Shown: positions 1-64,000 of the stretch, piece after piece | Layout of the letters: every line of letters starts with the position of its first letter | How positions within the stretch are numbered: the first letter of the stretch is position 1 | From: Merdibacter massiliensis | GTDB lineage: Bacteria > Bacillota_I > Bacilli_A > Erysipelotrichales > Erysipelotrichaceae | Assembly: GCF_900155395.1 (NCBI RefSeq) | Contig: NZ_LT699726.1 | Coordinates: 62,001-126,000 of the forward strand | Length of the DNA stretch: 64,000 bases | Direction: 5' to 3' | Translations under genes and position numbers: made by a program | Notes under the pieces: generated by a model | Told to the model about the DNA's origin: nothing | The model's database searches: none | The model's input: only the letters and a program-made list of their open reading frames with translations

Positions 1-458
1 TCCGCCACCGTAGGAAAGAAGCGAAATATCACAGCGAAAGGGATTGTGATTTTTCTGGTAATGTGCATTTTTTCCATCGCCGCCACAAACTCGCTGACTT
101 TTGTTGTCTGTAAAAAACTCATGGCGATAAACAGGGTGGGCATCATACGAAGCACCACCTCGACTAACAAGCGAATGATAATACCTAAAAGGCTCATTCC
201 AGATATGTACGCCAGTAGCCCATTTGCCCCATAAGCGGCACAATAGGCCGCCGCATAAACCGCGGCAAGGCCGGGCCTCCTGATGTTTATCAACATCAGG
301 AAAGCCAGCCCTGCAAACACGATTTTCAAAATGGTATCAAGTTCGCTTTCAGACGATGGAACCATGACAAGACTGAACACCATTAAGGTATATAGTTTTG
401 TCCTTGGGTCAAGATTGATAACGGCTTGCTGCGTATTCGTTGATACCTTACCACTCAT
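1..458 (-). CDS. ECF transporter transmembrane (EcfT/CbiQ-like) component, partial
   Basis: The reading frame starts with ATG at 458 and stays open to the window edge (about 152 codons, no stop), so the 3' end is missing. The product has hydrophobic segments typical of the T component of energy-coupling-factor vitamin or metabolite importers, which joins the ATPases to the substrate-binding S component. Its start codon overlaps the stop of the upstream S-component gene by one base (TAATG), so translation is probably coupled. The ATPase genes would be expected further left. The family call rests on hydrophobic pattern and context. The substrate is unknown. Confidence 0.75.
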   Translation of the reverse strand, partial: MSGKVSTNTQQAVINLDPRTKLYTLMVFSLVMVPSSESELDTILKIVFAGLAFLMLINIRRPGLAAVYAAAYCAAYGANGLLAYISGMSLLGIIIRLLVEVVLRMMPTLFIAMSFLQTTKVSEFVAAMEKMHITRKITIPFAVIFRFFPTVA

Positions 459-1054
459 TATGCAATTCCCGCCCGTTTGAAATGCTTGTTTAGGACAGCG
501 CGGCCAATCAAAGCGCCGATGACACCGCCGACAGCAGTTGCAAGAATGACAACTGGAACCATATAGCCCTGCACTAAGGCTGCGAGGCTATCTGCAAAGG
601 CATCACCCTGGCTGGCACGATACATTTCAACATAAGCATCGCCCATGATAAACATGGGGAGCTGTGTCCCGACCTGCCAAACACTGAATACTGCATAGCC
701 TGCCAGCATCGCTTTCCAGCTTTTATATTTTCCAGCCTTCATAATGACATCTGCCAGCAAGCCAAAGACAATGCCGGTAATCAGAGCGTAGTATCCATAT
801 CCCATCAGGAAAAAGATAAGGCCCAGAAGCACACCCATGATTGTCACAAGGCCGAAGGTTTTTACCTTCGTGTAGAAAAGGATGCAGGGTATGCCTGCAA
901 TGATCGCTGTCAGCACAGGATAAAAAACAGCCATCACCGGAACAAAGCCGGTCATTGCACACACATAGAAGATCACAAAATAAATGACCGTGAAGATTGC
1001 GACATTTACAAGATCGCGCACGCCAATTTTTGAGGTTTGCACATTGTTTTCCAT
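458..1054 (-). CDS. ECF transporter S component, MptD/Trep_Strep family
   Basis: This 198-residue membrane protein has about five or six hydrophobic segments and resembles the MptD (Trep_Strep) group of putative ECF substrate-specificity subunits. It would bind the substrate and work with the EcfT-like protein encoded directly downstream. The ATG is preceded by a strong AAAGGAGGA ribosome-binding site. It lies 135 bp downstream of the tetR-type gene on the same strand, so the two are probably co-transcribed from the promoter near 1,900. The substrate cannot be read from sequence. Such cassettes are common cargo beside mobile elements in gut Bacillota, but whether this one belongs to the ICE is an inference. 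Confidence 0.8.
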   Translation of the reverse strand: MENNVQTSKIGVRDLVNVAIFTVIYFVIFYVCAMTGFVPVMAVFYPVLTAIIAGIPCILFYTKVKTFGLVTIMGVLLGLIFFLMGYGYYALITGIVFGLLADVIMKAGKYKSWKAMLAGYAVFSVWQVGTQLPMFIMGDAYVEMYRASQGDAFADSLAALVQGYMVPVVILATAVGGVIGALIGRAVLNKHFKRAGIA

Positions 1055-1189
1055 AAAATATCCTCCTTTGTTTGTTAGTTGCTGCTAACCTATTTGTCAA
1101 AATGTAGCCGACGCTTTGAATATTCTCATATCAAACCATCGGCTGTAAGATTGTGTGAAAGCGCCTATACGCAGATCATTCGGGCGGCT

Positions 1190-1837
1190 TTAATCCGGCC
1201 ACATGACATCACCTACTTTCCCGCCTTCAAAAATCGTTTTCCATCCGGCATTGAAGAACCGGCTCATACTTTGTATGTGCTTTTTAGCATCTTCTTTGGT
1301 CATATCATGGATAACGGTTTCAAAAAGGCCCGTATAAAAAGCGCTCGATAGCAGGTGGGCCAATTCCATTGTCAACCGGCCAGAAGAAATCGCATCGTTT
1401 CCAGTCTTTTCAATATATTGCAAAGTGGTCTGTATATCAATCGCAACCACTCTGTGCATAAACTCCTGATAGCAATTTGTTTCGCCGCTGAGAAGCATGA
1501 TTTTGAATTCATCAAGATGAGCGAAAACAAAATCCATCAGCTTTGAAAATTTGCCATTGGAGTAGCTATTGATTTGTGCTTTTTGTTCTTCCGGCTCTAA
1601 AGCCTCAAACCCGGCCAGCGTTTTTTGTAACAACTCGCAAAAGCCATCAGCAACAGGCTGGACAATACTGTGGTATAACGCCTCCTTGTCCGAATACCGA
1701 TAGAGCAAGGAGCTTTTCGTTGTGCCTGCTTTTTCGGCAATATTACGCAAAGAAGCGTTCTCGTATCCATTGGCAAGAAATTCTTCTTTGGCACACTTGA
1801 GAATATTCTCCGTTACGCCTTCAATCATCTTGGCCAT
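1190..1837 (-). CDS. TetR/AcrR-family transcriptional regulator
   Basis: A 215-residue protein with a typical TetR N-terminal helix-turn-helix (roughly residues 8-55, containing NGYENASLRNIAEKAGTTKS) followed by a ligand-binding helical domain. The start has an AAGGAGG site eight bases upstream. It is the first gene of the ECF cassette and lies just downstream of a perfect 14-bp-arm palindrome that abuts the -10 box, so it most likely represses itself and the transporter genes until an effector binds. The effector may be the transported compound, but nothing in the sequence identifies it. Confidence 0.9.
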   Translation of the reverse strand: MAKMIEGVTENILKCAKEEFLANGYENASLRNIAEKAGTTKSSLLYRYSDKEALYHSIVQPVADGFCELLQKTLAGFEALEPEEQKAQINSYSNGKFSKLMDFVFAHLDEFKIMLLSGETNCYQEFMHRVVAIDIQTTLQYIEKTGNDAISSGRLTMELAHLLSSAFYTGLFETVIHDMTKEDAKKHIQSMSRFFNAGWKTIFEGGKVGDVMWPD

Positions 1838-1856
1838 AGGCTCACCTCCTTCTTGT

Positions 1857-1888
1857 TTTAGACCATCGGTCTAAACCGATGGTCTAAA
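1857..1888. promoter_or_regulatory. Palindromic operator of the TetR-type regulator
   Basis: Perfect inverted repeat with 14-bp arms (TTTAGACCATCGGT and its complement) separated by CTAA. It lies between the promoter -10 box and the ribosome-binding site of the tetR-type gene, where a bound repressor would block transcription. Its length and symmetry fit a TetR-family operator. Confidence 0.8.
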
Positions 1889-1915
1889 TATAGCATAGAA
1901 AGATCAGATAGTCAA
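1887..1915 (-). promoter_or_regulatory. Promoter of the TetR/ECF cassette
   Basis: TTGACT at 1910-1915 and TATATT at 1887-1892 with exactly 17 bases between, a near-consensus housekeeping promoter directed at the tetR-type gene. The -10 box overlaps the edge of the operator palindrome. A second dyad with 10-bp perfect arms (CATAGAAAGA at 1894-1903 and its complement at 1921-1930) brackets the -35 box. Confidence 0.75.
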
Positions 1916-1961
1916 GATGGTCTTTCTATGTTTGGTTGTTAATGCTAACGGAAAATAATGT

Positions 1962-1986
1962 AACAGGCGGAAAAAATCCGCCTGTT
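1962..1986 (-). terminator. Hairpin after the tnpV fragment
   Basis: Perfect 10-bp stem (AACAGGCGGA with its complement) and a five-base loop, nine bases past the tnpV stop. The following minus-strand tract is T-rich but broken, so this is a plausible, moderate terminator. Confidence 0.5.
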
Positions 1987-1994
1987 CGATGCTG

Positions 1995-2264
1995 TTAAGC
2001 CATAATTAACTCATCTAAAACAATTTCCTCCGCCTGCGCTTTCAGCGTGTTCATCAGCCCCACCCAGCGCATGGGGTCACGGGATTTCAGTTCCTCGGTG
2101 ACGCCCGCCGCCTCCATCATGCGGGGCAACATGGCGTCCATCCGTTCACGCGCCGCCCGATCAATCTCCAACAGGTGCGGGTACAGCTTTTCGCTCAAAA
2201 TCAAGCTGCTGTAAAGGCTGGGCCGGTGTTCCTTCAGATAGCGTTGCCGCATACGGCCATACAA
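1995..2264 (-). pseudogene. tnpV: tnpV, 5'-truncated copy
   Basis: The 89-residue frame matches the C-terminal three quarters of the complete TnpV-type protein encoded at 26,530-26,883. About half the aligned residues agree, including GVTEELK and WVGLMN. The first 30 or so residues are missing. The only in-frame start near the matching region is TTG at 2264, with no ribosome-binding site, and the frame runs back unbroken through a GC-rich hairpin to the TAA that ends the CHAP-domain gene. It looks like a remnant left by recombination at the ICE's left part. TnpV proteins are named for transposon association, and their role is not established. Confidence 0.65.
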
Positions 2265-2273
2265 AGTTATGTA

Positions 2274-2308
2274 CCCAGCCGCACTACGCGGCTGGGCTTT
2301 TCTTTTTT
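2274..2308. terminator. Strong hairpin between the CHAP gene and the tnpV remnant
   Basis: Perfect 9-bp stem (CCCAGCCGC at 2274-2282, complement at 2288-2296) with a five-base loop. The T-rich tail lies on the plus-strand side, so as a classical terminator it faces right, against the ICE operon. On the minus strand it follows the stop of the last transfer-operon gene with no clean T run, so any termination in that direction would be weak. Confidence 0.55.
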
Positions 2309-2315
2309 GAGGAAG

Positions 2316-4124
2316 TTAATAGGCCGGGGTGCCGTACCCGTAAATCTCATAGTACCCAATGGGGTAGCTGTTCTGACGCACAGAATCGCCAGAGTTGCCT
2401 TCTACGGTGTAGACACGTCCATTCTCTACTTTCTCCACAATGCCCACATGGTCAGATTGCCCGTCTTGGCCTCCATCATCCCAGTCAAAAAAGATGATGT
2501 CGCCGGGGCGCGGCTCATAGCTGTTATCCTGCCATAGCCCACGCTCCTGAAACCAGGGAACGCCCTGGGACGCACAGGCCGCAAACATCGGGATAACGCC
2601 GGCTTCAATATAGCCGCATTGGTCAGCACACCAGCTCACAAAACAAGCGCACCATTCCACACGGCTACTAAAACCATACCAGCTCCAGTACGGTTCGCCG
2701 CCGATGTTCCCCACCTGGGAGAGCGCCACCGTGACGATTTCTCCATCTCCTCCGGTAATGCCGTAGAGCACCTGGGACCAAAGGGAATTGTTCTCGTCGG
2801 CCAGCAGCTCCGCCATCTGTTCCCGCTGGTCCTCGTTAAAGCCGAACTGGTCTGCCATTTCCTCGGCGGTCTTATGGCTGACGGTGATATACAGATAGGT
2901 GCGGGTGACGGTTACTTCCGTTTCCACGATATTGCCGTTACCATCATCGGATGTTTCAATCACTGTTTCCGTCTGGGTGGACGTACTGGATGAAATCTCA
3001 TTCATCTGCCAAAAGATGTCCTTCAAAAGCTCCAGCTTCTCATCATCCATGGTGGCCACTTCCTGGGCGTTGTCCGGGTCGGTGGTGGTTTTGACAGCAT
3101 AAACCGCCAGAACCTCTTTCCACACAGCGCGGGAACCGGACATCTCCAGCACATCATAGCTGTGGGACGCCTTGATCTCATCCAGATTCTCCTGGTAATC
3201 CGTATTGATCTCCTGTACGGCAGTCTGCATGGTCTGCCCGGTGCCGGAATCCTCGCCGGAAAAGAAAATACCAAAACAGGAGCCGATAATCATACCGATG
3301 AGGCAGATCACAATAATCACCAGCACAGCAATCCAACCGCCAGCGGCGATGGCCGCAATCAGCGCCTTGGTCGCCGCAATGATGGCTTTCACCGCCGCAA
3401 CCGTAGCCTTAACTGCCGCCTTTGCCGCAACCACCGCAGTCCGGGCCGCTATGCGGGCAGCGTGAGCCGCAGCCCTGGCAGCCCGCGCCGTGGCCTGGGC
3501 AGTGTGCTGGGCGGCTTTGGCCGCCTGCTGACTGGTCTTGATACTGGCCTTGGCAGTCTTTTCCGCCGTTTTGATGGATTTAGTAGTGGTTTTCACCGTC
3601 CCCTTGGCAGTGGAAGAAGCCTGCTTGATGGTCTTGCGGCTCCTGTCCACTGTCTTAATGCCTTTCTTGCTGCGGTCCAAAGTCTTGATGGCCCCGCGCT
3701 CCTGACGGACCGCCTTGGCTGGCTCGGAAACCGTATCCGCCGCCTGACGCCCGCTCCAGCGTGTGGTAGGCTGTCCAGCCTGCCGAGCCGCCTGTTTCTC
3801 CGCTTGTTTTTTCGGCTGTTCGGCTGCGGCTTTCCGCTTTTGGATTTTCTCCTTAACCTTGGAGATGTTCTCCCTGGTTGTCTGAACCCCCTTGCGGCCC
3901 TGTTTATCAAACTGGTGGAACGCTTCATGGGTGACGTTATCCACCCCAGCGGAAAGGCGGTCGGACGCATACTCGCCAGGGGAACTTTCCTCGGCATACA
4001 TCCCATGCTCGGCCTTATCCTTGGTGCGGATATACGCCTCCTTCATCCGTTCAGAAGCAACCGCCGCTTTATCAATCGCTTTAATGCCTTTTTCGGCCAC
4101 TCTTGTTTTAATGCCCTTGCCCAT
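2316..4124 (-). CDS. Conjugation peptidoglycan hydrolase, CD1108 family, CHAP domain
   Basis: A protein of about 602 residues that would open the cell wall for the mating channel. The first 260 residues are charged and alanine-rich with long helical, coiled-coil-like stretches. One membrane segment lies near residues 262-289. The last 145 residues form a CHAP-type cysteine peptidase or amidase domain with the nucleophile region WCACFVSW (about 489-496), a conserved His in SDHVGIVE (near 559) and a downstream EGNSGD. The start chosen is ATG at 4124, eight bases after AAGGAGG; an in-frame GTG lies three codons upstream. It is the last intact gene of the transfer operon, just after the sortase. 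Mobile-element proteins of this kind are known from C. difficile CTn4-like ICEs. Confidence 0.88.
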
Positions 4125-4157
4125 GGGCTTCACCTCCTTCCCTGGGCGGGGCCGCCC

Positions 4158-4946
4158 TTATTCCTCCAGCAGCTTGGCCACAACCACCATCCGCCCGTTG
4201 GTCCGGGAATACTCGCAGGTGGAAAGGGTGATGAGCTGGTCGCCATATTCCGCACTCACGCCCGTGTCATAAAGGGCCAGTTCCTTGCACCCCTCGATAA
4301 ACTCGTCAAAATCTTCTTCCTGCTCGGCTCGGACGAAATGGTAATACTTAAAGCCAGATTCCGAGTAGGCCACCGTCTTAAAGGCGGCAACCACTTCATA
4401 TTCGCCAAAGCTGTCCAGAGTATCAAAGCGGATGGTCTTGTGTTCCTGGTAGAAATCCTCGCTCTCATACTTGCACAAATCTGAGAACATACTGCCGTTG
4501 TTCATGTGATGGCCGTACAGCACCAGATTGTCGGAAATGCCGATGTCGCAGTTTTCCTGCATATAAGGCACCCCATAGCTGCTGTACGACTTATCAAAGG
4601 CGTGCTTCAGATAGAAGTTGGGGCTATCCTTGGTCTGCATGACAGGGTAATCAATCCGGGTGCCGGGAATGGAAATCCAGCCCACCAGGTCGCTGTTCTG
4701 GGCGTACACATCCGCATATTTCTCAAAGGCCGTGAGTTCTTTCGGCTCCTGGGCCGGGTCATCGGCCAGCTCCAGCGTGGGCAGCTCCACATCTTCCTTG
4801 ACCAGCTCGGCCACCTCATCAAAGGCTTCGGCGCTTTGCTTCTGGTCCAGGTATTCCCGGCAGAGCATAGCCCCGGAGAAAAGGAAAAGGGCGGCACAAA
4901 AGGCCGCCCCCGCGATCATCAGTCTGTTTTTAACTTTGTCACTCAT
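4158..4946 (-). CDS. Class B sortase
   Basis: A 262-residue membrane-anchored transpeptidase with an N-terminal membrane segment (about 10-28) and a sortase fold. His146 (in YGHHMN), Cys244 (in LSTCEY) and Arg252 (in RTNGRM) form the expected catalytic triad, and the spacing fits class B. It probably attaches an ICE-encoded surface protein to the wall. The obvious candidate is the adhesin at 31,792-36,021, which ends in a TPKTG signal. Start codon with CAGGAGG upstream. It sits between the CHAP hydrolase and an uncharacterised coiled-coil protein in the transfer operon. Confidence 0.9.
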   Translation of the reverse strand: MSDKVKNRLMIAGAAFCAALFLFSGAMLCREYLDQKQSAEAFDEVAELVKEDVELPTLELADDPAQEPKELTAFEKYADVYAQNSDLVGWISIPGTRIDYPVMQTKDSPNFYLKHAFDKSYSSYGVPYMQENCDIGISDNLVLYGHHMNNGSMFSDLCKYESEDFYQEHKTIRFDTLDSFGEYEVVAAFKTVAYSESGFKYYHFVRAEQEEDFDEFIEGCKELALYDTGVSAEYGDQLITLSTCEYSRTNGRMVVVAKLLEE

Positions 4947-4964
4947 ATTTTCACCCTCCTGTAC

Positions 4965-5717
4965 TTATCGTGCCTGTTCTTTACTGGCCGCTTGGCGGCG
5001 CTTCCCGGCCTGGGCCGATTTCAGCCCCTGCAGCTCGGTTTTCACCGATGAGCGCCCTCCATTGATTCGCTCCACCGTGAGCGCCGTGTCACGATCCATC
5101 TCAGAAAATGCCTTGCCGCAGTACAGCACAAAGCTCCGCAGCTTGGCAAGCACACCCTTATCCGCAGATAATTCCTTGCTTTCCTGGGGTTCCTCCCCCG
5201 CAAGGGCAAGCCCGGCATTTTTGATGTGACCGCCCGCCTGGTGCAATTCTTCCCGCATGGCGTCCAGCCTTACGGAACACTGTTCCATGCCTTTGCCGGC
5301 ATGGGCAAAGCCCCGCCCCATCCGGGAAAGAACCGAGGGGATACGCAGGGCCTGTGCTGCATGGCACAGGGCGGAGCGCCCTTTCTCTCGGAAAGTCTGC
5401 ACCATCTGCTTTGCAGATGAAATGAGGTTTTCTTTTGCCGTGGAAACCATCACTTTGGTCTGGTGGACTTTACCCTCCACAGTGTCCACAAGCTGGGAGC
5501 ACCGGGCGCGGATTCCTTTGTCGTGGAGCTTGCCCACCTCCAGACGCATTTCTTTCATTTCGTCCATCATCTGCGCCAGCTTTTCTTCCATACCGTCGAT
5601 ATAGCCCACCAGGGCCTGCACTTCTTCTTTCTGCTTTTGAAGCCCGCTCTGTTCCAAAACAGAAATCAGGTCTATGATCTGCGGATGGTCCCGCAGCGCA
5701 AGAGCTGGTTCAGCCAT
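4965..5717 (-). CDS. ICE-associated helical protein, DUF6674-like
   Basis: This 250-residue protein is predicted to be mostly helical, rich in Glu, Lys and Ala, with no clear signal peptide or membrane segment. Its N-terminal pattern (QIIDLISVLEQSGLQKQKEEV) is one I associate with DUF6674 proteins of CTn4-like elements. Good ribosome-binding site (GGAGG). Its place between DUF6075 and the sortase, within the mating-channel operon, suggests a structural or regulatory role in transfer. No catalytic motif is visible and the function is unknown. Confidence 0.7.
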   Translation of the reverse strand: MAEPALALRDHPQIIDLISVLEQSGLQKQKEEVQALVGYIDGMEEKLAQMMDEMKEMRLEVGKLHDKGIRARCSQLVDTVEGKVHQTKVMVSTAKENLISSAKQMVQTFREKGRSALCHAAQALRIPSVLSRMGRGFAHAGKGMEQCSVRLDAMREELHQAGGHIKNAGLALAGEEPQESKELSADKGVLAKLRSFVLYCGKAFSEMDRDTALTVERINGGRSSVKTELQGLKSAQAGKRRQAASKEQAR

Positions 5718-5743
5718 TGTTCATTCCTCCATTCTCAAACGTA

Positions 5744-6148
5744 TCATCGCTCCGGTTCCGCCTGCTTTTTTGCAGGGGGCAGCTCCCGGCAGTATTCCGG
5801 GTAACGGATTTTCACGCCCTCCATAAAGTAAGGTGCAAACTCGCAGCAGAACAAATCCTCCGGGGAATAGGCGTTGCTGTGCTCCGGGTCGGTGTAGCCG
5901 TTCCAGAGATTGAAAGCAAGGCGGCACACCCGGACGGTGCCGCTGGTCTGCCAGCCGCCGTGCATACCATCCGGTTCAATGCAATCCTGCTTGAAATCAA
6001 ACATCTGGCGGATGTTGGCCCGCGTTTCCGGGGCAATCCCCATCACATAGAAAAAGGCCCGGTGGTAACAGTCGTTCCGCCGCGCCTTGCTCATCATATC
6101 CAAAAAGAAATCCCGGTGTTCCGGGGACGCAAAACGGATATTGCTCAT
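5744..6148 (-). CDS. DUF6075 family ICE protein
   Basis: A 134-residue soluble protein with a conserved-looking N-terminus (FASPEHRDFFLDMM) and many aromatic residues. It overlaps the end of virB4 by four bases (ATGA) with GAGGAGG upstream, so it is translationally coupled to the transfer ATPase. Proteins of this family are found in the same position in many gut Bacillota ICEs. No function is established. A possible role is regulating or accompanying the transfer apparatus. Confidence 0.75.
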   Translation of the reverse strand: MSNIRFASPEHRDFFLDMMSKARRNDCYHRAFFYVMGIAPETRANIRQMFDFKQDCIEPDGMHGGWQTSGTVRVCRLAFNLWNGYTDPEHSNAYSPEDLFCCEFAPYFMEGVKIRYPEYCRELPPAKKQAEPER

Positions 6149-8502
6149 GCCGGCACCTCCTCGCCGCCGAATACACCTTCACCGGGCTTGGTGGTCATCA
6201 AAGCATAGAGCTTTGTGTCACGGGGGAACCGGTTGATGAAAGGCACCAGGGCGCTGCCATACCGGATGAGGCCGCAGCCCGCGTCTGCGTTGGTGACGTA
6301 GCTCATCTGTTCATTGGAGATATTGAGGAGCTTCGCCAGCTTTGCCCGGTCGGACGCCGCCTGATTCAGCATGACAATAAACTCCGAGTTGGAGAGCATG
6401 GTGCTGGCCTGGACGGAATCCAAAAGGTACTCCACGTTCTGGGTGATGGCCGTGGGATAAGCACCGCGCTTTCTAAACTGCCTCCATGCGGAATTAAAGA
6501 AAATGCCGCTTTGCTCATTTTCAAACATCACATGAAACTCATCGATGAACACATGGGTACGCTTGCCCCGTTTCCAGTTGAGGGTGACGCGGTTCAGGAT
6601 GGTATCGGTGATGACCAGGGAACCGGCAGGCTTTAGCTGCTCGCCCAGGCCGTGGATGTCGAACACCACATAGGGCTTGTTCAAATCCACTGTGCTTTCC
6701 CGGCCAAAGATGTCCAGGGAGCCGGTGGTGTAAAGCTCCAGGGAAAGGGCAATCTCCTTGGCCTTGTCCTCCGGCTGCTCCAGCAGCTTATTCCGCAGGT
6801 CGCAGAGGGTAGCCACCCGCCCAATCTTCTCCGCCTCCGGGTACACCAGGGCGGTGCAGCGGTCAATGATGGATTTATGCTGCGGTCCCACGCCGCGCTT
6901 GTCGATCTGCTCGATGAGGGACATGACAAACTGGCTCTTTTCCACGATGGGGTTTTGCTCGCCGTAGCCCTCCACCATATACATGGCGTTGAGGCGGTCT
7001 TTGCCGCCTGCCACCAGATGGGCCACCGTCGCTTTTTCTCGGCCCAGGGCTTTGACGAGTGCGCCAAATTCTCCCTCCGGGTCGCAGATCAGGATGTCAT
7101 CATTGGCGTAATCCGGGTGGAGCATGAGAAACGCGATCAGTTCTTTGGCGCTGAAGGATTTACCCGCACCGGGTACGCCCAGCAGGAAGGCCGACTGGTT
7201 CAAAAGGTTCGCCTTGTTGCACATAATGAGATTGTGGGAAATGGCGTTCTCTCCAAAGTAAATGCCGCCTTTATCCTGGATTTCCTGTACCTTGAAGGGA
7301 ATAAACACGGCCAGAGATTCCGTAGTAAGAGTGCGAAACGCATTGATTTTCCGCACCCCGATGGGCAGGGCGGTATTCAGGCCATCAAGCTGCTGGAACT
7401 TGAGCACCGCAAGCTGGCACATATGCTTTCGAGCCACGGAGAGTACGGCTTCGGTGTCGCTGTCAAGCTGTTCTTTGGTATCTGCGGTGATGGCCAGGGT
7501 CATTACCGCGAACATCATCCGCTGGTCGCGGGTGGTGAGGTCGTCCAAAAACTCCTTGCTTTCTTTCCGCTGCAGCTCCATATCATAAGGAACTACGGCG
7601 CTGAAATTGTTGTTGGCATTCTGGCGGTGCTGCCAGTTGGTGATGTTGGTTTCCACACCCAGCAGGCGGTTTTCCACCTCCCGCACAGCTTCGTCCGTAG
7701 GCACCGGCACAATGTCGATGGAGAACATCAAATTGCGGTTGAAATCCGTCAGCTCAGTCACCATGTTATCCTTAATATAAGAGGCGTAGTCTTTGAGGAA
7801 CAGCACACGGCAGAACTTATCGCCCAGCTTCAGATAGTCGCTGTTTTTCTCGATCCCGTCCGGGCAGATATAGTCCTTAAAGCTGTGGCCCCGTTTCATC
7901 ATCTCGCGGGCATTGAAAACAAATTCGGATTCCTCGCCCTGGCGGTAGAAATCGTGCAGGATACGCAGGCGCTCGGTGGCGTCCAGCTCCACGCACTTGG
8001 AGCCAAGGGCCGAAAAGTGGGAAATCAGGTCGGCCCCCACGCGGGCAAAGTAGGCGCGAGCCTCCTCGATGTCCTTCTTCACCACGGAGATGGTGATATA
8101 CTTCTCCTGGGTAATGCCGTTGGCTCCGGTGGCCTTGTCCAGCAGCATTTGGTTGTACTCCTTACGGTACTCATCCCGGAAATCCCCCTGCATGGGCATG
8201 AGGATGGACGTTTCAAAGTTGGCCTTGTTCATACGGCGGTTGTTGATGGTGATTTTTGTCACCGCGCCGGAATCCAGGGAATTGAGCAGCTCCGAGTAGG
8301 TGAGGAACATGGATTCCTTGTCCTCCCGGCTGGCCACCAGATAGTTGATGTCGCTGAATTTATAGGTTTTGGAGAACTTATTCCCCACAAGAAAAATGCC
8401 GTCCGGCCAGATACGGCGGACGGGGATCACATCCTGCACCTTCCGGGGGACGGTGTAGCGTTCTTTTTCCTGCTTGGACATGGTTTTGATGGTCTTAATC
8501 AT
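6145..8502 (-). CDS. virB4: VirB4-like conjugative transfer ATPase, CD1110 family
   Basis: A 785-residue cytoplasmic ATPase that energises assembly and substrate movement in the type IV secretion channel. The Walker A motif GVPGAGKS is near residues 442-449, followed by a DPEGEFG segment. The Walker B region HVFIDEFH lies near 650-657. Length and layout match VirB4/TraE proteins of Tn1549-type elements. The start has AAGGAGG upstream, and the gene overlaps prgI by eight bases. An in-frame ATG seven codons downstream is possible but lacks as good a site. Confidence 0.95.
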   Translation of the reverse strand: MIKTIKTMSKQEKERYTVPRKVQDVIPVRRIWPDGIFLVGNKFSKTYKFSDINYLVASREDKESMFLTYSELLNSLDSGAVTKITINNRRMNKANFETSILMPMQGDFRDEYRKEYNQMLLDKATGANGITQEKYITISVVKKDIEEARAYFARVGADLISHFSALGSKCVELDATERLRILHDFYRQGEESEFVFNAREMMKRGHSFKDYICPDGIEKNSDYLKLGDKFCRVLFLKDYASYIKDNMVTELTDFNRNLMFSIDIVPVPTDEAVREVENRLLGVETNITNWQHRQNANNNFSAVVPYDMELQRKESKEFLDDLTTRDQRMMFAVMTLAITADTKEQLDSDTEAVLSVARKHMCQLAVLKFQQLDGLNTALPIGVRKINAFRTLTTESLAVFIPFKVQEIQDKGGIYFGENAISHNLIMCNKANLLNQSAFLLGVPGAGKSFSAKELIAFLMLHPDYANDDILICDPEGEFGALVKALGREKATVAHLVAGGKDRLNAMYMVEGYGEQNPIVEKSQFVMSLIEQIDKRGVGPQHKSIIDRCTALVYPEAEKIGRVATLCDLRNKLLEQPEDKAKEIALSLELYTTGSLDIFGRESTVDLNKPYVVFDIHGLGEQLKPAGSLVITDTILNRVTLNWKRGKRTHVFIDEFHVMFENEQSGIFFNSAWRQFRKRGAYPTAITQNVEYLLDSVQASTMLSNSEFIVMLNQAASDRAKLAKLLNISNEQMSYVTNADAGCGLIRYGSALVPFINRFPRDTKLYALMTTKPGEGVFGGEEVPA

Positions 8503-8908
8503 GCTTTGCCTCCTTCCGTTTGCTAAAGTGTTTCGGCTCTTTGGGCTGCCGCTTTACGGGCCGCCCGGTTTGCAGCCCTTCGATGGTATCTTTCAGAGCC
8601 GCATAGTAGTAGTTGCTGTCCTCGAACTTAAACTCCTTCGGCTCCAGCATTTCCGAGCGCAGCCACGCCCAGATGAATTGTTCCGCCGTCATGCCGTGGT
8701 AGGTGATGAACCCCAGCATGGCAAAGGGGGCTGCCCCCAAAATGCACATCCAGGACAGGGTCTCCACGCCGAAGTAGGGGCGCAGGATAAAATAAAGGCC
8801 CACGGCCACGCCGCAGGCGAGAACAGAAAAGATGAACTGCCGCATACTCAGCCCGAAAAACATGGATTCGGTGTAGTTGCGGATTTCCCGGTTGATCTTG
8901 ACTTCCAA
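8495..8908 (-). CDS. prgI: PrgI family membrane protein
   Basis: A 137-residue protein with two membrane segments (about residues 24-42 and 52-69), characteristic of PrgI, a small inner-membrane subunit of Gram-positive conjugation channels that sits beside VirB4. It starts with TTG, supported by an AAAGGAGG site eight bases upstream and by the absence of a better start. It overlaps virB4 and follows the VirB6-like gene, the usual order. Confidence 0.88.
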   Translation of the reverse strand: MEVKINREIRNYTESMFFGLSMRQFIFSVLACGVAVGLYFILRPYFGVETLSWMCILGAAPFAMLGFITYHGMTAEQFIWAWLRSEMLEPKEFKFEDSNYYYAALKDTIEGLQTGRPVKRQPKEPKHFSKRKEAKHD

Positions 8909-8921
8909 AAATCTTCCTCCT

Positions 8922-9758
8922 TTACAAACCCATCATCTCGCGCACTACGCGGTCGGCCATTTTCACCGCGCCCACGAGGACGAGCATATTAAAGACCAGC
9001 TCCCCGATATAGCTCCACACCTGCGTGACTGCCGCCGCATTGGGGTCAATGGCAGGCGGGGACGCCGCAAATAGGGAAAAGATAATGCAGGCCAGCACAA
9101 TGATGGCCCCTTCCAGGCAAACAGCGGCATAGCTCTTGATAAAGCTCTTGCCCACGTTTTGGGTCGGTTCCCCGGCGAAGGTGGAGAGAGGGACGGGGGC
9201 GATGGCCGTATATAAATAGAGCTTAAAAAATCTCCCGTAGACGGTCATTATCATAATGAAGCTGAGGACTGTAATGAACAGCCCGCCGATGAGCGTTACC
9301 GCCCAGAGGGGGATGCTCTCGAAAAAGCCGCAGCTTTCCACCGCGTCAATGATTTCCTGTGGCAACACAGTCTGTTGGGCCGAACCGAAGCCCGCCGCGT
9401 TCATAATGGTGGAAACAAGGCCCTGGACGATATTAAAGAGGGCCATCATCAGCTCCAGCCCATAGGTCACGACACCTTTGGCAATGGCGAACCGGATAAA
9501 CAGCTTTAAGGCGTGCTCCGGTTTCTTTACCTCGGCAAAGCTACCGCAGGTGCGCATAACGCCCACTACAAAGAACAGCACCAAAAGCGCAAGGCCAATG
9601 GCCCGCACCGCGTCGTGGATGTTGACAATGACGCCCCAGATGGAGCCACCCTTAAACTGTTCCGGGCTTTGGGTGATGAGCTGCCAGATCTCGGACAGGT
9701 ACTTGTTCCAGGTGTCGAGGGCATTTTGCAAATTTTGAACAACCCAGTTATCGGACAT
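8922..9758 (-). CDS. VirB6/TrbL-like channel protein, CD1112 family
   Basis: A 278-residue polytopic membrane protein with about six hydrophobic segments, no signal peptide, and a central extramembrane stretch. The pattern fits VirB6/TrbL, the inner-membrane pore subunit of the transfer channel. Strong GGAAAGGAGG site before ATG. It lies between the Maff2 gene and prgI, as in CTn4-like elements. Confidence 0.88.
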   Translation of the reverse strand: MSDNWVVQNLQNALDTWNKYLSEIWQLITQSPEQFKGGSIWGVIVNIHDAVRAIGLALLVLFFVVGVMRTCGSFAEVKKPEHALKLFIRFAIAKGVVTYGLELMMALFNIVQGLVSTIMNAAGFGSAQQTVLPQEIIDAVESCGFFESIPLWAVTLIGGLFITVLSFIMIMTVYGRFFKLYLYTAIAPVPLSTFAGEPTQNVGKSFIKSYAAVCLEGAIIVLACIIFSLFAASPPAIDPNAAAVTQVWSYIGELVFNMLVLVGAVKMADRVVREMMGL

Positions 9759-9831
9759 TCAACAACCTCCTTTCCGGCAACGGTGAGGGGCAGGCCGCCA
9801 CGGGCCTGCCCCCACACTGCCGTTATTAGAA

Positions 9832-10185
9832 TCAGCCGGTAATCAGGGTCAAAATCTCCTTCGCAAACGTAATCACAACGCCACCGGCCAGGGTGAGAAA
9901 ACCATTGGCTCGCTGGCTGGGGTCATGGCTTTTCAGAGAAAGGCCGATCTGCACGACGCCGAAGCCCAGCAAAATCATACCCACGGCGCGGATCAGGCCG
10001 AAGATGAAATCACTGAGGTTGTTGATAACAGTCAACGGGTCGCTGGCGGCAAAGGCCGTGGTGGTGCAGCAGCACAGCATGAGCACCAGGGCTGCATAAA
10101 CAGCAAAGGCGCTCCGGCTCTTTTTGCCCATGGGCAGGCTGCGGGTTTCTTTCTTCTGCTTGCTTTCCTTATGAAACAGTTTCAT
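9832..10185 (-). CDS. Maff2 family membrane protein
   Basis: A 117-residue protein with a charged N-terminus, a signal-like hydrophobic stretch ending in TAFAA, and two further membrane segments, resembling the small VirB2/TrbC-like Maff2 proteins that precede the VirB6-like gene in these ICEs. The chosen start (MKLFHKES) has AGGAGG upstream and lies inside the last codons of virD4 (17-base overlap). A longer frame to 10,299 has no ribosome-binding site and is mostly virD4 sequence in another frame. It may be the pilin-like channel component, but that role is inferred. Confidence 0.82.
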   Translation of the reverse strand: MKLFHKESKQKKETRSLPMGKKSRSAFAVYAALVLMLCCCTTTAFAASDPLTVINNLSDFIFGLIRAVGMILLGFGVVQIGLSLKSHDPSQRANGFLTLAGGVVITFAKEILTLITG

Positions 10186-11992
10186 TTTGGGTGTCCTCCT
10201 TAAATTGAAAGATATTCTCCATGTCCTCATCGGACAGAAGTTCGTAAAGGGTTTCCGGCTCCTGGATATTGGCAAGGTCGCCGGGGGTGAGGCGGCCAAT
10301 GGTCATATCCGCCACGGCGTTTTCGGTGCCGCCGTGGGAATAGACGGGCGCGCCGCCATCGGTGGTGTACTTGATGTTGGGGTGTTTCAAGAGGTCATAC
10401 TTTTCATCCATCAGCGGCGCTTCGCCACGGATAAAGAGCAGGGCCAGGTTGTTGTCCAGCATACGGACCTCATCGGGCGTCATCAGCTCCCGGCCCGTAA
10501 TCTGGTTGTTGGTGGAGTAGCTGCCGGAATGCCCGGTGCTCTTGCCGTAGGTGTCCAGCCAGAGGGTGCTTTTCCCCAGGTAGTTCTCGGAGATCAGCTT
10601 GTGGGTGGACGTTTCATTGCCGCCCAGGTACAGAAATTCATCGCAGTTGCCGATGATGGATTCCCATTGCTTTTCAAACAGCGCCTTGAGCTGGGCAATG
10701 TTCTGGATGATGATAGAAACGCTGATATTCCGGGAGCGCATGGTGGCCAGCAGCTTGTCGAAATCATCCGGCAAGCTCACGTTGGCGAACTCATCCATGA
10801 GAAAATGCACCGGTACGGGCAGGCTACCGCCGTGTACCCGGTCGGCAGAATAAAAAAGTTCTTGGAAGGTGCTGGCATACAGCAGGCTTACCAAAAAATT
10901 GAAGCTGGCGTCGTTGTCCGGGATCAGCGCAAAAAGCGCCACTTTTTTCTCACCCAGGCTGGAAAGGTCCAGTTCATCCGTGGCGGTGAGGGCCGCCACC
11001 GAGGAAAGATTGAATTTTTCCAGGCGGGACGCCAAGGTGATTTGAATGGATTTCAGCGTTTTGGCAGAGCCGGAACGATAATCCTTGTAATACTTCACAG
11101 CGATGTGATCCGGGGAGCGCATTTCCAGCCGGTCAAACAGTTCGTCAAGCGGCGATTGGTAGGAATCATCATCCTCCCGCACCTCCCCGGCTCGGAGCAT
11201 CTCCATAATCATGGGGAAATTCTTCTCGTCCTCCGGCGCTTCGTACCACAGGTAAAACACTAAAGCCATGAGGAGCATACTGGCCGCCGTATCCCAGAAA
11301 GGGTCGTTGGACTGGCTCCCTTTTGGGGTGGTGGCTTTGAACAGGTTCGTCACCATCTTCTGCACATCATTGTCGGATTTCAGATAGGCAAAGGGATTGT
11401 AGCAGTGACTTTTCTCCATGTTCAGAAGGTCTACCACCTTGATCTCATAGCCCATCCGTTCCAACAGGCTGCCGCAGTCACGAAGCAGCTCCCCCTTACA
11501 GTCCAAAATAAAAAGGGACGTATTGCATTGGCAGATGTTCACTTTGGCGTAGAACCGGCTCTTGCCCGCGCCGCTGCCGCCCACCACCAAAGTGTTGAGG
11601 TTGCGGCGGTGTTTCCGGCCATCCAGCCCCATGCGGACGTGCTGGGTGAAAATGCGGTTTTTGAACGGGTCCTTGTCCCGGTATTTCTTATTCACAGCCC
11701 GCGGATCGCCCCATTTGGCGGAGCCGTGTTCTTCGCCTCTGCGGTAATTGCGCCGGGATGAAAGATATATGCCAATGCCCAGCCCATAGGCGGCAATAAA
11801 AATGAGGACAGTTTTTACACTGTCCTCGCACCACACGATTTTGAATGGATGGTTCATTGCCGCAGGCAGGGCGTTTACGATCTCCGAAAGTCCCCCGGAA
11901 ATGGCAGGCGCAATCAGCAGGGCGAACCAGATCACCGGGACCAGTCCCAGGGCATAGAGCCAGGGGCCGCCCGCCTTGTTATCTGGCTTCAT
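10169..11992 (-). CDS. virD4: VirD4-like type IV coupling protein, CD1115 family
   Basis: A membrane-anchored ATPase that brings the relaxase-DNA complex to the channel. With the ATG at 11,992 it has 607 residues: two N-terminal membrane segments, Walker A GGSGAGKS near 137-144 and Walker B FLMDEFANV near 396-404, all typical of TraG/VirD4. An alternative TTG start at 12,034 adds 14 residues. Neither start has a strong ribosome-binding site, so coupling to the small upstream gene, which it overlaps, is likely. It follows the mobilisation genes in the same operon. Confidence 0.93.
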   Translation of the reverse strand: MKPDNKAGGPWLYALGLVPVIWFALLIAPAISGGLSEIVNALPAAMNHPFKIVWCEDSVKTVLIFIAAYGLGIGIYLSSRRNYRRGEEHGSAKWGDPRAVNKKYRDKDPFKNRIFTQHVRMGLDGRKHRRNLNTLVVGGSGAGKSRFYAKVNICQCNTSLFILDCKGELLRDCGSLLERMGYEIKVVDLLNMEKSHCYNPFAYLKSDNDVQKMVTNLFKATTPKGSQSNDPFWDTAASMLLMALVFYLWYEAPEDEKNFPMIMEMLRAGEVREDDDSYQSPLDELFDRLEMRSPDHIAVKYYKDYRSGSAKTLKSIQITLASRLEKFNLSSVAALTATDELDLSSLGEKKVALFALIPDNDASFNFLVSLLYASTFQELFYSADRVHGGSLPVPVHFLMDEFANVSLPDDFDKLLATMRSRNISVSIIIQNIAQLKALFEKQWESIIGNCDEFLYLGGNETSTHKLISENYLGKSTLWLDTYGKSTGHSGSYSTNNQITGRELMTPDEVRMLDNNLALLFIRGEAPLMDEKYDLLKHPNIKYTTDGGAPVYSHGGTENAVADMTIGRLTPGDLANIQEPETLYELLSDEDMENIFQFKEDTQNETVS

Positions 11993-12176
11993 CCCGGCGC
12001 TTCGCTTTCTTGTCTTTTTGGGCTGGGGCGTCAATGGTTTTCAGCAGAACGTCCTCCACCGGGCCGGGGTCGCGCTGTTCCTCCAGCATATCGTTGCGCA
12101 GCTCATTGAGGGCGCGGATCATAATGCCGTGTTCATAGCTGTCCAGGGTGAGGACGACTTTTTCCTGTCTTTCCAT
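11979..12176 (-). CDS. Small ICE protein, paralogue of the 38,222-38,386 product
   Basis: A 65-residue, strongly charged protein with no membrane segment. Its first 50 residues align with the 54-residue product encoded near the right end of the ICE. They share the pattern LN.LRN.ML with a nearby RD.G, then LLK and AP, so the two are clearly related. AAAGGAGG precedes the ATG, and the 3' end overlaps the start of virD4. The function is unknown. It could be a small DNA-binding or regulatory protein, given its charge, but no motif proves this. Confidence 0.75.
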   Translation of the reverse strand: MERQEKVVLTLDSYEHGIMIRALNELRNDMLEEQRDPGPVEDVLLKTIDAPAQKDKKAKRRDEAR

Positions 12177-12190
12177 CGCTCATACCTCCT

Positions 12191-13114
12191 TTACCGTTCC
12201 TGGTCTTTTTGCTTGCTGTCGCGGGTGAGGCCCATAGCCCTGGCCATACGGCCATTGAGGGATTTGAAGGCGTCCCGCATATCAGTGAGGGCCGCAGGAA
12301 TATCCTCCCTGGGGACCTGCCCCTGAAATACGCCGTCCAGTTTGGAAATCTCATACTCTTTGGCGTCCACGCCATACCGCTTGCAGAGCATATAGCTGAC
12401 CGCATAGGCTTTGTAGCCATCTGTCTCTCTGGAATAGCCATCCATGCTTTGGGCAAGCTGCACATTGGCAACCTCCAGAGAAACACAGCGGAAGATGTCC
12501 GGCGCGTCCATGCCTTTTTTCACCAGGATGGCGTTCTGCTCTGCAGAAAACATGGCACCTCGGCCCTGGGGCAGTTCCTCCACGGCCCGGATGGGAACCG
12601 GGGAACTGGCGATCAGGCCCTTTAAGAGCAGGCGGTCATCGTAGCTCACCTGGGGATGAACCTGATCCCTCGCCGTAGTCTGGGAAATATCATAGACTTC
12701 CTTGGCGTAAAAGTTCTGGCCCACGCTGCCATCCTCACGCCGGTATGCTTTGCCCGGCTCCAGAATGATGATGGGCAAACGCTTCTCATCCTCCAAAATC
12801 TCGACCCCCTGGGCGTGCCACTCTTTGTAACCGCCCACACGCACCGCGTCGGGGCATTTATCCCCAATCAGAAGTGCATTGCGGGCAGAGTGGAAGGGAA
12901 AACGGCTCTGCACATCCAGATATGCCTCCATACTGCCCGTACCCTCGGAGAACTCTCCAAAAATCCGGTCCAAGGTGGCATAGGCTTCTTTTCGCTGTTT
13001 TTCCTCCCGGACCTGCCACCACTGGCGCTTGGGGCGCTCTTTCTGGCTTTCCTGCTTTTGCGGCGCAGCCTCCGCCTGGGGCTGCTGTTCAAACAGATCG
13101 TCAAAATTATTCAT
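12191..13114 (-). CDS. ArdC N-terminal-like ssDNA-binding/antirestriction-type protein
   Basis: A 307-residue protein with a Gln/Glu-rich N-terminus. Its middle, containing FHSARNALLI and GGYKEWHAQG, followed by a hydrophobic IIILEP strand, resembles the ArdC/LtrC N-terminal domain that binds single-stranded DNA. The metallopeptidase HExxH motif found in full ArdC proteins is not seen; SLEVANVQLAQ stands at about the matching place. ArdC-like proteins protect incoming conjugative DNA, which would suit its place between pcfB and virD4. The start used is ATG at 13,114, after AGAGGTAA. The family call is moderate. Confidence 0.65.
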   Translation of the reverse strand: MNNFDDLFEQQPQAEAAPQKQESQKERPKRQWWQVREEKQRKEAYATLDRIFGEFSEGTGSMEAYLDVQSRFPFHSARNALLIGDKCPDAVRVGGYKEWHAQGVEILEDEKRLPIIILEPGKAYRREDGSVGQNFYAKEVYDISQTTARDQVHPQVSYDDRLLLKGLIASSPVPIRAVEELPQGRGAMFSAEQNAILVKKGMDAPDIFRCVSLEVANVQLAQSMDGYSRETDGYKAYAVSYMLCKRYGVDAKEYEISKLDGVFQGQVPREDIPAALTDMRDAFKSLNGRMARAMGLTRDSKQKDQER

Positions 13115-13120
13115 CACAGA

Positions 13121-13933
13121 TTACCTCTCTTTCGATTTGGGTTTCTTTTTGGGTTTCGGCGGCTGGTGCCGGGTAGTTTTCTGAGCCGCCTTCTTCTGGG
13201 GTGCAGCCGGCTCCTCGGCCCTGGCAGCCTCCGCCTCCTTCTTCCGCTGGGCCTGGATGTCCCGCAGCTCCTGCCGGACGGAAGGCTTCTCGGCCCCATC
13301 AGAAGTACCCCTTGCGGACTTGCTGCTGCTCTCGGAGATAGGCTCGGACGGAGGGGATTTTTCCGCCGCTGGGGCAAAAGGGGCGTTCTTCTCCGCTGCC
13401 GGATTTTCCGGCTGGGCTTTTTCTTTCTGGGTGGGCTTTTCCATCAGCTCATCCAAAAGCTGGTCGTCCACACTCTTTGCCGGCATGGCCTGCTCCGGCG
13501 CGGCGGGTTCGCTGCCGCGCTGTTCGCGGGATTTCTCAATATCCTCCTTGATCGAAGCCGTATCCACAACGGTGAGCTTGAACTTCTCCACGATCCGGTT
13601 GGCTCTGGCGGCGTCATCCTCGAACACCAGAATGTCGATGGTATCGTCGCCTTTCTTCACCGGGATAGGCGCATAGAGAATCCCGTACCCCTTGGCTTGC
13701 TTGGCAAACTCCGGGCAATCCTCCTTCTTGATGGTGTAAACCTTTAAGGGGCGCTTTTCCCGCAGCATAGCCTCAATACGGGCTTTGCCCTTGGTCTTTT
13801 TCTGGTCTTTCAAAACCGTGTAAAGGGCGGCGGCCAGATTTTTAGCGGCAGAGCCGGTGATCTTGAGGGCAAATTCAGCACCCTCCAGGCTCATCCGTAC
13901 CACTTGCTCCGCCGCGTCGCCTGAGTTATACAT
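13121..13933 (-). CDS. pcfB: PcfB family protein (DUF3801)
   Basis: A 270-residue protein with a conserved N-terminal domain (residues 1-130, including KVYTIKKEDCPEFAKQAK and a strand-rich DILVFEDDAARANR region) typical of DUF3801/PcfB. It is followed by a long, low-complexity Pro/Glu/Ala/Lys tail. PcfB is part of the relaxosome-coupling machinery of the enterococcal plasmid pCF10, and in these ICEs it sits directly after the relaxase as here. AAGGAG before the ATG. Detailed function in this family is not established. Confidence 0.82.
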   Translation of the reverse strand: MYNSGDAAEQVVRMSLEGAEFALKITGSAAKNLAAALYTVLKDQKKTKGKARIEAMLREKRPLKVYTIKKEDCPEFAKQAKGYGILYAPIPVKKGDDTIDILVFEDDAARANRIVEKFKLTVVDTASIKEDIEKSREQRGSEPAAPEQAMPAKSVDDQLLDELMEKPTQKEKAQPENPAAEKNAPFAPAAEKSPPSEPISESSSKSARGTSDGAEKPSVRQELRDIQAQRKKEAEAARAEEPAAPQKKAAQKTTRHQPPKPKKKPKSKER

Positions 13934-13939
13934 CGAAAA

Positions 13940-15376
13940 TCATCTCCTTCCTGGGGGAGCCGCCCGGCCCTGCTCCGGCTCCTGGCGGGCTTTCTCATCC
14001 CTGCCGGAGACTTCCTCACGGGCGGCCTGTATCTTATCCTTGATGGAAGTGGAGCGCAGGGCAATATCCCCGCACAGCTTCACCTCCCGGCGCAGCTCCT
14101 TGATCTGCGCAGATAGTTTGGAGATCTCAGCCCGGATATGCTCCTGCCTGGCAGGGTCGGCCAGCACTGCCTTGGTGCGAAGTTTCCGGTACAGGCTTTT
14201 CCGCTGTTCCGTCAGGCCGGCAAGCTGAGATTCCACATCGGACCGATAGGCGTTAAGCTGCTCCAGGGTGTCAATGCGGTGGCGGGAGAGAAGGCGGGCT
14301 TCGTCGGTAAGCTCCTGCGCCCGGATCAAATCTTCCCGCAGTGTATGAGGCACCCGCCTGGGCGGGCGGTTCTGCTTTTGGGGGAATACCCCCAGCAGAT
14401 AGCAGTAGTGGAAGTAGAGGGCGCGGAACCCCGTCACCTTTTTAGCCTGTTTCAAATCCCCGTGGAGCCTGCACCGCAGCGGCTCCGGCCTGTGTTCCCG
14501 CTGGGGGCGGCGCTGGGCTAAAATCCGCCTGCGGATGTTCTCCATCGAGTAGTCCTCGCCAAAGTTACGCATGAGCTTGCGTCCACGGGGGTAATTCGGC
14601 GGGCGGACCGTAATATCCTTGCCCACCTTGACGTCATAGCCCATCTGCCGCAGATGATAAAAAAACTGCCGTTCCGTCATAGACTGACGGATGGCAGTAT
14701 CCACATCGGCTTTGATAAGGGAGAGATAGGTGGGGCGGCCTTCCTGCTCGGCCCGCCATTCCCCGTAGTGCTTGGATTTTCCCCGCTGGGGGTTCTCAAT
14801 GACGGAAAGCCCATACTCCCGGCACAGCCGGTCGGATTCCCGCTGCATATCGAAATAATCCTGCTCGGTACGATGGTACTTGATGCCGTCCACGAAGGAA
14901 ACCGTGTTCACTACAAAATGATTGTGCAGATGATTTTCCCTGTCCAGATGGGTAGCCACCAGCACCTGGTATTTTTCACCCCACAGCTTTTTTGCCAGGG
15001 CAAGGCCGATCTCATGGGCCAGCTCCGGCGTGGCCTCGCCGGGGGCAAAGCTCTGATAGCCGTGGTAGGCCACAGTCCCGTCCTCCTTTCCGAAACGCTT
15101 TTTTACCGCTATCATCTCATCGCGGGCAGTAGAGGGGCTGCAATTCACCCCGGAAACAAACTGCCGCATGACCGTTTCGCCTTCGCTTTCCACCGCCTTG
15201 CCTGTTTTTTGCTGTTGGACGGCATATTCGATCACATCGGATAGGCCCTGGGCCTCCTTGCCATCCATATCCTGCTTTTCAAAGAAATCAGGATTTTCGG
15301 TCTTATCTGGATTCTCGATATAGATGAGGACCTTGCCCAGCCAGCCGTTCACCCGCCAGATAGACGTGGTAGCCAC
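13940..15376 (-). CDS. Relaxase/mobilisation nuclease (MobA/VirD2 type)
   Basis: The relaxase nicks oriT and pilots the strand. The histidine cluster is at His143, His149, His151 and His153 (THLDRENHLHNHF), the metal-binding signature of this family. A helical C-terminal part follows. I place the start at GTG 15,376 (VATTSIWRVNGWLGK), one base after the stop of the upstream mobC-like gene, because relatives begin at this sequence. The frame extends upstream to 15,454, but that part is antisense-like junk overlapping mobC. The result is 478 residues. The catalytic tyrosine was not assigned with confidence. Confidence 0.9.
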   Translation of the reverse strand: MATTSIWRVNGWLGKVLIYIENPDKTENPDFFEKQDMDGKEAQGLSDVIEYAVQQQKTGKAVESEGETVMRQFVSGVNCSPSTARDEMIAVKKRFGKEDGTVAYHGYQSFAPGEATPELAHEIGLALAKKLWGEKYQVLVATHLDRENHLHNHFVVNTVSFVDGIKYHRTEQDYFDMQRESDRLCREYGLSVIENPQRGKSKHYGEWRAEQEGRPTYLSLIKADVDTAIRQSMTERQFFYHLRQMGYDVKVGKDITVRPPNYPRGRKLMRNFGEDYSMENIRRRILAQRRPQREHRPEPLRCRLHGDLKQAKKVTGFRALYFHYCYLLGVFPQKQNRPPRRVPHTLREDLIRAQELTDEARLLSRHRIDTLEQLNAYRSDVESQLAGLTEQRKSLYRKLRTKAVLADPARQEHIRAEISKLSAQIKELRREVKLCGDIALRSTSIKDKIQAAREEVSGRDEKARQEPEQGRAAPPGRR

Positions 15377-15377
15377 G

Positions 15378-15809
15378 TCACACCGCGCTCCGCTTGCCGC
15401 TTTTGCCGCAAGCGTCAAAAGGCTCACCGCTGCGCGGGTGCTCCTTCTCCCCACGAAGCAGGCTTCGCGGGGACCCCTTCGTGTCCATAGCGCGGGGAAG
15501 GATCACCGCTTTGGTGATGTCCCGGACGAGCTGGTCAAACTTCCGCATTTCCTCATCGTAGCGGCGCTCATCAATGACGCCCAGCACATGGGCTTTCTGG
15601 GCGATCTGGTTGAGGTTGCCGCCAATCCGGTGAAGCTCCCGCATAAAGTCGTAGTAGGCGGGCGGCGGCGCGTCCTGGGGAACCAGGCCGTTCACCAGAT
15701 GGCGCAGGTACGCCTCGCGGGAAAGGCCGCTGCGTTTTACTTTCTTGTTAAAGGCTTCCGCCTCTTTTTTGTCCAGCCAGAACTGGACGTGTACGTTGCG
15801 TTTTCTCAT
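15378..15809 (-). CDS. MobC-like relaxosome accessory protein
   Basis: A 143-residue basic protein beginning MRKRNVHVQFWLDKKEAE, a ribbon-helix-helix-like DNA-binding start, followed by a helical part (FMRELHRIGGNLNQIAQKAH) that is the hallmark of MobC-type relaxosome proteins. It would bind oriT and help the relaxase. The start at 15,809 has AAAGGAGG upstream and overlaps the previous stop by ATGA. The C-terminal 35 residues are low-complexity and basic. Confidence 0.85.
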   Translation of the reverse strand: MRKRNVHVQFWLDKKEAEAFNKKVKRSGLSREAYLRHLVNGLVPQDAPPPAYYDFMRELHRIGGNLNQIAQKAHVLGVIDERRYDEEMRKFDQLVRDITKAVILPRAMDTKGSPRSLLRGEKEHPRSGEPFDACGKSGKRSAV

Positions 15810-15919
15810 TCTTCTGAATCCTCCTTTTTGCCGATGCGGTTGATTTGAAGCAGGCACATAATCAGCACGCCGACCACACCGCCCAGCAGAAATCCAATGG
15901 CAAAAAACAATCCTTCCAT
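15806..15919 (-). CDS. Small membrane protein, DUF3789-like
   Basis: A 37-residue frame with GGAGG upstream: MEGLFFAIGFLLGGVVGVLI, then a short charged tail. It is one glycine-rich membrane segment. Short proteins of this type (DUF3789) are regular companions of the mobilisation genes in CTn4-like ICEs. Its stop overlaps the start of the mobC-like gene, so it may serve mainly for coupling or as a small membrane subunit. The function is unknown. Confidence 0.7.
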   Translation of the reverse strand: MEGLFFAIGFLLGGVVGVLIMCLLQINRIGKKEDSEE

Positions 15920-15947
15920 GAAAACCTCCATCCTTTCAAAAGGGGTA

Positions 15948-16038
15948 TTAGGGGGCGTTCCCCCTAACAAGCGGCCTTTGTGGTATCACAAAGGCGATGC
16001 TTGCTGGTACAGCTACATTCCATTCCCCTGCGGGGAAT
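15948..16038. repeat. Cluster of three hairpins, candidate origin of transfer
   Basis: Three perfect inverted repeats lie in 91 bp of non-coding DNA: TTAGGGGG/CCCCCTAA (15,948-15,967, loop of 4), GCCTTTGTG/CACAAAGGC (15,974-15,995, loop of 4) and ATTCCCC/GGGGAAT (16,022-16,038, loop of 3). They are immediately upstream of the small membrane gene, mobC and relaxase, the usual place for oriT. No known nick-site consensus was recognised, so oriT is an inference from structure and position. Confidence 0.5.
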
Positions 16039-16060
16039 CTGGGACAGGCGAAAAAAGAAC

Positions 16061-16252
16061 TCACCGCTCGCCCCGGTCACGGGAATACCGCTTGGCATGG
16101 AACTCCACGCCGGTAAAATGGTTTGCGTCCAGAACAACCTCACCGCGTTTCCATTGGTCCCTGGCAAACTGCTCGGCCTCCTCCCGGCTGTTTGCCGCCA
16201 CCTTCATTTTCACCTCCAGCGTTTCCCGGATGGTAACATCATAATGGTTCAT
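16061..16252 (-). CDS. DpnD/PcfM family protein
   Basis: A 63-residue protein of the DpnD/PcfM type: a short strand-rich start (YDVTIRETLEVKMKVAANSREEA) followed by a helix and an acidic end. The start chosen (MNHYDV) overlaps the stop of the primase gene by ATGA and has AAAGGAG upstream. Eighteen more in-frame upstream codons belong to primase sequence. Such proteins recur near conjugation genes. Their role is unknown, though the fold suggests a small protein- or nucleic-acid-binding module. Confidence 0.8.
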   Translation of the reverse strand: MNHYDVTIRETLEVKMKVAANSREEAEQFARDQWKRGEVVLDANHFTGVEFHAKRYSRDRGER

Positions 16253-17220
16253 CGCTCGTACTCCTTTCCCTGGCTGCCCCGAATGGGAATCCCCAGCCGG
16301 TGGCACAGAAAATCGTTCACATCCTTTCCACGGGGCGGTGGTTTGTTCTCCACCCGGTAACCCTCCGGCATGACAGCCATGATCGCTTTGGCCGCCAGCC
16401 GGCCAGCCGTGTCGTTATCCAAATGGAGATAGACGGTTTTCACATGGGGGCGGTCCTCCAAAAATCGGGTGAGGGCCACCGGCAGCTTGCTTTCCTCGAT
16501 CTTTTTCTTCGGCTGGTACACCCCGGCCAGGGACAACAGATTGTGCCGCCGCCAGTCGATCCCGTCCAGCTTGCAGAGCGTAGCGTAGGACATCACATCA
16601 ATAGCGCACTCGCACAGATGGACCGCCGGATTTTCTACGCAGGCGGGCAGGGCAAAGGAAAAGTGCTTATCACTGCCGCTTAAATCCCCGTGGAACCGGG
16701 CTTCACTGATTCCCCGCAGGCAGCCGAACCGCGCCTTGCCATCTTTATCAAAGCCCACAAAAACCACGTTGCTGTGTCCCTTGTTCCGGCTCTCATAAAT
16801 CCGCCCGGTCTGAACACAGTAGTCCAAAATCTCCTGGTCAATGCCCCTTCCCTTGAGATAGTCCATCATCGCCTGATTGTCCGGGGCAGCCTGGGGCAGA
16901 AGCAAGTGCTTGGGCTTTTCCCCTTTCGGCGCTGGCACAAAGGAAGGCGGCGGGATGGCCGCCCTGCCGGAGATGGTTTCCATGGCCTCCAGAAAGGAAT
17001 AGCCATTGACCTTGATGAGATAGTCCAGAGCACTGTAACCGCCGATCCCACGGGAAAACCAGCACCATTTGCCGTTAGAGATACGCAGGCTGTCATGGGT
17101 CTTGGTGCAGTAGACGTTGCCGGATACATGAACCAACTCCTGGGGTTCGCAGGTTTGCAGGTAGGTGAGTAGGTCCACCCGCCTTGCCTGTTCGATGGCT
17201 TCTGAATCGTAAAAAGGCAT
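16249..17220 (-). CDS. Primase-like protein (DUF3991 with Toprim domain)
   Basis: A 323-residue protein. The N-terminus has a CHC2/DUF3991-type zinc-finger-like region (residues 20-80), and the C-terminal half carries a Toprim-like core (TVYLHLDNDTAGRLAAKAI, about 260-280) with acidic metal-binding residues. It would synthesise primers on transferred single strands or help ICE replication. It is the first gene of the transfer operon. Its ATG directly follows a seven-T tract of a long hairpin and has no ordinary ribosome-binding site. A possible AAAGGGGG lies in the hairpin stem, 12 bases away. No better in-frame Met is nearby. Confidence 0.82.
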   Translation of the reverse strand: MPFYDSEAIEQARRVDLLTYLQTCEPQELVHVSGNVYCTKTHDSLRISNGKWCWFSRGIGGYSALDYLIKVNGYSFLEAMETISGRAAIPPPSFVPAPKGEKPKHLLLPQAAPDNQAMMDYLKGRGIDQEILDYCVQTGRIYESRNKGHSNVVFVGFDKDGKARFGCLRGISEARFHGDLSGSDKHFSFALPACVENPAVHLCECAIDVMSYATLCKLDGIDWRRHNLLSLAGVYQPKKKIEESKLPVALTRFLEDRPHVKTVYLHLDNDTAGRLAAKAIMAVMPEGYRVENKPPPRGKDVNDFLCHRLGIPIRGSQGKEYER

Positions 17221-17225
17221 AAAAA

Positions 17226-17300
17226 AATACAGCCCCCTTTACATAGCCGTAGATTAGCCGCCCCATGTGGGGTAGCTGGCTATGTAAAGGGGGCTATATT
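17226..17300 (-). terminator. Long terminator/attenuator-like hairpin abutting the primase ATG
   Basis: The arms 17,226-17,248 and 17,278-17,300 pair over 23 bp with a single mismatch (18 bp perfect). The 29-base loop contains an inner CCCC-ATGT-GGGG hairpin. On the minus strand the stem is followed by GTA and seven T, then by the primase ATG. This is the form of an intrinsic terminator, placed as an attenuator. The only plausible ribosome-binding sequence is inside the 3' arm. Confidence 0.75.
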
Positions 17301-17312
17301 CGTTTCAGTATG

Positions 17313-17343
17313 TAAAAAACGGTGCAGATCGCTCCGCACCGTT
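17313..17343 (-). terminator. Intrinsic terminator after the 110-residue gene
   Basis: An 8-bp perfect stem AACGGTGC/GCACCGTT (17,318-17,325 and 17,336-17,343) is followed on the minus strand by six T. It lies just after the stop at 17,352. A strong, simple terminator. Confidence 0.85.
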
Positions 17344-17351
17344 TCATAGGG

Positions 17352-17684
17352 CTATTCAGTTTTGAAAGCGCCGATTTTCTTCAGATAAGCAAACCCGTCT
17401 GCATGGCCCCGAAAGTAGATGTGTTCCCGTTCCATATTATCGGTACGCATATACAGCCGGATAAATTCCTTCAAGGCTTCATGCTCCTCCGCAGTAAAGG
17501 AAAGTTCTCCCTTGCCCTCCAGCAGAGCGCCAATCGCAGGATTTCGGCGTTTCAGTTCTTCCATCTGGGCCTTCAACTCGGTATATTCCGGGCTGGCAGC
17601 CGCCAAATCCATCACAATGTCGCTGCCGATTTCAGAAAACTGCTCGGAAATGCGCTCCGGGAGCAGGCAGTAGCTATCGTCCAT
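17352..17684 (-). CDS. Conserved ICE protein of unknown function, 110 residues
   Basis: A soluble, acidic, mostly helical protein (MDDSYCLLPERISEQFSEIG at the start). I recall similar proteins from other gut ICEs but cannot assign a firm family. It is monocistronic: a promoter carrying the repeated 13-base motif lies upstream (17,717-17,755) and an intrinsic terminator directly downstream. AAGGGGTGAT precedes the ATG. Its position between the helicase block and the transfer operon, with its own promoter and terminator, would suit a regulator, but no DNA-binding motif is visible. Confidence 0.7.
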   Translation of the reverse strand: MDDSYCLLPERISEQFSEIGSDIVMDLAAASPEYTELKAQMEELKRRNPAIGALLEGKGELSFTAEEHEALKEFIRLYMRTDNMEREHIYFRGHADGFAYLKKIGAFKTE

Positions 17685-17716
17685 CTATCATCACCCCTTG
17701 TCACGATTTTTATTAT

Positions 17717-17755
17717 ACTATACTTGCCCCGCAGCGCAATGGCAAATGTGCGATT
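17717..17755 (-). promoter_or_regulatory. Promoter A with the repeated 13-base motif
   Basis: The minus strand carries AATCGCACATTTG (17,743-17,755), whose end overlaps -35 TTGCCA (17,740-17,745). The -10 box TATAGT is 17 bases on (17,717-17,722). A second TATAAT follows. It drives the 110-residue gene. The motif begins within the stop codon of the DUF3848 gene. Confidence 0.7.
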
Positions 17756-18089
17756 ACCGTTCTTTCTGCGCTTTGGCTTTCTGTTTGGCTTCAGCGGCCT
17801 CGGCCTGTTCCTGGACGGTATCCCAAATATTTTCCATGTGGGATGTTTCTTTATCTTCCCACCGCTCAAAAATCTGCTTCAGGGGCTTGCCGGATTTCAG
17901 CAGCGCCCTGGCCTGGCTGTCCTCCAAGTCGTTGTACTCTAACGACATCAGAATGTCCTCCCGCACCGTGTACTCGTAGGCGTGGTTCAGAATCTCAGCC
18001 GGCGGCTGGGAAAGCAGCCAGTCCCGGAACTGCTCCTGTTCCGCAAACATTTTCTCATAGAGCTTGCTATTCAATTCTTCGTTGGTCAT
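17754..18089 (-). CDS. DUF3848-like ICE protein
   Basis: A 111-residue helical protein with a highly charged C-terminus. The pattern LYEKMFAEQEQFRDWLLSQP and EILNHAYEYTVREDIL is typical of DUF3848, found beside the large methylase-helicase of Bacillota ICEs. AAAGGAGG precedes the ATG, and it lies 11 bases downstream of the giant gene, so it is co-transcribed. The function is unknown. Its constant pairing suggests it serves the large protein. Confidence 0.75.
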   Translation of the reverse strand: MTNEELNSKLYEKMFAEQEQFRDWLLSQPPAEILNHAYEYTVREDILMSLEYNDLEDSQARALLKSGKPLKQIFERWEDKETSHMENIWDTVQEQAEAAEAKQKAKAQKER

Positions 18090-18100
18090 CGTATCCTCCT

Positions 18101-21100
18101 TTACCGTGCCAGCTCCGCAACCCTCCGGGCAGGCACATCCTCGCCCTCGTCTGGGGTATCGTCCAGCAGAGTCTTGTCCTTCTCATCCATGTTGAGCAGA
18201 ATATTCAGCTCTTTCAAACGGGCTGTTTTCTCCGCCAGCTCCTCCTCGCGGGCAAATGGGGCAGCCAGTTCGGTGCGGGCGTTTTCAAGCTGGGTCTTGG
18301 TTTCCTCCAGACTGTTCTGCTCGGCCTGTAGGCTGCCCGCAAGGTTTTCCAGCGCGTTGTCCAGGCGGGTGATATTGCCGAACACATCTGCGCCCAGCGT
18401 CACCGTATGGGAAAGCGTGCCTTTGAGTGTGATCCGGTACTCGTTGCTCCTGCCATCATAGGCCAGCACCATGGAAAAGCCCCGGTACTGCCCCAAAAGA
18501 ACAGCGTCGGAACCTGTCATACGGGTGCAAACGTCAATGATAGCCTTGCCTGCGTCCTCTTTTTCGGTGTAGTGTTTGCCATCCACCTCCATGCCGCAGA
18601 AGCCCTCCTGAGCCTTGGGGTGGGCCGCCGCCAGTGCCACATCCTGTTCATAGCCCGCGATCCGTTCCGTGAGCCGGGTGATTTCCTCCGGGTACTTGCG
18701 GTACACCAGCTCCTCCAGCGCATATACCTGGTTCAAGTGGCTGGCTTTCAGCATATTCAGCCGCGCCACCTCCATATCCAGGTTGCACTTCTCGATGATT
18801 AACGGATTGCCGGTGGCCAGCGCCTTGATCTCCGAATAGCTCAGGGCGGTTTCATCCACATCATCTGCCACACGGACGGGGGCTTTGCTGGTCATAATCT
18901 GTGCGATAAACTTCTGTTTGTTTTCGACCAGTTGGTACAAATAAGCGTCAAAAGTGCCTTCCGTTACATACCGATAGATTTCCACCTCCTCATTTTCATT
19001 GCCCTGGCGGACGATACGCCCCAGCCGCTGCTGCAGATCAGAGGGCCGCCAGGGGCAGTCTAAATCATGCAGGGCAATCAAGCGGTCCTGCACATTGGTG
19101 CCTGCGCCCATTTTGGCCGTGGACCCCAACAGCACCCGCACCTGCCCGGCGCGCACTTTAGAAAACAGTTCCTTCTTTTTGGCTTCGCTGTCCGCCGTGT
19201 GGATAAAGGCGATTTCCTCCTCCGGGATTCCGGCGTCCATCAGTTTCTTTTTTAGGTCGTCATAAACACTGAACGAGCCATCGGTGGTAGGTGTGGACAG
19301 GTCGCAGAACACAAGCTGTGCAGAGCGTTTTTCTTTGGTCTGTTCCCAGATGCGAAACACATTCCGGGCGCAGACAGCCACCTTGCCATTGGCGTCATCC
19401 GGGGCCAGGGGCTGAATTAGCCGCATATCCAACGCCAGTTTTCTTCCATCGTTGGTAATGCGCAGCATATTGTCCACATGGGGGTCAACCCCTCCGGCGC
19501 GGATTTTCTCTGCTCGTTCCGCCAGCCCCTGAATCATCTCTTTCTGAAGCTCCGAGGGCTGGATCACTTCCGTGTGGAAGTTTGCCTTGGGAACAGGCAG
19601 ACAAAGCATATCCGCTGTTTGGATGTCGGCAACCTCCTTGAAAGCAGCCATCAGCTCCGGCAGGTTATAAAACTTGGCAAACCTGGTTTTAGCACGGTAG
19701 CCGGTGCCCTCCGGCGATAACTCGATGGCGGTGACAGTCTCCCCAAAGTTACTTGCCCAATCGTCAAAATGGATCAGGCCCATCTCCTGCAGGAGCCGGT
19801 ACTGTAAATACCGTTGAATGGTATAAAGCTCTACCATGGAGTTGGAAATGGGGGTGCCAGTAGCAAAAATTGTGCCGCGCCCGCCCGTCAGCTCGTCCAG
19901 ATACTGCGTTTTCATAAACAGATCGCTGGATTTCTGGGCTTCGGTCTGGGCAATGCCGCCCACGTTGCGCATTTTTGTCGCCAAAAACAAGTTCTTAAAA
20001 TAGTGGCTCTCGTCGATAAAAAGGCGGTCGATACCTAATTGCTCGAAAGTGACCACGTCATCTTTACGGCTCTGGTCGTTGAGCTTGGCCAGCCTTGTCT
20101 CCAGCGATTTCCGGGTACGCTCCATCTGCTTGACCGTGTAGCGTTCCGCCTTCTGCGCCTTGGCCTGTTCGATCCCTTCCAGGATTTCCTCAATCTGGCG
20201 CTCCAAAATAGCCTGCTGGCGCTCCACGCTCATGGGGATTTTCTCAAATTGCGAGTGCCCGATAATGATGGCGTCATAGTCCCCGGTGGCAATGCGGCTG
20301 CAAAACTTCTTGCGGTTCTGGGTTTCAAAGTCTTTCTTCGTGGCGACTAAAATGTTGGCGCTGGGATAGAGCTGGAGCCATTCCGCCGCCCATTGTTCCG
20401 TGATGTGATTTGGCACCACGATCAGCGATTTGGTGCAAAGCCCCAGGCGCTTCATCTCCATGGCGGCTGCCACCATCTCGTAGGTTTTGCCTGCCCCTAC
20501 CTCGTGGGCCAGCAGGGTGTTTCCACCGTACAAAATGTGCGCAATGGCATTGATCTGATGGGGACGTAAGGAAATTTCCGGGTTCATGCCCTCAAACCGG
20601 ATGTGCCGCCCATCATACTCACGGGGGCGGACGCCGTTGAAGGTTTCGTTATAAATGCGGCACAGCAGTTCCCGGCGGTCAATGTTTTTCCAGATCCACT
20701 CGGCAAACTTCTGCTTAATCAGCTCCTGTCGGTCCTGGGCAATGGCAGTTTCCTTCTTGTTGAGGACAGGCTTTTTCTTACCGTTCTCGTCCTCAATATA
20801 GTCAAATACCCGCACATCCCTTTGATTTAGGGTCTGCTCCAGGATGTGGTAGGCGCTCATCCGCTTGGTGCCGTAGGTGGTATTGGCTTTTACATTGCTG
20901 CGGTCGGCGTTTTTCTCCCGGATACTCCATTGGCCGGTGGCTTCGGAGCGCAGGATTTTGATGCGGTCCCGTACATAGTAATTGGGGGTGAGCAGCTCCA
21001 CCATGAATTGCTGGTACACCTCGATGGGCACCCAGTTTGCGCCAATGCGCACGCCAATTTCGCCAGCGCCCAGGTCCTGGGGCTGGACAGCCTCCAGAGC

Positions 21101-24100
21101 CTCCACATTTCTGCGGGCGGTTTCTTTCTGATTATCAGGGGCCACTTCCAAGAATGCTTTTGCCATCCGCAGCTTGTGGCGCACTTTCCCGGAAAGGTAC
21201 TCATCCGCCGTGACAAATGGATAGCGGTCCAGATCCGCCAAAGAAGGCAGGATGTCCTCCGGGTTCTCCGCACAGCGAATATCCCGGTAGATAACTCCGG
21301 CAAGCTCTTTTTCCAGTTCCTCCGGGGATTTGCCCGACAGCTCTGCCATATATTCTATATCCACACGGGCTTTTTCCGAAATGGACACCGCCAATGCTTC
21401 ACTGGCCGTATCCACGCTGGTGACAGCCACATGGGGCCGGATGGTGCGCTTGGAGAACATATCGGCTTTTCTTTTTAGGTTGCCCTGCTCATCCAGCACC
21501 TCCAGAGAGCACAAGAGGCAGTAGCTGGAGTCCTCCGAAAAGGCCAGCTTGTTACCGCGGCTGTTCAGCAGCCCATACTTGGCGGTGAAGCTGTCGTAAA
21601 GGGCGTTGAGCTTTTGCTGCTCGGCTGCAATCTCCTCATCCGGGTAGCCTTCGGTTTGGTACTCAATGAGCCTGCGGACACATTCCCGCAGCTCGATCAT
21701 GCCACGGATACGGTTTTCCGCCGTGACGGAGACTTCCACCGAGTGCATGAGACTGTTTTCTCGGTAGTATACTTGCCCATCTGCAATCGTGTAGCTGAAA
21801 TTCTTCACTGTGGGGTCGGCAGGGATGGAGCGATCTTCCTCCTCGTCCAGCTCCTCCAGCTCATAGGGCTTGATTTCCGCCTGCAAAAACTGGATGGCAT
21901 TGGCAAGCTGCTCGGATAAATCTTCCCCCTCGCGGGCTTTGCAGGCGCTGTCCGGCCCGAACCGTGTGGATTCCATCACCATGTCGCCCAAAATCATCTC
22001 CGGGTTCTGCACGAAATAGCGGTTCATGCGGATTCCGTTTTCATCGGTGTCCAAATGCACCCAATCCTGGTCTAAATCGGTGATGTGGTCGCGCTTTTGC
22101 AGAAAGATGATGTCGCTGGTCACTTCCGTTCCGGCGTTCTGCTTGAAGGTGTTATCCGGCAGGCGGATGGCCCCGATCAGGTCGGCGCGCTGTGCCAGGT
22201 ACTTTCGGACGCTGGAGTTTTCCTTGTCCAGAGTGCCTTTGCTGGTAATGAACGCCACAATACCGCCGGGCCGCACCTTGTCCAGCGTTTTGCCAAAGAA
22301 ATAGTCGTGGATGAGCCAGTGGTGCTTGTCGTACCTCTTATCCTGTACCTTGAAATCCCCAAAGGGGACGTTGCCCACGGCCACATCAAAGAAGCTGTCG
22401 GGCATTTGTACGGTTTCAAAACCGTTTACGGAAATACTGGCGTTCTGGTAAAGCTGCCCCGCAATCCGCCCGGAAATGGAATCCAGCTCCACGCCATAGG
22501 CTTTGCTGCCCGCCATTTCCGCAGGGAGCAGGCCCAGGAAATTGCCGGTGCCGCAAGATGGCTCCAGGATGTTGCCCTGGGTAAAGCCCATCTGAGCGAG
22601 AGCCTTGTAGATTCCCCGGATGACTACGGGCGGCGTGTAAAAGGCGGTGAGGGTGCTGGCTCTGGCCGCCGCGTATTCCTCCGAATCCAGCAGGGATTTC
22701 AGCTCCTCATAGTGGGGGCTGGTTTCCTCAAAGCAGTCCGCAAGGCCGCCCCAGCCCACATAGCGGGACAGGATTTCCTGTTCTTCGGGCGTGGCCAGCC
22801 GTTCCTCCGCTTCGATCTGCTTCAACGTGCGGATGGCGGCAGCATTGGCCGCGTATTTCTCGCTGGGGGTGCCATGGCCCAGGGCGTCATCGGTAATACG
22901 GAAATCATGGCGCTGGTCCCTGGGAGCCTCTGGGTGCAGAGTCGTGAAGGTAATGCGCTCACGTCGGGGGCGCTTCGGCGGGGGTGGGAGTGATTCTTCT
23001 TTTTGGGGCTGTGCTTGTTCCTGCTCCTGGAGCAGCCTGCGTACACGGGCAACCTTCTCAACCCGGCTAATCGGAAAGCCGACATTCCCCTCAAAGGTCA
23101 AATCCCGCAGGGTTACGTCATCGGACAGGTCGCTGACGCGCTCCACCATAAAACGGTGGCCATCCAGGGTAACTTCTTTTCCCACCAATTCCTCAGAGGG
23201 GGCTGGTTCATCCGCTTCTGTCCTGGCAGGCCCGTCCTTTTCCTGCTGTTCCTCTGCGGCCATGGCCTGCGCGGCCTGTTCGATGGCCCGTTCATCGGGG
23301 AAATCCCCGTAAACCCGCAGCCATTTGCGCTCATATAGGTCATAGATACCAGCGCCATCGTAGGCAAAGCTATCCTCGCCCTCCATGGTGCCGGCCACAT
23401 ATTTCTGCGCAGCTTGTTCGGCCTTCGCCAGCGTTTGGTAATCCAGCTGTTCATCAAAGCCATTTTCAAAGTGATGGTACACCACCACTTCGTAAGGCGG
23501 CTCCATGCGCTGGGCGTAGCGGTCGATGTCCTCCATGGTGAGCCATTCCGGTTTTTCCGGCAGGGCGTCATAGAGTTCCCGCATTTTGGCGATTTGCTCT
23601 CGCACGTTCCCAGCCCACAGGTGCTTTTCCGCCCGTCCGCCAGCGCCCAGGAAGTAATCGCAGTCGGCTTTCAGGCGGCTGAGTAAACGGTAGTCATCTG
23701 AACGCTGCTCCAGCGTGGCACCGATGGATTCAAGTTCTTCATCGGAAACGGAAATGAGGTCATCAAAATCCAGCTCGGCCAGCTCGTTCTGGATGAGTTC
23801 GTCCAGGCTCTCATACTGCCTGCGCTCCAAAAACTGCCCGTCCAGATAACGCTCAATGCGGTAATGGACCAAATCTGCATTGACCTGGATGGGGATTTCC
23901 TCATCGGTGACGGTGGTGTAGGCAATGCCCACCTTTTCCAGATCACTGAAATCGGCTGGGCTGCCATACTCGGCCACGCAGAAATCGTTGATAAACTCTT
24001 TGGCTATCTCCAGAGAAGCAGGTTCCGGCTCCTCGGACAAAAAGCCTCGCTCAATGAAGTCAGCAACATCCTGGCTGTTACCTTTACCGCCATGGGCACG

Positions 24101-27100
24101 GTAATCCATCAAACCTTCTTCGACCAGTTCGCTGGATACCGCATATCCGGCCTCCTCCAGATAACCGGCGATTTCTGCTATCTGCGCCTGTTCCGGGGAA
24201 AGGGCCGGGGGCAGCTCCGCGATCTGCTCCATACAGAGGGAGATGTCCACCGCGATTTCTTCTTCCGGGTCCGCATGGTCCAGGAAGGATTGAAGCAGTC
24301 TGCGGATTTCTTCCCGCTGAACGGGGTCGTGAAGCTGCTGGGCGATATTCTCCACCGCCTGAGCGTCATCTTCGCCATAGCCCATGCGGGAACCGTCAAA
24401 CTCTCCCACAAAGCGCAGCACCTGGGCGGCCAGCTCCGGGTAGGGGTCTGCCAGTTCTTCTTTTTGAGGCGGTCCCTGTACCCTGGGCGGCACGGCGAAT
24501 ACCGGCGCGTCCTGGGTGGCGGAAATAGTCATTTCCGAAGTGTCAGCAATCCACTGGATTTCCTCCCGCACTGCCTGGGGCATTTCCTCATCATAAATCG
24601 TTACCGTGCGATCCGGCGCGATGTGGGCAACCGTTTTGTAGTCCCCGTGTTCTTCCTCCAGCCGGTTCCACACGGTAAGCCCATTTCCCAGATGGCCATA
24701 GCCCAGGTCGTAGGCTTTCGCCTGCGGCATGGTGGGAGCCACCGGCTCCTTGTGCTCCGCAAAGAGCGTGAAGGTTCCCTGTCGGAAGGCGGCGAGGTTT
24801 TCAAACGCCTGCCGGCGCAGGGCGTACATCCTGTCATCCTGCGGGGTGGCCTCCCAAATGGGGACCATCATCTGATAGATTTCTTCCACACGGGCCGGGT
24901 CATCAAGCTGCGGCTCAATGAGCTTCACTGCGTCCCAATAGTCAAAGCCAAAGGGATAGGGGTGGGGCTGCTCTTGTGGCACGTTCTCAAAGAAAGTGCG
25001 GATATTCCGGGCAAGCTGGTGCTTCTCATACTGCGGCATGGCGGCGCGGTCCTCATCGGTGAGGAACCGCCCCTGGGCGATCATGGCGCTGACACGCTTT
25101 TCCACGGCGGGCCATTTCAGCTCCACCTTGGCGTAGGGGGCGGTGATACTGCCATGGCTGAAAGAAACGCCTTTACTGAGCTGGTAGGTCACATCGTCAT
25201 TCCCACTGGAATGGCCGCTGTACTCGCCGTGGTAGTGCTTTAAGAAATTCTCCCGTTCCTTGCGCTCTGTGTGGTTGCGGTAGAAAGAATACACGGCCAG
25301 CCGGTAATCCGTGCTGCGTTTCCCGCCCCGCAGAAGGTTGTCAATCTCGTCCCCGGAGATAAAGAAACGCCGCTGGGGATCGTACCCTTCGGCGGCGGTA
25401 AAGTGCAGCGGTTCCCGCTGCAGGTCAGAAAGCTGCTCCAGCAATTTTTGCGGACGGTGGAAATGGAATCGCAGCAGTTCCCGGTTCTCTCTGTATGCCT
25501 GGACAAACTGCTCCAGCTCATCCCGCAGGTTCTGCAGCCCCTCCGGATGGCCTAACAAATCGCTTATGGCGGCGCTTTCCTCTGGAAACCCATGATTTTT
25601 GCCGTAAATGGCATTCACCGTGGGAAGATAGCCCGCGTCGGCGGTGCCTTCTGCAAAATCCTGCCGGAGATACCATAGCTGCGCGGCCCGTTGCTGGCGT
25701 TCATACCCGTCCACCCGGTCCAGCTCGCTCTGGGGCATATACCGGCCCAAGTCCAGCAGTTCCCGGATACGGGCCGCCGCCTGTTCCCAGGGGATGAGGG
25801 TGGCGCTGGAACGCTGGGCGCTTTCGCCCTGGGCAATGCGGATTCCCTCGGCGTTGTACCAGATGGCATACTGTCGGCCATCCAGATAAAAGCCAGCGCC
25901 GTTCTCTCCATAGTGCTCTGCCAGGAACCTGGCATTGTCCGGCTTATCCTTTTTGAAATAGGCGCAGATGATGAGGCGGCTGTTCTGGTCGTTAGCACCA
26001 ATGCACAGCGCCTCGTCGATTACCTGCTGAGGCAGAGCCGGGTGAGGGAAAATGGATGGTTGGGCCGTACCCTCGGCCTGGGCTGGCTGCTGAAACGCCG
26101 CAAAATCAAAAAGGGACATCTGCTGGCTCTCCTGGGTAGGGAACTGCGGGATGTCCGTCTGAATGAAATATTCTTTTTTGTCAATGAGCTGGGCAGTCCA
26201 CTGGGCCACAATATCCCAGGAAAAAACGGATTCCTTGGTGCGGGATGGGTAAGAGCCTTCCCACATGAGCAGGCCATTCTCCTGGGGCTTATATCCCAGG
26301 CGCTGCCCGTCAGCGATGATCTCAGTGTACCGGTCCTGATAAGCGGATTTCAGATATTCCGCCCGTTCCTGAACATCGCTGTGAACCGAGAAGAAAAGCT
26401 CGATCTGATTTTTCTTATATTTCAGGTCATCATCCTTGTTGGCGATGATGGCCATAATCTGCTTTTCATCCAAAAGCGCAGGGAGCTGTTCGCCACCTGC
26501 GCTTTCTTCCGGTTCCGGCTCTTGGGTCGTTAGCTGTAAATCAGTTCTGCCAGCACCATTTCCTCCGCCGCGTTCTGGATGTTGTTCATCAGCCCCACCC
26601 ATTTCATCTGGTCGCTGGCTTTCAGTTCCTCCGTCACGCCCTCGGCTTTCGCCATCTGCGCCACGATTTCCTCCATCCGGCGCTGGGCGGTCTGCTGGAT
26701 CTCCGCCAGATGGCTGGAAAGCCTCCCGCTGGTCAGCAGGTTGGTGTACGTCACCCTGCGGTGCTCCTTGAGGAACTTCTTCCGAAGCAATGCGTATTTC
26801 CCATGGGGAACCGGCTCCTCCTGGGGCGGCAGAAGGTTCGGCAGATTGTAGTCGCCCTGCCTGGTGTAAGTGATCTCGGTCATATTCAAAACTCCTTTCC
26901 GGCTGTGTGTTTTCCTGTTCAGTTACAGCATACTGGTTTTTCTGCTGGGGTTCAAATGTGCGATTTTCTTTTTGGGGCTGTCTTTGCAGGGCAAGGACCG
27001 TGCGGGAAATGGCGGAAAGGCACATCTGGGAGATGTCCCCGGTGGCCACGCCCAAAGCGTTCAGGGTCTGTGGAGTGTTGAAATTCAGCACATCCCGAAA

Positions 27101-27730
27101 ATCCTCATCCTCAAAGTATTCAGACGGGTCAAGGCCGCAGCGCACCAGCAGCATATATCCAATGCTGTTTTGCACCGCCCTGCGGTATTCCACCTCCAGG
27201 TTCAGCTCGTCCAGTTCTTCCAGAAAGCTGCCTTCCGTGAGGTTTTTCAATTCAGAAAGATAGTCGGGCATATTATCCTCCACGGCGTTCTTTGCCGCAG
27301 AGAGCAGGGCTTCGCCCAAATCCTCCTTGTGCTCCAGTTCTCCAAAGCTGTTTTCCAGCGTTTCAATGATGTCCGGCGCGTATTCCTCCCGCACCGTCCA
27401 AAGGGGGACGGGCCGTGGGAACCGGGCTTCATGGGTATCGGAAATATCAAAGTAGTATTTCAGTCGGGGTTTTCCATTGTGTTCCCCATCAAAAACGGCA
27501 ATGCCGTTTGCGCCCCGGTTTACCCAGCGCCCAAATTGCCGGTTCCATCGCTCGATCTCCAGGACGGCGGTGGCGTCTGGGCGCTGGGCGTAGACAAGCA
27601 GTTGTTCATCGAAAGAAAGCCGGTAGTTACGGCAGGCAGAAGCCAGAAACGCCCGCCACTGGTCAGGAGCTGTCACGCTGCGCTGCGTTTCCCGGTACAG
27701 CTCCGTTAGGGCTTTATATCGTATCGCCAT
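18101..27730 (-). CDS. Giant N6-adenine methylase plus SNF2-type helicase polyprotein
   Basis: A 3,209-residue DNA-processing protein. Parts in order: an N-terminal domain (1-280) common to ICE large polyvalent proteins; a Gly/Glu/Gln/Pro linker (283-400) that exactly covers tnpV in another frame; a long array of strand-rich, LPD/YodL-like segments (about 400-1,560); a methyltransferase with EPSCGTGNF (about 1,714-1,722) and GNVPFGD (near 1,785, replacing the usual NPPY/F); and a superfamily-2 helicase with GAGKT (about 2,410), DESH (about 2,570) and QRLGRIVRQGN (about 2,895). The C-terminal end is helical. Likely roles are protecting or unwinding ICE DNA in the new host, which is inferred. 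GGAGG before the ATG. Confidence 0.9.
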   Translation of the reverse strand: MAIRYKALTELYRETQRSVTAPDQWRAFLASACRNYRLSFDEQLLVYAQRPDATAVLEIERWNRQFGRWVNRGANGIAVFDGEHNGKPRLKYYFDISDTHEARFPRPVPLWTVREEYAPDIIETLENSFGELEHKEDLGEALLSAAKNAVEDNMPDYLSELKNLTEGSFLEELDELNLEVEYRRAVQNSIGYMLLVRCGLDPSEYFEDEDFRDVLNFNTPQTLNALGVATGDISQMCLSAISRTVLALQRQPQKENRTFEPQQKNQYAVTEQENTQPERSFEYDRDHLHQAGRLQSAEPSAAPGGAGSPWEIRIASEEVPQGAPQGDVHQPADQREAFQPSGGDPADRPAPDGGNRGADGESRGRDGGTESQRPDEMGGADEQHPERGGGNGAGRTDLQLTTQEPEPEESAGGEQLPALLDEKQIMAIIANKDDDLKYKKNQIELFFSVHSDVQERAEYLKSAYQDRYTEIIADGQRLGYKPQENGLLMWEGSYPSRTKESVFSWDIVAQWTAQLIDKKEYFIQTDIPQFPTQESQQMSLFDFAAFQQPAQAEGTAQPSIFPHPALPQQVIDEALCIGANDQNSRLIICAYFKKDKPDNARFLAEHYGENGAGFYLDGRQYAIWYNAEGIRIAQGESAQRSSATLIPWEQAAARIRELLDLGRYMPQSELDRVDGYERQQRAAQLWYLRQDFAEGTADAGYLPTVNAIYGKNHGFPEESAAISDLLGHPEGLQNLRDELEQFVQAYRENRELLRFHFHRPQKLLEQLSDLQREPLHFTAAEGYDPQRRFFISGDEIDNLLRGGKRSTDYRLAVYSFYRNHTERKERENFLKHYHGEYSGHSSGNDDVTYQLSKGVSFSHGSITAPYAKVELKWPAVEKRVSAMIAQGRFLTDEDRAAMPQYEKHQLARNIRTFFENVPQEQPHPYPFGFDYWDAVKLIEPQLDDPARVEEIYQMMVPIWEATPQDDRMYALRRQAFENLAAFRQGTFTLFAEHKEPVAPTMPQAKAYDLGYGHLGNGLTVWNRLEEEHGDYKTVAHIAPDRTVTIYDEEMPQAVREEIQWIADTSEMTISATQDAPVFAVPPRVQGPPQKEELADPYPELAAQVLRFVGEFDGSRMGYGEDDAQAVENIAQQLHDPVQREEIRRLLQSFLDHADPEEEIAVDISLCMEQIAELPPALSPEQAQIAEIAGYLEEAGYAVSSELVEEGLMDYRAHGGKGNSQDVADFIERGFLSEEPEPASLEIAKEFINDFCVAEYGSPADFSDLEKVGIAYTTVTDEEIPIQVNADLVHYRIERYLDGQFLERRQYESLDELIQNELAELDFDDLISVSDEELESIGATLEQRSDDYRLLSRLKADCDYFLGAGGRAEKHLWAGNVREQIAKMRELYDALPEKPEWLTMEDIDRYAQRMEPPYEVVVYHHFENGFDEQLDYQTLAKAEQAAQKYVAGTMEGEDSFAYDGAGIYDLYERKWLRVYGDFPDERAIEQAAQAMAAEEQQEKDGPARTEADEPAPSEELVGKEVTLDGHRFMVERVSDLSDDVTLRDLTFEGNVGFPISRVEKVARVRRLLQEQEQAQPQKEESLPPPPKRPRRERITFTTLHPEAPRDQRHDFRITDDALGHGTPSEKYAANAAAIRTLKQIEAEERLATPEEQEILSRYVGWGGLADCFEETSPHYEELKSLLDSEEYAAARASTLTAFYTPPVVIRGIYKALAQMGFTQGNILEPSCGTGNFLGLLPAEMAGSKAYGVELDSISGRIAGQLYQNASISVNGFETVQMPDSFFDVAVGNVPFGDFKVQDKRYDKHHWLIHDYFFGKTLDKVRPGGIVAFITSKGTLDKENSSVRKYLAQRADLIGAIRLPDNTFKQNAGTEVTSDIIFLQKRDHITDLDQDWVHLDTDENGIRMNRYFVQNPEMILGDMVMESTRFGPDSACKAREGEDLSEQLANAIQFLQAEIKPYELEELDEEEDRSIPADPTVKNFSYTIADGQVYYRENSLMHSVEVSVTAENRIRGMIELRECVRRLIEYQTEGYPDEEIAAEQQKLNALYDSFTAKYGLLNSRGNKLAFSEDSSYCLLCSLEVLDEQGNLKRKADMFSKRTIRPHVAVTSVDTASEALAVSISEKARVDIEYMAELSGKSPEELEKELAGVIYRDIRCAENPEDILPSLADLDRYPFVTADEYLSGKVRHKLRMAKAFLEVAPDNQKETARRNVEALEAVQPQDLGAGEIGVRIGANWVPIEVYQQFMVELLTPNYYVRDRIKILRSEATGQWSIREKNADRSNVKANTTYGTKRMSAYHILEQTLNQRDVRVFDYIEDENGKKKPVLNKKETAIAQDRQELIKQKFAEWIWKNIDRRELLCRIYNETFNGVRPREYDGRHIRFEGMNPEISLRPHQINAIAHILYGGNTLLAHEVGAGKTYEMVAAAMEMKRLGLCTKSLIVVPNHITEQWAAEWLQLYPSANILVATKKDFETQNRKKFCSRIATGDYDAIIIGHSQFEKIPMSVERQQAILERQIEEILEGIEQAKAQKAERYTVKQMERTRKSLETRLAKLNDQSRKDDVVTFEQLGIDRLFIDESHYFKNLFLATKMRNVGGIAQTEAQKSSDLFMKTQYLDELTGGRGTIFATGTPISNSMVELYTIQRYLQYRLLQEMGLIHFDDWASNFGETVTAIELSPEGTGYRAKTRFAKFYNLPELMAAFKEVADIQTADMLCLPVPKANFHTEVIQPSELQKEMIQGLAERAEKIRAGGVDPHVDNMLRITNDGRKLALDMRLIQPLAPDDANGKVAVCARNVFRIWEQTKEKRSAQLVFCDLSTPTTDGSFSVYDDLKKKLMDAGIPEEEIAFIHTADSEAKKKELFSKVRAGQVRVLLGSTAKMGAGTNVQDRLIALHDLDCPWRPSDLQQRLGRIVRQGNENEEVEIYRYVTEGTFDAYLYQLVENKQKFIAQIMTSKAPVRVADDVDETALSYSEIKALATGNPLIIEKCNLDMEVARLNMLKASHLNQVYALEELVYRKYPEEITRLTERIAGYEQDVALAAAHPKAQEGFCGMEVDGKHYTEKEDAGKAIIDVCTRMTGSDAVLLGQYRGFSMVLAYDGRSNEYRITLKGTLSHTVTLGADVFGNITRLDNALENLAGSLQAEQNSLEETKTQLENARTELAAPFAREEELAEKTARLKELNILLNMDEKDKTLLDDTPDEGEDVPARRVAELAR
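26530..26883 (-). CDS. tnpV: tnpV nested in the helicase-methylase gene, other frame
   Basis: A complete 117-residue TnpV-type protein (MTEITYTRQGDYNLPNLLPP at the start) read on the same strand as the giant gene but shifted by +1. It covers residues 283-400 of the large protein. AAAGGAG stands eight bases before the ATG, and a -35/-10 pair is at 26,927-26,955. Its C-terminal 88 residues align without gaps with the tnpV remnant at 1,995-2,264. The nested frame looks like a real protein, whereas the helicase frame here is low-complexity linker. This suggests tnpV is the older sequence and the helicase frame passes through it. The biochemical role of TnpV is not known. Confidence 0.8.
   Translation of the reverse strand: MTEITYTRQGDYNLPNLLPPQEEPVPHGKYALLRKKFLKEHRRVTYTNLLTSGRLSSHLAEIQQTAQRRMEEIVAQMAKAEGVTEELKASDQMKWVGLMNNIQNAAEEMVLAELIYS
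26927..26965 (-). promoter_or_regulatory. Promoter C with the repeated 13-base motif, upstream of nested tnpV
   Basis: AATCGCACATTTG (26,953-26,965, minus strand) overlaps -35 TTGAAC (26,950-26,955). The -10 box TATGCT (26,927-26,932) follows after 17 bases. Transcription would start about 37 bases before the tnpV ATG. It lies inside the coding sequence of the giant gene. Confidence 0.6.
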
Positions 27731-27748
27731 CGGTTGCCCCTCCTTTTC

Positions 27749-28057
27749 TTATTCTTTTTTTGCAGCTTTCAGTTCTGCGCTGTAATCCTTATCCGGGTCA
27801 TATTGATTGCACAGGGAGAGCAGCAACAGCCAGATGGTATTTCCGGCCTCCTTCGGGTACATCCGAAGCGCCACGCAGGGCGCATGGTCACTGTCAACAA
27901 AGGGCCTCCCATAGCGCATAAACTGGTCGATCAGCTTTTGAGCCATCTCCCGGTATTCTTCATAGGGGTTCTGTTCCGCCTGCTGATGGAGAACCGTCAT
28001 CAGCAAGTTGAACCAGTCCTCATGCGTATCCAGTTTTACGGGCGGTAAAGACGCCAT
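27749..28057 (-). CDS. ICE protein of unknown function, 102 residues
   Basis: A soluble protein beginning MASLPPVKLDTHEDWFNLLM, then mostly helical, with a basic end. The start has GAGGTG eight bases upstream; a GTG three codons earlier is possible. It lies 18 bases upstream of the giant methylase-helicase gene and is co-transcribed with it. I do not recognise a named family. No membrane segment, signal or catalytic motif is evident. Confidence 0.65.
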   Translation of the reverse strand: MASLPPVKLDTHEDWFNLLMTVLHQQAEQNPYEEYREMAQKLIDQFMRYGRPFVDSDHAPCVALRMYPKEAGNTIWLLLLSLCNQYDPDKDYSAELKAAKKE

Positions 28058-28067
28058 TTTTATCACC

Positions 28068-28613
28068 TCATCTTTCCATGGCGGCGGCCTGCCGCTGCCG
28101 GGGAATGGAAAACCCGTAGACTTTGGCGATGTCGTCGCCCAGCCTGCGGGTCACTCTCGTAATATCGGCGCGGGTTGCAATGCCGCGATATAGTTTTTCT
28201 TTCAGCAGTTCAATTTGAGAAGGGCTGGCGCTGTCCTTGTAAACGCGGTAAAGATAAAAGTTCGTGCCATCATGGTGGATGGCGTCGCACCGCAGATCAC
28301 CCAGCCGGTCCACATACCAGGTGGAATAATCCGTATCGGAATACAGGCAGTCCCGGATATTGCCGCTGGGGATTTCCTTATATCCCATGCGCCGACCATT
28401 CCACAGGCCCAGGTCGCCTACAACCAAAATCGGCTGGGAAAGCTGTACATTGAGGTTAGCGCGTTCATCATCCAGGTAATCCCCATTGATCTCATACATC
28501 AGGGAAATGCGCTCATCTTCGGATAAATCCGGGTATTCTGCCTCCAGATCGTCCCGCCAGTCCTCATAGTCCAGACCATAATTGCTCCAGATAACGTGTC
28601 TTTCCTCCTTCAT
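28068..28613 (-). CDS. Conserved ICE protein of unknown function, 181 residues
   Basis: The N-terminus is acidic (DYEDWRDDLEAEYPDLSEDE) and the middle has alternating strands (PILVVGDLGLWNGRRMGYKE). The end is basic with VTRRLGDDIAKVYGF. Its start overlaps the previous stop by four bases (ATGA). Proteins like this are common in the accessory block of CTn4-like ICEs, but I know no function. The fold pattern is compatible with a nucleic-acid-binding or decoy protein. Confidence 0.65.
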   Translation of the reverse strand: MKEERHVIWSNYGLDYEDWRDDLEAEYPDLSEDERISLMYEINGDYLDDERANLNVQLSQPILVVGDLGLWNGRRMGYKEIPSGNIRDCLYSDTDYSTWYVDRLGDLRCDAIHHDGTNFYLYRVYKDSASPSQIELLKEKLYRGIATRADITRVTRRLGDDIAKVYGFSIPRQRQAAAMER

Positions 28614-29569
28614 CGGGCTTCACCTCGGTCTTTCTGCCTGGGCCTGATGGGCTGCCCCTGCTCGTCATAGTTTTGGGGATCGGCGGCGGGGGTCTGCCAC
28701 CCAAACATGGAGCCGGCCAGCATAGCGGCCTCCTGCGCTTTGGTAACGCCGTTTTTTCCATTGCTGTCCTCTGCAAATCTGCGATTTTCTCCGGCGTCCG
28801 CCGCTGAAAATTCAGGACAGGGGCTGTATCCTTTTTCGCCCCTGGTCAGAAGAATCAGCTCCCCGGATGAGGGCAGCGTACTAAAGCACTGTACAGGCAG
28901 AGAAGAACGCAGCGGGATCACGCTCCCGTGAGTTTGCTCCAAACGCTCTGCAAATTCGCAGATATGATAAAGGGCGCTGGAATACCCTCCGCTGGTTTCA
29001 AAATGGGTTTCGTCGATAAACCGGCAGGTGCGGTCGCGGGTTCCTCCACCGCCCGTGAAAATGCGGATGTGGTCGCCATCGGGGATACGGAACAGCTCCT
29101 TGTAGCCGGGCGTGATAAACCGGATGCCCTGTTTGGCCTTTTCCATGTGGTGTTCCAGAAATCGGGAAACGTAGGCGTAGAGGTAAAAGTTGTAGTCTCC
29201 ATAATTGGGGTTGCACCGGAACATATAGGTGTGCTGGGGCGTCTGCACCTTAAAACCGTACTCAGCACAGTAGTTTCCCTCAAACTCAGCCTCCGGGCGC
29301 TGATAGCAAAACCTGGTCATGCTGTCACGGGTGTAGAGCAGCCCGTCCTTCTCCCGCAGGGCATTGACCACCTCATCAAGCTCCGCCTTAAACTCGTCCG
29401 TCTTGTATTCCCTTCGGTGGTCGAACCAGGAAGTGTAAAACTCTTGGCCGCTGCCAAAATCCCCGCGCAGATGGCCGATACAGCCGGTTTGCCCTTCAAG
29501 CTGGCTGCTCTGGTTGTACGCATACAAGCGATCCTCCGGGGTCATGCTGGTAATTTTCAGCTCCATCAT
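28610..29569 (-). CDS. Conserved ICE protein of unknown function, 319 residues
   Basis: The largest of the accessory block. It begins with two Met codons and a conserved region (MTPEDRLYAYNQSSQLEGQ, then GCIGHLRGDFG). This is followed by strands rich in Tyr and Phe (YGDYNFYLYAYVSRFLEHHM) and RFITPGYKELFRIPDGD. The C-terminal 60 residues look like a variable tail. I recall many homologues in gut Bacillota ICEs, without known function. The start overlaps the previous stop by four bases. No signal peptide or membrane segment. Confidence 0.7.
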   Translation of the reverse strand: MMELKITSMTPEDRLYAYNQSSQLEGQTGCIGHLRGDFGSGQEFYTSWFDHRREYKTDEFKAELDEVVNALREKDGLLYTRDSMTRFCYQRPEAEFEGNYCAEYGFKVQTPQHTYMFRCNPNYGDYNFYLYAYVSRFLEHHMEKAKQGIRFITPGYKELFRIPDGDHIRIFTGGGGTRDRTCRFIDETHFETSGGYSSALYHICEFAERLEQTHGSVIPLRSSLPVQCFSTLPSSGELILLTRGEKGYSPCPEFSAADAGENRRFAEDSNGKNGVTKAQEAAMLAGSMFGWQTPAADPQNYDEQGQPIRPRQKDRGEAR

Positions 29570-30204
29570 CGCTCACGTCCTTTCTTTTTCGCTTGTCGGT
29601 TTTGCTCCGATATGGCCTTTTCCCGTGCCTGCCAATATTCGGGATGGTGAATTTGTACACTACTATTGATAACAGCCTCATACGCGCCGGGGCCAAAGTG
29701 CTCGTTCACCGGAGCCTGGATCATCTTTTTATCCATCAGCTCCCGGAGAGCCACCTGCGCATCACAGTCCTCCTCGAAGCAGAGATAGCCGCCCTCAACA
29801 AAGGCGCAGCCCATCGCTTCTTTTCGGAATATCTTTTCCGCCAATTCCCGGCGCACCATAATTCCGCCATGCCCTGGGGTGGAAACGGAATAAACGCCGG
29901 GGCAGAGCGTTTCACATTCCTGGATATTGCCCCACGGGGAATAGGAAGGGGCCTCCGGCACAATGGCGTTCTGCCGCTGATCCTCCAGGCACTGCACCTC
30001 CTCCTGCGCCCGCGCCACCAAATCCTTCTGCGCAGAAAACAGGTCGCTGAAATAGTGGCCCCAATCGTAGTCCGTCCGGTTACTGCATTTCCAGGTGACA
30101 AACTGCTGGGGCGCTGTCAAATGAACGCCCAAGACAAATTCGCTGTCACCCACATGACAGGAATCCGTAATGATATATCCGGCATTTTCTCTGTAATCCA
30201 TCAT
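29566..30204 (-). CDS. ICE protein with DUF7007-like segment, 212 residues
   Basis: It contains PGVYSVSTPGHGGIMVRREL (about residues 102-121), a pattern I associate with DUF7007, and a conserved-looking N-terminal part (YIITDSCHVGDSEFVLGVH). The following FVEGGYLCFEEDCDAQVAL is acidic. It is coupled by four-base overlaps on both sides. No function is known. The compact acidic domain would suit a DNA mimic or an inhibitor, but this is only a possibility. Confidence 0.65.
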   Translation of the reverse strand: MMDYRENAGYIITDSCHVGDSEFVLGVHLTAPQQFVTWKCSNRTDYDWGHYFSDLFSAQKDLVARAQEEVQCLEDQRQNAIVPEAPSYSPWGNIQECETLCPGVYSVSTPGHGGIMVRRELAEKIFRKEAMGCAFVEGGYLCFEEDCDAQVALRELMDKKMIQAPVNEHFGPGAYEAVINSSVQIHHPEYWQAREKAISEQNRQAKKKGRER

Positions 30205-30824
30205 CGTTCACGCTCCTTCGTGGTTTTCTTTTGAGCCTGTTCCTGCTGAATCGAGGTAAGTCCATGCTTGGCCCAGCCGGGAAGGTCCTCCGGCTGTATC
30301 GTTCCCAGCACGTCCATGCGTTCATAGCGGCTCTCTTTGCCAGTATAAAGGTCAACGCAGTAACAGGCTGACCCCCTGCTGTGCGGAGAAGCCCCAAAGC
30401 CTCCCATACAGAGCTTGAGCTGACGGGTGGCTCTGCGGTATTCCCGGCGCAGCACCTCCGGCTTTATCACCACGATTTTCCCGTGCAGATCATCCTCATG
30501 GGAAATGGGGGTGCAGCCCTCCGCTGTGATGGGGCGGTCGTCTATGCCCTGTATGCGGGGCTTGTTGAGTTCTATGTGGGTTTTCTGCGCTTGCTCGGCA
30601 ATTCGCTGGCCGAACAGCTCCACAATCTCCGGGAAATCATCACTGGCCATCACTTCGCTGTATTCTGCAAATAAGGCGTTTTGCCGGCAAAAGGCGCACA
30701 TATACTTCATGCCGGTTTCATCCTGTGGATTTTCCCCCAGGACAACCTCCCGGTCGCCAATCTGCACCGCCTGGATAATCTCATAATCACCGGCCATGCG
30801 TTTTTCTTCCATATTATCGTTCAT
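30201..30824 (-). CDS. Conserved ICE protein of unknown function, 207 residues
   Basis: The N-terminus (YEIIQAVQIGDREVVLGENP) resembles the start of the neighbouring 212-residue protein (YIITDSCHVGDSEFVLGVHL), suggesting the two genes share a domain by duplication. The rest contains two Cys near MKYMCAFCRQN and a helical end rich in Gln and Lys. It overlaps both neighbours. An in-frame ATG at residue 10 is possible. The function is unknown. Confidence 0.65.
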   Translation of the reverse strand: MNDNMEEKRMAGDYEIIQAVQIGDREVVLGENPQDETGMKYMCAFCRQNALFAEYSEVMASDDFPEIVELFGQRIAEQAQKTHIELNKPRIQGIDDRPITAEGCTPISHEDDLHGKIVVIKPEVLRREYRRATRQLKLCMGGFGASPHSRGSACYCVDLYTGKESRYERMDVLGTIQPEDLPGWAKHGLTSIQQEQAQKKTTKERER

Positions 30825-31128
30825 CTCTCTGCCTCCGACTTTTTATAAGTGGTTCCACATATTCCTGTAAATCATTTTTGCATGGCAGGTACAGCCTTCC
30901 GTTTTCTACACATCGAAACAGGTCGCACTCCTTATCTGGTGACGCTGCATAGAAGTCCTCATGGGAATAGGGATACTTGCTCTCATAGCTGTAACCCGGC
31001 CTGCAAAAGCCAAGTTCTTTGTCTATGCGCTGCCTGCGTGAGATCGCAAAGAAATTATTTTCTTCTTTAGTAAAACATCTTTCTGGAATGAAGTGATAAC
31101 CTCCATATTCAAAACTTTCCTTATTCAT
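30814..31128 (-). CDS. Small ICE protein of unknown function, 104 residues
   Basis: Begins MNKESFEYGGYHFIPERCF, a start seen in several ICE accessory proteins, followed by many aromatic and charged residues and a basic end. GGAGG lies seven bases before the ATG at 31,128, which overlaps the previous stop as TGATG. The 3' end overlaps the next gene by 11 bases. No recognisable domain. Confidence 0.6.
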   Translation of the reverse strand: MNKESFEYGGYHFIPERCFTKEENNFFAISRRQRIDKELGFCRPGYSYESKYPYSHEDFYAASPDKECDLFRCVENGRLYLPCKNDLQEYVEPLIKSRRQRDER

Positions 31129-31367
31129 CACTCTGCCTCCATATCCTTTTTGATAAATGCTTTGATTTCCTTTACACTGGCAAAATCCCGTTCATCCCCG
31201 GTAAGGTAGCGCACCGCGTCCTGCCATTGATAGAGGGGATGGGCGCTTTCCTCCATCCCGCACAAATCGGCCAAGGCTGCCCTGCGCAGGAAGGGGGTGA
31301 GGTTTAAGTCGGAGATAAAGCAGCCATGCCGGGCCGCCAGTATATCCAGCAGGTGCAGTTCACTCAT
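31128..31367 (-). CDS. Small ICE protein of unknown function, 79 residues
   Basis: A helical, moderately acidic protein (SELHLLDILAARHGCFISDL). It overlaps the upstream gene by eight bases and the downstream one by one, so it is part of the tightly packed accessory operon. The ribosome-binding site is weak (GCAGGTG). No domain or function recognised. Confidence 0.6.
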   Translation of the reverse strand: MSELHLLDILAARHGCFISDLNLTPFLRRAALADLCGMEESAHPLYQWQDAVRYLTGDERDFASVKEIKAFIKKDMEAE

Positions 31368-31605
31368 GGCCGCACCTGCTTTCCCCGGCTTCTTTCAACA
31401 GTTCCTCCACCAGCCTGCCGCTGCGGACTTTATTCCGGTCCGCCAGCACCTTGTTCTGGACGCACAGCACCGCCCGGATATTGGGGACGGTAATGCCGGG
31501 GATTTCCACCATCTCCTCCGGGGTGACGGTGAGAAGCTGCACCGGGGAGTAGCCAGCCTGGGCAAAGATACGGAACAGCCGCTGTTCAAATCGTTCTTTC
31601 ATCAT
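31360..31605 (-). CDS. Small helix-hairpin-helix-like protein, 81 residues
   Basis: The central sequence FAQAGYSPVQLLTVTPEEMVEIPGI resembles the helix-hairpin-helix pattern of the RNA polymerase alpha C-terminal domain. The rest is helical. That suggests non-specific DNA or protein binding. It is the first gene of the accessory block after the adhesin. AAAGGAG precedes the tandem ATG at 31,605/31,602. A longer frame upstream lies in the terminator and is unlikely to be coding. Confidence 0.6.
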   Translation of the reverse strand: MMKERFEQRLFRIFAQAGYSPVQLLTVTPEEMVEIPGITVPNIRAVLCVQNKVLADRNKVRSGRLVEELLKEAGESRCGHE

Positions 31606-31631
31606 CAACGCTCCTTTCTTTTTTGGTATGT

Positions 31632-31660
31632 AAAAGGGGCGGCCCCGCATGGCCGCCCCT
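31632..31660 (-). terminator. Hairpin after the small membrane gene
   Basis: Perfect 10-bp GC-rich stem (AGGGGCGGCC and its complement, loop of 6) followed by TTTTA on the minus strand. It lies just past the stop at 31,667 and may reduce transcription from the adhesin into the accessory operon. Confidence 0.65.
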
Positions 31661-31666
31661 GGCTGG

Positions 31667-31756
31667 TTACTTCTTCCGGCTTCTGACTTTCAGGAAAATC
31701 AGGCCGCCGATGATGAATACCACCAGCGCAATGGCAATGATCGCTTTCAGTTCCAT
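31667..31756 (-). CDS. 29-residue single-membrane-segment protein
   Basis: MELKAIIAIALVVFIIGGLI followed by a short basic tail, with GGAGG 12 bases upstream of the ATG. One membrane segment with a positive-inside C-terminus. It lies 35 bases downstream of the adhesin and before a hairpin. It may be a small partner of the surface protein or of the sortase machinery. The function is unknown. Confidence 0.6.
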   Translation of the reverse strand: MELKAIIAIALVVFIIGGLIFLKVRSRKK

Positions 31757-31791
31757 AAAATCATTCCTCCTTACACAGATTCAAACCGCCG

Positions 31792-34700
31792 TTATTTTGC
31801 GGTATTATTGCCTTTCTTGCGCTTGCCCACATAAGCCGCAACGCCCAGGGCGGCAGCGCCCATAGCGGATACACCCATCAGGGCCGCCCACAGCCAGGGC
31901 TTGCTGTCATCGCCGGTTTTCGGGGTATCGCGCAGTTCGTTGTGCATTTGCGCCACGGTAGTTTTGTCTGCGAGAATCGTCACCTTTTTATCCGCAGGCA
32001 GCACATAGTTGGCGCTGGCCCCATCCGACACCTCAGACACGGTGTAATCGCCTACGCGCAGGCCCTCGATGAAGATTTCACCGTTTTTATCCGTTTTGAA
32101 GGTCTGGTCGTAGCCGTTGGCCCCGGTCACGCGGAAGGAGAAGCCCTCCACCTTGCCATCGCTGGATGTCTTTTCAATCCGCAGGGAACCTGTCTGGGCC
32201 ATGTTGGTGAAGCCAATCCCGGCCTCGTTCTCTACCTCGTAAATCTTGCCGTTCTCGGTGATCTCCACATAGTAGGCGTTTTCATCCAGCAGGAAGCCCT
32301 CCGGTGCTTTGGTTTCCTTTACGAACACGCCGCCGTAGAGGATGTGGGCCATCTCGTAAATGCCGGTGCTGGTTTCCTCCAGCTTGCCCAGCAGCTCGTC
32401 ACCCTCGTCCAGTTCTTTGTTGCCGTTGGTGTCGCGGTATACCTCGAACTCGGCCCCGGTGAGCTTGTTGTCGGGATAATCCTTATCCACCTTCGTCAAA
32501 CGCAGGTCACCGTACACGCGCTCATTGGCAAGGGAGATTTCCACAACCTGCCCATCTTCCTCCACGGTAACGGGGATCACTTCATCGGAGAGGATGAACC
32601 CTTCCGGGCTTTCCAGCTCTTTCAGCACCCAATTTCCGTAAGGCACACCTGCGAAAGAGAAGCTGCCATCCTCCGCTGAGGTGGCGGTGGCCAGGGCATT
32701 TTCTGCGGTAAACTCGGTTTCGTCGGACTTAAACAGGCCGATGACAGCCCCGCCCAGGCCCGTGCCGTTTTCGTCAGTTTTGAGGCCCTTGATTTCGCCG
32801 CGGATCAGCTCGTTGGTGACAGCCTCGCCATCATTGGCGGAAATCTCTACCACAGCAATGGAAGGCCCGCCGTACTCAAAGGTGAACGGGAAGGTTTCGC
32901 CGTTCAGCAGATAATGACTGTCGGTGGACAGCTCTTTCAGGTAGAAGCTGCCGAAAGGCAGGTCGGTGCTGCAAATGGCCTGGCCGTTCTCATTCACAGA
33001 AACGATTTCCAGAAGCCCATCTGCAGGAATCACGGAACCATCCGCTGCGGTGATGTCCTCCTGGGCATAGAGGCCAAAGGTCACGGCGGAGATTTCTCCA
33101 TTCATGCCAATGCCAAAGGTTTCATCCTGCTCCAGCACCTTGTCAAGCGTCACAAGGGCTTTTTGGCGCAGGTTGTAGAAGCTGGCAGAGGTTTCGGTGA
33201 CTTCCACCTCCTGGCCTGCGTACACCAGCTCCACGTTGGTGACGTTCTCGCCGGTATCCACCATGCCGTGAGGGAACTGGATTTCCTTCACCTGGAACTT
33301 GCCCAGGTAGAGGGGCTGGCTCTGGGCCGTCCCGTCCTCGCCGGTGGTGATGGTGTCCACTACCTCGCCCGCAGAATAGCGCAGGGTGCCGTCCAGGGTG
33401 TAGACGTCCTCCAGGGCGGTGATTTCAAACACCGCACCGGGCAGGCCCTGCACCTCATACACCGGCTGGTAAACGCCTTCGCTTTCTGCCACAGAGGAGA
33501 ACACCTCGCCGGTCTTGCTGACTTTGATGATTCCTTTCTGGGCCATGTTGGGCTTGGTGACTTCGATCACCGTCACGCCGCCTTCTTCGCTGGAATTGTC
33601 CTCGGTCACATCAAAGTAAACCGGGGTGCTGTCCAGTACATAGCCGTAGGGGGCCTGGACTTCAACGAGGGAATATCCCGTGCCGTATTCCAGCTTTTCA
33701 GGCGTTACCAGATAGCCCTCGGAATTGGTGTAGAACGTATCAATCGTGGTGGGCGTCGGATAGGTGAAGGTCATTTCCACCTTGCTGCCATCCGGGCGGT
33801 AAATCTGGAACCCGGCCCCCGCATAGGGAATGGTGACGCCGGTTTCCGCGTCCACCTTGACCACCTTGATGAAGCTCTCAAAATTGGCGTTGTTGATGAG
33901 GTAACGGTAGGTCTGGCCGTCCTGGGCGATATACACTTCAAAGTCGTCCATCAGCTCGCGGCCTTCCCAGCCCTTGGTCTGGCGGACGATATAGGTGCCG
34001 TAGGGCAGCTTCTTCGACTGTGCAAAGCCGTTCTCATCGCAGACGAGAACATCGCGCTCGGATTCCTCGGCGTTTTCATAGCTGCCCGCAGCTTTCAAGA
34101 ACACCTGGAACTCCGCGCCGGATTCCGGGGTTTCGATCTGGGTTTCCCCGTCGTCGGTATGCTTGATGATGGCAATGTCGCCTTTGATGATCTGCTCCGT
34201 CACGTCGTTGGCGGTGTCGTTCAGCTCAATGGTATAAAGCTCCGGCTCCGCGCCCACCTTGTGGATGGTGGAATCCAGCAGGTAGCCCTCGCTGGGGCTG
34301 ATTTCACGGATTGTCCAGTCCGAATCGCAGACGTAATATCCAGTGGTGAACTGGCCGTTTTCGTCCGTGGTAAAGCTGTCAATGAGGGTATCTCCCTTAT
34401 ACAGCCCATACACAGCGCCGGCCAGGGAACCGTCGCCCTGGGGCGCACCCGTTTCCACATCGCTCTTGGTGACGGTGACGCGGAACTTCTTCAGCACGTT
34501 GTTCACACTCTTATGGGTAACTTCATTCCACTCGATGGTGGCTGTCTGGGAATCCGGCACCACATAACGGATGGGGGTATCCACCTCCTCCAGTACATAG
34601 CCCGTGCCGATGAGCACGTTTTCAAAACGCGCCACACCGTTTCCGTCCGTCACAGCATACTCATCCACCGGCTGCCCGGAGAGGGATGTGCCGTACAAGT

Positions 34701-36021
34701 GGAAGGTCATGCCCTCCACCAGCCCGTCCTCGCTGGTTTTCGTCACTTCCAGGCTGCCGCGCTTCAGCTTGTTGTTGAAATTCACGGTAGCAGTCTGGCC
34801 GCTGACGATGGTCACGCGCTGGGTTTCCTGGGGTTCGTACTTATCAATCGACTGCTCGGTTACGGTATAAACGCCGGGATTGAGGTCGGAGATGTCGATC
34901 TCGCCCGCCTCATTGGTGGTCTTGGTGGCGCTGTACCCCTCGCCGGTGATGGTGAAGTTGATTCCGGCTACCTGTCCATCCTCGGAAGTCTTGATCAGCT
35001 TCATATTACCGGTTTTCACTTCCAGGTTCAGATAGCCTACCATCTGGTCGGAAACGGTTTCCCCGTAGGTGGCAAAGTCCTGTTTGCCGCCGCCAGTAAT
35101 TCCGTCCGTCCAAACCACAACACCGCTGCGCTGGGCAGTCACTTTTTCCGCCTTAATGGTCACAGAGCCTTTGATGGCCTGGGCGGAAGTAATGGTGAGC
35201 TGATTGCCGTCCACGGAGAAATTCAGGCCGGTGGTGCTGCTTGAGAAGGTGTAGTCGCCCAGCACACCGTTGGTATCCGTGAGGGTGAGGGAATACTGCT
35301 GGCCATCCCATTTCAGCTCATAGGCACCGGCGTCTGCGGTGCTGCTGAAAAAGCTGGGCAGCATGGTGTGGCGCTTGACCGCGCTCTCAATGGCGGAATA
35401 CTGGCTGAAAATCTCGCTGTACAGGGGATGGTCGGCGCTGATATATTCCGTCACGTTGTTTTTGCCCTGGGCATTGGCGTCCACATGGTTAAACTGGCTG
35501 TCGCGCTCACCTACGACGGTTTCCCAAACAAGAAGCTGGGTAGCGATATATCCCGCGATCTTGCTGGCGTCCTCCGGGTTTCCACTCATCCATGAGGTGC
35601 TGGCGTTGCCCTGCCAGCCATAAGTCATAATCCGCCCGATATATTCCTTGATGGTATCCGGCGGGATGGTGGGGTTCAGGTTGGACGGGTAGTTATCCCA
35701 GAAATCTTCGCCCCGGCCCGTATACTGGTCGCCGGTATTCACACCGACGCCCGGCTCAATGCAGTAGATGGCTCTGCCATTAAAGGCGTCCTGGGTGTGG
35801 ACGGAAAAGCTGTCGTTCTCTCCGGTGGACCAGCCGCCCAGGAAATTCAGGGCAGAATGGCCCCATCCGGCTTTGTTGGGATCATTGGCACGGGGCAGGT
35901 CGATCATATACGTCGTCATGTTTTCGCCTGCGGCAAAAGCCGTAGTTCCTGTCCCTACGAACACGCCCAGGCACATGAGCAGGGCCATGAACAGGGACAG
36001 AGGCTTTCTCAATGCTTTCAT
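31792..36021 (-). CDS. Giant thioester/Cna-B cell-wall adhesin with LPXTG-like anchor
   Basis: A 1,409-residue surface protein. The signal peptide is MKALRKPLSLFMALLMCLGV onward, cut near TTAFAA. An N-terminal thioester domain follows, with Cys87 (AIYCIEPG) and Gln162 (IATQLLVWE) as the likely thioester pair. About ten Cna-B/SpaA-type repeats come next, often of the form G.L.V.K.....G...G..F, ending with E-containing strands that suggest isopeptide bonds. The C-terminus has TPKTG, a hydrophobic span and a basic tail. It probably binds recipient cells or host surfaces during mating. AAGGAGG precedes the ATG. The ICE's own class B sortase may anchor it. Confidence 0.92.
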   Translation of the reverse strand: MKALRKPLSLFMALLMCLGVFVGTGTTAFAAGENMTTYMIDLPRANDPNKAGWGHSALNFLGGWSTGENDSFSVHTQDAFNGRAIYCIEPGVGVNTGDQYTGRGEDFWDNYPSNLNPTIPPDTIKEYIGRIMTYGWQGNASTSWMSGNPEDASKIAGYIATQLLVWETVVGERDSQFNHVDANAQGKNNVTEYISADHPLYSEIFSQYSAIESAVKRHTMLPSFFSSTADAGAYELKWDGQQYSLTLTDTNGVLGDYTFSSSTTGLNFSVDGNQLTITSAQAIKGSVTIKAEKVTAQRSGVVVWTDGITGGGKQDFATYGETVSDQMVGYLNLEVKTGNMKLIKTSEDGQVAGINFTITGEGYSATKTTNEAGEIDISDLNPGVYTVTEQSIDKYEPQETQRVTIVSGQTATVNFNNKLKRGSLEVTKTSEDGLVEGMTFHLYGTSLSGQPVDEYAVTDGNGVARFENVLIGTGYVLEEVDTPIRYVVPDSQTATIEWNEVTHKSVNNVLKKFRVTVTKSDVETGAPQGDGSLAGAVYGLYKGDTLIDSFTTDENGQFTTGYYVCDSDWTIREISPSEGYLLDSTIHKVGAEPELYTIELNDTANDVTEQIIKGDIAIIKHTDDGETQIETPESGAEFQVFLKAAGSYENAEESERDVLVCDENGFAQSKKLPYGTYIVRQTKGWEGRELMDDFEVYIAQDGQTYRYLINNANFESFIKVVKVDAETGVTIPYAGAGFQIYRPDGSKVEMTFTYPTPTTIDTFYTNSEGYLVTPEKLEYGTGYSLVEVQAPYGYVLDSTPVYFDVTEDNSSEEGGVTVIEVTKPNMAQKGIIKVSKTGEVFSSVAESEGVYQPVYEVQGLPGAVFEITALEDVYTLDGTLRYSAGEVVDTITTGEDGTAQSQPLYLGKFQVKEIQFPHGMVDTGENVTNVELVYAGQEVEVTETSASFYNLRQKALVTLDKVLEQDETFGIGMNGEISAVTFGLYAQEDITAADGSVIPADGLLEIVSVNENGQAICSTDLPFGSFYLKELSTDSHYLLNGETFPFTFEYGGPSIAVVEISANDGEAVTNELIRGEIKGLKTDENGTGLGGAVIGLFKSDETEFTAENALATATSAEDGSFSFAGVPYGNWVLKELESPEGFILSDEVIPVTVEEDGQVVEISLANERVYGDLRLTKVDKDYPDNKLTGAEFEVYRDTNGNKELDEGDELLGKLEETSTGIYEMAHILYGGVFVKETKAPEGFLLDENAYYVEITENGKIYEVENEAGIGFTNMAQTGSLRIEKTSSDGKVEGFSFRVTGANGYDQTFKTDKNGEIFIEGLRVGDYTVSEVSDGASANYVLPADKKVTILADKTTVAQMHNELRDTPKTGDDSKPWLWAALMGVSAMGAAALGVAAYVGKRKKGNNTAK

Positions 36022-36046
36022 CGTGTTACCTCCTTGAAATGGCCGC

Positions 36047-36074
36047 AAAAAAAGCACATCGCTCTGGATGTGCT
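36047..36074 (-). terminator. Intrinsic terminator in front of the adhesin gene
   Basis: An 8-bp stem AGCACATC/GATGTGCT (loop of 6) is followed on the minus strand by seven T, ending 25 bases before the adhesin start. It either ends the parAB transcript or acts as a leader attenuator of the adhesin. The 36,075-36,299 stretch has no gene; a weak TAGAAT -10 but no matching -35 was seen. Confidence 0.75.
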
Positions 36075-36299
36075 GCTTGCGGCTGGATTCTGTTTACATT
36101 CTAAAAAAGAGAGGCGCGCCAATCGTTCTCCACCTCATCCGTTCTGTCTGCAACCCTGTGGATTCTTGAAAGAATCAGCCTCCCCAAATATCTTCTTTTT
36201 TAGGCTGTTTAGGTGGTACGAGGGGGTGAGGTGTGGAGAGGGGGAACAGCGAAAACACCGGTTCCCTGCGAATGGGCGCACTGCTCCCTTGGTAGTGGA

Positions 36300-37274
36300 C
36301 TATCTCTCTAAACTGCGCTGGCGCTTGCGGTAGAGTTCCAGCGCCTTAACAATGGTGTCCTCGATCTTCTGCGTGGGCGTCCCCGGCGCAAAAAACCGGC
36401 TGATTTTTTCTTTTGGGATTTTGAACTGTTCTTTTTGATTGGGCTTTTCCTCCTTCATAATGGAAACAAGGGCGTCTTTGGCCAGCCGTTCCCCTCCAGT
36501 CTTGGCTTCGGACATCTGGCGCATTTTGATGGCCTGGGCGTGGGATGGGGTGCAGTCCATCTCGTCCATGATAGCGAACAAGTCGGCCTGTTCTTCTTTT
36601 CGCAGGTAGGACAGCTCCACCGCTGGGCGCATGGCAATCTGAAGCATTTCCTGGTCTTTAAGCACCGAGTTATCTACCAGCTCCAGAATTTCCGGGATAA
36701 GGTGGGTAAGGCGGATATACCGTTGAATCTGTGTTTTGCTGTCCGGGCTTTCTGCGGCTAATTCCTGGTTGGAACGTGTCCCGATTAAATTCGGCCCCAC
36801 TGGGGCCGAATTATCTTTCCTTGGTCGGCCAGCCTGCCTTTTCATAGCGTCCAGCTTCATCTTGTAGGCAAACGCCTTCTCCGAGGGCAAAATCTGCTCA
36901 CGCTGCAAGTTGGAGTCCACCATGATGATCGTTGCTTCATCGTCGGTGAGGTTTCGCACAATACAGGGGATTTCCGCAAGCCCCGCCAAATCCGCAGCCT
37001 TTTTCCTGCGGTGTCCGGCGACCATCTCATAGCCGCCCTCCGGCTTGGGGCGCACCAGGGCGGGGACCAAAACGCCGTACTGCTTCACACTTTCCGTCAT
37101 TTCCTGCATGGCTGTGTCCATGCGAACCTTAAAGGGGTGATTCGGGAAGTCGCTGATTTCCGAGGGCGAAAGATTGACAACTTTTTCAAGCCGTGCCTCG
37201 GCCCGTTCTTCCTCCGTGGAAAACAGGTCATCGACTGAGGGAAGATTGAAGTTTAGCCCGCTGCTTTTCGCCAT
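36300..37274 (-). CDS. parB: ParB/Spo0J-family partition protein
   Basis: A 324-residue ParB-like protein. The N-terminal ParB nuclease-like/CTPase fold contains GHRRKKAA, and the central helix-turn-helix region (about 165-215) would bind parS-like sites. The C-terminal region is basic and helical. It partners with ParA, whose gene overlaps its start by 47 bases. AGGAGG is nine bases before the ATG. In ICEs the pair stabilises the circular form and can also support transfer. I saw no obvious parS sequence nearby. Confidence 0.9.
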   Translation of the reverse strand: MAKSSGLNFNLPSVDDLFSTEEERAEARLEKVVNLSPSEISDFPNHPFKVRMDTAMQEMTESVKQYGVLVPALVRPKPEGGYEMVAGHRRKKAADLAGLAEIPCIVRNLTDDEATIIMVDSNLQREQILPSEKAFAYKMKLDAMKRQAGRPRKDNSAPVGPNLIGTRSNQELAAESPDSKTQIQRYIRLTHLIPEILELVDNSVLKDQEMLQIAMRPAVELSYLRKEEQADLFAIMDEMDCTPSHAQAIKMRQMSEAKTGGERLAKDALVSIMKEEKPNQKEQFKIPKEKISRFFAPGTPTQKIEDTIVKALELYRKRQRSLER

Positions 37275-38076
37275 CCGCCAGCACCTCCTTTGAAAAATCC
37301 GCGTAAGCCTGGGCCACCTTGCTCCCCTTGTCGTAGGCGTAAATGCTCTTGCCTGCGGCGCTGATTTCTGCGGCTTTGATGGCTACGGGAATTTCGGAAC
37401 GATAGATTTTCAACACGCTCCCGTAACTCTGCCGCAGTGTATCCGCTGTCTGTCTGGCAAGGTTTGTGCGCCCATCCACCAGAGTGAGCAGCACCCCGTC
37501 CACCTTCAGAGCCGGGTTGATCTGCCGTTTCACTTTATTGATGGTTTTCATAAGCTGGGTCATGCCTTTGGCGGGGAGATAGTGAGCCTGCACCGGGATA
37601 ATCACGCTGTCCGCCGCAGCCAGGGCGTTAATCGTAATCATGCCCAGGGACGGCATACAGTCAATGAGAACCACGTCATAGTGCTTCTTGGCTTCATTCA
37701 CATAGGTCCGCAGAGTAAACTCCCGGCTCATGGCGTTGACCAGGCTCATTTCCAGTGCAGACAGCTCAATGTTGGCGGGCATAAGGTCTACGCCCTCGCT
37801 GTGGTGCAAAATGCCCTCATCCGTGGTGAATGGCTCATCCCGGATCACTTTTTCCATGACGGTGGCAAGGGTGGTGGGAAGGCTGTCTTGGTTTTGCCAG
37901 CCCAGGCAGGTGGTGAGGTCGCCTTGGGGGTCTGCGTCAATGAGCAGCACCTTTTTCCCCAGGCGGGCTAAACCAATGCCCAGGTTCACCGTCGTGGTGG
38001 TTTTGCCTGTGCCGCCTTTCTGGTTGGCCAGCGCGATCACGCGGCCATTCCTGGGGCGGCTTCTTTGTTCCGGCAT
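37228..38076 (-). CDS. parA: ParA-family partition ATPase
   Basis: About 282 residues with the deviant Walker A KGGTGKTT near the N-terminus, then LLIDADPQGD and the switch region VVLIDCMPSLG. It drives segregation of the circular ICE with ParB. The chosen ATG at 38,076 lies eight bases after AAGGAGG; another ATG two codons upstream is too close to that site. The long frame up to 38,205 is leader and terminator sequence. A hairpin with a mismatch (38,103-38,129) lies in the 5' leader. Confidence 0.9.
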   Translation of the reverse strand: MPEQRSRPRNGRVIALANQKGGTGKTTTTVNLGIGLARLGKKVLLIDADPQGDLTTCLGWQNQDSLPTTLATVMEKVIRDEPFTTDEGILHHSEGVDLMPANIELSALEMSLVNAMSREFTLRTYVNEAKKHYDVVLIDCMPSLGMITINALAAADSVIIPVQAHYLPAKGMTQLMKTINKVKRQINPALKVDGVLLTLVDGRTNLARQTADTLRQSYGSVLKIYRSEIPVAIKAAEISAAGKSIYAYDKGSKVAQAYADFSKEVLADGEKQRAKLQSSLSR

Positions 38077-38160
38077 TTTCATGTCCTCCTTCTTCTTAGA
38101 TTTAGCCGCCCGTTGGCAAGACGGACGGCTATGTATGCGGGAATCTGAAAGATGGACATG

Positions 38161-38199
38161 AAAAAAGCCGCTTACTCTTGCTGAAAAGAATAAGCGGCT
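38161..38199 (-). terminator. Intrinsic terminator after the 54-residue gene
   Basis: Stem AGCCGCTTA/TAAGCGGCT with extra pairing inside, followed by six T on the minus strand. It ends the short transcript from promoter B before parA. Confidence 0.8.
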
Positions 38200-38221
38200 C
38201 ATCAAGCAGCGATATGTAATT

Positions 38222-38386
38222 TTACATCTTTTTCACCGGGGCGCACATGGCTTTGAGCAGAAGTTCATCCAGGCAGCCGGTGTCCCGGTTTTCCCGGAGC
38301 ATAGTATTGCGCAGGTGGTTGAGGCTCTGGATCACAATGCTGTTCTCGGCGGGGGTGAGGTATATCTTGAATTTCCGTTTTTTCAT
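38222..38386 (-). CDS. Small ICE protein, paralogue of the 11,979-12,176 product
   Basis: A 54-residue basic protein (MKKRKFKIYLTPAENSIVIQ at the start) that shares LN.LRN.ML, RD.G, LLK and AP with the 65-residue protein next to virD4. AAAGGAGG is upstream of the ATG. It is monocistronic, with promoter B upstream and a strong terminator after it. Because it is short, basic and separately controlled, a regulatory role is plausible. No DNA-binding motif is obvious. Confidence 0.75.
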   Translation of the reverse strand: MKKRKFKIYLTPAENSIVIQSLNHLRNTMLRENRDTGCLDELLLKAMCAPVKKM

Positions 38387-38410
38387 AGGGCGTTCCTCCT
38401 TTACGCTTTC

Positions 38411-38450
38411 AGTATATATAGAAGGAATACTGTACTGCAAATGTGCGATT
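38411..38450 (-). promoter_or_regulatory. Promoter B with the repeated 13-base motif
   Basis: AATCGCACATTTG (38,438-38,450, minus strand) overlaps -35 TTGCAG (38,435-38,440). The -10 box TATACT (38,411-38,416) follows after 18 bases. It starts six bases after the XRE stop codon and drives the 54-residue gene. Confidence 0.7.
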
Positions 38451-38455
38451 TACAA

Positions 38456-38923
38456 TCAGATAGAAGTTGACTGGCAAAGGTATGTATCCACATTTACCTT
38501 TAGCTTTTTCAGTGCGGCAAGGATTTTATCGTGTTCTTTACGGCGTGGAACGCGGGCTTCCCTTTCCCAGCCGGAATAGGTTGTTTGACCTATTCCAATC
38601 ACCTCTGCCATTTGCATTTGAGTTAAGGAAAGCTCATGCCGTACCTTTTTCAAAAGAGAGGAATACGGGTAATCTACAAAGGTAGTATATTCGTCCAGAA
38701 GTCTATTGCGGTCAATCCCCAGCGTATTTGCAAGTGCCACCGCTATATCGTGCTTAATGGGGTGTCGGTCATTCTCATACAGAACCAGTGTCGCGGGCAC
38801 AATGCCAACCTTTTCTGCCAGTTCCCTTGTGGTGAGACCCTGGAATGTCCGGTGATACTTCAGATATTGGCCCGGTGTGGTGCATTTTTCATCGGTTTTG
38901 TAGTCAAAGGTCAAATGAATCAT
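38456..38923 (-). CDS. XRE-family regulator with two helix-turn-helix domains
   Basis: A 155-residue protein with two Xre/Cro-type helix-turn-helix modules in tandem. The first is near residues 20-70 (LTTRELAEKVGIVPATLVLYE), the second near 92-140 (LSLTQMQMAEVIGIGQTTYSG). It is likely the ICE's master or accessory regulator, placed at the right end directly upstream of promoter B. Composition is less GC-rich than the genes to its left, suggesting separate origin. Its targets are not shown. The 13-base motif next to promoter B is one candidate site. Confidence 0.85.
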   Translation of the reverse strand: MIHLTFDYKTDEKCTTPGQYLKYHRTFQGLTTRELAEKVGIVPATLVLYENDRHPIKHDIAVALANTLGIDRNRLLDEYTTFVDYPYSSLLKKVRHELSLTQMQMAEVIGIGQTTYSGWEREARVPRRKEHDKILAALKKLKVNVDTYLCQSTSI

Positions 38924-38979
38924 GATTTTGCCTTTAGAATAGAGGTAAATCCCTGTGTGATTGAGATTACTATCGGTAA

Positions 38980-39039
38980 CACGATATGATATTTACACAT
39001 CCATTTCGTGTGGGCTAGAGAATTTGCTTTTTTAGCCAT
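38980..39039 (-). pseudogene. IS200-like tnpA, 5' fragment cut at the ICE boundary
   Basis: MAKKANSLAHTKWMCKYHIV is the canonical start of IS200/IS605-family Y1 transposases. After HIV the sequence no longer continues as a transposase; it becomes unrelated sequence leading into the XRE gene. The start has AAAGGTG upstream. The break at about 38,980 is best explained by insertion of the ICE into the transposase gene or by a deletion. Confidence 0.8.
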
Positions 39040-39045
39040 ATTTTT

Positions 39046-39104
39046 ATCACCTTTCCTTCTCTTTGGATAGCCTGAACAACTTCCATTATAGTCGGAAAGG
39101 TGAT
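39046..39104 (-). repeat. IS200 leader inverted repeat masking the tnpA ribosome-binding site
   Basis: Perfect 11-bp arms ATCACCTTTCC and GGAAAGGTGAT 37 bases apart. One arm contains the ribosome-binding site of the tnpA fragment. Sequestering the transposase start in this way is known for IS200 elements. Confidence 0.6.
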
Positions 39105-39183
39105 TTCTTTGTAGAACTTCTCTGTTTGCTCCACGTGCATAGTGTAAAGCTCCAATAAAATGGGACACTTATAAATAACCACA

Positions 39184-40092
39184 CTATAGGTAGGATTCTC
39201 TGTATTTCATAGGAGGCATACCTTTTAATTTCTTTTGTGGTCTTTGATGATTATAGAAGTAGATATAATCATCAACTTTCTTAATAAGATCATCAAAGGT
39301 ATTTGGGATATTGTTATTAAGTTCTAAGCATTCAGATTTAAGATGAGAAAAGAAATTTTCACAACAGGCATTATCATAACAATTCGCTTTTCTTGAATGT
39401 GATATTGTAACTCCATAACTATCAAGATATTTGATATATATGATATTTGTATACTGGAAACCTTGATCGCTATGGATGATGCATTCAATTGTTGGATTCC
39501 ATATCTTATCATTGATGATCTCTTTTATATTGTTCATAACGATATTCATATCGTTAAATTTAGATATTTTATATGCTAAAATAGAATTGTCATAAAGATC
39601 TTTAATAACGGAAATATACATACGACCTTTTTGACAATAGATATAGCTTACGTCAGTAACTAACTTTTCTAAAGGACGTGAAGCTTTAAAGTTTCTAGCG
39701 AGGACATTATCACAAACTGTTCTTGCTTTTTTGTCTTTTTCTTGAATCGTACAGCATTTAAACTTTTTCTTCCTGATAGGTGAGGATAAACCTAATATCT
39801 TCATATAACGATAAACAGTCTTTTCATTATAAATGACACCAGTATCTAAAGCTATTTTCATTGTTATATAACGATATCCTTTATAAGATTCATAAAATAT
39901 CATTTCTATCTGATCGGCTAAGAAATCATCAAATGAATACCTTATAGGCCTGCCTATATTTAACCAACGATAATATCCACTACTTGATACTTTAAGATAA
40001 TTACATAATCTTCTAACTGGATATTTATCTTTTAAATCATAAACTATCGAATATCTTAGTGCTCTCCGTATATTTTGCGGAGAGCCTTCGCT
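39184..40092 (-). CDS. IS3-family OrfB transposase, made by frameshift
   Basis: About 302 residues in the -1 frame relative to orfA. It has the DDE integrase core: Asp in VTDVSYI, Asp in HSDQGFQ and Glu in ENFFSHLKSE, with the usual IS3 C-terminus (YIYFYNHQRPQKKLKGMPP). The frame is open from the slippery run at 40,092-40,098. Translation as an OrfAB fusion is expected. An internal ATG at 39,903 would lack the N-terminal DNA-binding part. It seems intact, so the element may be active. Confidence 0.88.
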   Translation of the reverse strand, partial: SEGSPQNIRRALRYSIVYDLKDKYPVRRLCNYLKVSSSGYYRWLNIGRPIRYSFDDFLADQIEMIFYESYKGYRYITMKIALDTGVIYNEKTVYRYMKILGLSSPIRKKKFKCCTIQEKDKKARTVCDNVLARNFKASRPLEKLVTDVSYIYCQKGRMYISVIKDLYDNSILAYKISKFNDMNIVMNNIKEIINDKIWNPTIECIIHSDQGFQYTNIIYIKYLDSYGVTISHSRKANCYDNACCENFFSHLKSECLELNNNIPNTFDDLIKKVDDYIYFYNHQRPQKKLKGMPPMKYRESYL

Positions 40093-40403
40093 TTTTTTAA
40101 TATTTCGTTCTCCATCTTAAGATATTCTAGCTGTTCATCTTTGGTCATATAATCAAGATTTATTTTCTTAGATCTACCTTTATATACTCCATCTTTTTTA
40201 CCTAAGCGTCTGCCATCATCTTTAAGTAATTCTGGATTTTGTTTATATAGTCTTATCCAATTTCTTAAGGTTCTATTATCTTTGATACCATATATTTTGC
40301 ATATGCTGCGTAATCCACCATATTCATCACTTAGATAATCTTCTACTGCTTTAGTTTTTAACTCTGGAGTATATTTATTAAATTTTGTACTCTTTTTAGC
40401 CAT
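40056..40403 (-). CDS. IS3-family OrfA
   Basis: A 115-residue protein with a helix-turn-helix (about residues 10-55, ELKTKAVEDYLSDEYGGLRS) and a C-terminal leucine-zipper-like helix. It binds the IS ends and regulates OrfAB production. The ATG lacks a strong Shine-Dalgarno sequence beyond AAAGGGGC. It terminates just after the frameshift hairpin. Confidence 0.88.
   Translation of the reverse strand: MAKKSTKFNKYTPELKTKAVEDYLSDEYGGLRSICKIYGIKDNRTLRNWIRLYKQNPELLKDDGRRLGKKDGVYKGRSKKINLDYMTKDEQLEYLKMENEILKKAKALRKIYGEH
40061..40098 (-). promoter_or_regulatory. Programmed -1 frameshift signal of the IS
   Basis: On the minus strand orfA reads TTA AAA AAA G, a run of seven A suited to -1 slippage. 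Six bases later there is a perfect 8-bp hairpin GCTCTCCG/CGGAGAGC. The orfB frame is exactly -1 and continues through this spot. This is the standard way IS3 elements make OrfAB. Confidence 0.85.
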
Positions 40404-40526
40404 GATAAAAGCCCCTTTCTATTAGAGTCATGTGTGGTTTTATTATACATGTCTATTATAACTGGGGCTTTACATAGCACGTGGTTTTTTATTTCGCATC
40501 TTCGATGCTCAACTGACTGAAGTCAT

Positions 40527-40548
40527 CTATTCATATTTCTATGAATAG
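40527..40548. repeat. Hairpin in the gap between IS and metG
   Basis: Perfect 9-bp arms CTATTCATA/TATGAATAG with TTTC loop. A smaller GCATC-TTC-GATGC hairpin lies just to the left (near 40,497). They may be the end of the IS200-like element, whose left end would fall here. Not proven. Confidence 0.4.
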
Positions 40549-40558
40549 TACAAATAAA

Positions 40559-40586
40559 AAAAGTGGATTTTCATTCATCCACTTTT
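40559..40586 (-). terminator. Terminator of metG
   Basis: Perfect 10-bp stem AAAAGTGGAT/ATCCACTTTT, loop of 8, with the T run continuing on the minus strand 10 bases past the metG stop. A good intrinsic terminator. Confidence 0.9.
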
Positions 40587-40596
40587 CAGCTGTTTT

Positions 40597-42534
40597 CTAT
40601 CTTACAATAGTGCCATTTGGCAGATCTTTCGCAATGGTTGCCAATGCAAGATCTTGATCATCTGCTGTCGCAGCACATAAGATCATACCTTGGCTTTCTA
40701 CGCCACGCAGCTTGACCGGCTTTAAATTCGTCACAACGATGACTTTCTGACCAACCATTTCCTCTGGAGAATAAAACTTGGCAATACCGCTAACGATCTG
40801 TCTTTGTTCGTCGCCTAAATCTACTTGTTCGACTAATAAACGGTCTGCTTTAGGATGTTTTTCACAAGAAACAACGGTTCCTACCTTCAGTTCCATCTTT
40901 GCGAAATCTTCCATTGTAATCGATGGCTTTTCCTCTTTTGGAGCCATGTTTGTTTCTTCTTTTTCTTTATCCTCTTCCAACTGTTTCATAAAAGCTTCTG
41001 CATCGATGCGAGCAAACAACATCTCCATTTTTGCAGCTACATGACCCTCGGTTTCCAGATTGCCGAAAGACTGCAGACTTTCTAAAGTACGCTGTTTTGT
41101 TCCTAAAGCATCTAAGATCTTTTCACTGGTTTCTGGCATGTAGCTCTCTAATAACACAGCGGCAAATCGTATGCTTTCTAACAGATTATACAATACGGTT
41201 GCCAATCGTTCTTTCTGTGTTTCGTCTTTGCCTAATACCCATGGTGTCGTTTCATCGATGTACTTATTTGTACGTCTCAACAATGTGAAGATTTCATCAA
41301 TTGCATCTCCCACACGCAATTCATTCATCTTCTTTTCTACACGTTTTGGCGTATCTAAAGCAAGCGAGATCAGCTCTTCATCCACCGGTGCATTTACTTT
41401 CGGGTTCGTGATCAAACCGCCGAAATATTTATTGGACATGGAAATTGTTCGGCTGACCAAATTACCTAAAATGTTTGCTAAGTCTGAATTGATGCGTTCC
41501 ACCATCAATTCCCACGTAATAGTGCCGTCTTGTGCAAACGGCATTTCATGCAGCAAGAAATAGCGTACTGCATCCACTCCAAAATAGTGTACCAGATCAT
41601 CTGCATAAATGACATTCCCTTTTGATTTTGACATTTTGCCATCGCCGACCAGCAGCCAAGGATGTCCAAATACTTGCTTTGGCAGAGGAATATCTAATGC
41701 CATCAAGATGATCGGCCAATAAATCGTGTGAAAACGCAAAATATCTTTTCCTATGATATGGACATCTGCCGGCCAATATTTTTTAAAGTTTTCGCCATGA
41801 TTTCCATCTGCATCATATCCCAGAGAAGTAATATAGTTTGTTAATGCATCCACCCAAACATAAATAACATGTTTCGGATCAAAATCTACAGGAATTCCCC
41901 ATTTAAAGGAAGTACGCGATACACATAAATCTTGCAGTCCCGGCTTCAAGAAGTTGTTGATCATTTCATTTTTTCTAGATTCCGGCTGGATGAATTCTGG
42001 ATGATCTTCGATATATTTGATCAAACGATCTGCATATTTTTGCATACGGAAGAAATATGCTTCTTCTTTTGCTTTTTTTACAGGACGTCCACAATCTGGA
42101 CAGCAGCCATCAACCAATTGGCTTTCGGTCCAAAAAGATTCACACGGCGTACAATACATGCCCTCATAAGTACCTTTATAGATATCTCCCTGTTCATACA
42201 GTTTACGGAATATTTTCTGCACTTGTTTTTCATGTGCTTCATCTGTTGTACGAATAAAGTAATCATAGCTTGTATTCATCAAGTCAAATGTATCTTTTAC
42301 TGTCTTTGCGACACCGTCTACAAATTCTTTTGGTGTTACACCTTGCGCTTTCGCTTTTTCTTCGATTTTTTGCCCATGTTCATCAGTTCCTGTCTGGAAG
42401 AAAACATCATATCCTTGTGCACGGCGATAACGTGCGATCGCATCAGTCAATACGATTTCATATGTATTTCCAATATGCGGTTTTCCGGAAGTATAGGCAA
42501 TTGCTGTCGTAATATAGTATGGTTTCTTTTCCAT
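40597..42534 (-). CDS. metG: Methionyl-tRNA synthetase
   Basis: A 645-residue class I aminoacyl-tRNA synthetase that charges tRNA-Met. The HIGH-type signature PHIGNTY is near the N-terminus, with KMSKSKGN in the catalytic core. A zinc-ribbon with four Cys (CTPCESFW and CCPDCGRP) lies between. The C-terminal tRNA-binding domain (FAKMELKVGTVVSCEKHPKA) is the EMAPII/Trbp111 type. The start at 42,534 has AAAGGAGG upstream. It is controlled by a T-box leader directly upstream. The frame to 42,639 is T-box sequence and not coding. Confidence 0.97.
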   Translation of the reverse strand: MEKKPYYITTAIAYTSGKPHIGNTYEIVLTDAIARYRRAQGYDVFFQTGTDEHGQKIEEKAKAQGVTPKEFVDGVAKTVKDTFDLMNTSYDYFIRTTDEAHEKQVQKIFRKLYEQGDIYKGTYEGMYCTPCESFWTESQLVDGCCPDCGRPVKKAKEEAYFFRMQKYADRLIKYIEDHPEFIQPESRKNEMINNFLKPGLQDLCVSRTSFKWGIPVDFDPKHVIYVWVDALTNYITSLGYDADGNHGENFKKYWPADVHIIGKDILRFHTIYWPIILMALDIPLPKQVFGHPWLLVGDGKMSKSKGNVIYADDLVHYFGVDAVRYFLLHEMPFAQDGTITWELMVERINSDLANILGNLVSRTISMSNKYFGGLITNPKVNAPVDEELISLALDTPKRVEKKMNELRVGDAIDEIFTLLRRTNKYIDETTPWVLGKDETQKERLATVLYNLLESIRFAAVLLESYMPETSEKILDALGTKQRTLESLQSFGNLETEGHVAAKMEMLFARIDAEAFMKQLEEDKEKEETNMAPKEEKPSITMEDFAKMELKVGTVVSCEKHPKADRLLVEQVDLGDEQRQIVSGIAKFYSPEEMVGQKVIVVTNLKPVKLRGVESQGMILCAATADDQDLALATIAKDLPNGTIVR

Positions 42535-42575
42535 AAACTTCCTCCTTTTCTGTTTGCAGTGTCTGCTGTTCTTAA

Positions 42576-42800
42576 ATAAAAAAGCCCACGCCAAAGGGCG
42601 AGAGCTTCGCGGTACCACCTTTTTCATGTATGTCATCATACACCTTCAACCGTTAACGCCGGTGTTACGTTTCTTTCTAACCCATTCAAAAGAACGGCTC
42701 CAGAGCCATCTTCCCACTTGCTTTTCGTCAGATTTTCACCAGCCATCTGCTCTCTATGCGATCCGCAACGGTACTCTTTCCTTCACTGCTTTTACAGTCA
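42576..42800 (-). promoter_or_regulatory. T-box leader of metG, with extended -10 promoter
   Basis: The minus-strand leader contains the T-box GGTGGTACCGCG (42,608-42,619), then a stem with CTCGCCC and GTGGGC followed by six T (terminator, about 42,579-42,605). Upstream parts match stem I, with AGAGAG and GGTGAAAA. A TTGAATGGG context supplies ATG as the likely specifier, fitting Met. An extended -10 (TGCTATACT, with TATACT at 42,803-42,808) lies at the 5' end. Uncharged tRNA-Met would allow read-through into metG. Confidence 0.9.
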
Positions 42801-42967
42801 TCAGTATAGCATACTTCTGAACATCAAGCTATGTTTTTTTACTGGATTACAATCAAAATTCACCAATCATTACATTCTGAAACCCATTTTTTGACAAGAT
42901 CTTCCTGCTTTAAAATCACGGGAATGCATTGCCTGTATTCTTTATGCGAAAAGAAACAAGAAAGCAG

Positions 42968-43012
42968 AAATAAAAAAGACGGAATCCTCTTGTAAACATC
43001 CCGCCTTTTTAC
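42968..43012. terminator. Bidirectional terminator after the glutamine-amidotransferase gene
   Basis: A stem of eight pairs (including G-T) joins GACGGAAT and ATCCCGCC, with T or A runs on both outer sides. It lies 67 bases past the stop at 43,079. Nothing else was recognised in the 279-bp stretch between the metG promoter and this gene. Confidence 0.6.
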
Positions 43013-43078
43013 ACGAAACAAGCCGTCAGCCATTGATAGGCGACGATATGTACTTACAGCCTACTATTCGTTTTCTTT

Positions 43079-43813
43079 TTATTTTCTTTCACACTTTTCT
43101 ATAAACATTTGAAAAAAAGTCTGCATCTGTTTGTTTCCAAAGCTTGCCATCATTTCCGGATGCCACTGCACACCAACCATTAAATGATCGCCGGTATATT
43201 CAATGGCCTCCACTACACCGTCTAAAGCAACAGCAGCCACCTGAAAATCCGGCGCTACTTCTTTTACCGCCTGATGATGGAAACTATTGACACGAATTTC
43301 GCCAGGAAAACATTTTGATAAAAAAGTTTCCGGTATAATATCCACTTTATGACTTGCTTGGTATCTCAAAGCATCTTGACTATGTTTAAATGCTCCCTCT
43401 TTTTGCACTTTCAAGTCTTGAAACAAGGAGCCGCCAAATGCCACATTTATTGCCTGCATCCCTTTACAGATTCCTAAAACAGGCTTTTTCAGATCTCTAG
43501 CGATTTTCAGCAGATCTATATAGAAAAGATCGACCTCTTTATAATTAAAATCCTGCTGTGGAAGAGGTTCTTCCCCATAAAGATCCGGTGCAATGTCATA
43601 TCCGCCTGAAAGCACAAGACCATCCAATAATTCTAACAGACTAACTAATTCGTCATGTGAAGCCTTTGCAGGGATAATGATTGCATTTCCGCCACAAAGT
43701 TCAATGCTCTCCACATAGTCATTATTTACATATGCGCGCTTCATTCCAGGAAATTTTCCACCATCCATGATCAAAATATTTCCAGCTATACCGATCAAAG
43801 GTTTTTTCTTCAT
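43079..43813 (-). CDS. Class I glutamine amidotransferase-like hydrolase, PuuD family
   Basis: A 244-residue enzyme of the gamma-glutamyl-GABA hydrolase (peptidase C26) type. The catalytic triad is Cys116 (LGICKGMQ), His218 and Glu220 (VQWHPE). It likely hydrolyses a gamma-glutamyl amide, as in putrescine use, or a related peptide bond. The neighbouring amino-acid permease 147 bp upstream on the same strand suggests the two form a uptake-and-degradation pair. GGGAGG before the ATG. The exact substrate is not shown. Confidence 0.85.
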   Translation of the reverse strand: MKKKPLIGIAGNILIMDGGKFPGMKRAYVNNDYVESIELCGGNAIIIPAKASHDELVSLLELLDGLVLSGGYDIAPDLYGEEPLPQQDFNYKEVDLFYIDLLKIARDLKKPVLGICKGMQAINVAFGGSLFQDLKVQKEGAFKHSQDALRYQASHKVDIIPETFLSKCFPGEIRVNSFHHQAVKEVAPDFQVAAVALDGVVEAIEYTGDHLMVGVQWHPEMMASFGNKQMQTFFQMFIEKCERK

Positions 43814-43960
43814 TTTAAGATCCTCCCATTATCTAGACTGTTCTGTATTTGTCCTCAAGTTTTCCAACATTAAAATCTTTGCAATCGAATATGAACAGCA
43901 AGTTTTTTTCTTTACAGCGATTATTTTTTTTATTTAAAAATCGTTTCAATGATGTTCATT

Positions 43961-45268
43961 TTATTCAGATTGTTTAAATGAGTATCCATGTTTTTGGTTA
44001 TATTTTTTCATAATAAAGTATAGTGGAATGCCCAATAGAAGAGCGCCAAGACCAATAACCAAGCTCTTTGGATCAGCATGGAACAATAACCAAATACTTA
44101 CAGCAGTGGCCAGCACAGGGACAAGTGCCCCGAAAGGAACCTTAAAAGTACCTTCCATTCCGCGTTTTCGAAATACCAAGATGGCAAGGCAAGTTGGAAT
44201 ATACTGGCTAAAACGAGAAATCACGCTGATAGCTGCAAGGGTTGTAAAACTTCCAGATAAAGCAATCGGCAATGCAAGCACAACAGAAAGAGCGATAGCA
44301 ACGCCAGGTGTTCCCCAACGAGTTTTCTTTGCAACAAATTTAGGAAGCATAGCATTTTCCGCAAGAGCAAGGCATCCGCGCGGAGTCAGGAAAGAAGCAG
44401 CAGCATTAATGCCGCCAATCGAAATCAGGGTGCCTGCAGTAACAATCATTCCGCCCGCAGATCCTAAAATAGTTTTAGCCATGGCATCTACGACAGGTAC
44501 ATCTGTACTTGACAGATCAGATCCCAGAATTCCAATGCTGACAAACTGAATCATGAAATAAAATATGGACACTATAGTAATAGCAATGATAATCGCTCTA
44601 GGGAGATTCTTTTTGGGATTTTCCATATCCTCTGCTGCAGTAGAAATAGATTCAAATCCTGTAAAAGCATAGAAAATAAGAATGGCTGCATCAGAAAAAG
44701 ATTTTGTACTTAATTCCTCCGGTACGATCGGTGTAAAATTTCCTCCTTGTACAAAGAAGATTCCTATGATAATGAAAAGAATCAGCGGAATCAGTTTCCC
44801 GATCGTTGCAATATTGTTGACATATTTTGTCAAATTCACACCAAAAAAGTTGATCAATCCAAGACCAATGATCAGTATGGAAATCACTATAGCCTTCGTA
44901 GCTCCAGCTGCTGCTGCCGGCCAGATGGCAGATAGAGCAGTTGCAAACCCAGCCGCCATTGTCGCCCAGGCAATGATCTGGACGATATATTTCATAAGCC
45001 CAACTTCAAAACCAGCAGCATTTCCAAACGCTTCTTTCACATAAATATATGCGCCTCCATTCGACTTGAAATAGCCTGCTGCTTCAGCAAAACAGAGTGC
45101 CATAGAACCTGCTAAAACAGTAATAAACAGATAAACGAACAGACTGCTGGTTCCCATCAGTTTATATGCGTTTCCCGGCATCAGAAAGATACCTGAACCG
45201 ATAATTGCATTGATTCCCAATAATACAATGCTGCCTAACCCGAACTTTGATTTTTTTGATTTTTTCAT
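43961..45268 (-). CDS. APC-family amino-acid permease
   Basis: A 435-residue, 12-segment membrane transporter of the amino acid-polyamine-organocation family. The N-terminal LGINAIIGSGIFLMPGNAY is the typical substrate-binding region with GSGIF. The start is at MKKSKKSKFGLG (45,268), with AAAGGA upstream; the longer frame to 45,415 has no ribosome-binding site. Together with the downstream PuuD-like hydrolase it may import glutamate, gamma-glutamyl compounds or polyamines. The substrate is not determined. Confidence 0.87.
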   Translation of the reverse strand: MKKSKKSKFGLGSIVLLGINAIIGSGIFLMPGNAYKLMGTSSLFVYLFITVLAGSMALCFAEAAGYFKSNGGAYIYVKEAFGNAAGFEVGLMKYIVQIIAWATMAAGFATALSAIWPAAAAGATKAIVISILIIGLGLINFFGVNLTKYVNNIATIGKLIPLILFIIIGIFFVQGGNFTPIVPEELSTKSFSDAAILIFYAFTGFESISTAAEDMENPKKNLPRAIIIAITIVSIFYFMIQFVSIGILGSDLSSTDVPVVDAMAKTILGSAGGMIVTAGTLISIGGINAAASFLTPRGCLALAENAMLPKFVAKKTRWGTPGVAIALSVVLALPIALSGSFTTLAAISVISRFSQYIPTCLAILVFRKRGMEGTFKVPFGALVPVLATAVSIWLLFHADPKSLVIGLGALLLGIPLYFIMKKYNQKHGYSFKQSE

Positions 45269-45840
45269 GATTATATTCCTTTCTTCAATATGTTCCATAC
45301 ATACTGAACAAATACTGCTACCTTGGTATCGATCCCTATTCAGCAAGAAGCTTTTTAGATTACATATCCTCAATCGGATCCACTTACTCTCTTTAGCAGT
45401 ATAAATAAAAAACAACGCTCAAGCTCCAACGCTTCACTGATCATTTCAATGATTTTCATCATAATCGAATGAATGTTAACTCATCAATTTGGATAAAAGC
45501 AATATACGCTCCTGTCATGACCTCCTTACTAAAAGGAAAATCATCGCCTGCAGACACAATAACAAATACAGCTATTTCAATAAGATCTATATCTGTTTCT
45601 TTTCTTTCTTGTTTTCAAGTTACCTGTGACAGCTTATGAAATCATATACAGATCTTTCCTGCTGATGAATACAGGCTCTAAACCTTGTTTCATGCACAGG
45701 AAAAACATCTATATTTTATTGTATTTACACCAGATTATATATATTTACGATAAGTGAACTTGAAAATAAGGTTTAGCGTAGGATACACATCCAATCACTA
45801 CGCGCCTGGCCTGACTGAATACCTATTATTTCAGCCAAAA

Positions 45841-45870
45841 CTAATTCCACTTCAAACATTTATTTGCCAT
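45841..45870 (-). CDS. Possible 9-residue leader peptide of the permease operon
   Basis: ATG to TAG encodes MANKCLKWN with GGAGG five bases before the ATG. It lies about 48 bases after the predicted transcription start. The strong translation signal and short length suggest a leader peptide, though it could be a remnant of a decayed gene. Confidence 0.35.
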   Translation of the reverse strand: MANKCLKWN

Positions 45871-45924
45871 CTTTTCCTCCTCGACAATCGAAGCCAAAAA
45901 TACTTCTTGTCAATATTTCTCTTA

Positions 45925-45953
45925 ATTATATAGTATACATTGAAAATATACAA
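45925..45953 (-). promoter_or_regulatory. Promoter candidate upstream of the permease leader
   Basis: TTGTAT (45,948-45,953) and TATAAT (45,925-45,930) separated by 17 bases on the minus strand, in a strongly AT-rich stretch. It points toward the permease. AT-rich context makes chance matches more likely. Confidence 0.5.
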
Positions 45954-46238
45954 AGCAAAAACAACAACAGTTCATATTGTTAACGTCGGCTTACAATTTA
46001 TGTATTGTAAACAAAAAATCCTTTCTTTGCATGATTCATTTGACACTCGATCATCAAAAGAAAGGAAACTATTGCCTAGTGCTATTGTATGATGCGATTC
46101 CTCCTAAACGCATCCGATGCAGATACCCAATAATGAAAGTAAATAGATGAATGAACAAAATAAAGATCTGATTTGAAAAAATATTGCCGGACAATGTGAT
46201 GTCCTGCTGGCGGATATCCGGATGATACCGTCATTTAA

Positions 46239-47063
46239 TTACTGTCCAAATTCATCAATCGATACTTCCTGAAACCCATTTTCAGTCAAGATATTCATGC
46301 TTTGGAAACCACACGAACGTATCATGTGCATCGCTTCCGCATAATAACAGTCTAAATTTTCTTTATTATGGCAATCGCTGTTCAAGCAAATACGTCCACC
46401 TTGTTTTTGAATATATTGCAATAAGTTCATATATGGATATGGTGTTTTGCGAACCCCTCTTGCAATAGCACCGGTATTGATCTCAAATATTTTATTATTT
46501 TCAATTAAGGTATGGATACAGTCATAAGCAAGTGTTAAATAATTAGGATCTTGAAAAGAGATATAGTCTTCATTTTCATTAAATTTAGTCAACAGATCCA
46601 GATGACCGATGATATCTACATCCTCCATATCTGCCAATTTTTTTACTTCTTCATAATATATTTTTGCATAAGAGAGAAAATTACCGCATTCTCTTATAAT
46701 CTGATTCGTGACCTCTTTATTTTCATCTACTGCCAAATAGTGATCATTTATCTTTATAAAATGGACGCTACCGATAACATAATCATATAAATCAGTATGC
46801 ATGATTTTTTCGCCGTATAGATCTTGTTCAATACCTAAGTAAATCGATATTTGCTGTTGGTACTTTTCTTTTACGGCCAGTATATCCTGTTCATATTTGT
46901 TTGTATTTTCCACATTCATTGAATAATCGTCAACAAGACAGCGCCCGTGTCCAGAAAATCCAAGAATCGTAAACCCTTTTTGAATTGCCTCTTTTACCAT
47001 TTCTTCCACTGTATCTTTGCCATCGCAATAAATGGTGTGCGTGTGTAAATTTTGTTTGATCAT
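46239..47063 (-). CDS. PHP-domain phosphoesterase (histidinol-phosphatase-like)
   Basis: A 274-residue metal-dependent phosphatase of the PHP superfamily. It begins with LHTHTIYCDGK (two His metal ligands), then GFSGHG, GIEQD, SVHFI, GHLDL and NSDCHN, the expected series of metal ligands. Histidinol phosphatases (HisJ) are the closest type I know, but no other his genes are here, so it may act on another phosphoester. AAAAGGAG before the ATG. It lies in a separate unit after a strong terminator. Confidence 0.85.
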   Translation of the reverse strand: MIKQNLHTHTIYCDGKDTVEEMVKEAIQKGFTILGFSGHGRCLVDDYSMNVENTNKYEQDILAVKEKYQQQISIYLGIEQDLYGEKIMHTDLYDYVIGSVHFIKINDHYLAVDENKEVTNQIIRECGNFLSYAKIYYEEVKKLADMEDVDIIGHLDLLTKFNENEDYISFQDPNYLTLAYDCIHTLIENNKIFEINTGAIARGVRKTPYPYMNLLQYIQKQGGRICLNSDCHNKENLDCYYAEAMHMIRSCGFQSMNILTENGFQEVSIDEFGQ

Positions 47064-47093
47064 AACATTGCTCCTTTTGTTCTAATTTTATCA

Positions 47094-47124
47094 CAAAAAA
47101 AGACGTTACGTTGTTGTGTAACGT
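47094..47124 (-). terminator. Terminator after the ABC operon
   Basis: A 7-bp stem ACGTTAC/GTAACGT (loop GTTGTTGT as read on plus) is followed on the minus strand by C and seven T. It closes the ABC operon before the PHP gene. Confidence 0.88.
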
Positions 47125-47147
47125 TCTTCTCTTTATCTCTCATTAGA

Positions 47148-48167
47148 TTAGTCACGAATCGGCAAGATATTATGCGGTTCAATTCCAACATACACCTGCT
47201 GTCCAACATCAAACAATGCAAAACTGCGAAATAATACTTCGGAAGTAAAAGAAATATCTGCACAGCTCAATGTATAACGTAAAACGTTGCCGCGTGAAAT
47301 AAAATCTTTTACGACAGCTTTGAAGACATATTGATCTGCATCTTGAATAGGTTCACTTTGCAATTGAACGGTTTCAGGCCGAATGGCATAAAATCCATCT
47401 TTGAACAGTTTATCAGGCATCATTTGTTTTAACTGTTCATGATTTAAAATATTATAATGACCAATAAACTCTGCAGCAAATTTGGATACCGGATGTGTAT
47501 AAAGCTGAACAGGTTTTCCGCTTTGTTCGATCTCTCCTTGGTTCATCAGATGAATTGTATCTGACATCAGCATTGCTTCATCCTGATCATGTGTAACAAA
47601 GATCGTTGTGATCTTTAATTCCTTTTGCACTCGTTTGATCTTTTCCTGTAATTCACGACGCAATTTTGCATCAATTGCACTTAATGGTTCATCTAACAGA
47701 AGTACTTTTGGTTCCATGACAATTGCCCTTGCGATTGCTACTCGTTGCTGCTGTCCTCCAGATAACTGATCCGGATAACTTTTTTCTTTCCCTGCAAGAT
47801 CGACCATTTCAATGGCCCGCTGTACTTTTTCTGCAATACTGTTTTTATTTACTTTCGCAATCTTCAATCCAAATGCGATATTCTCTTCCACGTTCATATT
47901 TTGAAATAACGAATATTGCTGAAACACCATGCCGATGCCTCGTTTTTGTACAGGTACATTTGTAATATCTTCTCCATCCAATATGACTTTCCCTTTTTCG
48001 ATTGGTTCTAAGCCGGCCAATGAACGTAATAAAGTCGATTTCCCGCAGCCGCTGGGTCCCAATAAAGTGATTAATTCTCCTTTTTCTACATCCAGATCAA
48101 TATGTTTTAATACCTGATGTTTTCCATCATAACTTTTGCATATGTCTCGAAATTCAATATAAGCCAT
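47148..48167 (-). CDS. ABC transporter ATPase (PotA/PhnT-like)
   Basis: A 339-residue nucleotide-binding subunit with Walker A GPSGCGKST (37-45), Q-loop FQQY, signature LSGGQQQR (135-142), Walker B VLLLDEP (155-161) and a TOBE-like regulatory C-terminus (about 230-339). It would drive import by the two permeases encoded upstream. The C-terminal domain and gene order fit the polyamine/iron/2-aminoethylphosphonate class of importers. Its start codon overlaps the permease stop by one base. The substrate is uncertain. Confidence 0.93.
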   Translation of the reverse strand: MAYIEFRDICKSYDGKHQVLKHIDLDVEKGELITLLGPSGCGKSTLLRSLAGLEPIEKGKVILDGEDITNVPVQKRGIGMVFQQYSLFQNMNVEENIAFGLKIAKVNKNSIAEKVQRAIEMVDLAGKEKSYPDQLSGGQQQRVAIARAIVMEPKVLLLDEPLSAIDAKLRRELQEKIKRVQKELKITTIFVTHDQDEAMLMSDTIHLMNQGEIEQSGKPVQLYTHPVSKFAAEFIGHYNILNHEQLKQMMPDKLFKDGFYAIRPETVQLQSEPIQDADQYVFKAVVKDFISRGNVLRYTLSCADISFTSEVLFRSFALFDVGQQVYVGIEPHNILPIRD

Positions 48168-48961
48168 TATGCTTTCCTCCCTTTTGTTGCTGCTTTTTGT
48201 TGTAAAAATAACGTTATAGTGGATATCAACAAAGTAGTGATAAATAATATGACGATAATTGCGCTTGATGTCTGTCCGGATTTGGACATTGTCTGGTACA
48301 AATAGATACCAGCTGTTCGATATGCACTTCCTGCAATCATATTGACCACGACAAAATCAGCAAACAGCATCGTAAATGCCAACATCATCGTAGACAGGAT
48401 ACCGCGCTTCATCTGCGGTATGATCACGGTAAAAAAAGCCCGTAATTTTCCACATCCCAGCATTTGTGCTGCTTCGATCACACATTGCACATTTAATGCA
48501 GCAATCGTATTTTTTAAACCTCTGAAAACATATGGCAAGATGATAACGCAATAGGCCCCCACTAAAAGAAAGATCCGGTTGGACAAAAACCCCGGTTTTC
48601 CCGAATATAAGGACAAGATGCCGGCCGCTAAAATGACGCCTTGGATCGCATACGGGATATTACAAAGGATCTCTACATATTTTTCTAATTTTGGAAAATA
48701 GAGCGTTGTTACATAAAGAACCAATAAGATAGAAGCTGTACAGATCATTACCGGTACGACAGAAATAATCATGGAACGCAATAATGAATTAATAAAAGCC
48801 CCATCGACAAAAATGTCTTTATAAAACTGCAATGTAAACCCTGTCGGCAGCACATCCATCCATTCCGTAAATACTGAATAAAGAAAAGTCAATGCTAACG
48901 GTACTATCAGGAATAAACCAACTAAAATCAATATACAACCATCTGCTATTCGAATTTTCAT
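48167..48961 (-). CDS. ABC transporter permease (second)
   Basis: A 264-residue membrane protein with about six segments and an EAA-like loop (EAAQMLGCGKLRAFFTVIIPQMKR, about residues 170-193 as read in parts) for docking with the ATPase. The chosen start (MKIRIADG, 48,961) has AGGAGG upstream and overlaps the end of the first permease. The upstream 29 codons of the longer frame are in that permease. It pairs with it to form the import channel. Confidence 0.9.
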   Translation of the reverse strand: MKIRIADGCILILVGLFLIVPLALTFLYSVFTEWMDVLPTGFTLQFYKDIFVDGAFINSLLRSMIISVVPVMICTASILLVLYVTTLYFPKLEKYVEILCNIPYAIQGVILAAGILSLYSGKPGFLSNRIFLLVGAYCVIILPYVFRGLKNTIAALNVQCVIEAAQMLGCGKLRAFFTVIIPQMKRGILSTMMLAFTMLFADFVVVNMIAGSAYRTAGIYLYQTMSKSGQTSSAIIVILFITTLLISTITLFLQQKAATKGRKA

Positions 48962-49803
48962 ACATTGCCTCCTGAGCGTTTTTGCAATCGATTTGTAATG
49001 ATGATCGATAAAACCATCAATGCCATCATCACTAAAGATAATGCACACCCAAATTCCTGATTTTGTACAACTTCTCCGATATACTGCTGCGATATGCGTA
49101 TCGGCAACAACGCGATATTATTGCTTAATAAGGCATACGCTGTTCCATAGGCTGCCAGTGAATTGGCAAACAAAACGGAAAATGTACCTAAAATACTTGG
49201 CAATAAAGATGGAATGGCAACTTTGAACCAATAATGATACCAATTGCCGCCCAACAATCCAACGGCCTCTTTCCATTCTTTTTTTAGTCCGGCAAATATC
49301 GGCAGCATCAACAAGGTAGCCAACGGAATTTGAAAATAGATATAAGTCAATAACAGACCGTTGATAGAATACAAATCAAAATCAGCCAAAAATCCAATAC
49401 CATAATTTTTACCGATCAAAGTCAAGATTCCAACATTTCCCAATAGGATCATAAAAGCAAAGGCCAATGGGACACCGGCAAAATTACTGGTAATATTTAA
49501 GATAGAAGTGAATAAATTTCTTACTTTTCCGCTTGCGTTATTTGCAGCCTTTGCAGCTAGAAAAGCAATGATGATTCCAACAAATGCAGAAAGCAATGAG
49601 ATCCAGACACTGTTGAAAATAGATTGCTGATACAAATGTGTGGTAAATATCTTAATAAAGTGATCAAATGTGAAGCCTCCGCCACCTGTTACCGTAAAAC
49701 TTTCAATTACGATATTGATCAATGGAAAAATCTCAAACAGCAATGTTATGACCATAAATGGAAGCAAAGCGATCCAATAGATTCTTTTAGTTCTCTTTAT
49801 CAT
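48958..49803 (-). CDS. ABC transporter permease (first)
   Basis: A 281-residue polytopic protein with six or so membrane segments and an EAA-type loop (EAVGLLGGNWYHYWFKVAIP). Its start overlaps the end of the phosphodiesterase-type gene by 17 bases, with GGAGG near. It is the first channel subunit of the importer. The presence of two distinct permeases fits the Pot/Phn/thiamine class. Confidence 0.9.
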   Translation of the reverse strand: MIKRTKRIYWIALLPFMVITLLFEIFPLINIVIESFTVTGGGGFTFDHFIKIFTTHLYQQSIFNSVWISLLSAFVGIIIAFLAAKAANNASGKVRNLFTSILNITSNFAGVPLAFAFMILLGNVGILTLIGKNYGIGFLADFDLYSINGLLLTYIYFQIPLATLLMLPIFAGLKKEWKEAVGLLGGNWYHYWFKVAIPSLLPSILGTFSVLFANSLAAYGTAYALLSNNIALLPIRISQQYIGEVVQNQEFGCALSLVMMALMVLSIIITNRLQKRSGGNV

Positions 49804-50614
49804 AAAATCTGACCTCCGTATCTTTCATTTGATCAGTAGGCTGCAAACACAATAATTTGCACAATAAAGGTGCAAAATCTAAAGTTGACAATACGACATC
49901 AGATTTCCCCGGGCATACCCGTTCATCAATTACATATAAGGCAGTCATGCGCTGTTCTTCGCTGTTGCCGCCGTGATTTCCTTGCAATGTCATGCCATGG
50001 TCAGCTCCTACGACCACACCATAACCCGCATTCACCCATTGCGGGATCATCGTGGATAAATAAAGATCATTTTGCAAAACAGCTTTTCCATATTCCTTGG
50101 AACCGGCTCCATACTTATGGCCGGCATCGTCAATATTCATCGGATGCAGAAATACAAAATCATATGTCTCTTGTTTCATAAATGCAGATGCTAGCGAATA
50201 CAAATGACTATCCGGGAAGCTGTCTTCATAATAGAAGAAGCCTTTTTGGATACATGAATTTTCATCTTCATGAAAGATATCCTGTCTTTTATCAAACGGT
50301 GCAGAGAGGTATAACTCACTGATCCAATAATAAGCAAATGCAGCGCATTTTCTATTTTGCTGCTGCAGAAGCTGAAATAAGTGTTTCTGCCGAGATAAAC
50401 GACAAACAGCATTGTTTGTGATCTGATGAGCATATACCGGCAGTCCGGTAAAAATCGTTTCATACATAGGACGAGAAGCGCTAGGCAATTCACCTAGCAC
50501 TTCGTATTTTGCTGCTTTTTTTTGTTCAACCAAATGTTCCAAATACCCAAGATGCTCTTTTGCATATTGACTTTGCAGACCATCTAACAAGACAAATACG
50601 ACTTTATTTTGCAT
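49787..50614 (-). CDS. Alkaline-phosphatase-superfamily phosphodiesterase or hydrolase
   Basis: A 275-residue enzyme of the nucleotide pyrophosphatase/phosphodiesterase (NPP) type. Metal ligands and nucleophile can be placed: Asp11 (LLDG), Ser47 (ASRPMYET; Thr is usual), Asp162/163 and His166 (NIDDAGHKYG), Asp205/His206 (GADHGM) and His214 (GNHGG). No signal peptide, so it works in the cytoplasm. It lies inside the ABC operon, between the binding protein and the permeases, so it probably acts on the imported compound. A phosphonate or phosphodiester is a reasonable guess. Confidence 0.8.
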   Translation of the reverse strand: MQNKVVFVLLDGLQSQYAKEHLGYLEHLVEQKKAAKYEVLGELPSASRPMYETIFTGLPVYAHQITNNAVCRLSRQKHLFQLLQQQNRKCAAFAYYWISELYLSAPFDKRQDIFHEDENSCIQKGFFYYEDSFPDSHLYSLASAFMKQETYDFVFLHPMNIDDAGHKYGAGSKEYGKAVLQNDLYLSTMIPQWVNAGYGVVVGADHGMTLQGNHGGNSEEQRMTALYVIDERVCPGKSDVVLSTLDFAPLLCKLLCLQPTDQMKDTEVRFYDKEN

Positions 50615-51704
50615 ATGCCACTACTTCTTCTTGCCAAGATGTCGACAAATCTGCAACTGCCTGATCCCATGCTTCCTGGTCCTCAATGAAACGAGCATTT
50701 TGATATTGTTCGTCCGGTAATAAATTTGCTTCCACTTCTTCTGGCAATTCTACATCATCACGAATTGGACGAGCATACCCTTTTGCCAAATTGATCTGTC
50801 CTTCATCTGACAAGATGTATTCACGAGCTAAAGCAGCTGCATATGGTCGTTTCGTATATGCATTGATGATCGTACAATAACCGCTTTGAATAGCACCATC
50901 GGAAGGTACCGTTACTTCAAAAGAAGCATTTGGATTATTCTCTTGAATTTGTGCACGATAACCAAGCGCATTGTAATCCCATAAAACAGCAACTTCGATT
51001 TCACCTTTTTCTAAACGAGCCACACTTGCATCTCCCATATCTAAACGTCCTTCTTCGGCTAATTTTTTAAAGAAATCAAGACCTGGCTGAATATTGCTTT
51101 CACTTCCGCCAAATGCAATTGCTGCACTCAATAAACCGCTTTGTGCCTGTGTTGCCACAGATACATCTCCAATTGTTACAGAATAATCTCCTTCCAGAAT
51201 ATCCTGCCAACTTGTTGGAGCATCTTTTACAAGATCTGTATTTGTGATAAACGTAATTGTTCCATAATATCCGATGATCCAGTCGCCGTCATCATCTTTT
51301 GCCCAATCCGGAATACTGTCCCAATAAGACGTCTTATAAGGCAACGTCAATCCTTGTTCTTCTGCTACTGGACCAAAAGATTGTCCCACATCTCCAATAT
51401 CTTTGGTTGCGTCACTTGCTTCATTCTTAAAAATGGCCAGTTCTTCTGCACTTGACATATCTGTATCCGTATGGGTAATTCCATACGTTTCTTCTATTTC
51501 ATTCCATGTTTCAACCCAGTTAGCCCAAGTATCCGGCATACCGACAGAATTGATTTCCCCATCTTCTTTTGCTTTGCTGACGATTTCATCCAGTGACATG
51601 GAATTCAAATCGACCGCTTCCTTGGCTCCTCCCTCAGCGCATCCACTCAGGCATCCTGCTGCCATACATGCGCAAATTCCTATCTTCCAAAATTTATTTT
51701 TCAT
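50604..51704 (-). CDS. ABC transporter solute-binding lipoprotein
   Basis: A 366-residue extracellular binding protein. The signal peptide MKNKFWKIGICACMAAGCLSG ends at a lipobox with the lipidated Cys in LSGC. The mature part is a periplasmic-binding fold of the spermidine/iron/phosphonate class (DVGQSFGP, YYGTITFITNTDLV, AVLWDYNALGYRA). It delivers substrate to the two permeases downstream. The start at 51,704 has GGAGGAG upstream. First gene of the operon; its 3' end overlaps the hydrolase start by 11 bases. Confidence 0.88.
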   Translation of the reverse strand: MKNKFWKIGICACMAAGCLSGCAEGGAKEAVDLNSMSLDEIVSKAKEDGEINSVGMPDTWANWVETWNEIEETYGITHTDTDMSSAEELAIFKNEASDATKDIGDVGQSFGPVAEEQGLTLPYKTSYWDSIPDWAKDDDGDWIIGYYGTITFITNTDLVKDAPTSWQDILEGDYSVTIGDVSVATQAQSGLLSAAIAFGGSESNIQPGLDFFKKLAEEGRLDMGDASVARLEKGEIEVAVLWDYNALGYRAQIQENNPNASFEVTVPSDGAIQSGYCTIINAYTKRPYAAALAREYILSDEGQINLAKGYARPIRDDVELPEEVEANLLPDEQYQNARFIEDQEAWDQAVADLSTSWQEEVVAYAK

Positions 51705-51835
51705 TTCATATCTCCTCCTGGGCAAAATTATACAACTGGAAGATGAATTCAAAATAATGGTCCTGTTAAATGATTTTTATATTTTTCTAGCAAAATGTAA
51801 ATTTTTTGTACACAAAATATCCTATACATAAAATA

Positions 51836-51851
51836 TAACCGAATCAGGTTA
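51836..51851. promoter_or_regulatory. Palindrome upstream of the ABC operon
   Basis: TAACC-GAATCA-GGTTA lies 130 bases upstream of the binding-protein start and overlaps a weak -35 (TTTAAC) on the minus strand. It is a possible operator. No regulator is encoded nearby. Confidence 0.3.
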
Positions 51852-51890
51852 AACTTTTTTCATACTGTTAACTATTCCTGTCTCTGAGCA

Positions 51891-51925
51891 AAATAAAACA
51901 CCCTTGCAAGTATATCCTGCAAGGG
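51891..51925 (-). terminator. Terminator of the hsp20 gene
   Basis: Perfect 8-bp stem CCCTTGCA/TGCAAGGG, loop of 9, then a T-rich tail on the minus strand, 22 bases after the stop at 51,947. Confidence 0.8.
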
Positions 51926-51946
51926 CATTCTCGATTTTAAATCTAG

Positions 51947-52366
51947 TTATTCAATAGCAATTGTCTTCTTTTCAGGCAGCTTGTTCACTTCTTTAGGGAA
52001 TGTGATCTTTAATTCTCCATTCTCATAACTTGCCTTGATATCTTCTTCGCTTACTTTCTCTCCTACATAAAAGCTTCGCGAGAAACTTCCGCTGTATCTC
52101 TCTTGGCGGATCAGATTGCCTTTTTCATCCTTATCCTCCGTATTCGTGTTCCTTGATGCGCTCACCGTCAGATATCCGTCATTCAATTCCAGATGTATAT
52201 CTTCTTTCTTGCATCCAGGCAGTTCCATATCTAATAGATAATTACCATCCTTCTCCGTGATATCTGTCTTCATTGCCATATCATTTCGTGATGTGAAGAT
52301 CGGTGATGTAAACATATCATCAAATACTGTATCAAATAAATCATTTGTTCTTGGGAAGAATTTCAT
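51947..52366 (-). CDS. Hsp20 small heat-shock chaperone
   Basis: A 139-residue alpha-crystallin-type chaperone that holds unfolding proteins. The alpha-crystallin domain runs from MKTDITEKDGNYLLDMELPG to GELKITFPKE. The start at 52,366 (MKFFPRTND) has GGAGG eight bases upstream; earlier in-frame ATGs at 52,417 and 52,372 are less well placed. It is monocistronic and controlled by a CIRCE element, so by HrcA. Confidence 0.92.
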   Translation of the reverse strand: MKFFPRTNDLFDTVFDDMFTSPIFTSRNDMAMKTDITEKDGNYLLDMELPGCKKEDIHLELNDGYLTVSASRNTNTEDKDEKGNLIRQERYSGSFSRSFYVGEKVSEEDIKASYENGELKITFPKEVNKLPEKKTIAIE

Positions 52367-52455
52367 ATCCATCGCCTCCAGTTGTTTTCTCATCCAATGC
52401 TTTTTTTGCATCTGCATGAAATCTTTCCATCGGGCCTTCCCCGATTACACTTATC

Positions 52456-52497
52456 ATTATAGTCAAACTTTTAGCACTGTAAAGTGTTGAGTGCTAA
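52456..52497 (-). promoter_or_regulatory. CIRCE operator and promoter of hsp20
   Basis: TTAGCACTC-N9-CAGTGCTAA on the minus strand (52,471-52,497) matches the HrcA-binding CIRCE consensus with one mismatch. It overlaps -35 TTTACA (52,478-52,483); -10 TATAAT (52,456-52,461) is 16 bases on. Confidence 0.92.
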
Positions 52498-52546
52498 AAG
52501 TGGACATTCTCCCCTTTTCTGTCTATTTCTTTCATTTATTACAAAA

Positions 52547-52579
52547 AGATACTGCTTTATCATTTCAAAAGCAGTATCT
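52547..52579 (-). terminator. Terminator of the RDD-PHP gene
   Basis: Perfect 12-bp stem AGATACTGCTTT and complement, loop of 9, ending with five T on the minus strand, five bases past the stop. Strong. Confidence 0.92.
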
Positions 52580-52583
52580 GCAA

Positions 52584-54101
52584 TTACATATCTATATTGC
52601 CAGGAGAAGCCGTCGTTAAGATTTCTACCAAAGAAAGTGCCTGCTTTGGACAATTTGTCACACCCATATATCGGTTTGGATGTGATGGACCATGGAAGTC
52701 ACTGCCAGCACTGATCAACAGCTTATGTTCTTTTGCCAATTTCAGCAAATGTGTCATGGTCTCTTTCTTTATCATCGGCGAGAACACTTCAATACCATCA
52801 AAGTTCTCAGCCAGCACTTGTTCTAAGAATGAATGTTCCAGTTGATCGCAGCCCCAGCTGGACAAGACGGCGATTCCATCCGCAAGATGGATGATTTCCA
52901 AAACATCGCGCAACGAAGGATAGGACGATTCTACATAACATGGTCCTCCTTCTCCAAAGATATCACGTGCAAATCGTTTGATAGCACGTTCATCGCTTGC
53001 TGAACTTTCTAAATAACGTTGGATCAATGGAAATTGGCGATACACTTCATTTTCAAATACAATTTTTGCAATCTGTTTTCCGCTTACATTTTGAAAACGT
53101 GTTTTTTCTAATAAACGTTCCATATCCACGCTGATTCCCGCGTATTCTTCCAATCTTTTTCCTCTTTCGATGCTTGCTGCTTTTTCACGTTTGAGCGATT
53201 CACTCTCAATAGCATCAAATAATTCATTTCGCTCATCGATGTAATAGCCCAGCACACGTAGGCGGCGTCCACGGAAAGAGCAATCAATTTCGATACCAGG
53301 AATATACTCTATACCATACAATACGCTCAAACGTTTTGCCTGTGTATTGGCTCGTACGCAATTATGGTCGGTAATGGAAATGACCTTACAGCCAATTTCT
53401 TTTGCTCTGATGAATAAATCTTCCACGCTGTAATAACCATCATCGCTGAAATTAGAATGGATATGCAGATCGATCGGTGAAATTTCTAGATCTTTTCTTA
53501 CATCTTGTTCAAAACGGATATTCATTTGCGGTTCGTAAATCAAACAAGTTCCTAAGATCCAGTCCGCTATCGTACGTTGACCGGGACTTAAAACGGTAAC
53601 GATACTATTCACGATCCAAAACCCGATCATTCCAAGCATATTGAAAAAATAACCTAAGATACAAACAGGAAGTCCAACTTCAATGATTTCTCTCAATAAT
53701 AAGATTGCCGGCGACGCTTCTTTCTTATTTTTGCGCACAACTTTCAATCCGGTCAAAAAACGTCCGAAACTCAAACCATGTGAACGCAAAGACAACCATC
53801 CTGTCAAACCGAAACTGGTAGCCAACAATAAAAGCAAAGTGATCCAATACATTGGAGTTAATAAAAGAACTGGTAAGATACCACAAATAATCAGAATAAA
53901 AACAAGTACCCATAATAAAGCTGGTGTTAATGCCAAACAAAGATCTACCATATAAGCATAGCCGTGATCCTCAATTGCACTTCTTTCTTTTGTCAAAGGA
54001 CGTGCACGACGAAATCCTTGTTGCTTATACAACTCAGATCGTTTTGCGATATATGCTTTTGCTCGTTGTACTGCACTATATTTTTGATTTTTCTTGCTCA
54101 A
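52584..54101 (-). CDS. RDD-domain membrane protein fused to a PHP phosphoesterase
   Basis: A 505-residue protein joining two parts. Residues 45-190 are an RDD-type membrane domain with about three or four segments. Residues 208-500 form a PHP domain with DLHIHSN (His213, His215), Asp220/221 and TDHN (Asp245, His246), then GIEIDC and a late GSDFHG metal ligand. The PHP part resembles the nuclease/phosphatase group of YciV (RNase AM). This fusion is unusual: the active site would be tethered to the cytoplasmic side of the membrane. Single gene with terminator. The start lacks a strong ribosome-binding site. Confidence 0.85.
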   Translation of the reverse strand: MSKKNQKYSAVQRAKAYIAKRSELYKQQGFRRARPLTKERSAIEDHGYAYMVDLCLALTPALLWVLVFILIICGILPVLLLTPMYWITLLLLLATSFGLTGWLSLRSHGLSFGRFLTGLKVVRKNKKEASPAILLLREIIEVGLPVCILGYFFNMLGMIGFWIVNSIVTVLSPGQRTIADWILGTCLIYEPQMNIRFEQDVRKDLEISPIDLHIHSNFSDDGYYSVEDLFIRAKEIGCKVISITDHNCVRANTQAKRLSVLYGIEYIPGIEIDCSFRGRRLRVLGYYIDERNELFDAIESESLKREKAASIERGKRLEEYAGISVDMERLLEKTRFQNVSGKQIAKIVFENEVYRQFPLIQRYLESSASDERAIKRFARDIFGEGGPCYVESSYPSLRDVLEIIHLADGIAVLSSWGCDQLEHSFLEQVLAENFDGIEVFSPMIKKETMTHLLKLAKEHKLLISAGSDFHGPSHPNRYMGVTNCPKQALSLVEILTTASPGNIDM

Positions 54102-54187
54102 TGTAAATCAACTCCAATCATATAGCTGCTTTTATGTTTCATTATACAATGTAACCAGAATTATGCCAATCTTCTTCATTCAATCGA

Positions 54188-55864
54188 TTAGAATAATCCG
54201 ACAATATGCCCATTCTCATCAATATCCATATTTAATGCCGCAGGTTTTTTTGGCAGACCCGGCATCGTTAATACCTTTCCTGTCAAAGCAACGATGAAAC
54301 CGGCACCTAAAGAAGGTCGGAACTCACGTACTGTGATCTTAAAGTCTTTTGGTGCTCCATATAATTTATCTTGATCGCTTAATGAAGTAGGCGTTTTTGC
54401 CATACAAACCGGCATCCCATCCCATCCGTTTTTCTTAATGTTTGCCAACTGCTCCATTGCTTCAGATGTATATTCAACACCAACAGCTCCATAACAAGTT
54501 TTCGCAATTGTTTCAATTTTCTGCTCAATCGATTCATTTACATCATATAGAGGACGATACTGATTCTCTTTTTCGCACAAATCTACTACGATTTTAGCAA
54601 GATCCAGTCCGCCTTCGCCGCCTTTCGCCCATACTTGCGATAAAGCCATTGGATGACCATGTTCTTTGCACCAGTTTTCTAAAGCATCCACTTCTGCTTG
54701 TGTATCCGTTGCAAATTCGTTGATGGCAATCACATAAGGAAGTCCGAATGCCTGAATAGTTTCGATATGTTTTGCTAAATTGGCACAACCTTCTAACATT
54801 GCACTTATATTTTCTTCTTTCAGCTCTTCAAAAGGAACGTTTCCATGTTGTTTCAATGCACGGATCGTCGCAACAATCACAACTGCATTTGGATGCAGAT
54901 CAGCAAATCGGCATTTGATATCCAAGAACTTTTCAGCACCTAGATCGGCACCGAATCCTGCCTCTGTCACAGTATAATCTGCTAATTTTAAGCACATTTT
55001 TGTTGCTAAAACAGAATTGCATCCGTGTGCGATATTCGCAAAAGGTCCACCATGCATGATGACCGGACTATGTTCCAAAGTCTGGATCAAATTCGGTTTG
55101 ATCGCATCTTTCATGATCATGGCAAGTGCACCTTCAATATGCAGATCACGCACATAGATCGGTTCCCCTTTTGTATTATAAGCAATCAGCATCTTCGCAA
55201 AGCGTTGTTTTAGATCTTCGATAGATGTAGCCAGACAAAGAACTGCCATTACTTCAGATGCTACTGTAATATTAAATCCGTCTTTTCTTTCAACACCATT
55301 TGCTTTAGGACCTAATCCGATCTCAATTTGACGCAAAGCGCGGTCATTCATATCTAAACAGCGTTTCCAAGTAACATTGTCGACATCGATATCCAATTCA
55401 TTTCCTTGGTGAATATGATTATCTAAGCAAGCAGAAATAAGGTTGTTTGCCGTAGTAATTGCATGCATATCCCCCGTAAAATGCAAATTGATATCTTCCA
55501 TTGGTACAACCTGTGCATATCCTCCGCCAGCTGCACCGCCTTTTAAACCAAATACCGGACCTAAGCTTGGTTCACGTAATGCGATCATCGCATTTTTTCC
55601 CAAACGGCGAAGCGCATCGCCTAGTCCCACTGTCGTTGTTGATTTTCCTTCTCCGGCTTTTGTTGGATTGATTGCTGTAACCAAGATCAATTTCCCATCT
55701 TTTTTATCTGCATTTCTTCGCAATACATTTAAATCGATCTTTGCCTTGTATTTTCCATAATGTTCCAGATCATCACTGGTCAATCCGACCTTTTCCCCAA
55801 TTTTATCAATATCTTCCATTACGCATTCCTGTGCAATCTCTAAATCTGTTTTGAACATACGCAT
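54188..55864 (-). CDS. fhs: Formate-tetrahydrofolate ligase
   Basis: A 558-residue enzyme making 10-formyl-THF from formate, ATP and tetrahydrofolate, feeding purine and fMet synthesis. The P-loop-like [15 protein letters not shown] is near residues 66-80, and the remainder ([19 protein letters not shown] and later [10 protein letters not shown]) matches the family. Length is normal. AAGGAG upstream of the ATG; another ATG two codons on. It lies next to purD, which uses the same one-carbon chemistry in the pathway. Confidence 0.97.
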
Positions 55865-55942
55865 ATCCTCTCCTTCTATATTTCCCTAATCATATCTAGT
55901 AAATCATATTATTGTTCCTATTTCTGTCGATATATGGCCATT

Positions 55943-57181
55943 TTATGCATTCATATCTTTCTTTCCAATATCATTACGATAGAATAGACAATCACAATTA
56001 ATTTTCTTTACTTCCGCATATGTCTTTGCGTATGCTTCTTCCAATGTCTTGCCTTCACCTACAACGATCAACACACGGCCGCCGTCTGTTACTAAATGGC
56101 CGTCCTTCCATGCAGTCCCCATATGGTAAATCTGTGCATTCACTTGATCAATCCCTTCGATACATGCACCTTTTGTACTGCTGGCTGGATATCCGCCGGA
56201 CGCCAGTACGACACCTAACGTGACATCTTTGCTCCATGTAAGTGTGCATTCTTTTTGATCCATGACATCCAATATGACTTGTACAAAATCGCTCTGTAAC
56301 CGCGGAAGGATCACTTCTGCCTCCGGATCTCCAAAACGAGCATTGAATTCGATTGTCTTGACACCATCTGTTGTCAACATCAATCCTCCATACAAAAAGC
56401 CGGTAAATGGTACACCTTCTTTTACCATAGCACTTGCCATTGGACGCATGATCGAATGCATCGTTTCTTCAATGATAGCCGGTGTAATGCGACGAACCGG
56501 AGAATATACGCCCATGCCTCCTGTATTAGGTCCCTTATCGCCATCATATGCGCATTTATGATCCTGAGCAATCTCCATTGGAATGACCGTTTCACCGCAT
56601 ACAAAACAAATCAGTGAAAATTCAAATCCGCGAAGACATTCCTCAATCACTACTTTTCCTCCTTCTTGAGCAAAAGCAATGTCCAATGCAGAAATGGCTT
56701 CCTCCACAGTTTCTGCAACCGTAACGCCTTTTCCTGCTTTTAATCCATCTTCTTTTACAACAATTGGTGCCCCTTTTTCTTTCACATAAGCAATTGCTGA
56801 CTCTTTTTCTGTAAAGCTTTGATAAGCAGCTGTTGGAATACCATATTTCATCATGATCTTTTTAGCAAATTCCTTGCTGGATTCTACTTGTGCAGCTGCT
56901 TTTGTTGGACCAAATATTTTTAAACCTTCTTTTTCGAAAGCATCTACGATTCCTAAAGCCAATGTGTGTTCCGGGCCAACGATCGTTAGATCGATCTTTT
57001 GCTGTTTTGCAAACGCAAGCAGCCCTTCCACATCACTATCACCTATATCCACATTCTCCGCTATTTCTGCCATTCCCGGGTTTCCAGGAGCGGCATAAAG
57101 TTTCTCTACCAGCGAACTCTTGCTTACCGCATGAGCGATCGCATGCTCACGCCCGCCTTTACCGATTACCAATACTTTCAT
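55943..57181 (-). CDS. purD: Phosphoribosylamine-glycine ligase
   Basis: A 412-residue ATP-grasp enzyme, the second step of purine synthesis. N-terminal MKVLVIGKGGREHAIAHAVS, central VVKEDGLKAGKGVTVAET (ATP-grasp lid), and EFNARFGDPEAEVILPRL near the metal site. No other pur genes are in the window, so it is separate from the main pur cluster. A possible AGGTGAC site precedes the ATG. The 79-bp gap to fhs on the same strand permits co-transcription. Confidence 0.96.
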   Translation of the reverse strand: MKVLVIGKGGREHAIAHAVSKSSLVEKLYAAPGNPGMAEIAENVDIGDSDVEGLLAFAKQQKIDLTIVGPEHTLALGIVDAFEKEGLKIFGPTKAAAQVESSKEFAKKIMMKYGIPTAAYQSFTEKESAIAYVKEKGAPIVVKEDGLKAGKGVTVAETVEEAISALDIAFAQEGGKVVIEECLRGFEFSLICFVCGETVIPMEIAQDHKCAYDGDKGPNTGGMGVYSPVRRITPAIIEETMHSIMRPMASAMVKEGVPFTGFLYGGLMLTTDGVKTIEFNARFGDPEAEVILPRLQSDFVQVILDVMDQKECTLTWSKDVTLGVVLASGGYPASSTKGACIEGIDQVNAQIYHMGTAWKDGHLVTDGGRVLIVVGEGKTLEEAYAKTYAEVKKINCDCLFYRNDIGKKDMNA

Positions 57182-57300
57182 CTTGTCACCTCTTACACTC
57201 TTTCTCTCCTCCTTATTTTACTTTATTTTTCTATGCTTTACAATCTGAGTAAAGCAGGAAACATGATTTCCTGTCGATCAAAATTTTATTTTTTCATCAT

Positions 57301-57330
57301 AAAAAAACACAGCCGAGGCTGTGCTTTTTT
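57301..57330. terminator. Bidirectional terminator between darA and purD
   Basis: Stem CACAGC/GCTGTG flanked by seven A on one side and six T on the other, so it works in both directions. It ends the darA transcript on the minus strand. Confidence 0.88.
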
Positions 57331-57652
57331 ATAATTTTACAAACTGTTCTACATCTACAACAAAGATCGTAGCGCCCCCTACCTGTACTTCAACAGGGAA
57401 AGAAGCATAACGGCCAATATCATAAGAAGCTGTGCTTGGAACAACTTCAGTTCGACGACGACTATATTCTCCAATTACTTCGATTGCTCGTTCCACTAAA
57501 TCATCTTCAGTACCAATGATCAGTGTTGTGTTTCCTGCACGAAGGAAACCACCTGTCGTAGCTAAACGAGTAACTTGATAATTTTCTTTCGTCAATGCAC
57601 TAGAAACAGCTGGGCTGTCATCATTTGACATGATGGCTAAAATTAATTTCAT
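57329..57652 (-). CDS. darA: Cyclic-di-AMP receptor DarA (PstA-type PII-like)
   Basis: A 107-residue PII-like protein that binds c-di-AMP. The sequence MKLILAIMSNDDSPAVSSAL, then TRLATTGGFLRAGNTTLIIG (with the phosphate-binding GG.L..GN), fits the family closely, as does its length. It is monocistronic, divergent from the patatin gene, and ends at a bidirectional terminator. The regulated partner is unknown in most species. Confidence 0.93.
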   Translation of the reverse strand: MKLILAIMSNDDSPAVSSALTKENYQVTRLATTGGFLRAGNTTLIIGTEDDLVERAIEVIGEYSRRRTEVVPSTASYDIGRYASFPVEVQVGGATIFVVDVEQFVKL

Positions 57653-57753
57653 ATTATCACTCCAATCAGTTCTCTTTAAAGTTATTTTAGCACTCTCATT
57701 TCACGTTTACAATCGAATTATGTTTTTCACAAGATTTCTCTTTTTTTCACTTC

Positions 57754-57781
57754 GTTTACATCAAAGAGATTATGCTATAAT
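57754..57781 (+). promoter_or_regulatory. Promoter of the patatin-ThrE genes
   Basis: GTTTAC (57,754-57,759) and TATAAT (57,776-57,781), 16 bases apart, with an extended -10 TGC. It lies 26 bases before the patatin ATG. Confidence 0.7.
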
Positions 57782-57807
57782 ATACACGCTCACGGAGGTG
57801 ATCATTT

Positions 57808-58665
57808 ATGAAAACTGGTTTAGTATTAGAAGGCGGCGGTATGCGAGGTGCCTACACCTGCGGCGTATTAGATGCTTTCTTAGATAATGATATTGAAGTA
57901 AACGGCGTGATCGGTGTATCTGCCGGCGCATGTCATGCCTGCAGTTATGTTTCAAAGCAAAGGGGCCGTGCTTTCCGCATCACAGAGACTTTTCAACATG
58001 ATAAACGCTATATGAGCATACGATCTTTGCTCACAAGCGGAGATCTTTTCAACGCAAAATTTACTTATCATACTATACCGGAACAATTAGATCTTTATGA
58101 TTTTAAAACATTTAATGAAACGAAGACAAAACTATATGCTGTCTGTACAAATATCGAAACGGGAGAACCTGCATACTTTCGTATCATCAATATGAAACAG
58201 GATGTAGAATACGTACGAGCAAGCGCCTCTTTACCGCTTGTCAGCAGGATCGTTCAATTAGATGGTCAAAAACTATTAGATGGAGGAATCAGTGACAGTA
58301 TTCCTCTTCAGAAGTTTCAATCGATGGGATACACAAAAAACATTGTTGTCTTGACTCAATGCAAAGAATATCGAAAGAAAAAAGATTCTTCTTTACCTTT
58401 GATTCGTGCATGTTATCGTCATTATCCAAATTTGATCAAAAAAATGGAAGATCGCCATCTTCGTTATAATGCTACATTGGATTACTTGGAGAAACAAGAA
58501 AAAGAAGGGAATATCCTGATCATCCGGCCAAAAGAAAATGTTACAATTTCCCGTTTAGAAAAAGATGTTCATAAATTAAAAGGATTGTATGATCAAGGAT
58601 ATGCGGATGCCTGTGAAAGAATAGAAGAAATTCGCAGATTCTTAACTGAAACAAATCATTCATAA
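57808..58665 (+). CDS. Patatin-like phospholipase/acylhydrolase
   Basis: A 285-residue lipid acyl hydrolase with the nucleophile elbow GVSAG (Ser40), the GGGMRG oxyanion-hole motif near the start (EGGGMRGAYTCG) and the catalytic Asp in DGGISDSIP. The usual length for cytoplasmic bacterial patatins such as RssA/YjjU. Good GGAGGTG ribosome-binding site. Co-directional with the ThrE genes 21 bases downstream. Its lipid substrate is unknown. Confidence 0.9.
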   Translation: MKTGLVLEGGGMRGAYTCGVLDAFLDNDIEVNGVIGVSAGACHACSYVSKQRGRAFRITETFQHDKRYMSIRSLLTSGDLFNAKFTYHTIPEQLDLYDFKTFNETKTKLYAVCTNIETGEPAYFRIINMKQDVEYVRASASLPLVSRIVQLDGQKLLDGGISDSIPLQKFQSMGYTKNIVVLTQCKEYRKKKDSSLPLIRACYRHYPNLIKKMEDRHLRYNATLDYLEKQEKEGNILIIRPKENVTISRLEKDVHKLKGLYDQGYADACERIEEIRRFLTETNHS

Positions 58666-58686
58666 ATGAAATAAAGGAGAAAGAGC

Positions 58687-59451
58687 ATGACACCAGAACA
58701 GCTGTTAAAACTCAGTTCAAAAGCTGGCAAGATTTTACTTGAGAGCGGGGCAGAAATCCAAAGAACAGAAGATACGATCTGTCGTTTATGTGAAGCATTT
58801 GGTGTAGACGAAGCAAGCGCATTTGTGATCCCTACCGGAATGTTTCTATCCTTTTCCTACCAGGGAAACACATATTCAAAGATCATGCGTATTCGAAGCA
58901 GCTCATTAAATCTAGAGAAGATCAATCTCGTAAATGAATTATCTAGACGATGTGAACGAAATGTGCCTTTCATCGAGGAAGCTTTGGATGAACTGGATCG
59001 CATCGAACACGCACAAGAATATAGCTGGCGCATTCTTCGCATAGCAGGAGGCATGATTGCGGCATTCTTTACAATTTATTTTGGCGGTGGTCCAATGGAT
59101 GCTTGTTTTGCATTTTTTATTGGATGTTTAACACAATATTGTGTACAAGTTTTTGAATACCACCAGATCAATTTCATCGTAAAGATCACTTGTACAAGCG
59201 TTGTATTGACTTTTGTCGCATTGATCTTACAAACATTTGGTCTGATTCACAATCTGGATAGTGCGATCATTGGATCTTTGATGCTCCTAGTACCGGGTCT
59301 TGCCATTACAAACGCTGTACGCGATTCTATCGGCGGCGATTTATTGGCAGGTATCATTCGCGCCATTGAAGCTTGTCTGATTGCCATTGCGATTGCCTTA
59401 GGTGCCGGTATCACTATGAGTATCTGGCTTCCATTATTTGGAGGTGCCTAA
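58687..59451 (+). CDS. Threonine/serine exporter, ThrE N-terminal half
   Basis: A 254-residue membrane protein, one half of a split ThrE-type exporter. The N-terminal part has the conserved LLESGAEIQRTEDTICRLCE and PTGMFLSF, followed by five membrane segments. AAAGGAG precedes the ATG. The partner half begins three bases after its stop. It probably exports Thr or Ser or a similar compound. A shift in regulation with the patatin is possible, since the three genes are closely spaced. Confidence 0.88.
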   Translation: MTPEQLLKLSSKAGKILLESGAEIQRTEDTICRLCEAFGVDEASAFVIPTGMFLSFSYQGNTYSKIMRIRSSSLNLEKINLVNELSRRCERNVPFIEEALDELDRIEHAQEYSWRILRIAGGMIAAFFTIYFGGGPMDACFAFFIGCLTQYCVQVFEYHQINFIVKITCTSVVLTFVALILQTFGLIHNLDSAIIGSLMLLVPGLAITNAVRDSIGGDLLAGIIRAIEACLIAIAIALGAGITMSIWLPLFGGA

Positions 59452-59453
59452 TT

Positions 59454-59903
59454 ATGTTTTTAAAAATTTTCAGCGCATTGTTCGCAACGATCTTTATTGC
59501 GATCCTGTTTCAAGTGCGCAAAGAAAACGTTCTGATCACAGCTATCGGCGGAGGGCTTGGTTCTTTGGTAAATGAATGCATGCTGGCCCTTGGCTGCAGT
59601 GCCTTTGTCGCAGTATTTATAGCTTCTATCGCAATCGCTTTCTATAGCGAGATCATGGCACGGGTGCGTAAAGCCACTGTTCCTACTTTTTTGATCAGTG
59701 CCTTATTCCCATTGGTTCCTGGTGCGGGCATGTACTATACTATGCTGTATATCGTACACAACGATCTCGATGCTGCGCTTAGTACAGGCATCAATACGTT
59801 AAGTACCGCCGCTTTGATGGCATTAGGCATCTTATTTGTTTCGACCCTATCCCGCATTTTATTTCGGACAAAAAACTTATCTAATCATAAAAATATTGTC
59901 TAA
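59454..59903 (+). CDS. Threonine/serine exporter, ThrE C-terminal half (DUF3815)
   Basis: A 149-residue membrane protein with about four segments, containing RKENVLITAIGGGLG and ALFPLVPGAGMYYTML, typical of the ThrE second half. The start at 59,454 (MFLKIFSALF) is preceded by GGAGGTGCC. A frame from 59,373 overlaps the first half in another phase and is not coding. The two halves are expected to form one transporter. Confidence 0.86.
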   Translation: MFLKIFSALFATIFIAILFQVRKENVLITAIGGGLGSLVNECMLALGCSAFVAVFIASIAIAFYSEIMARVRKATVPTFLISALFPLVPGAGMYYTMLYIVHNDLDAALSTGINTLSTAALMALGILFVSTLSRILFRTKNLSNHKNIV

Positions 59904-59912
59904 AAATAAAAG

Positions 59913-59969
59913 AGACAGAAATTTTTTTCTATTGCTTCTAGATCATAGAAACATGAAAACATTCTGTCT
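59913..59969. terminator. Convergent terminator hairpin
   Basis: AGACAGAA (59,913-59,920) pairs with TTCTGTCT (59,962-59,969), with further A-T pairing inside, followed by TTTTCTT on plus. It separates the ThrE genes from the convergent FemABX gene. Confidence 0.65.
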
Positions 59970-60007
59970 TTTCTTATGTAATCATTTTGAGAAAATACAT
60001 CTTTGCA

Positions 60008-61276
60008 TTAGGCACGAGTGATCTTATCCTTCATTTTGTGTAATGATTGGTACAGCCAGTAAATCTTTGGTGCAATGTTGCATTGAAAATCTCCTAACAG
60101 CTCAACGACGTCTGCATGAAATCCGCGTTTAAACAAGTACACACCATATTCCTCGCTATTTTCATCAAAGGTTCCGCTGATGCCATAAAAATTATATCTA
60201 GGGATCCCCTTCTGAATTGCATATCGGATAATTTCCCATTGAATTGCATAAGATCCTTTAAAGCGTTTAAAAGTATCATCACTGCCGCTAAACAAATAAA
60301 CGATTTCCATCGGATAAATAACAAACAATGCTGCAGCCAAAGGAATTTCTTTTCCATATTTTTCTTTTAACTCAATAGCTTCTTTCACTCTTTTTTCATG
60401 TGCAGCAATCAAATCACGTGTAGAGCGAAGACGGCGTTCATTTTTCTGTGACTGCGGATTTTCTGCGAGCAATGCGCATAATTCTTCTTCTTTCTTTTTT
60501 AACTCTACAAGATCTTTTTCATTTCTATCACGATAATCTTCTGTATCTAAATAAGCATATAGAACTTTTTTATGTTCTTTGAATTCTTTATAAAAATATT
60601 GATAATATGCCACATCCGGATTTTGAAAATGTCGGCGATTTCCTGTTAAATTGACCATATGGTATAAAATATCCAGCTCCTCATAAGCAAGCTCTCTTAC
60701 TTTTACACCAGTTTTTATCGTATTATTTACATTCTGCCGGGTTTGACTGTGCATTTGCTTCAAAACGTCTGCGTCTTTTTTTCCTGTTAATGGCAAGACG
60801 GATATCCAACGCGGTTCATAATTATTATCAATTTCTGTACGGAAACCAAGATGATGAAAACCATATGACTGCAACAATTGAATCAGATCATCTCTTTTTG
60901 GTGTGCCTTGTTCCACGCTTCCATCCGGCAAATGTTTTTGATATTCTGCATATGGATCCATACGAACATACATACATTTATTTCTTTTTAAATATTTACG
61001 CAGTTCTGATAAAAAAAACTGGAGCAGATCTGTATTATCATAATCGATCAAGAAACCGCGCAGAATCATATAGACACGATAACCTAAAAACACTTTTTGT
61101 GAGTGTAAGGATGCAGCTGCTATTATACGATCATTTTCTTCTACACCGACATACTCTATTTTCCATCCTTTATCCTGGCGCATATGTGCCATTTCTACTG
61201 ATTGCCAGAAATTAGCTTTTGGATAGTTATTGAAAAAATCAGTATATTTTTTTTCAGTTAATTCCACAAATTGCAT
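60008..61276 (-). CDS. FemABX-type peptidoglycan bridge aminoacyltransferase
   Basis: A 422-residue enzyme that transfers an amino acid from tRNA to lipid II or peptidoglycan stem peptide (cross-bridge). Two GNAT-like halves are separated by a charged coiled coil (about residues 245-315, RDRNEKDLVELKKKEEE), which in FemA-type enzymes is the tRNA-binding arm. Typical sequences are FWQSVEMAHMR, YVRMDPY, and RYNFYGISGTF. It indicates a wall with an interpeptide bridge. The amino acid added is not determinable. A weak AGGAGG site lies upstream. Confidence 0.9.
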   Translation of the reverse strand: MQFVELTEKKYTDFFNNYPKANFWQSVEMAHMRQDKGWKIEYVGVEENDRIIAAASLHSQKVFLGYRVYMILRGFLIDYDNTDLLQFFLSELRKYLKRNKCMYVRMDPYAEYQKHLPDGSVEQGTPKRDDLIQLLQSYGFHHLGFRTEIDNNYEPRWISVLPLTGKKDADVLKQMHSQTRQNVNNTIKTGVKVRELAYEELDILYHMVNLTGNRRHFQNPDVAYYQYFYKEFKEHKKVLYAYLDTEDYRDRNEKDLVELKKKEEELCALLAENPQSQKNERRLRSTRDLIAAHEKRVKEAIELKEKYGKEIPLAAALFVIYPMEIVYLFSGSDDTFKRFKGSYAIQWEIIRYAIQKGIPRYNFYGISGTFDENSEEYGVYLFKRGFHADVVELLGDFQCNIAPKIYWLYQSLHKMKDKITRA

Positions 61277-61446
61277 AACGGCCTCCTAAAAAGCGAATTT
61301 TCTTTTTACCTATTTCTTTTATTTTAACACATAATCTATATGATAATCGTTTTTAACAACAAATGCAATTAAAATTAGAGCAATACAAACGGCATATGGT
61401 CCCAATAGATGAAAGAGGCTGTAACGAATAAGGAATAGCCAAAAAT

Positions 61447-61496
61447 AAAAAATGCATCTAATCTCGAAAGAGAAAGGATGCATTTTTTGGTATAAT
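61447..61496 (+). promoter_or_regulatory. Hairpin and promoter at the IS1182 left end
   Basis: Perfect 12-bp stem AAAAAATGCATC/GATGCATTTTTT (61,447-61,458 and 61,477-61,488) with T run, then an extended -10 TGGTATAAT (TATAAT at 61,491-61,496). The hairpin would stop transcription entering from outside, while the promoter would make a transcript starting at or near the transposase ATG (leaderless). Confidence 0.7.
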
Positions 61497-61502
61497 TTAG
61501 CT

Positions 61503-63086
61503 ATGAAAAACATCGAAGTGTTAGAGCTAAATCATTCCTATTTGAGCAATAGGAATTATACCGCATTTCAGATGATTTTACCACTGGATTGTGAAAAAAA
61601 GATCGATTCTTCTGATCCGGTGTACAGTTTTCTTGAAGTGATGGAAGGAGTCAACTGGAACAAATATCTTGATCACCCTGCTCACAGAGGGCGTGAAGAA
61701 TATAATCCCTTCAAGATGATCAAAGTCATCCTGTTTGCGTTCATGAATCATATTTATAGTCTAAGAGATATTGAAAAAAGCTGTAGAACAGACATCCGTT
61801 TCATGTTCTTGATGCAGGAGGAAACGCCAAGTCACATGGCATTTCATCGTTTCATCCAAAAGTATTTAAAATATGACATCCAATTCATTTTTAGAGATAT
61901 ATTTGAATCAATTGAGATATTAGATCCGTCAATTGATCATGATACGGTTTATATTGATGGAACCAAGCTTGAGGCCAATGCCAACAAGTTTACTTTCATC
62001 TGGAAAAAGACCGCAATCAAAACAAGAGATAAAATATTCACTCGATTAAACGAATGGGTCAAGAAACTGGGTGATCGTATTGAAGCATCTCAAAAAGAGG
62101 AGTGGACAATAAAAGACATAGAGAATATGGCTAACCAAATTTTTCATATCGTTGAACAAGAGGGAATCACTTTCATTTATGGAAAAGGTAAGCGAAAAAG
62201 CCAGATTCAGCGTTATTATGATGAATTGATGAAATACAAAGAAACACTGCAAAACTGTTTGGAAAGAATTGAACTATGCGGACCTGACAGAAACAGCTGT
62301 TCGAAAACAGACCACGATGCAACGATGATGCACATGAAAGAGGACCATTACATGAAGACAGGAATCTTCAAGGCAGGATACAATGCACAGATAGCAGTAA
62401 GCAGCGAATATATCCAATTGGCTTGTATCTATCAGGATAGAACCGATCAAAAGACATTTATCAAATTTCTTGAAACATTCAGAGCACTTTATAACAGGAT
62501 GCCTAAAACAGTAGCAGCGGATGCAGGATATGGATCCTATGATAATTATTTCTTCTGTTTAGAAAATGATATGGAAGCCTATATCAAATATATGATGTAT
62601 TCAAAAGAAAAAGAAACGAGCTACAAGAAAAAAACATTCATCAAATCAAACTGGAACAGAAATGGAAATGGAAGATATATCTGCCCGGCAGGACATGAAT
62701 TTGGCTGTATCAATGAAACGGTTGATAAGAGAAGCAAATATTATCGAATCAATCAAACGCACAGTTGTGGCAAATGCACGGATTGCCCACTCAAATCTCA
62801 ATGTACGAAAGCCAAGGGAGATCGAACGATAAGCGTGAATCCGATACTTGAGGAGTTTGAAAGAACAGCGAGAAAAAAACTAAATAGCGAAGAAGGAATC
62901 CATCATCGAGTGCAAAGATCCATACAAAGCGAAGGAGCATTTGGAGTGATAAAAGAAGATTATGCTTATGACAGATTACATAGGAGAAGCATCAAAAATG
63001 TAGAAATGGAGTTCCTGTTGGTGTGCGTAGGCTTTAATCTGATGAAATATCATAACAAAAAAACAAGAAAAAAAGCACAAGCATAA
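61503..63086 (+). CDS. IS1182-family transposase
   Basis: A 527-residue DDE transposase. The catalytic Asp is in VYIDGTKLEANANK, the second in AADAGYGS and the Glu in IQSEGAFGVIKEDY. A Cys cluster (CGKCTDCPLKSQC) is near the C-terminus. The ATG at 61,503 is only seven bases after the -10 box and lacks a ribosome-binding site, so translation is probably leaderless. The 17 upstream codons in the same frame lie in the hairpin and promoter and are not coding. Confidence 0.93.
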   Translation: MKNIEVLELNHSYLSNRNYTAFQMILPLDCEKKIDSSDPVYSFLEVMEGVNWNKYLDHPAHRGREEYNPFKMIKVILFAFMNHIYSLRDIEKSCRTDIRFMFLMQEETPSHMAFHRFIQKYLKYDIQFIFRDIFESIEILDPSIDHDTVYIDGTKLEANANKFTFIWKKTAIKTRDKIFTRLNEWVKKLGDRIEASQKEEWTIKDIENMANQIFHIVEQEGITFIYGKGKRKSQIQRYYDELMKYKETLQNCLERIELCGPDRNSCSKTDHDATMMHMKEDHYMKTGIFKAGYNAQIAVSSEYIQLACIYQDRTDQKTFIKFLETFRALYNRMPKTVAADAGYGSYDNYFFCLENDMEAYIKYMMYSKEKETSYKKKTFIKSNWNRNGNGRYICPAGHEFGCINETVDKRSKYYRINQTHSCGKCTDCPLKSQCTKAKGDRTISVNPILEEFERTARKKLNSEEGIHHRVQRSIQSEGAFGVIKEDYAYDRLHRRSIKNVEMEFLLVCVGFNLMKYHNKKTRKKAQA

Positions 63087-63250
63087 ATAATGTTGATGGG
63101 TTTTCCACAATAGGTGTTTTCATAATGCCAAAAAACAGGGATAATTGGGAGAATTGAAACAATTTCAAAGTAAAGAAAAGAAAAAAGAGGTCGTAACCTC
63201 AATAGACAGATTCGTTTAATTAAAATCTTCTATTTCGTTACAGCCTCTTA

Positions 63251-63937
63251 TTAAATTTTTACGATATTTCCTTTTTTATCTGCCAAGATAACACTCATAT
63301 GCAGACGCTCTTTTACATTTTGCGGAATTTCTTGCCATTGTCGCCGGTAAGAAGGAGAATCGTTGAACGCTATGCTATAATCTGCGTTTTCATCATCCAT
63401 CTGTCGAATAATTTCACTTAATTTTACAGGCAAAGGCTGTTTTCTTCCACGTTTGATTCCCTGCACATTGATGATCCACCGTTTCTGATCATGATGTGCG
63501 CGAATAATTCCTTTTTCTTCTGTATACTCCCATCCATGTTCACTCAACCATGACTTCAATATGGCACATAAATCCTGTGTAGAATGTTTCAGCTTCGCTT
63601 TACGAGTAACCGCTTTTTCTTCTTCACTTTTTGCTGGACGTCCTCTTTTTTTATCTGGATAAAGACGGTCTCTTCCTTGTATTTCCTTTACATAAAATCG
63701 AATTGTTAAATGTGAACCAAATCCTGTTGCCCCTTTTGGGTGTTCCAAGATTTCATCACCTACCAGCATTTGTTTATACATCGCTTGACAGCACGTTGGC
63801 ATAGTGGCATGATTAGGCGATATTTCTTGATGTAATTGCTTGGAACTGATATCAATAAATTCTTCTCCCTGATCATGTGCGCTTTCTTTCTTTTTTGACA
63901 ATTCCTCCATATAATCCTTGATTCCCGGTCCCTTCAT
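63251..63937 (-). CDS. Hypothetical protein, 228 residues, AT-hook-like basic segment
   Basis: I do not recognise this protein. It is mostly hydrophilic, with an acidic N-terminus, a basic KKRGRPAKS stretch (AT-hook-like, about residue 95), and a C-terminal half with strand-rich patterns (RWIINVQGIKRGRKQPLP). No membrane segment. The start at 63,937 is preceded by AAGGAAGG. Its stop abuts the IS1182 right inverted repeat, so its 3' untranslated region was interrupted. A DNA-binding role is possible from the basic segment alone. Confidence 0.6.
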   Translation of the reverse strand: MKGPGIKDYMEELSKKKESAHDQGEEFIDISSKQLHQEISPNHATMPTCCQAMYKQMLVGDEILEHPKGATGFGSHLTIRFYVKEIQGRDRLYPDKKRGRPAKSEEEKAVTRKAKLKHSTQDLCAILKSWLSEHGWEYTEEKGIIRAHHDQKRWIINVQGIKRGRKQPLPVKLSEIIRQMDDENADYSIAFNDSPSYRRQWQEIPQNVKERLHMSVILADKKGNIVKI

Positions 63938-64000
63938 TCGTAAACACCTTCCTTTTATGGTTACATTGTAAAGGTTTCACTTTGTCGAAAACGCTCAGAA

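Follow-up and report, generated by a model that had tools for sequence, protein, structure and literature searches.

A two-tier RNA hairpin abutting the primase gene of a CD1110-family conjugative element as a candidate cis-acting control element

Attenuators of the BglG/SacY type work through a protein-bound RNA hairpin that excludes an overlapping terminator. In long operons of mobile elements, several other ways of dealing with terminators have been described. The pLS20 conjugation operon contains more than 20 internal terminators, which are passed by conAn-mediated processive antitermination (PMC8955417). Tn916 has three terminators (T1–T3), one of which lies within a coding frame; getting past them takes antitermination encoded by the element itself, through canT, a region of 452 bp (PMC11658703). 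LoaP, a NusG paralog of Gram-positive bacteria, combines a leader hairpin with antitermination in long operons (PMC12691694).

The window, that is, the whole stretch of 64,000 nucleotides of Merdibacter massiliensis DNA analysed here, contains an element that encodes a CD1110-family VirB4, a CD1115-family VirD4, a MobA/VirD2-type relaxase and a NikA-like protein, as well as ParA/ParB and an SNF2/methylase protein of 3209 aa; the minus strand carries all of these genes. This gene content identifies it as a conjugative element of the Tn1549/C. difficile CTn-like group. Pieces of an IS3-like transposase (39184-40403) adjoin its HTH-ParA end, and a large adhesin with a thioester (TED) and ten SpaA-type domains is encoded within it (31792-36057, minus strand). 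An oriT-like stretch, consisting of GCTTGTTAGGGGGAACGCCCCCTAATACCCC and a hairpin, precedes the NikA-like gene (15935-16010, minus strand). The features that bear on the primase locus are the following.

17717-17745, minus strand: promoter-like sequence TTGCCA-17-TATAGT ahead of the DUF6664 gene, from a consensus scan
17352-17684, minus strand: DUF6664 gene, 110 aa, upstream of T1 (Pfam PF20369, E 1.8e-12)
17314-17344, minus strand: T1, an ordinary intrinsic terminator (AAACGGTGCGGAGCGATCTGCACCGTTT and a U-tract); relatives have other stem sequences in the same place
17221-17301, minus strand: HP2, a two-tier hairpin with U7 that abuts the primase ATG
17278-17298, minus strand: outer 5′ arm of HP2; CCCCCUUUACAUAGCC comprises the anti-SD and the conserved box UUUACAUAG[C/U]C
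17256-17277, minus strand: inner hairpin of HP2, AGCUACCCC/GGGGCGGCU
17228-17248, minus strand: outer 3′ arm of HP2, carrying the candidate Shine–Dalgarno (SD) sequence AAAGGGGG
16249-17220, minus strand: primase-like gene, 323 aa, DUF3991 and Toprim (Pfam)
14665-14698, minus strand: strong hairpin within the relaxase frame, terminator-like and followed by a long U-tract
36053-36074, minus strand: terminator-like hairpin directly before the adhesin gene

Read along the minus strand, the DUF6664 gene is followed by T1, a spacer of 13 nt (17313-17301), HP2 and the primase ATG (17220-17218), which comes directly after the U7 of HP2 (17227-17221). HP2 lies in the middle of the element, between the SNF2–DUF3848–DUF6664 genes and the primase–NikA–relaxase–T4SS genes. 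The same strand carries the ParA/ParB, adhesin and SNF2/methylase genes of the element upstream of HP2, which is best regarded as an internal checkpoint; a place at the entry to the transfer operon, as the initial annotation had it, is not supported. Terminator-like hairpins occur on the coding strand at 38165-38200, 36053-36074, 17317-17344, HP2, 14665-14698 and 6054-6088; the one inside the relaxase frame is a candidate for one more internal terminator of the operon.

Both T1 and HP2 have the layout of an intrinsic terminator, a stable hairpin that runs straight into a U-rich tract: about -18 kcal/mol with U6 for T1 (hairpin 17344-17317, U-tract 17319-17314) and -53 kcal/mol with U7 for HP2. 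The two terminator-like hairpins first annotated here, the second ending at the primase ATG, are thus indeed present, the outer stem of HP2 (arms 17298-17278 and 17248-17228) measuring 21 bp, or 23 bp with the flanking A–U pairs. The region folds at -69.2 kcal/mol as against -39.8 kcal/mol for shuffled sequences (z = -7.8), none of 200 shuffles being as stable. The core of HP2 reads UUUACAUAGYC, inner hairpin (loop ACAU), CUAAUCUA. The sole SD candidate of the primase gene, AAAGGGGG (17240-17233), lies inside the 3′ arm, again as annotated, and its predicted mean unpaired probability in the full leader is below 0.001. In predicted folding of the growing transcript, the inner hairpin appears before the outer stem and at that stage leaves the box unpaired. 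An Rfam 15 search of the window at the gathering threshold gave no family over HP2; its only match was a T-box leader outside the conjugative element (42591-42795, minus strand, 112 bits).

The nearest candidate promoter on the minus strand is the one upstream of the DUF6664 gene (17745-17717), from a consensus scan in which sigma-70-like sites of the region were no more numerous than in shuffles. The absence of a promoter between T1 and the primase ATG, asserted in the initial annotation, was borne out by the same scan, which found no sigma-70-like site there; a sigma-70 promoter within or just before HP2 was rejected on this ground. Two terminator-like hairpins, no promoter between them and an SD inside the second stem together suggest that expression of the genes beyond needs read-through plus RNA rearrangement. 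To this extent the proposal that the transfer genes are reached only by read-through, antitermination or rearrangement probably holds, although antitermination at terminators had already been described.

HP2 is not a chance structure, for it recurs before the same primase gene in 15 relatives from several genera of Clostridia, namely 13 genome contigs (L003-L015), a Subdoligranulum record (L019) and an IMG/VR contig (L036); the leader of L005 is identical to that of L004, and that of L015 to that of L013. The primase proteins that it precedes share 82-98% identity, and the UUUACAUAG box, AAGGGGG and U5-U7-AUG are conserved. Such conservation argues for a function. In one relative, the metagenome assembly L011, the outer stem has been lost while AAAGGGGG is kept with a spacer of 6 nt to the ATG, which speaks for AAAGGGGG being the SD. 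All these relatives have a terminator ahead of HP2, with differing stem sequences, the pattern expected from selection for a terminator. L019 has a putative lipoprotein cargo gene, equipped with its own terminator, between the DUF6664 terminator and HP2; HP2 has therefore stayed with the primase gene. The cargo gene (3400-4410) also has a promoter-like site. At primase genes that are more distantly related (L081-L083), the SD is an ordinary one and an HP2-like hairpin is absent; in one of these sister elements, L082, an SNF2 gene and a small gene are followed directly by the primase gene. HP2 itself is rare: a DNA search of 395 genomes of the class brought up no copy besides that of the window. 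Pattern scans of viral contigs gave mostly unrelated coding matches. A MITE or transposon end was rejected, HP2 being present in a single copy in the genome apart from its own inverted arm.

The compensatory changes that the initial annotation had proposed to look for in related elements are nearly absent from HP2: one of 25 pairs has changed on both sides (C–G to U–A in the inner hairpin of L036), the others varying mostly on one side through G–U. Among the variant pair types of the outer stem, five are G–U in the sense RNA and one is A–C, which lends weak support to the sense RNA as the folded form. Strong covariation was found instead in the inner stem of a wider family of leader elements, of which the window contains a second copy before the ParA-like gene.

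38165-38200, minus strand: terminator upstream of the ParA leader
38084-38140, minus strand: second copy of the leader element, UACAUAGCC–stem–GGCUAAAUCUA–SD of ParA, conserved in relatives
37228-38076, minus strand: ParA-like gene

The order of the leader element is box UUUACAUAG[C/U]C, inner hairpin, linker like AAUCUAUG and SD. In the window the ParA leader reads TACATAGCC-GTCCGTCTTGCCAACGGGC-GGCTAAATCTA-AGAAG-AAGGAGG, soon after a terminator, with CUUGCCA as its loop; the core pattern would be expected 0.01 times per window. The same order, with different stem sequences, is seen in the ParA leaders both of relatives and of elements further removed. A covariance model, R1, built from ten ParA leaders and run on whole records, matched before further ParA genes, DUF3848-like genes (L220, L221), TopB (L226), a RepA-like gene, reached via a small frame (L225, later L232), and, with a weak score, a distant primase gene (L224); the names TopB, RepA-like and DUF3848 (L220/L221) were read from translated sequences alone. 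A further match from the class scan, L233, was taken as false because it resembles a threonyl-tRNA synthetase leader. Across 18 leader copies, 8 of the 11 inner-stem pairs have changed on both sides, giving 31 cells against 9.9 expected (0 of 500 shuffles) in an alignment fitted to the structure; the first MAFFT alignment gave 17 cells against 6.5, likewise with 0 of 500. These stems vary by compensation and their sequence is not conserved, for which reason a DNA operator was rejected. All 17 listed copies other than HP2, which precede five types of gene, have 10-12 nt between hairpin and SD. So constant a spacing points to translation or the ribosome-binding region, and not to termination alone. 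Copies differ in the distance between box and linker, which rules out the box as a -35 element. An upstream ATG in frame with ParA was also rejected, the frame differing between copies (L139 versus L157).

Rfam 15 has no family over the leader element, either in the window at gathering or at selected loci with E up to 3, and no description of it was found in the open-licence literature. A large catalogue of candidate structured RNAs compiled from human microbiomes could include it (PMC8040213). In the sister elements L119-L122, L131, L132 and L135, a strong match to pemK RNA (RF02913) lies upstream of ParA and is a candidate for a control RNA at the start of the operon.

Is HP2 a member of this family? 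HP2 and the ParA leader share, in order, the box UUUACAUAG[C/U]C, GGGC(G/A)GCUAA, CUAUG and an SD, and HP2 has the signature by which members are recognized, the box plus a hairpin whose end reads GGC(G/A)GCUAA(A)U, ahead of the SD. With ParA itself excluded, it is the best or tied-best match to the ParA leaders within the element, and the sister primase leaders L224 and L080 carry an element-like hairpin in the same position. The family covariance model gives the ParA copy 71-75 bits and HP2 about 15 bits (E about 0.1 in 39 kb), with an equal score for the antisense of HP2, as HP2 is palindromic. Given this marginal score, membership rests on shared sequence, order and position. The hairpin-to-SD distance of HP2, 16-17 nt, falls outside the 10-12 nt of the other copies because its linker is extended, as in a derived variant and not a typical member. 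HP2 is thus likely to be a derived member of the family, the primase copy having been elaborated into an SD-masking terminator.

How does this arrangement compare with the described systems? As in pLS20 (PMC8955417), terminators within a long conjugation operon would have to be passed for the transfer genes to be expressed. However, conAn acts once, near the main promoter, whereas HP2 carries the SD of the next gene and the leader element recurs before individual genes. The likeness to Tn916 lies in terminators inside a conjugative element, as with T1 and HP2 here, and T3 of Tn916, located inside orf15, recalls the hairpin inside the relaxase frame; canT, by contrast, acts from one place, and the available part of that report makes no mention of SD masking (PMC11658703). 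These likenesses are drawn from the published descriptions of conAn and canT. With LoaP the locus shares a small leader RNA hairpin and downstream intrinsic terminators in long operons (PMC12691694). The LoaP hairpin is, however, of the UNCG type, and here the loops vary: UUCG occurs in L117, L180 and L226, but most copies, including HP2 and the ParA copy, have other loops, so that a LoaP-type loop was rejected as a general feature. The NusG-family genes of this genome lie outside the element's contig; on contig C23, two 214-aa NusG-family frames with equal scores (L236, L237) are present besides the normal NusG and are possibly specialized elongation factors. CUUUACAUA together with the hairpin may resemble a boxA/boxB arrangement. 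In proposed logic the locus resembles the BglG/SacY attenuators, where an early hairpin, here with a free box, competes with a later terminator using the same bases; in contrast to them, HP2 has no known protein and no Rfam match, and its box also pairs with the SD region.

We consider it probable, on balance, that HP2 is a cis-acting RNA control hairpin, the primase-leader version of the recurrent element, acting as a terminator, an SD mask and a switch in this CD1110-family element. Growth of the linker would have allowed it to pair with the whole box and the preceding sequence and thereby to form the outer stem, which would serve at once as an intrinsic terminator that runs up to the AUG and as a cover for the SD. 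In the default state, leaking transcripts would be stopped at T1 or HP2, and those that pass would carry a buried SD. In the active state, the first-made inner hairpin would be held with the box left free, no outer stem would form, transcription would continue and the SD would be open. The inner hairpin and box may be held by a bound protein or a modified RNA polymerase, or the same end may be reached through cleavage by a nuclease; this analysis identified no candidate binding factor for HP2 or the leader element.

Alternatively, T1 and HP2 may be a plain double terminator that insulates against stray transcription and is passed only by polymerase modified through processive antitermination at the operon start, in the manner of conAn or canT, SD masking being a by-product. 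The several terminator-like hairpins on the coding strand of the element would fit this reading, as would the precedents of pLS20, whose more than 20 internal terminators are passed by conAn (PMC8955417), and of Tn916, whose T1-T3 are passed by canT (PMC11658703). We nevertheless regard it as rather unlikely, since it leaves unexplained why the SD and its complement lie in the stem of nearly all relatives, why the hairpins are doubled within about 20 nt and why other genes too are preceded by the box, at a constant distance to the SD; moreover, Rfam detects no conAn or canT family in the window.

A near-perfect long stem is also the usual substrate of RNase III-type enzymes. An outer stem of more than 20 bp could be a site for such a double-strand-specific ribonuclease, cleavage freeing the SD and creating a new mRNA 5′ end. 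This would account for the length of the near-perfect 21-bp stem, but the other family members have short outer stems or none and the U7 at the AUG would not be needed, which makes this explanation improbable. A role as a single-stranded DNA hairpin in transfer (second-strand origin, primase loading site or single-strand promoter), suggested by the position of HP2 beside the primase gene of a conjugative element and about 1.2 kb from the oriT-like region, appears very improbable, because the changes mostly keep G–U pairs of the sense RNA (5 versus 1) and DNA roles do not predict family copies before many genes at a fixed SD distance.

To return to the control hairpin, the initial annotation had spoken of an undescribed control step of conjugation. 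This does not apply to internal terminators and antitermination, known from pLS20 and Tn916 (PMC8955417, PMC11658703). The new part would be the masking of the SD and the kinship with a repeated leader element, which had escaped the initial annotation. It is tempting to speculate further, though we hold this to be possible rather than probable, that the elements of the CD1110 family form a post-initiation RNA regulon, in which one trans-acting factor or a modified RNA polymerase would read, in the manner of a nut site, the leader hairpin before ParA, RepA-like, DUF3848, TopB and primase genes and so coordinate the DNA-processing genes, HP2 being the member that acts as terminator and SD lock. 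CD1110-family elements carry genes between gut Clostridia, and little is known of how their transfer is switched on. A leader hairpin common to several DNA-handling genes hints at one shared control over DNA transfer, and would give a single handle on the transfer switch.
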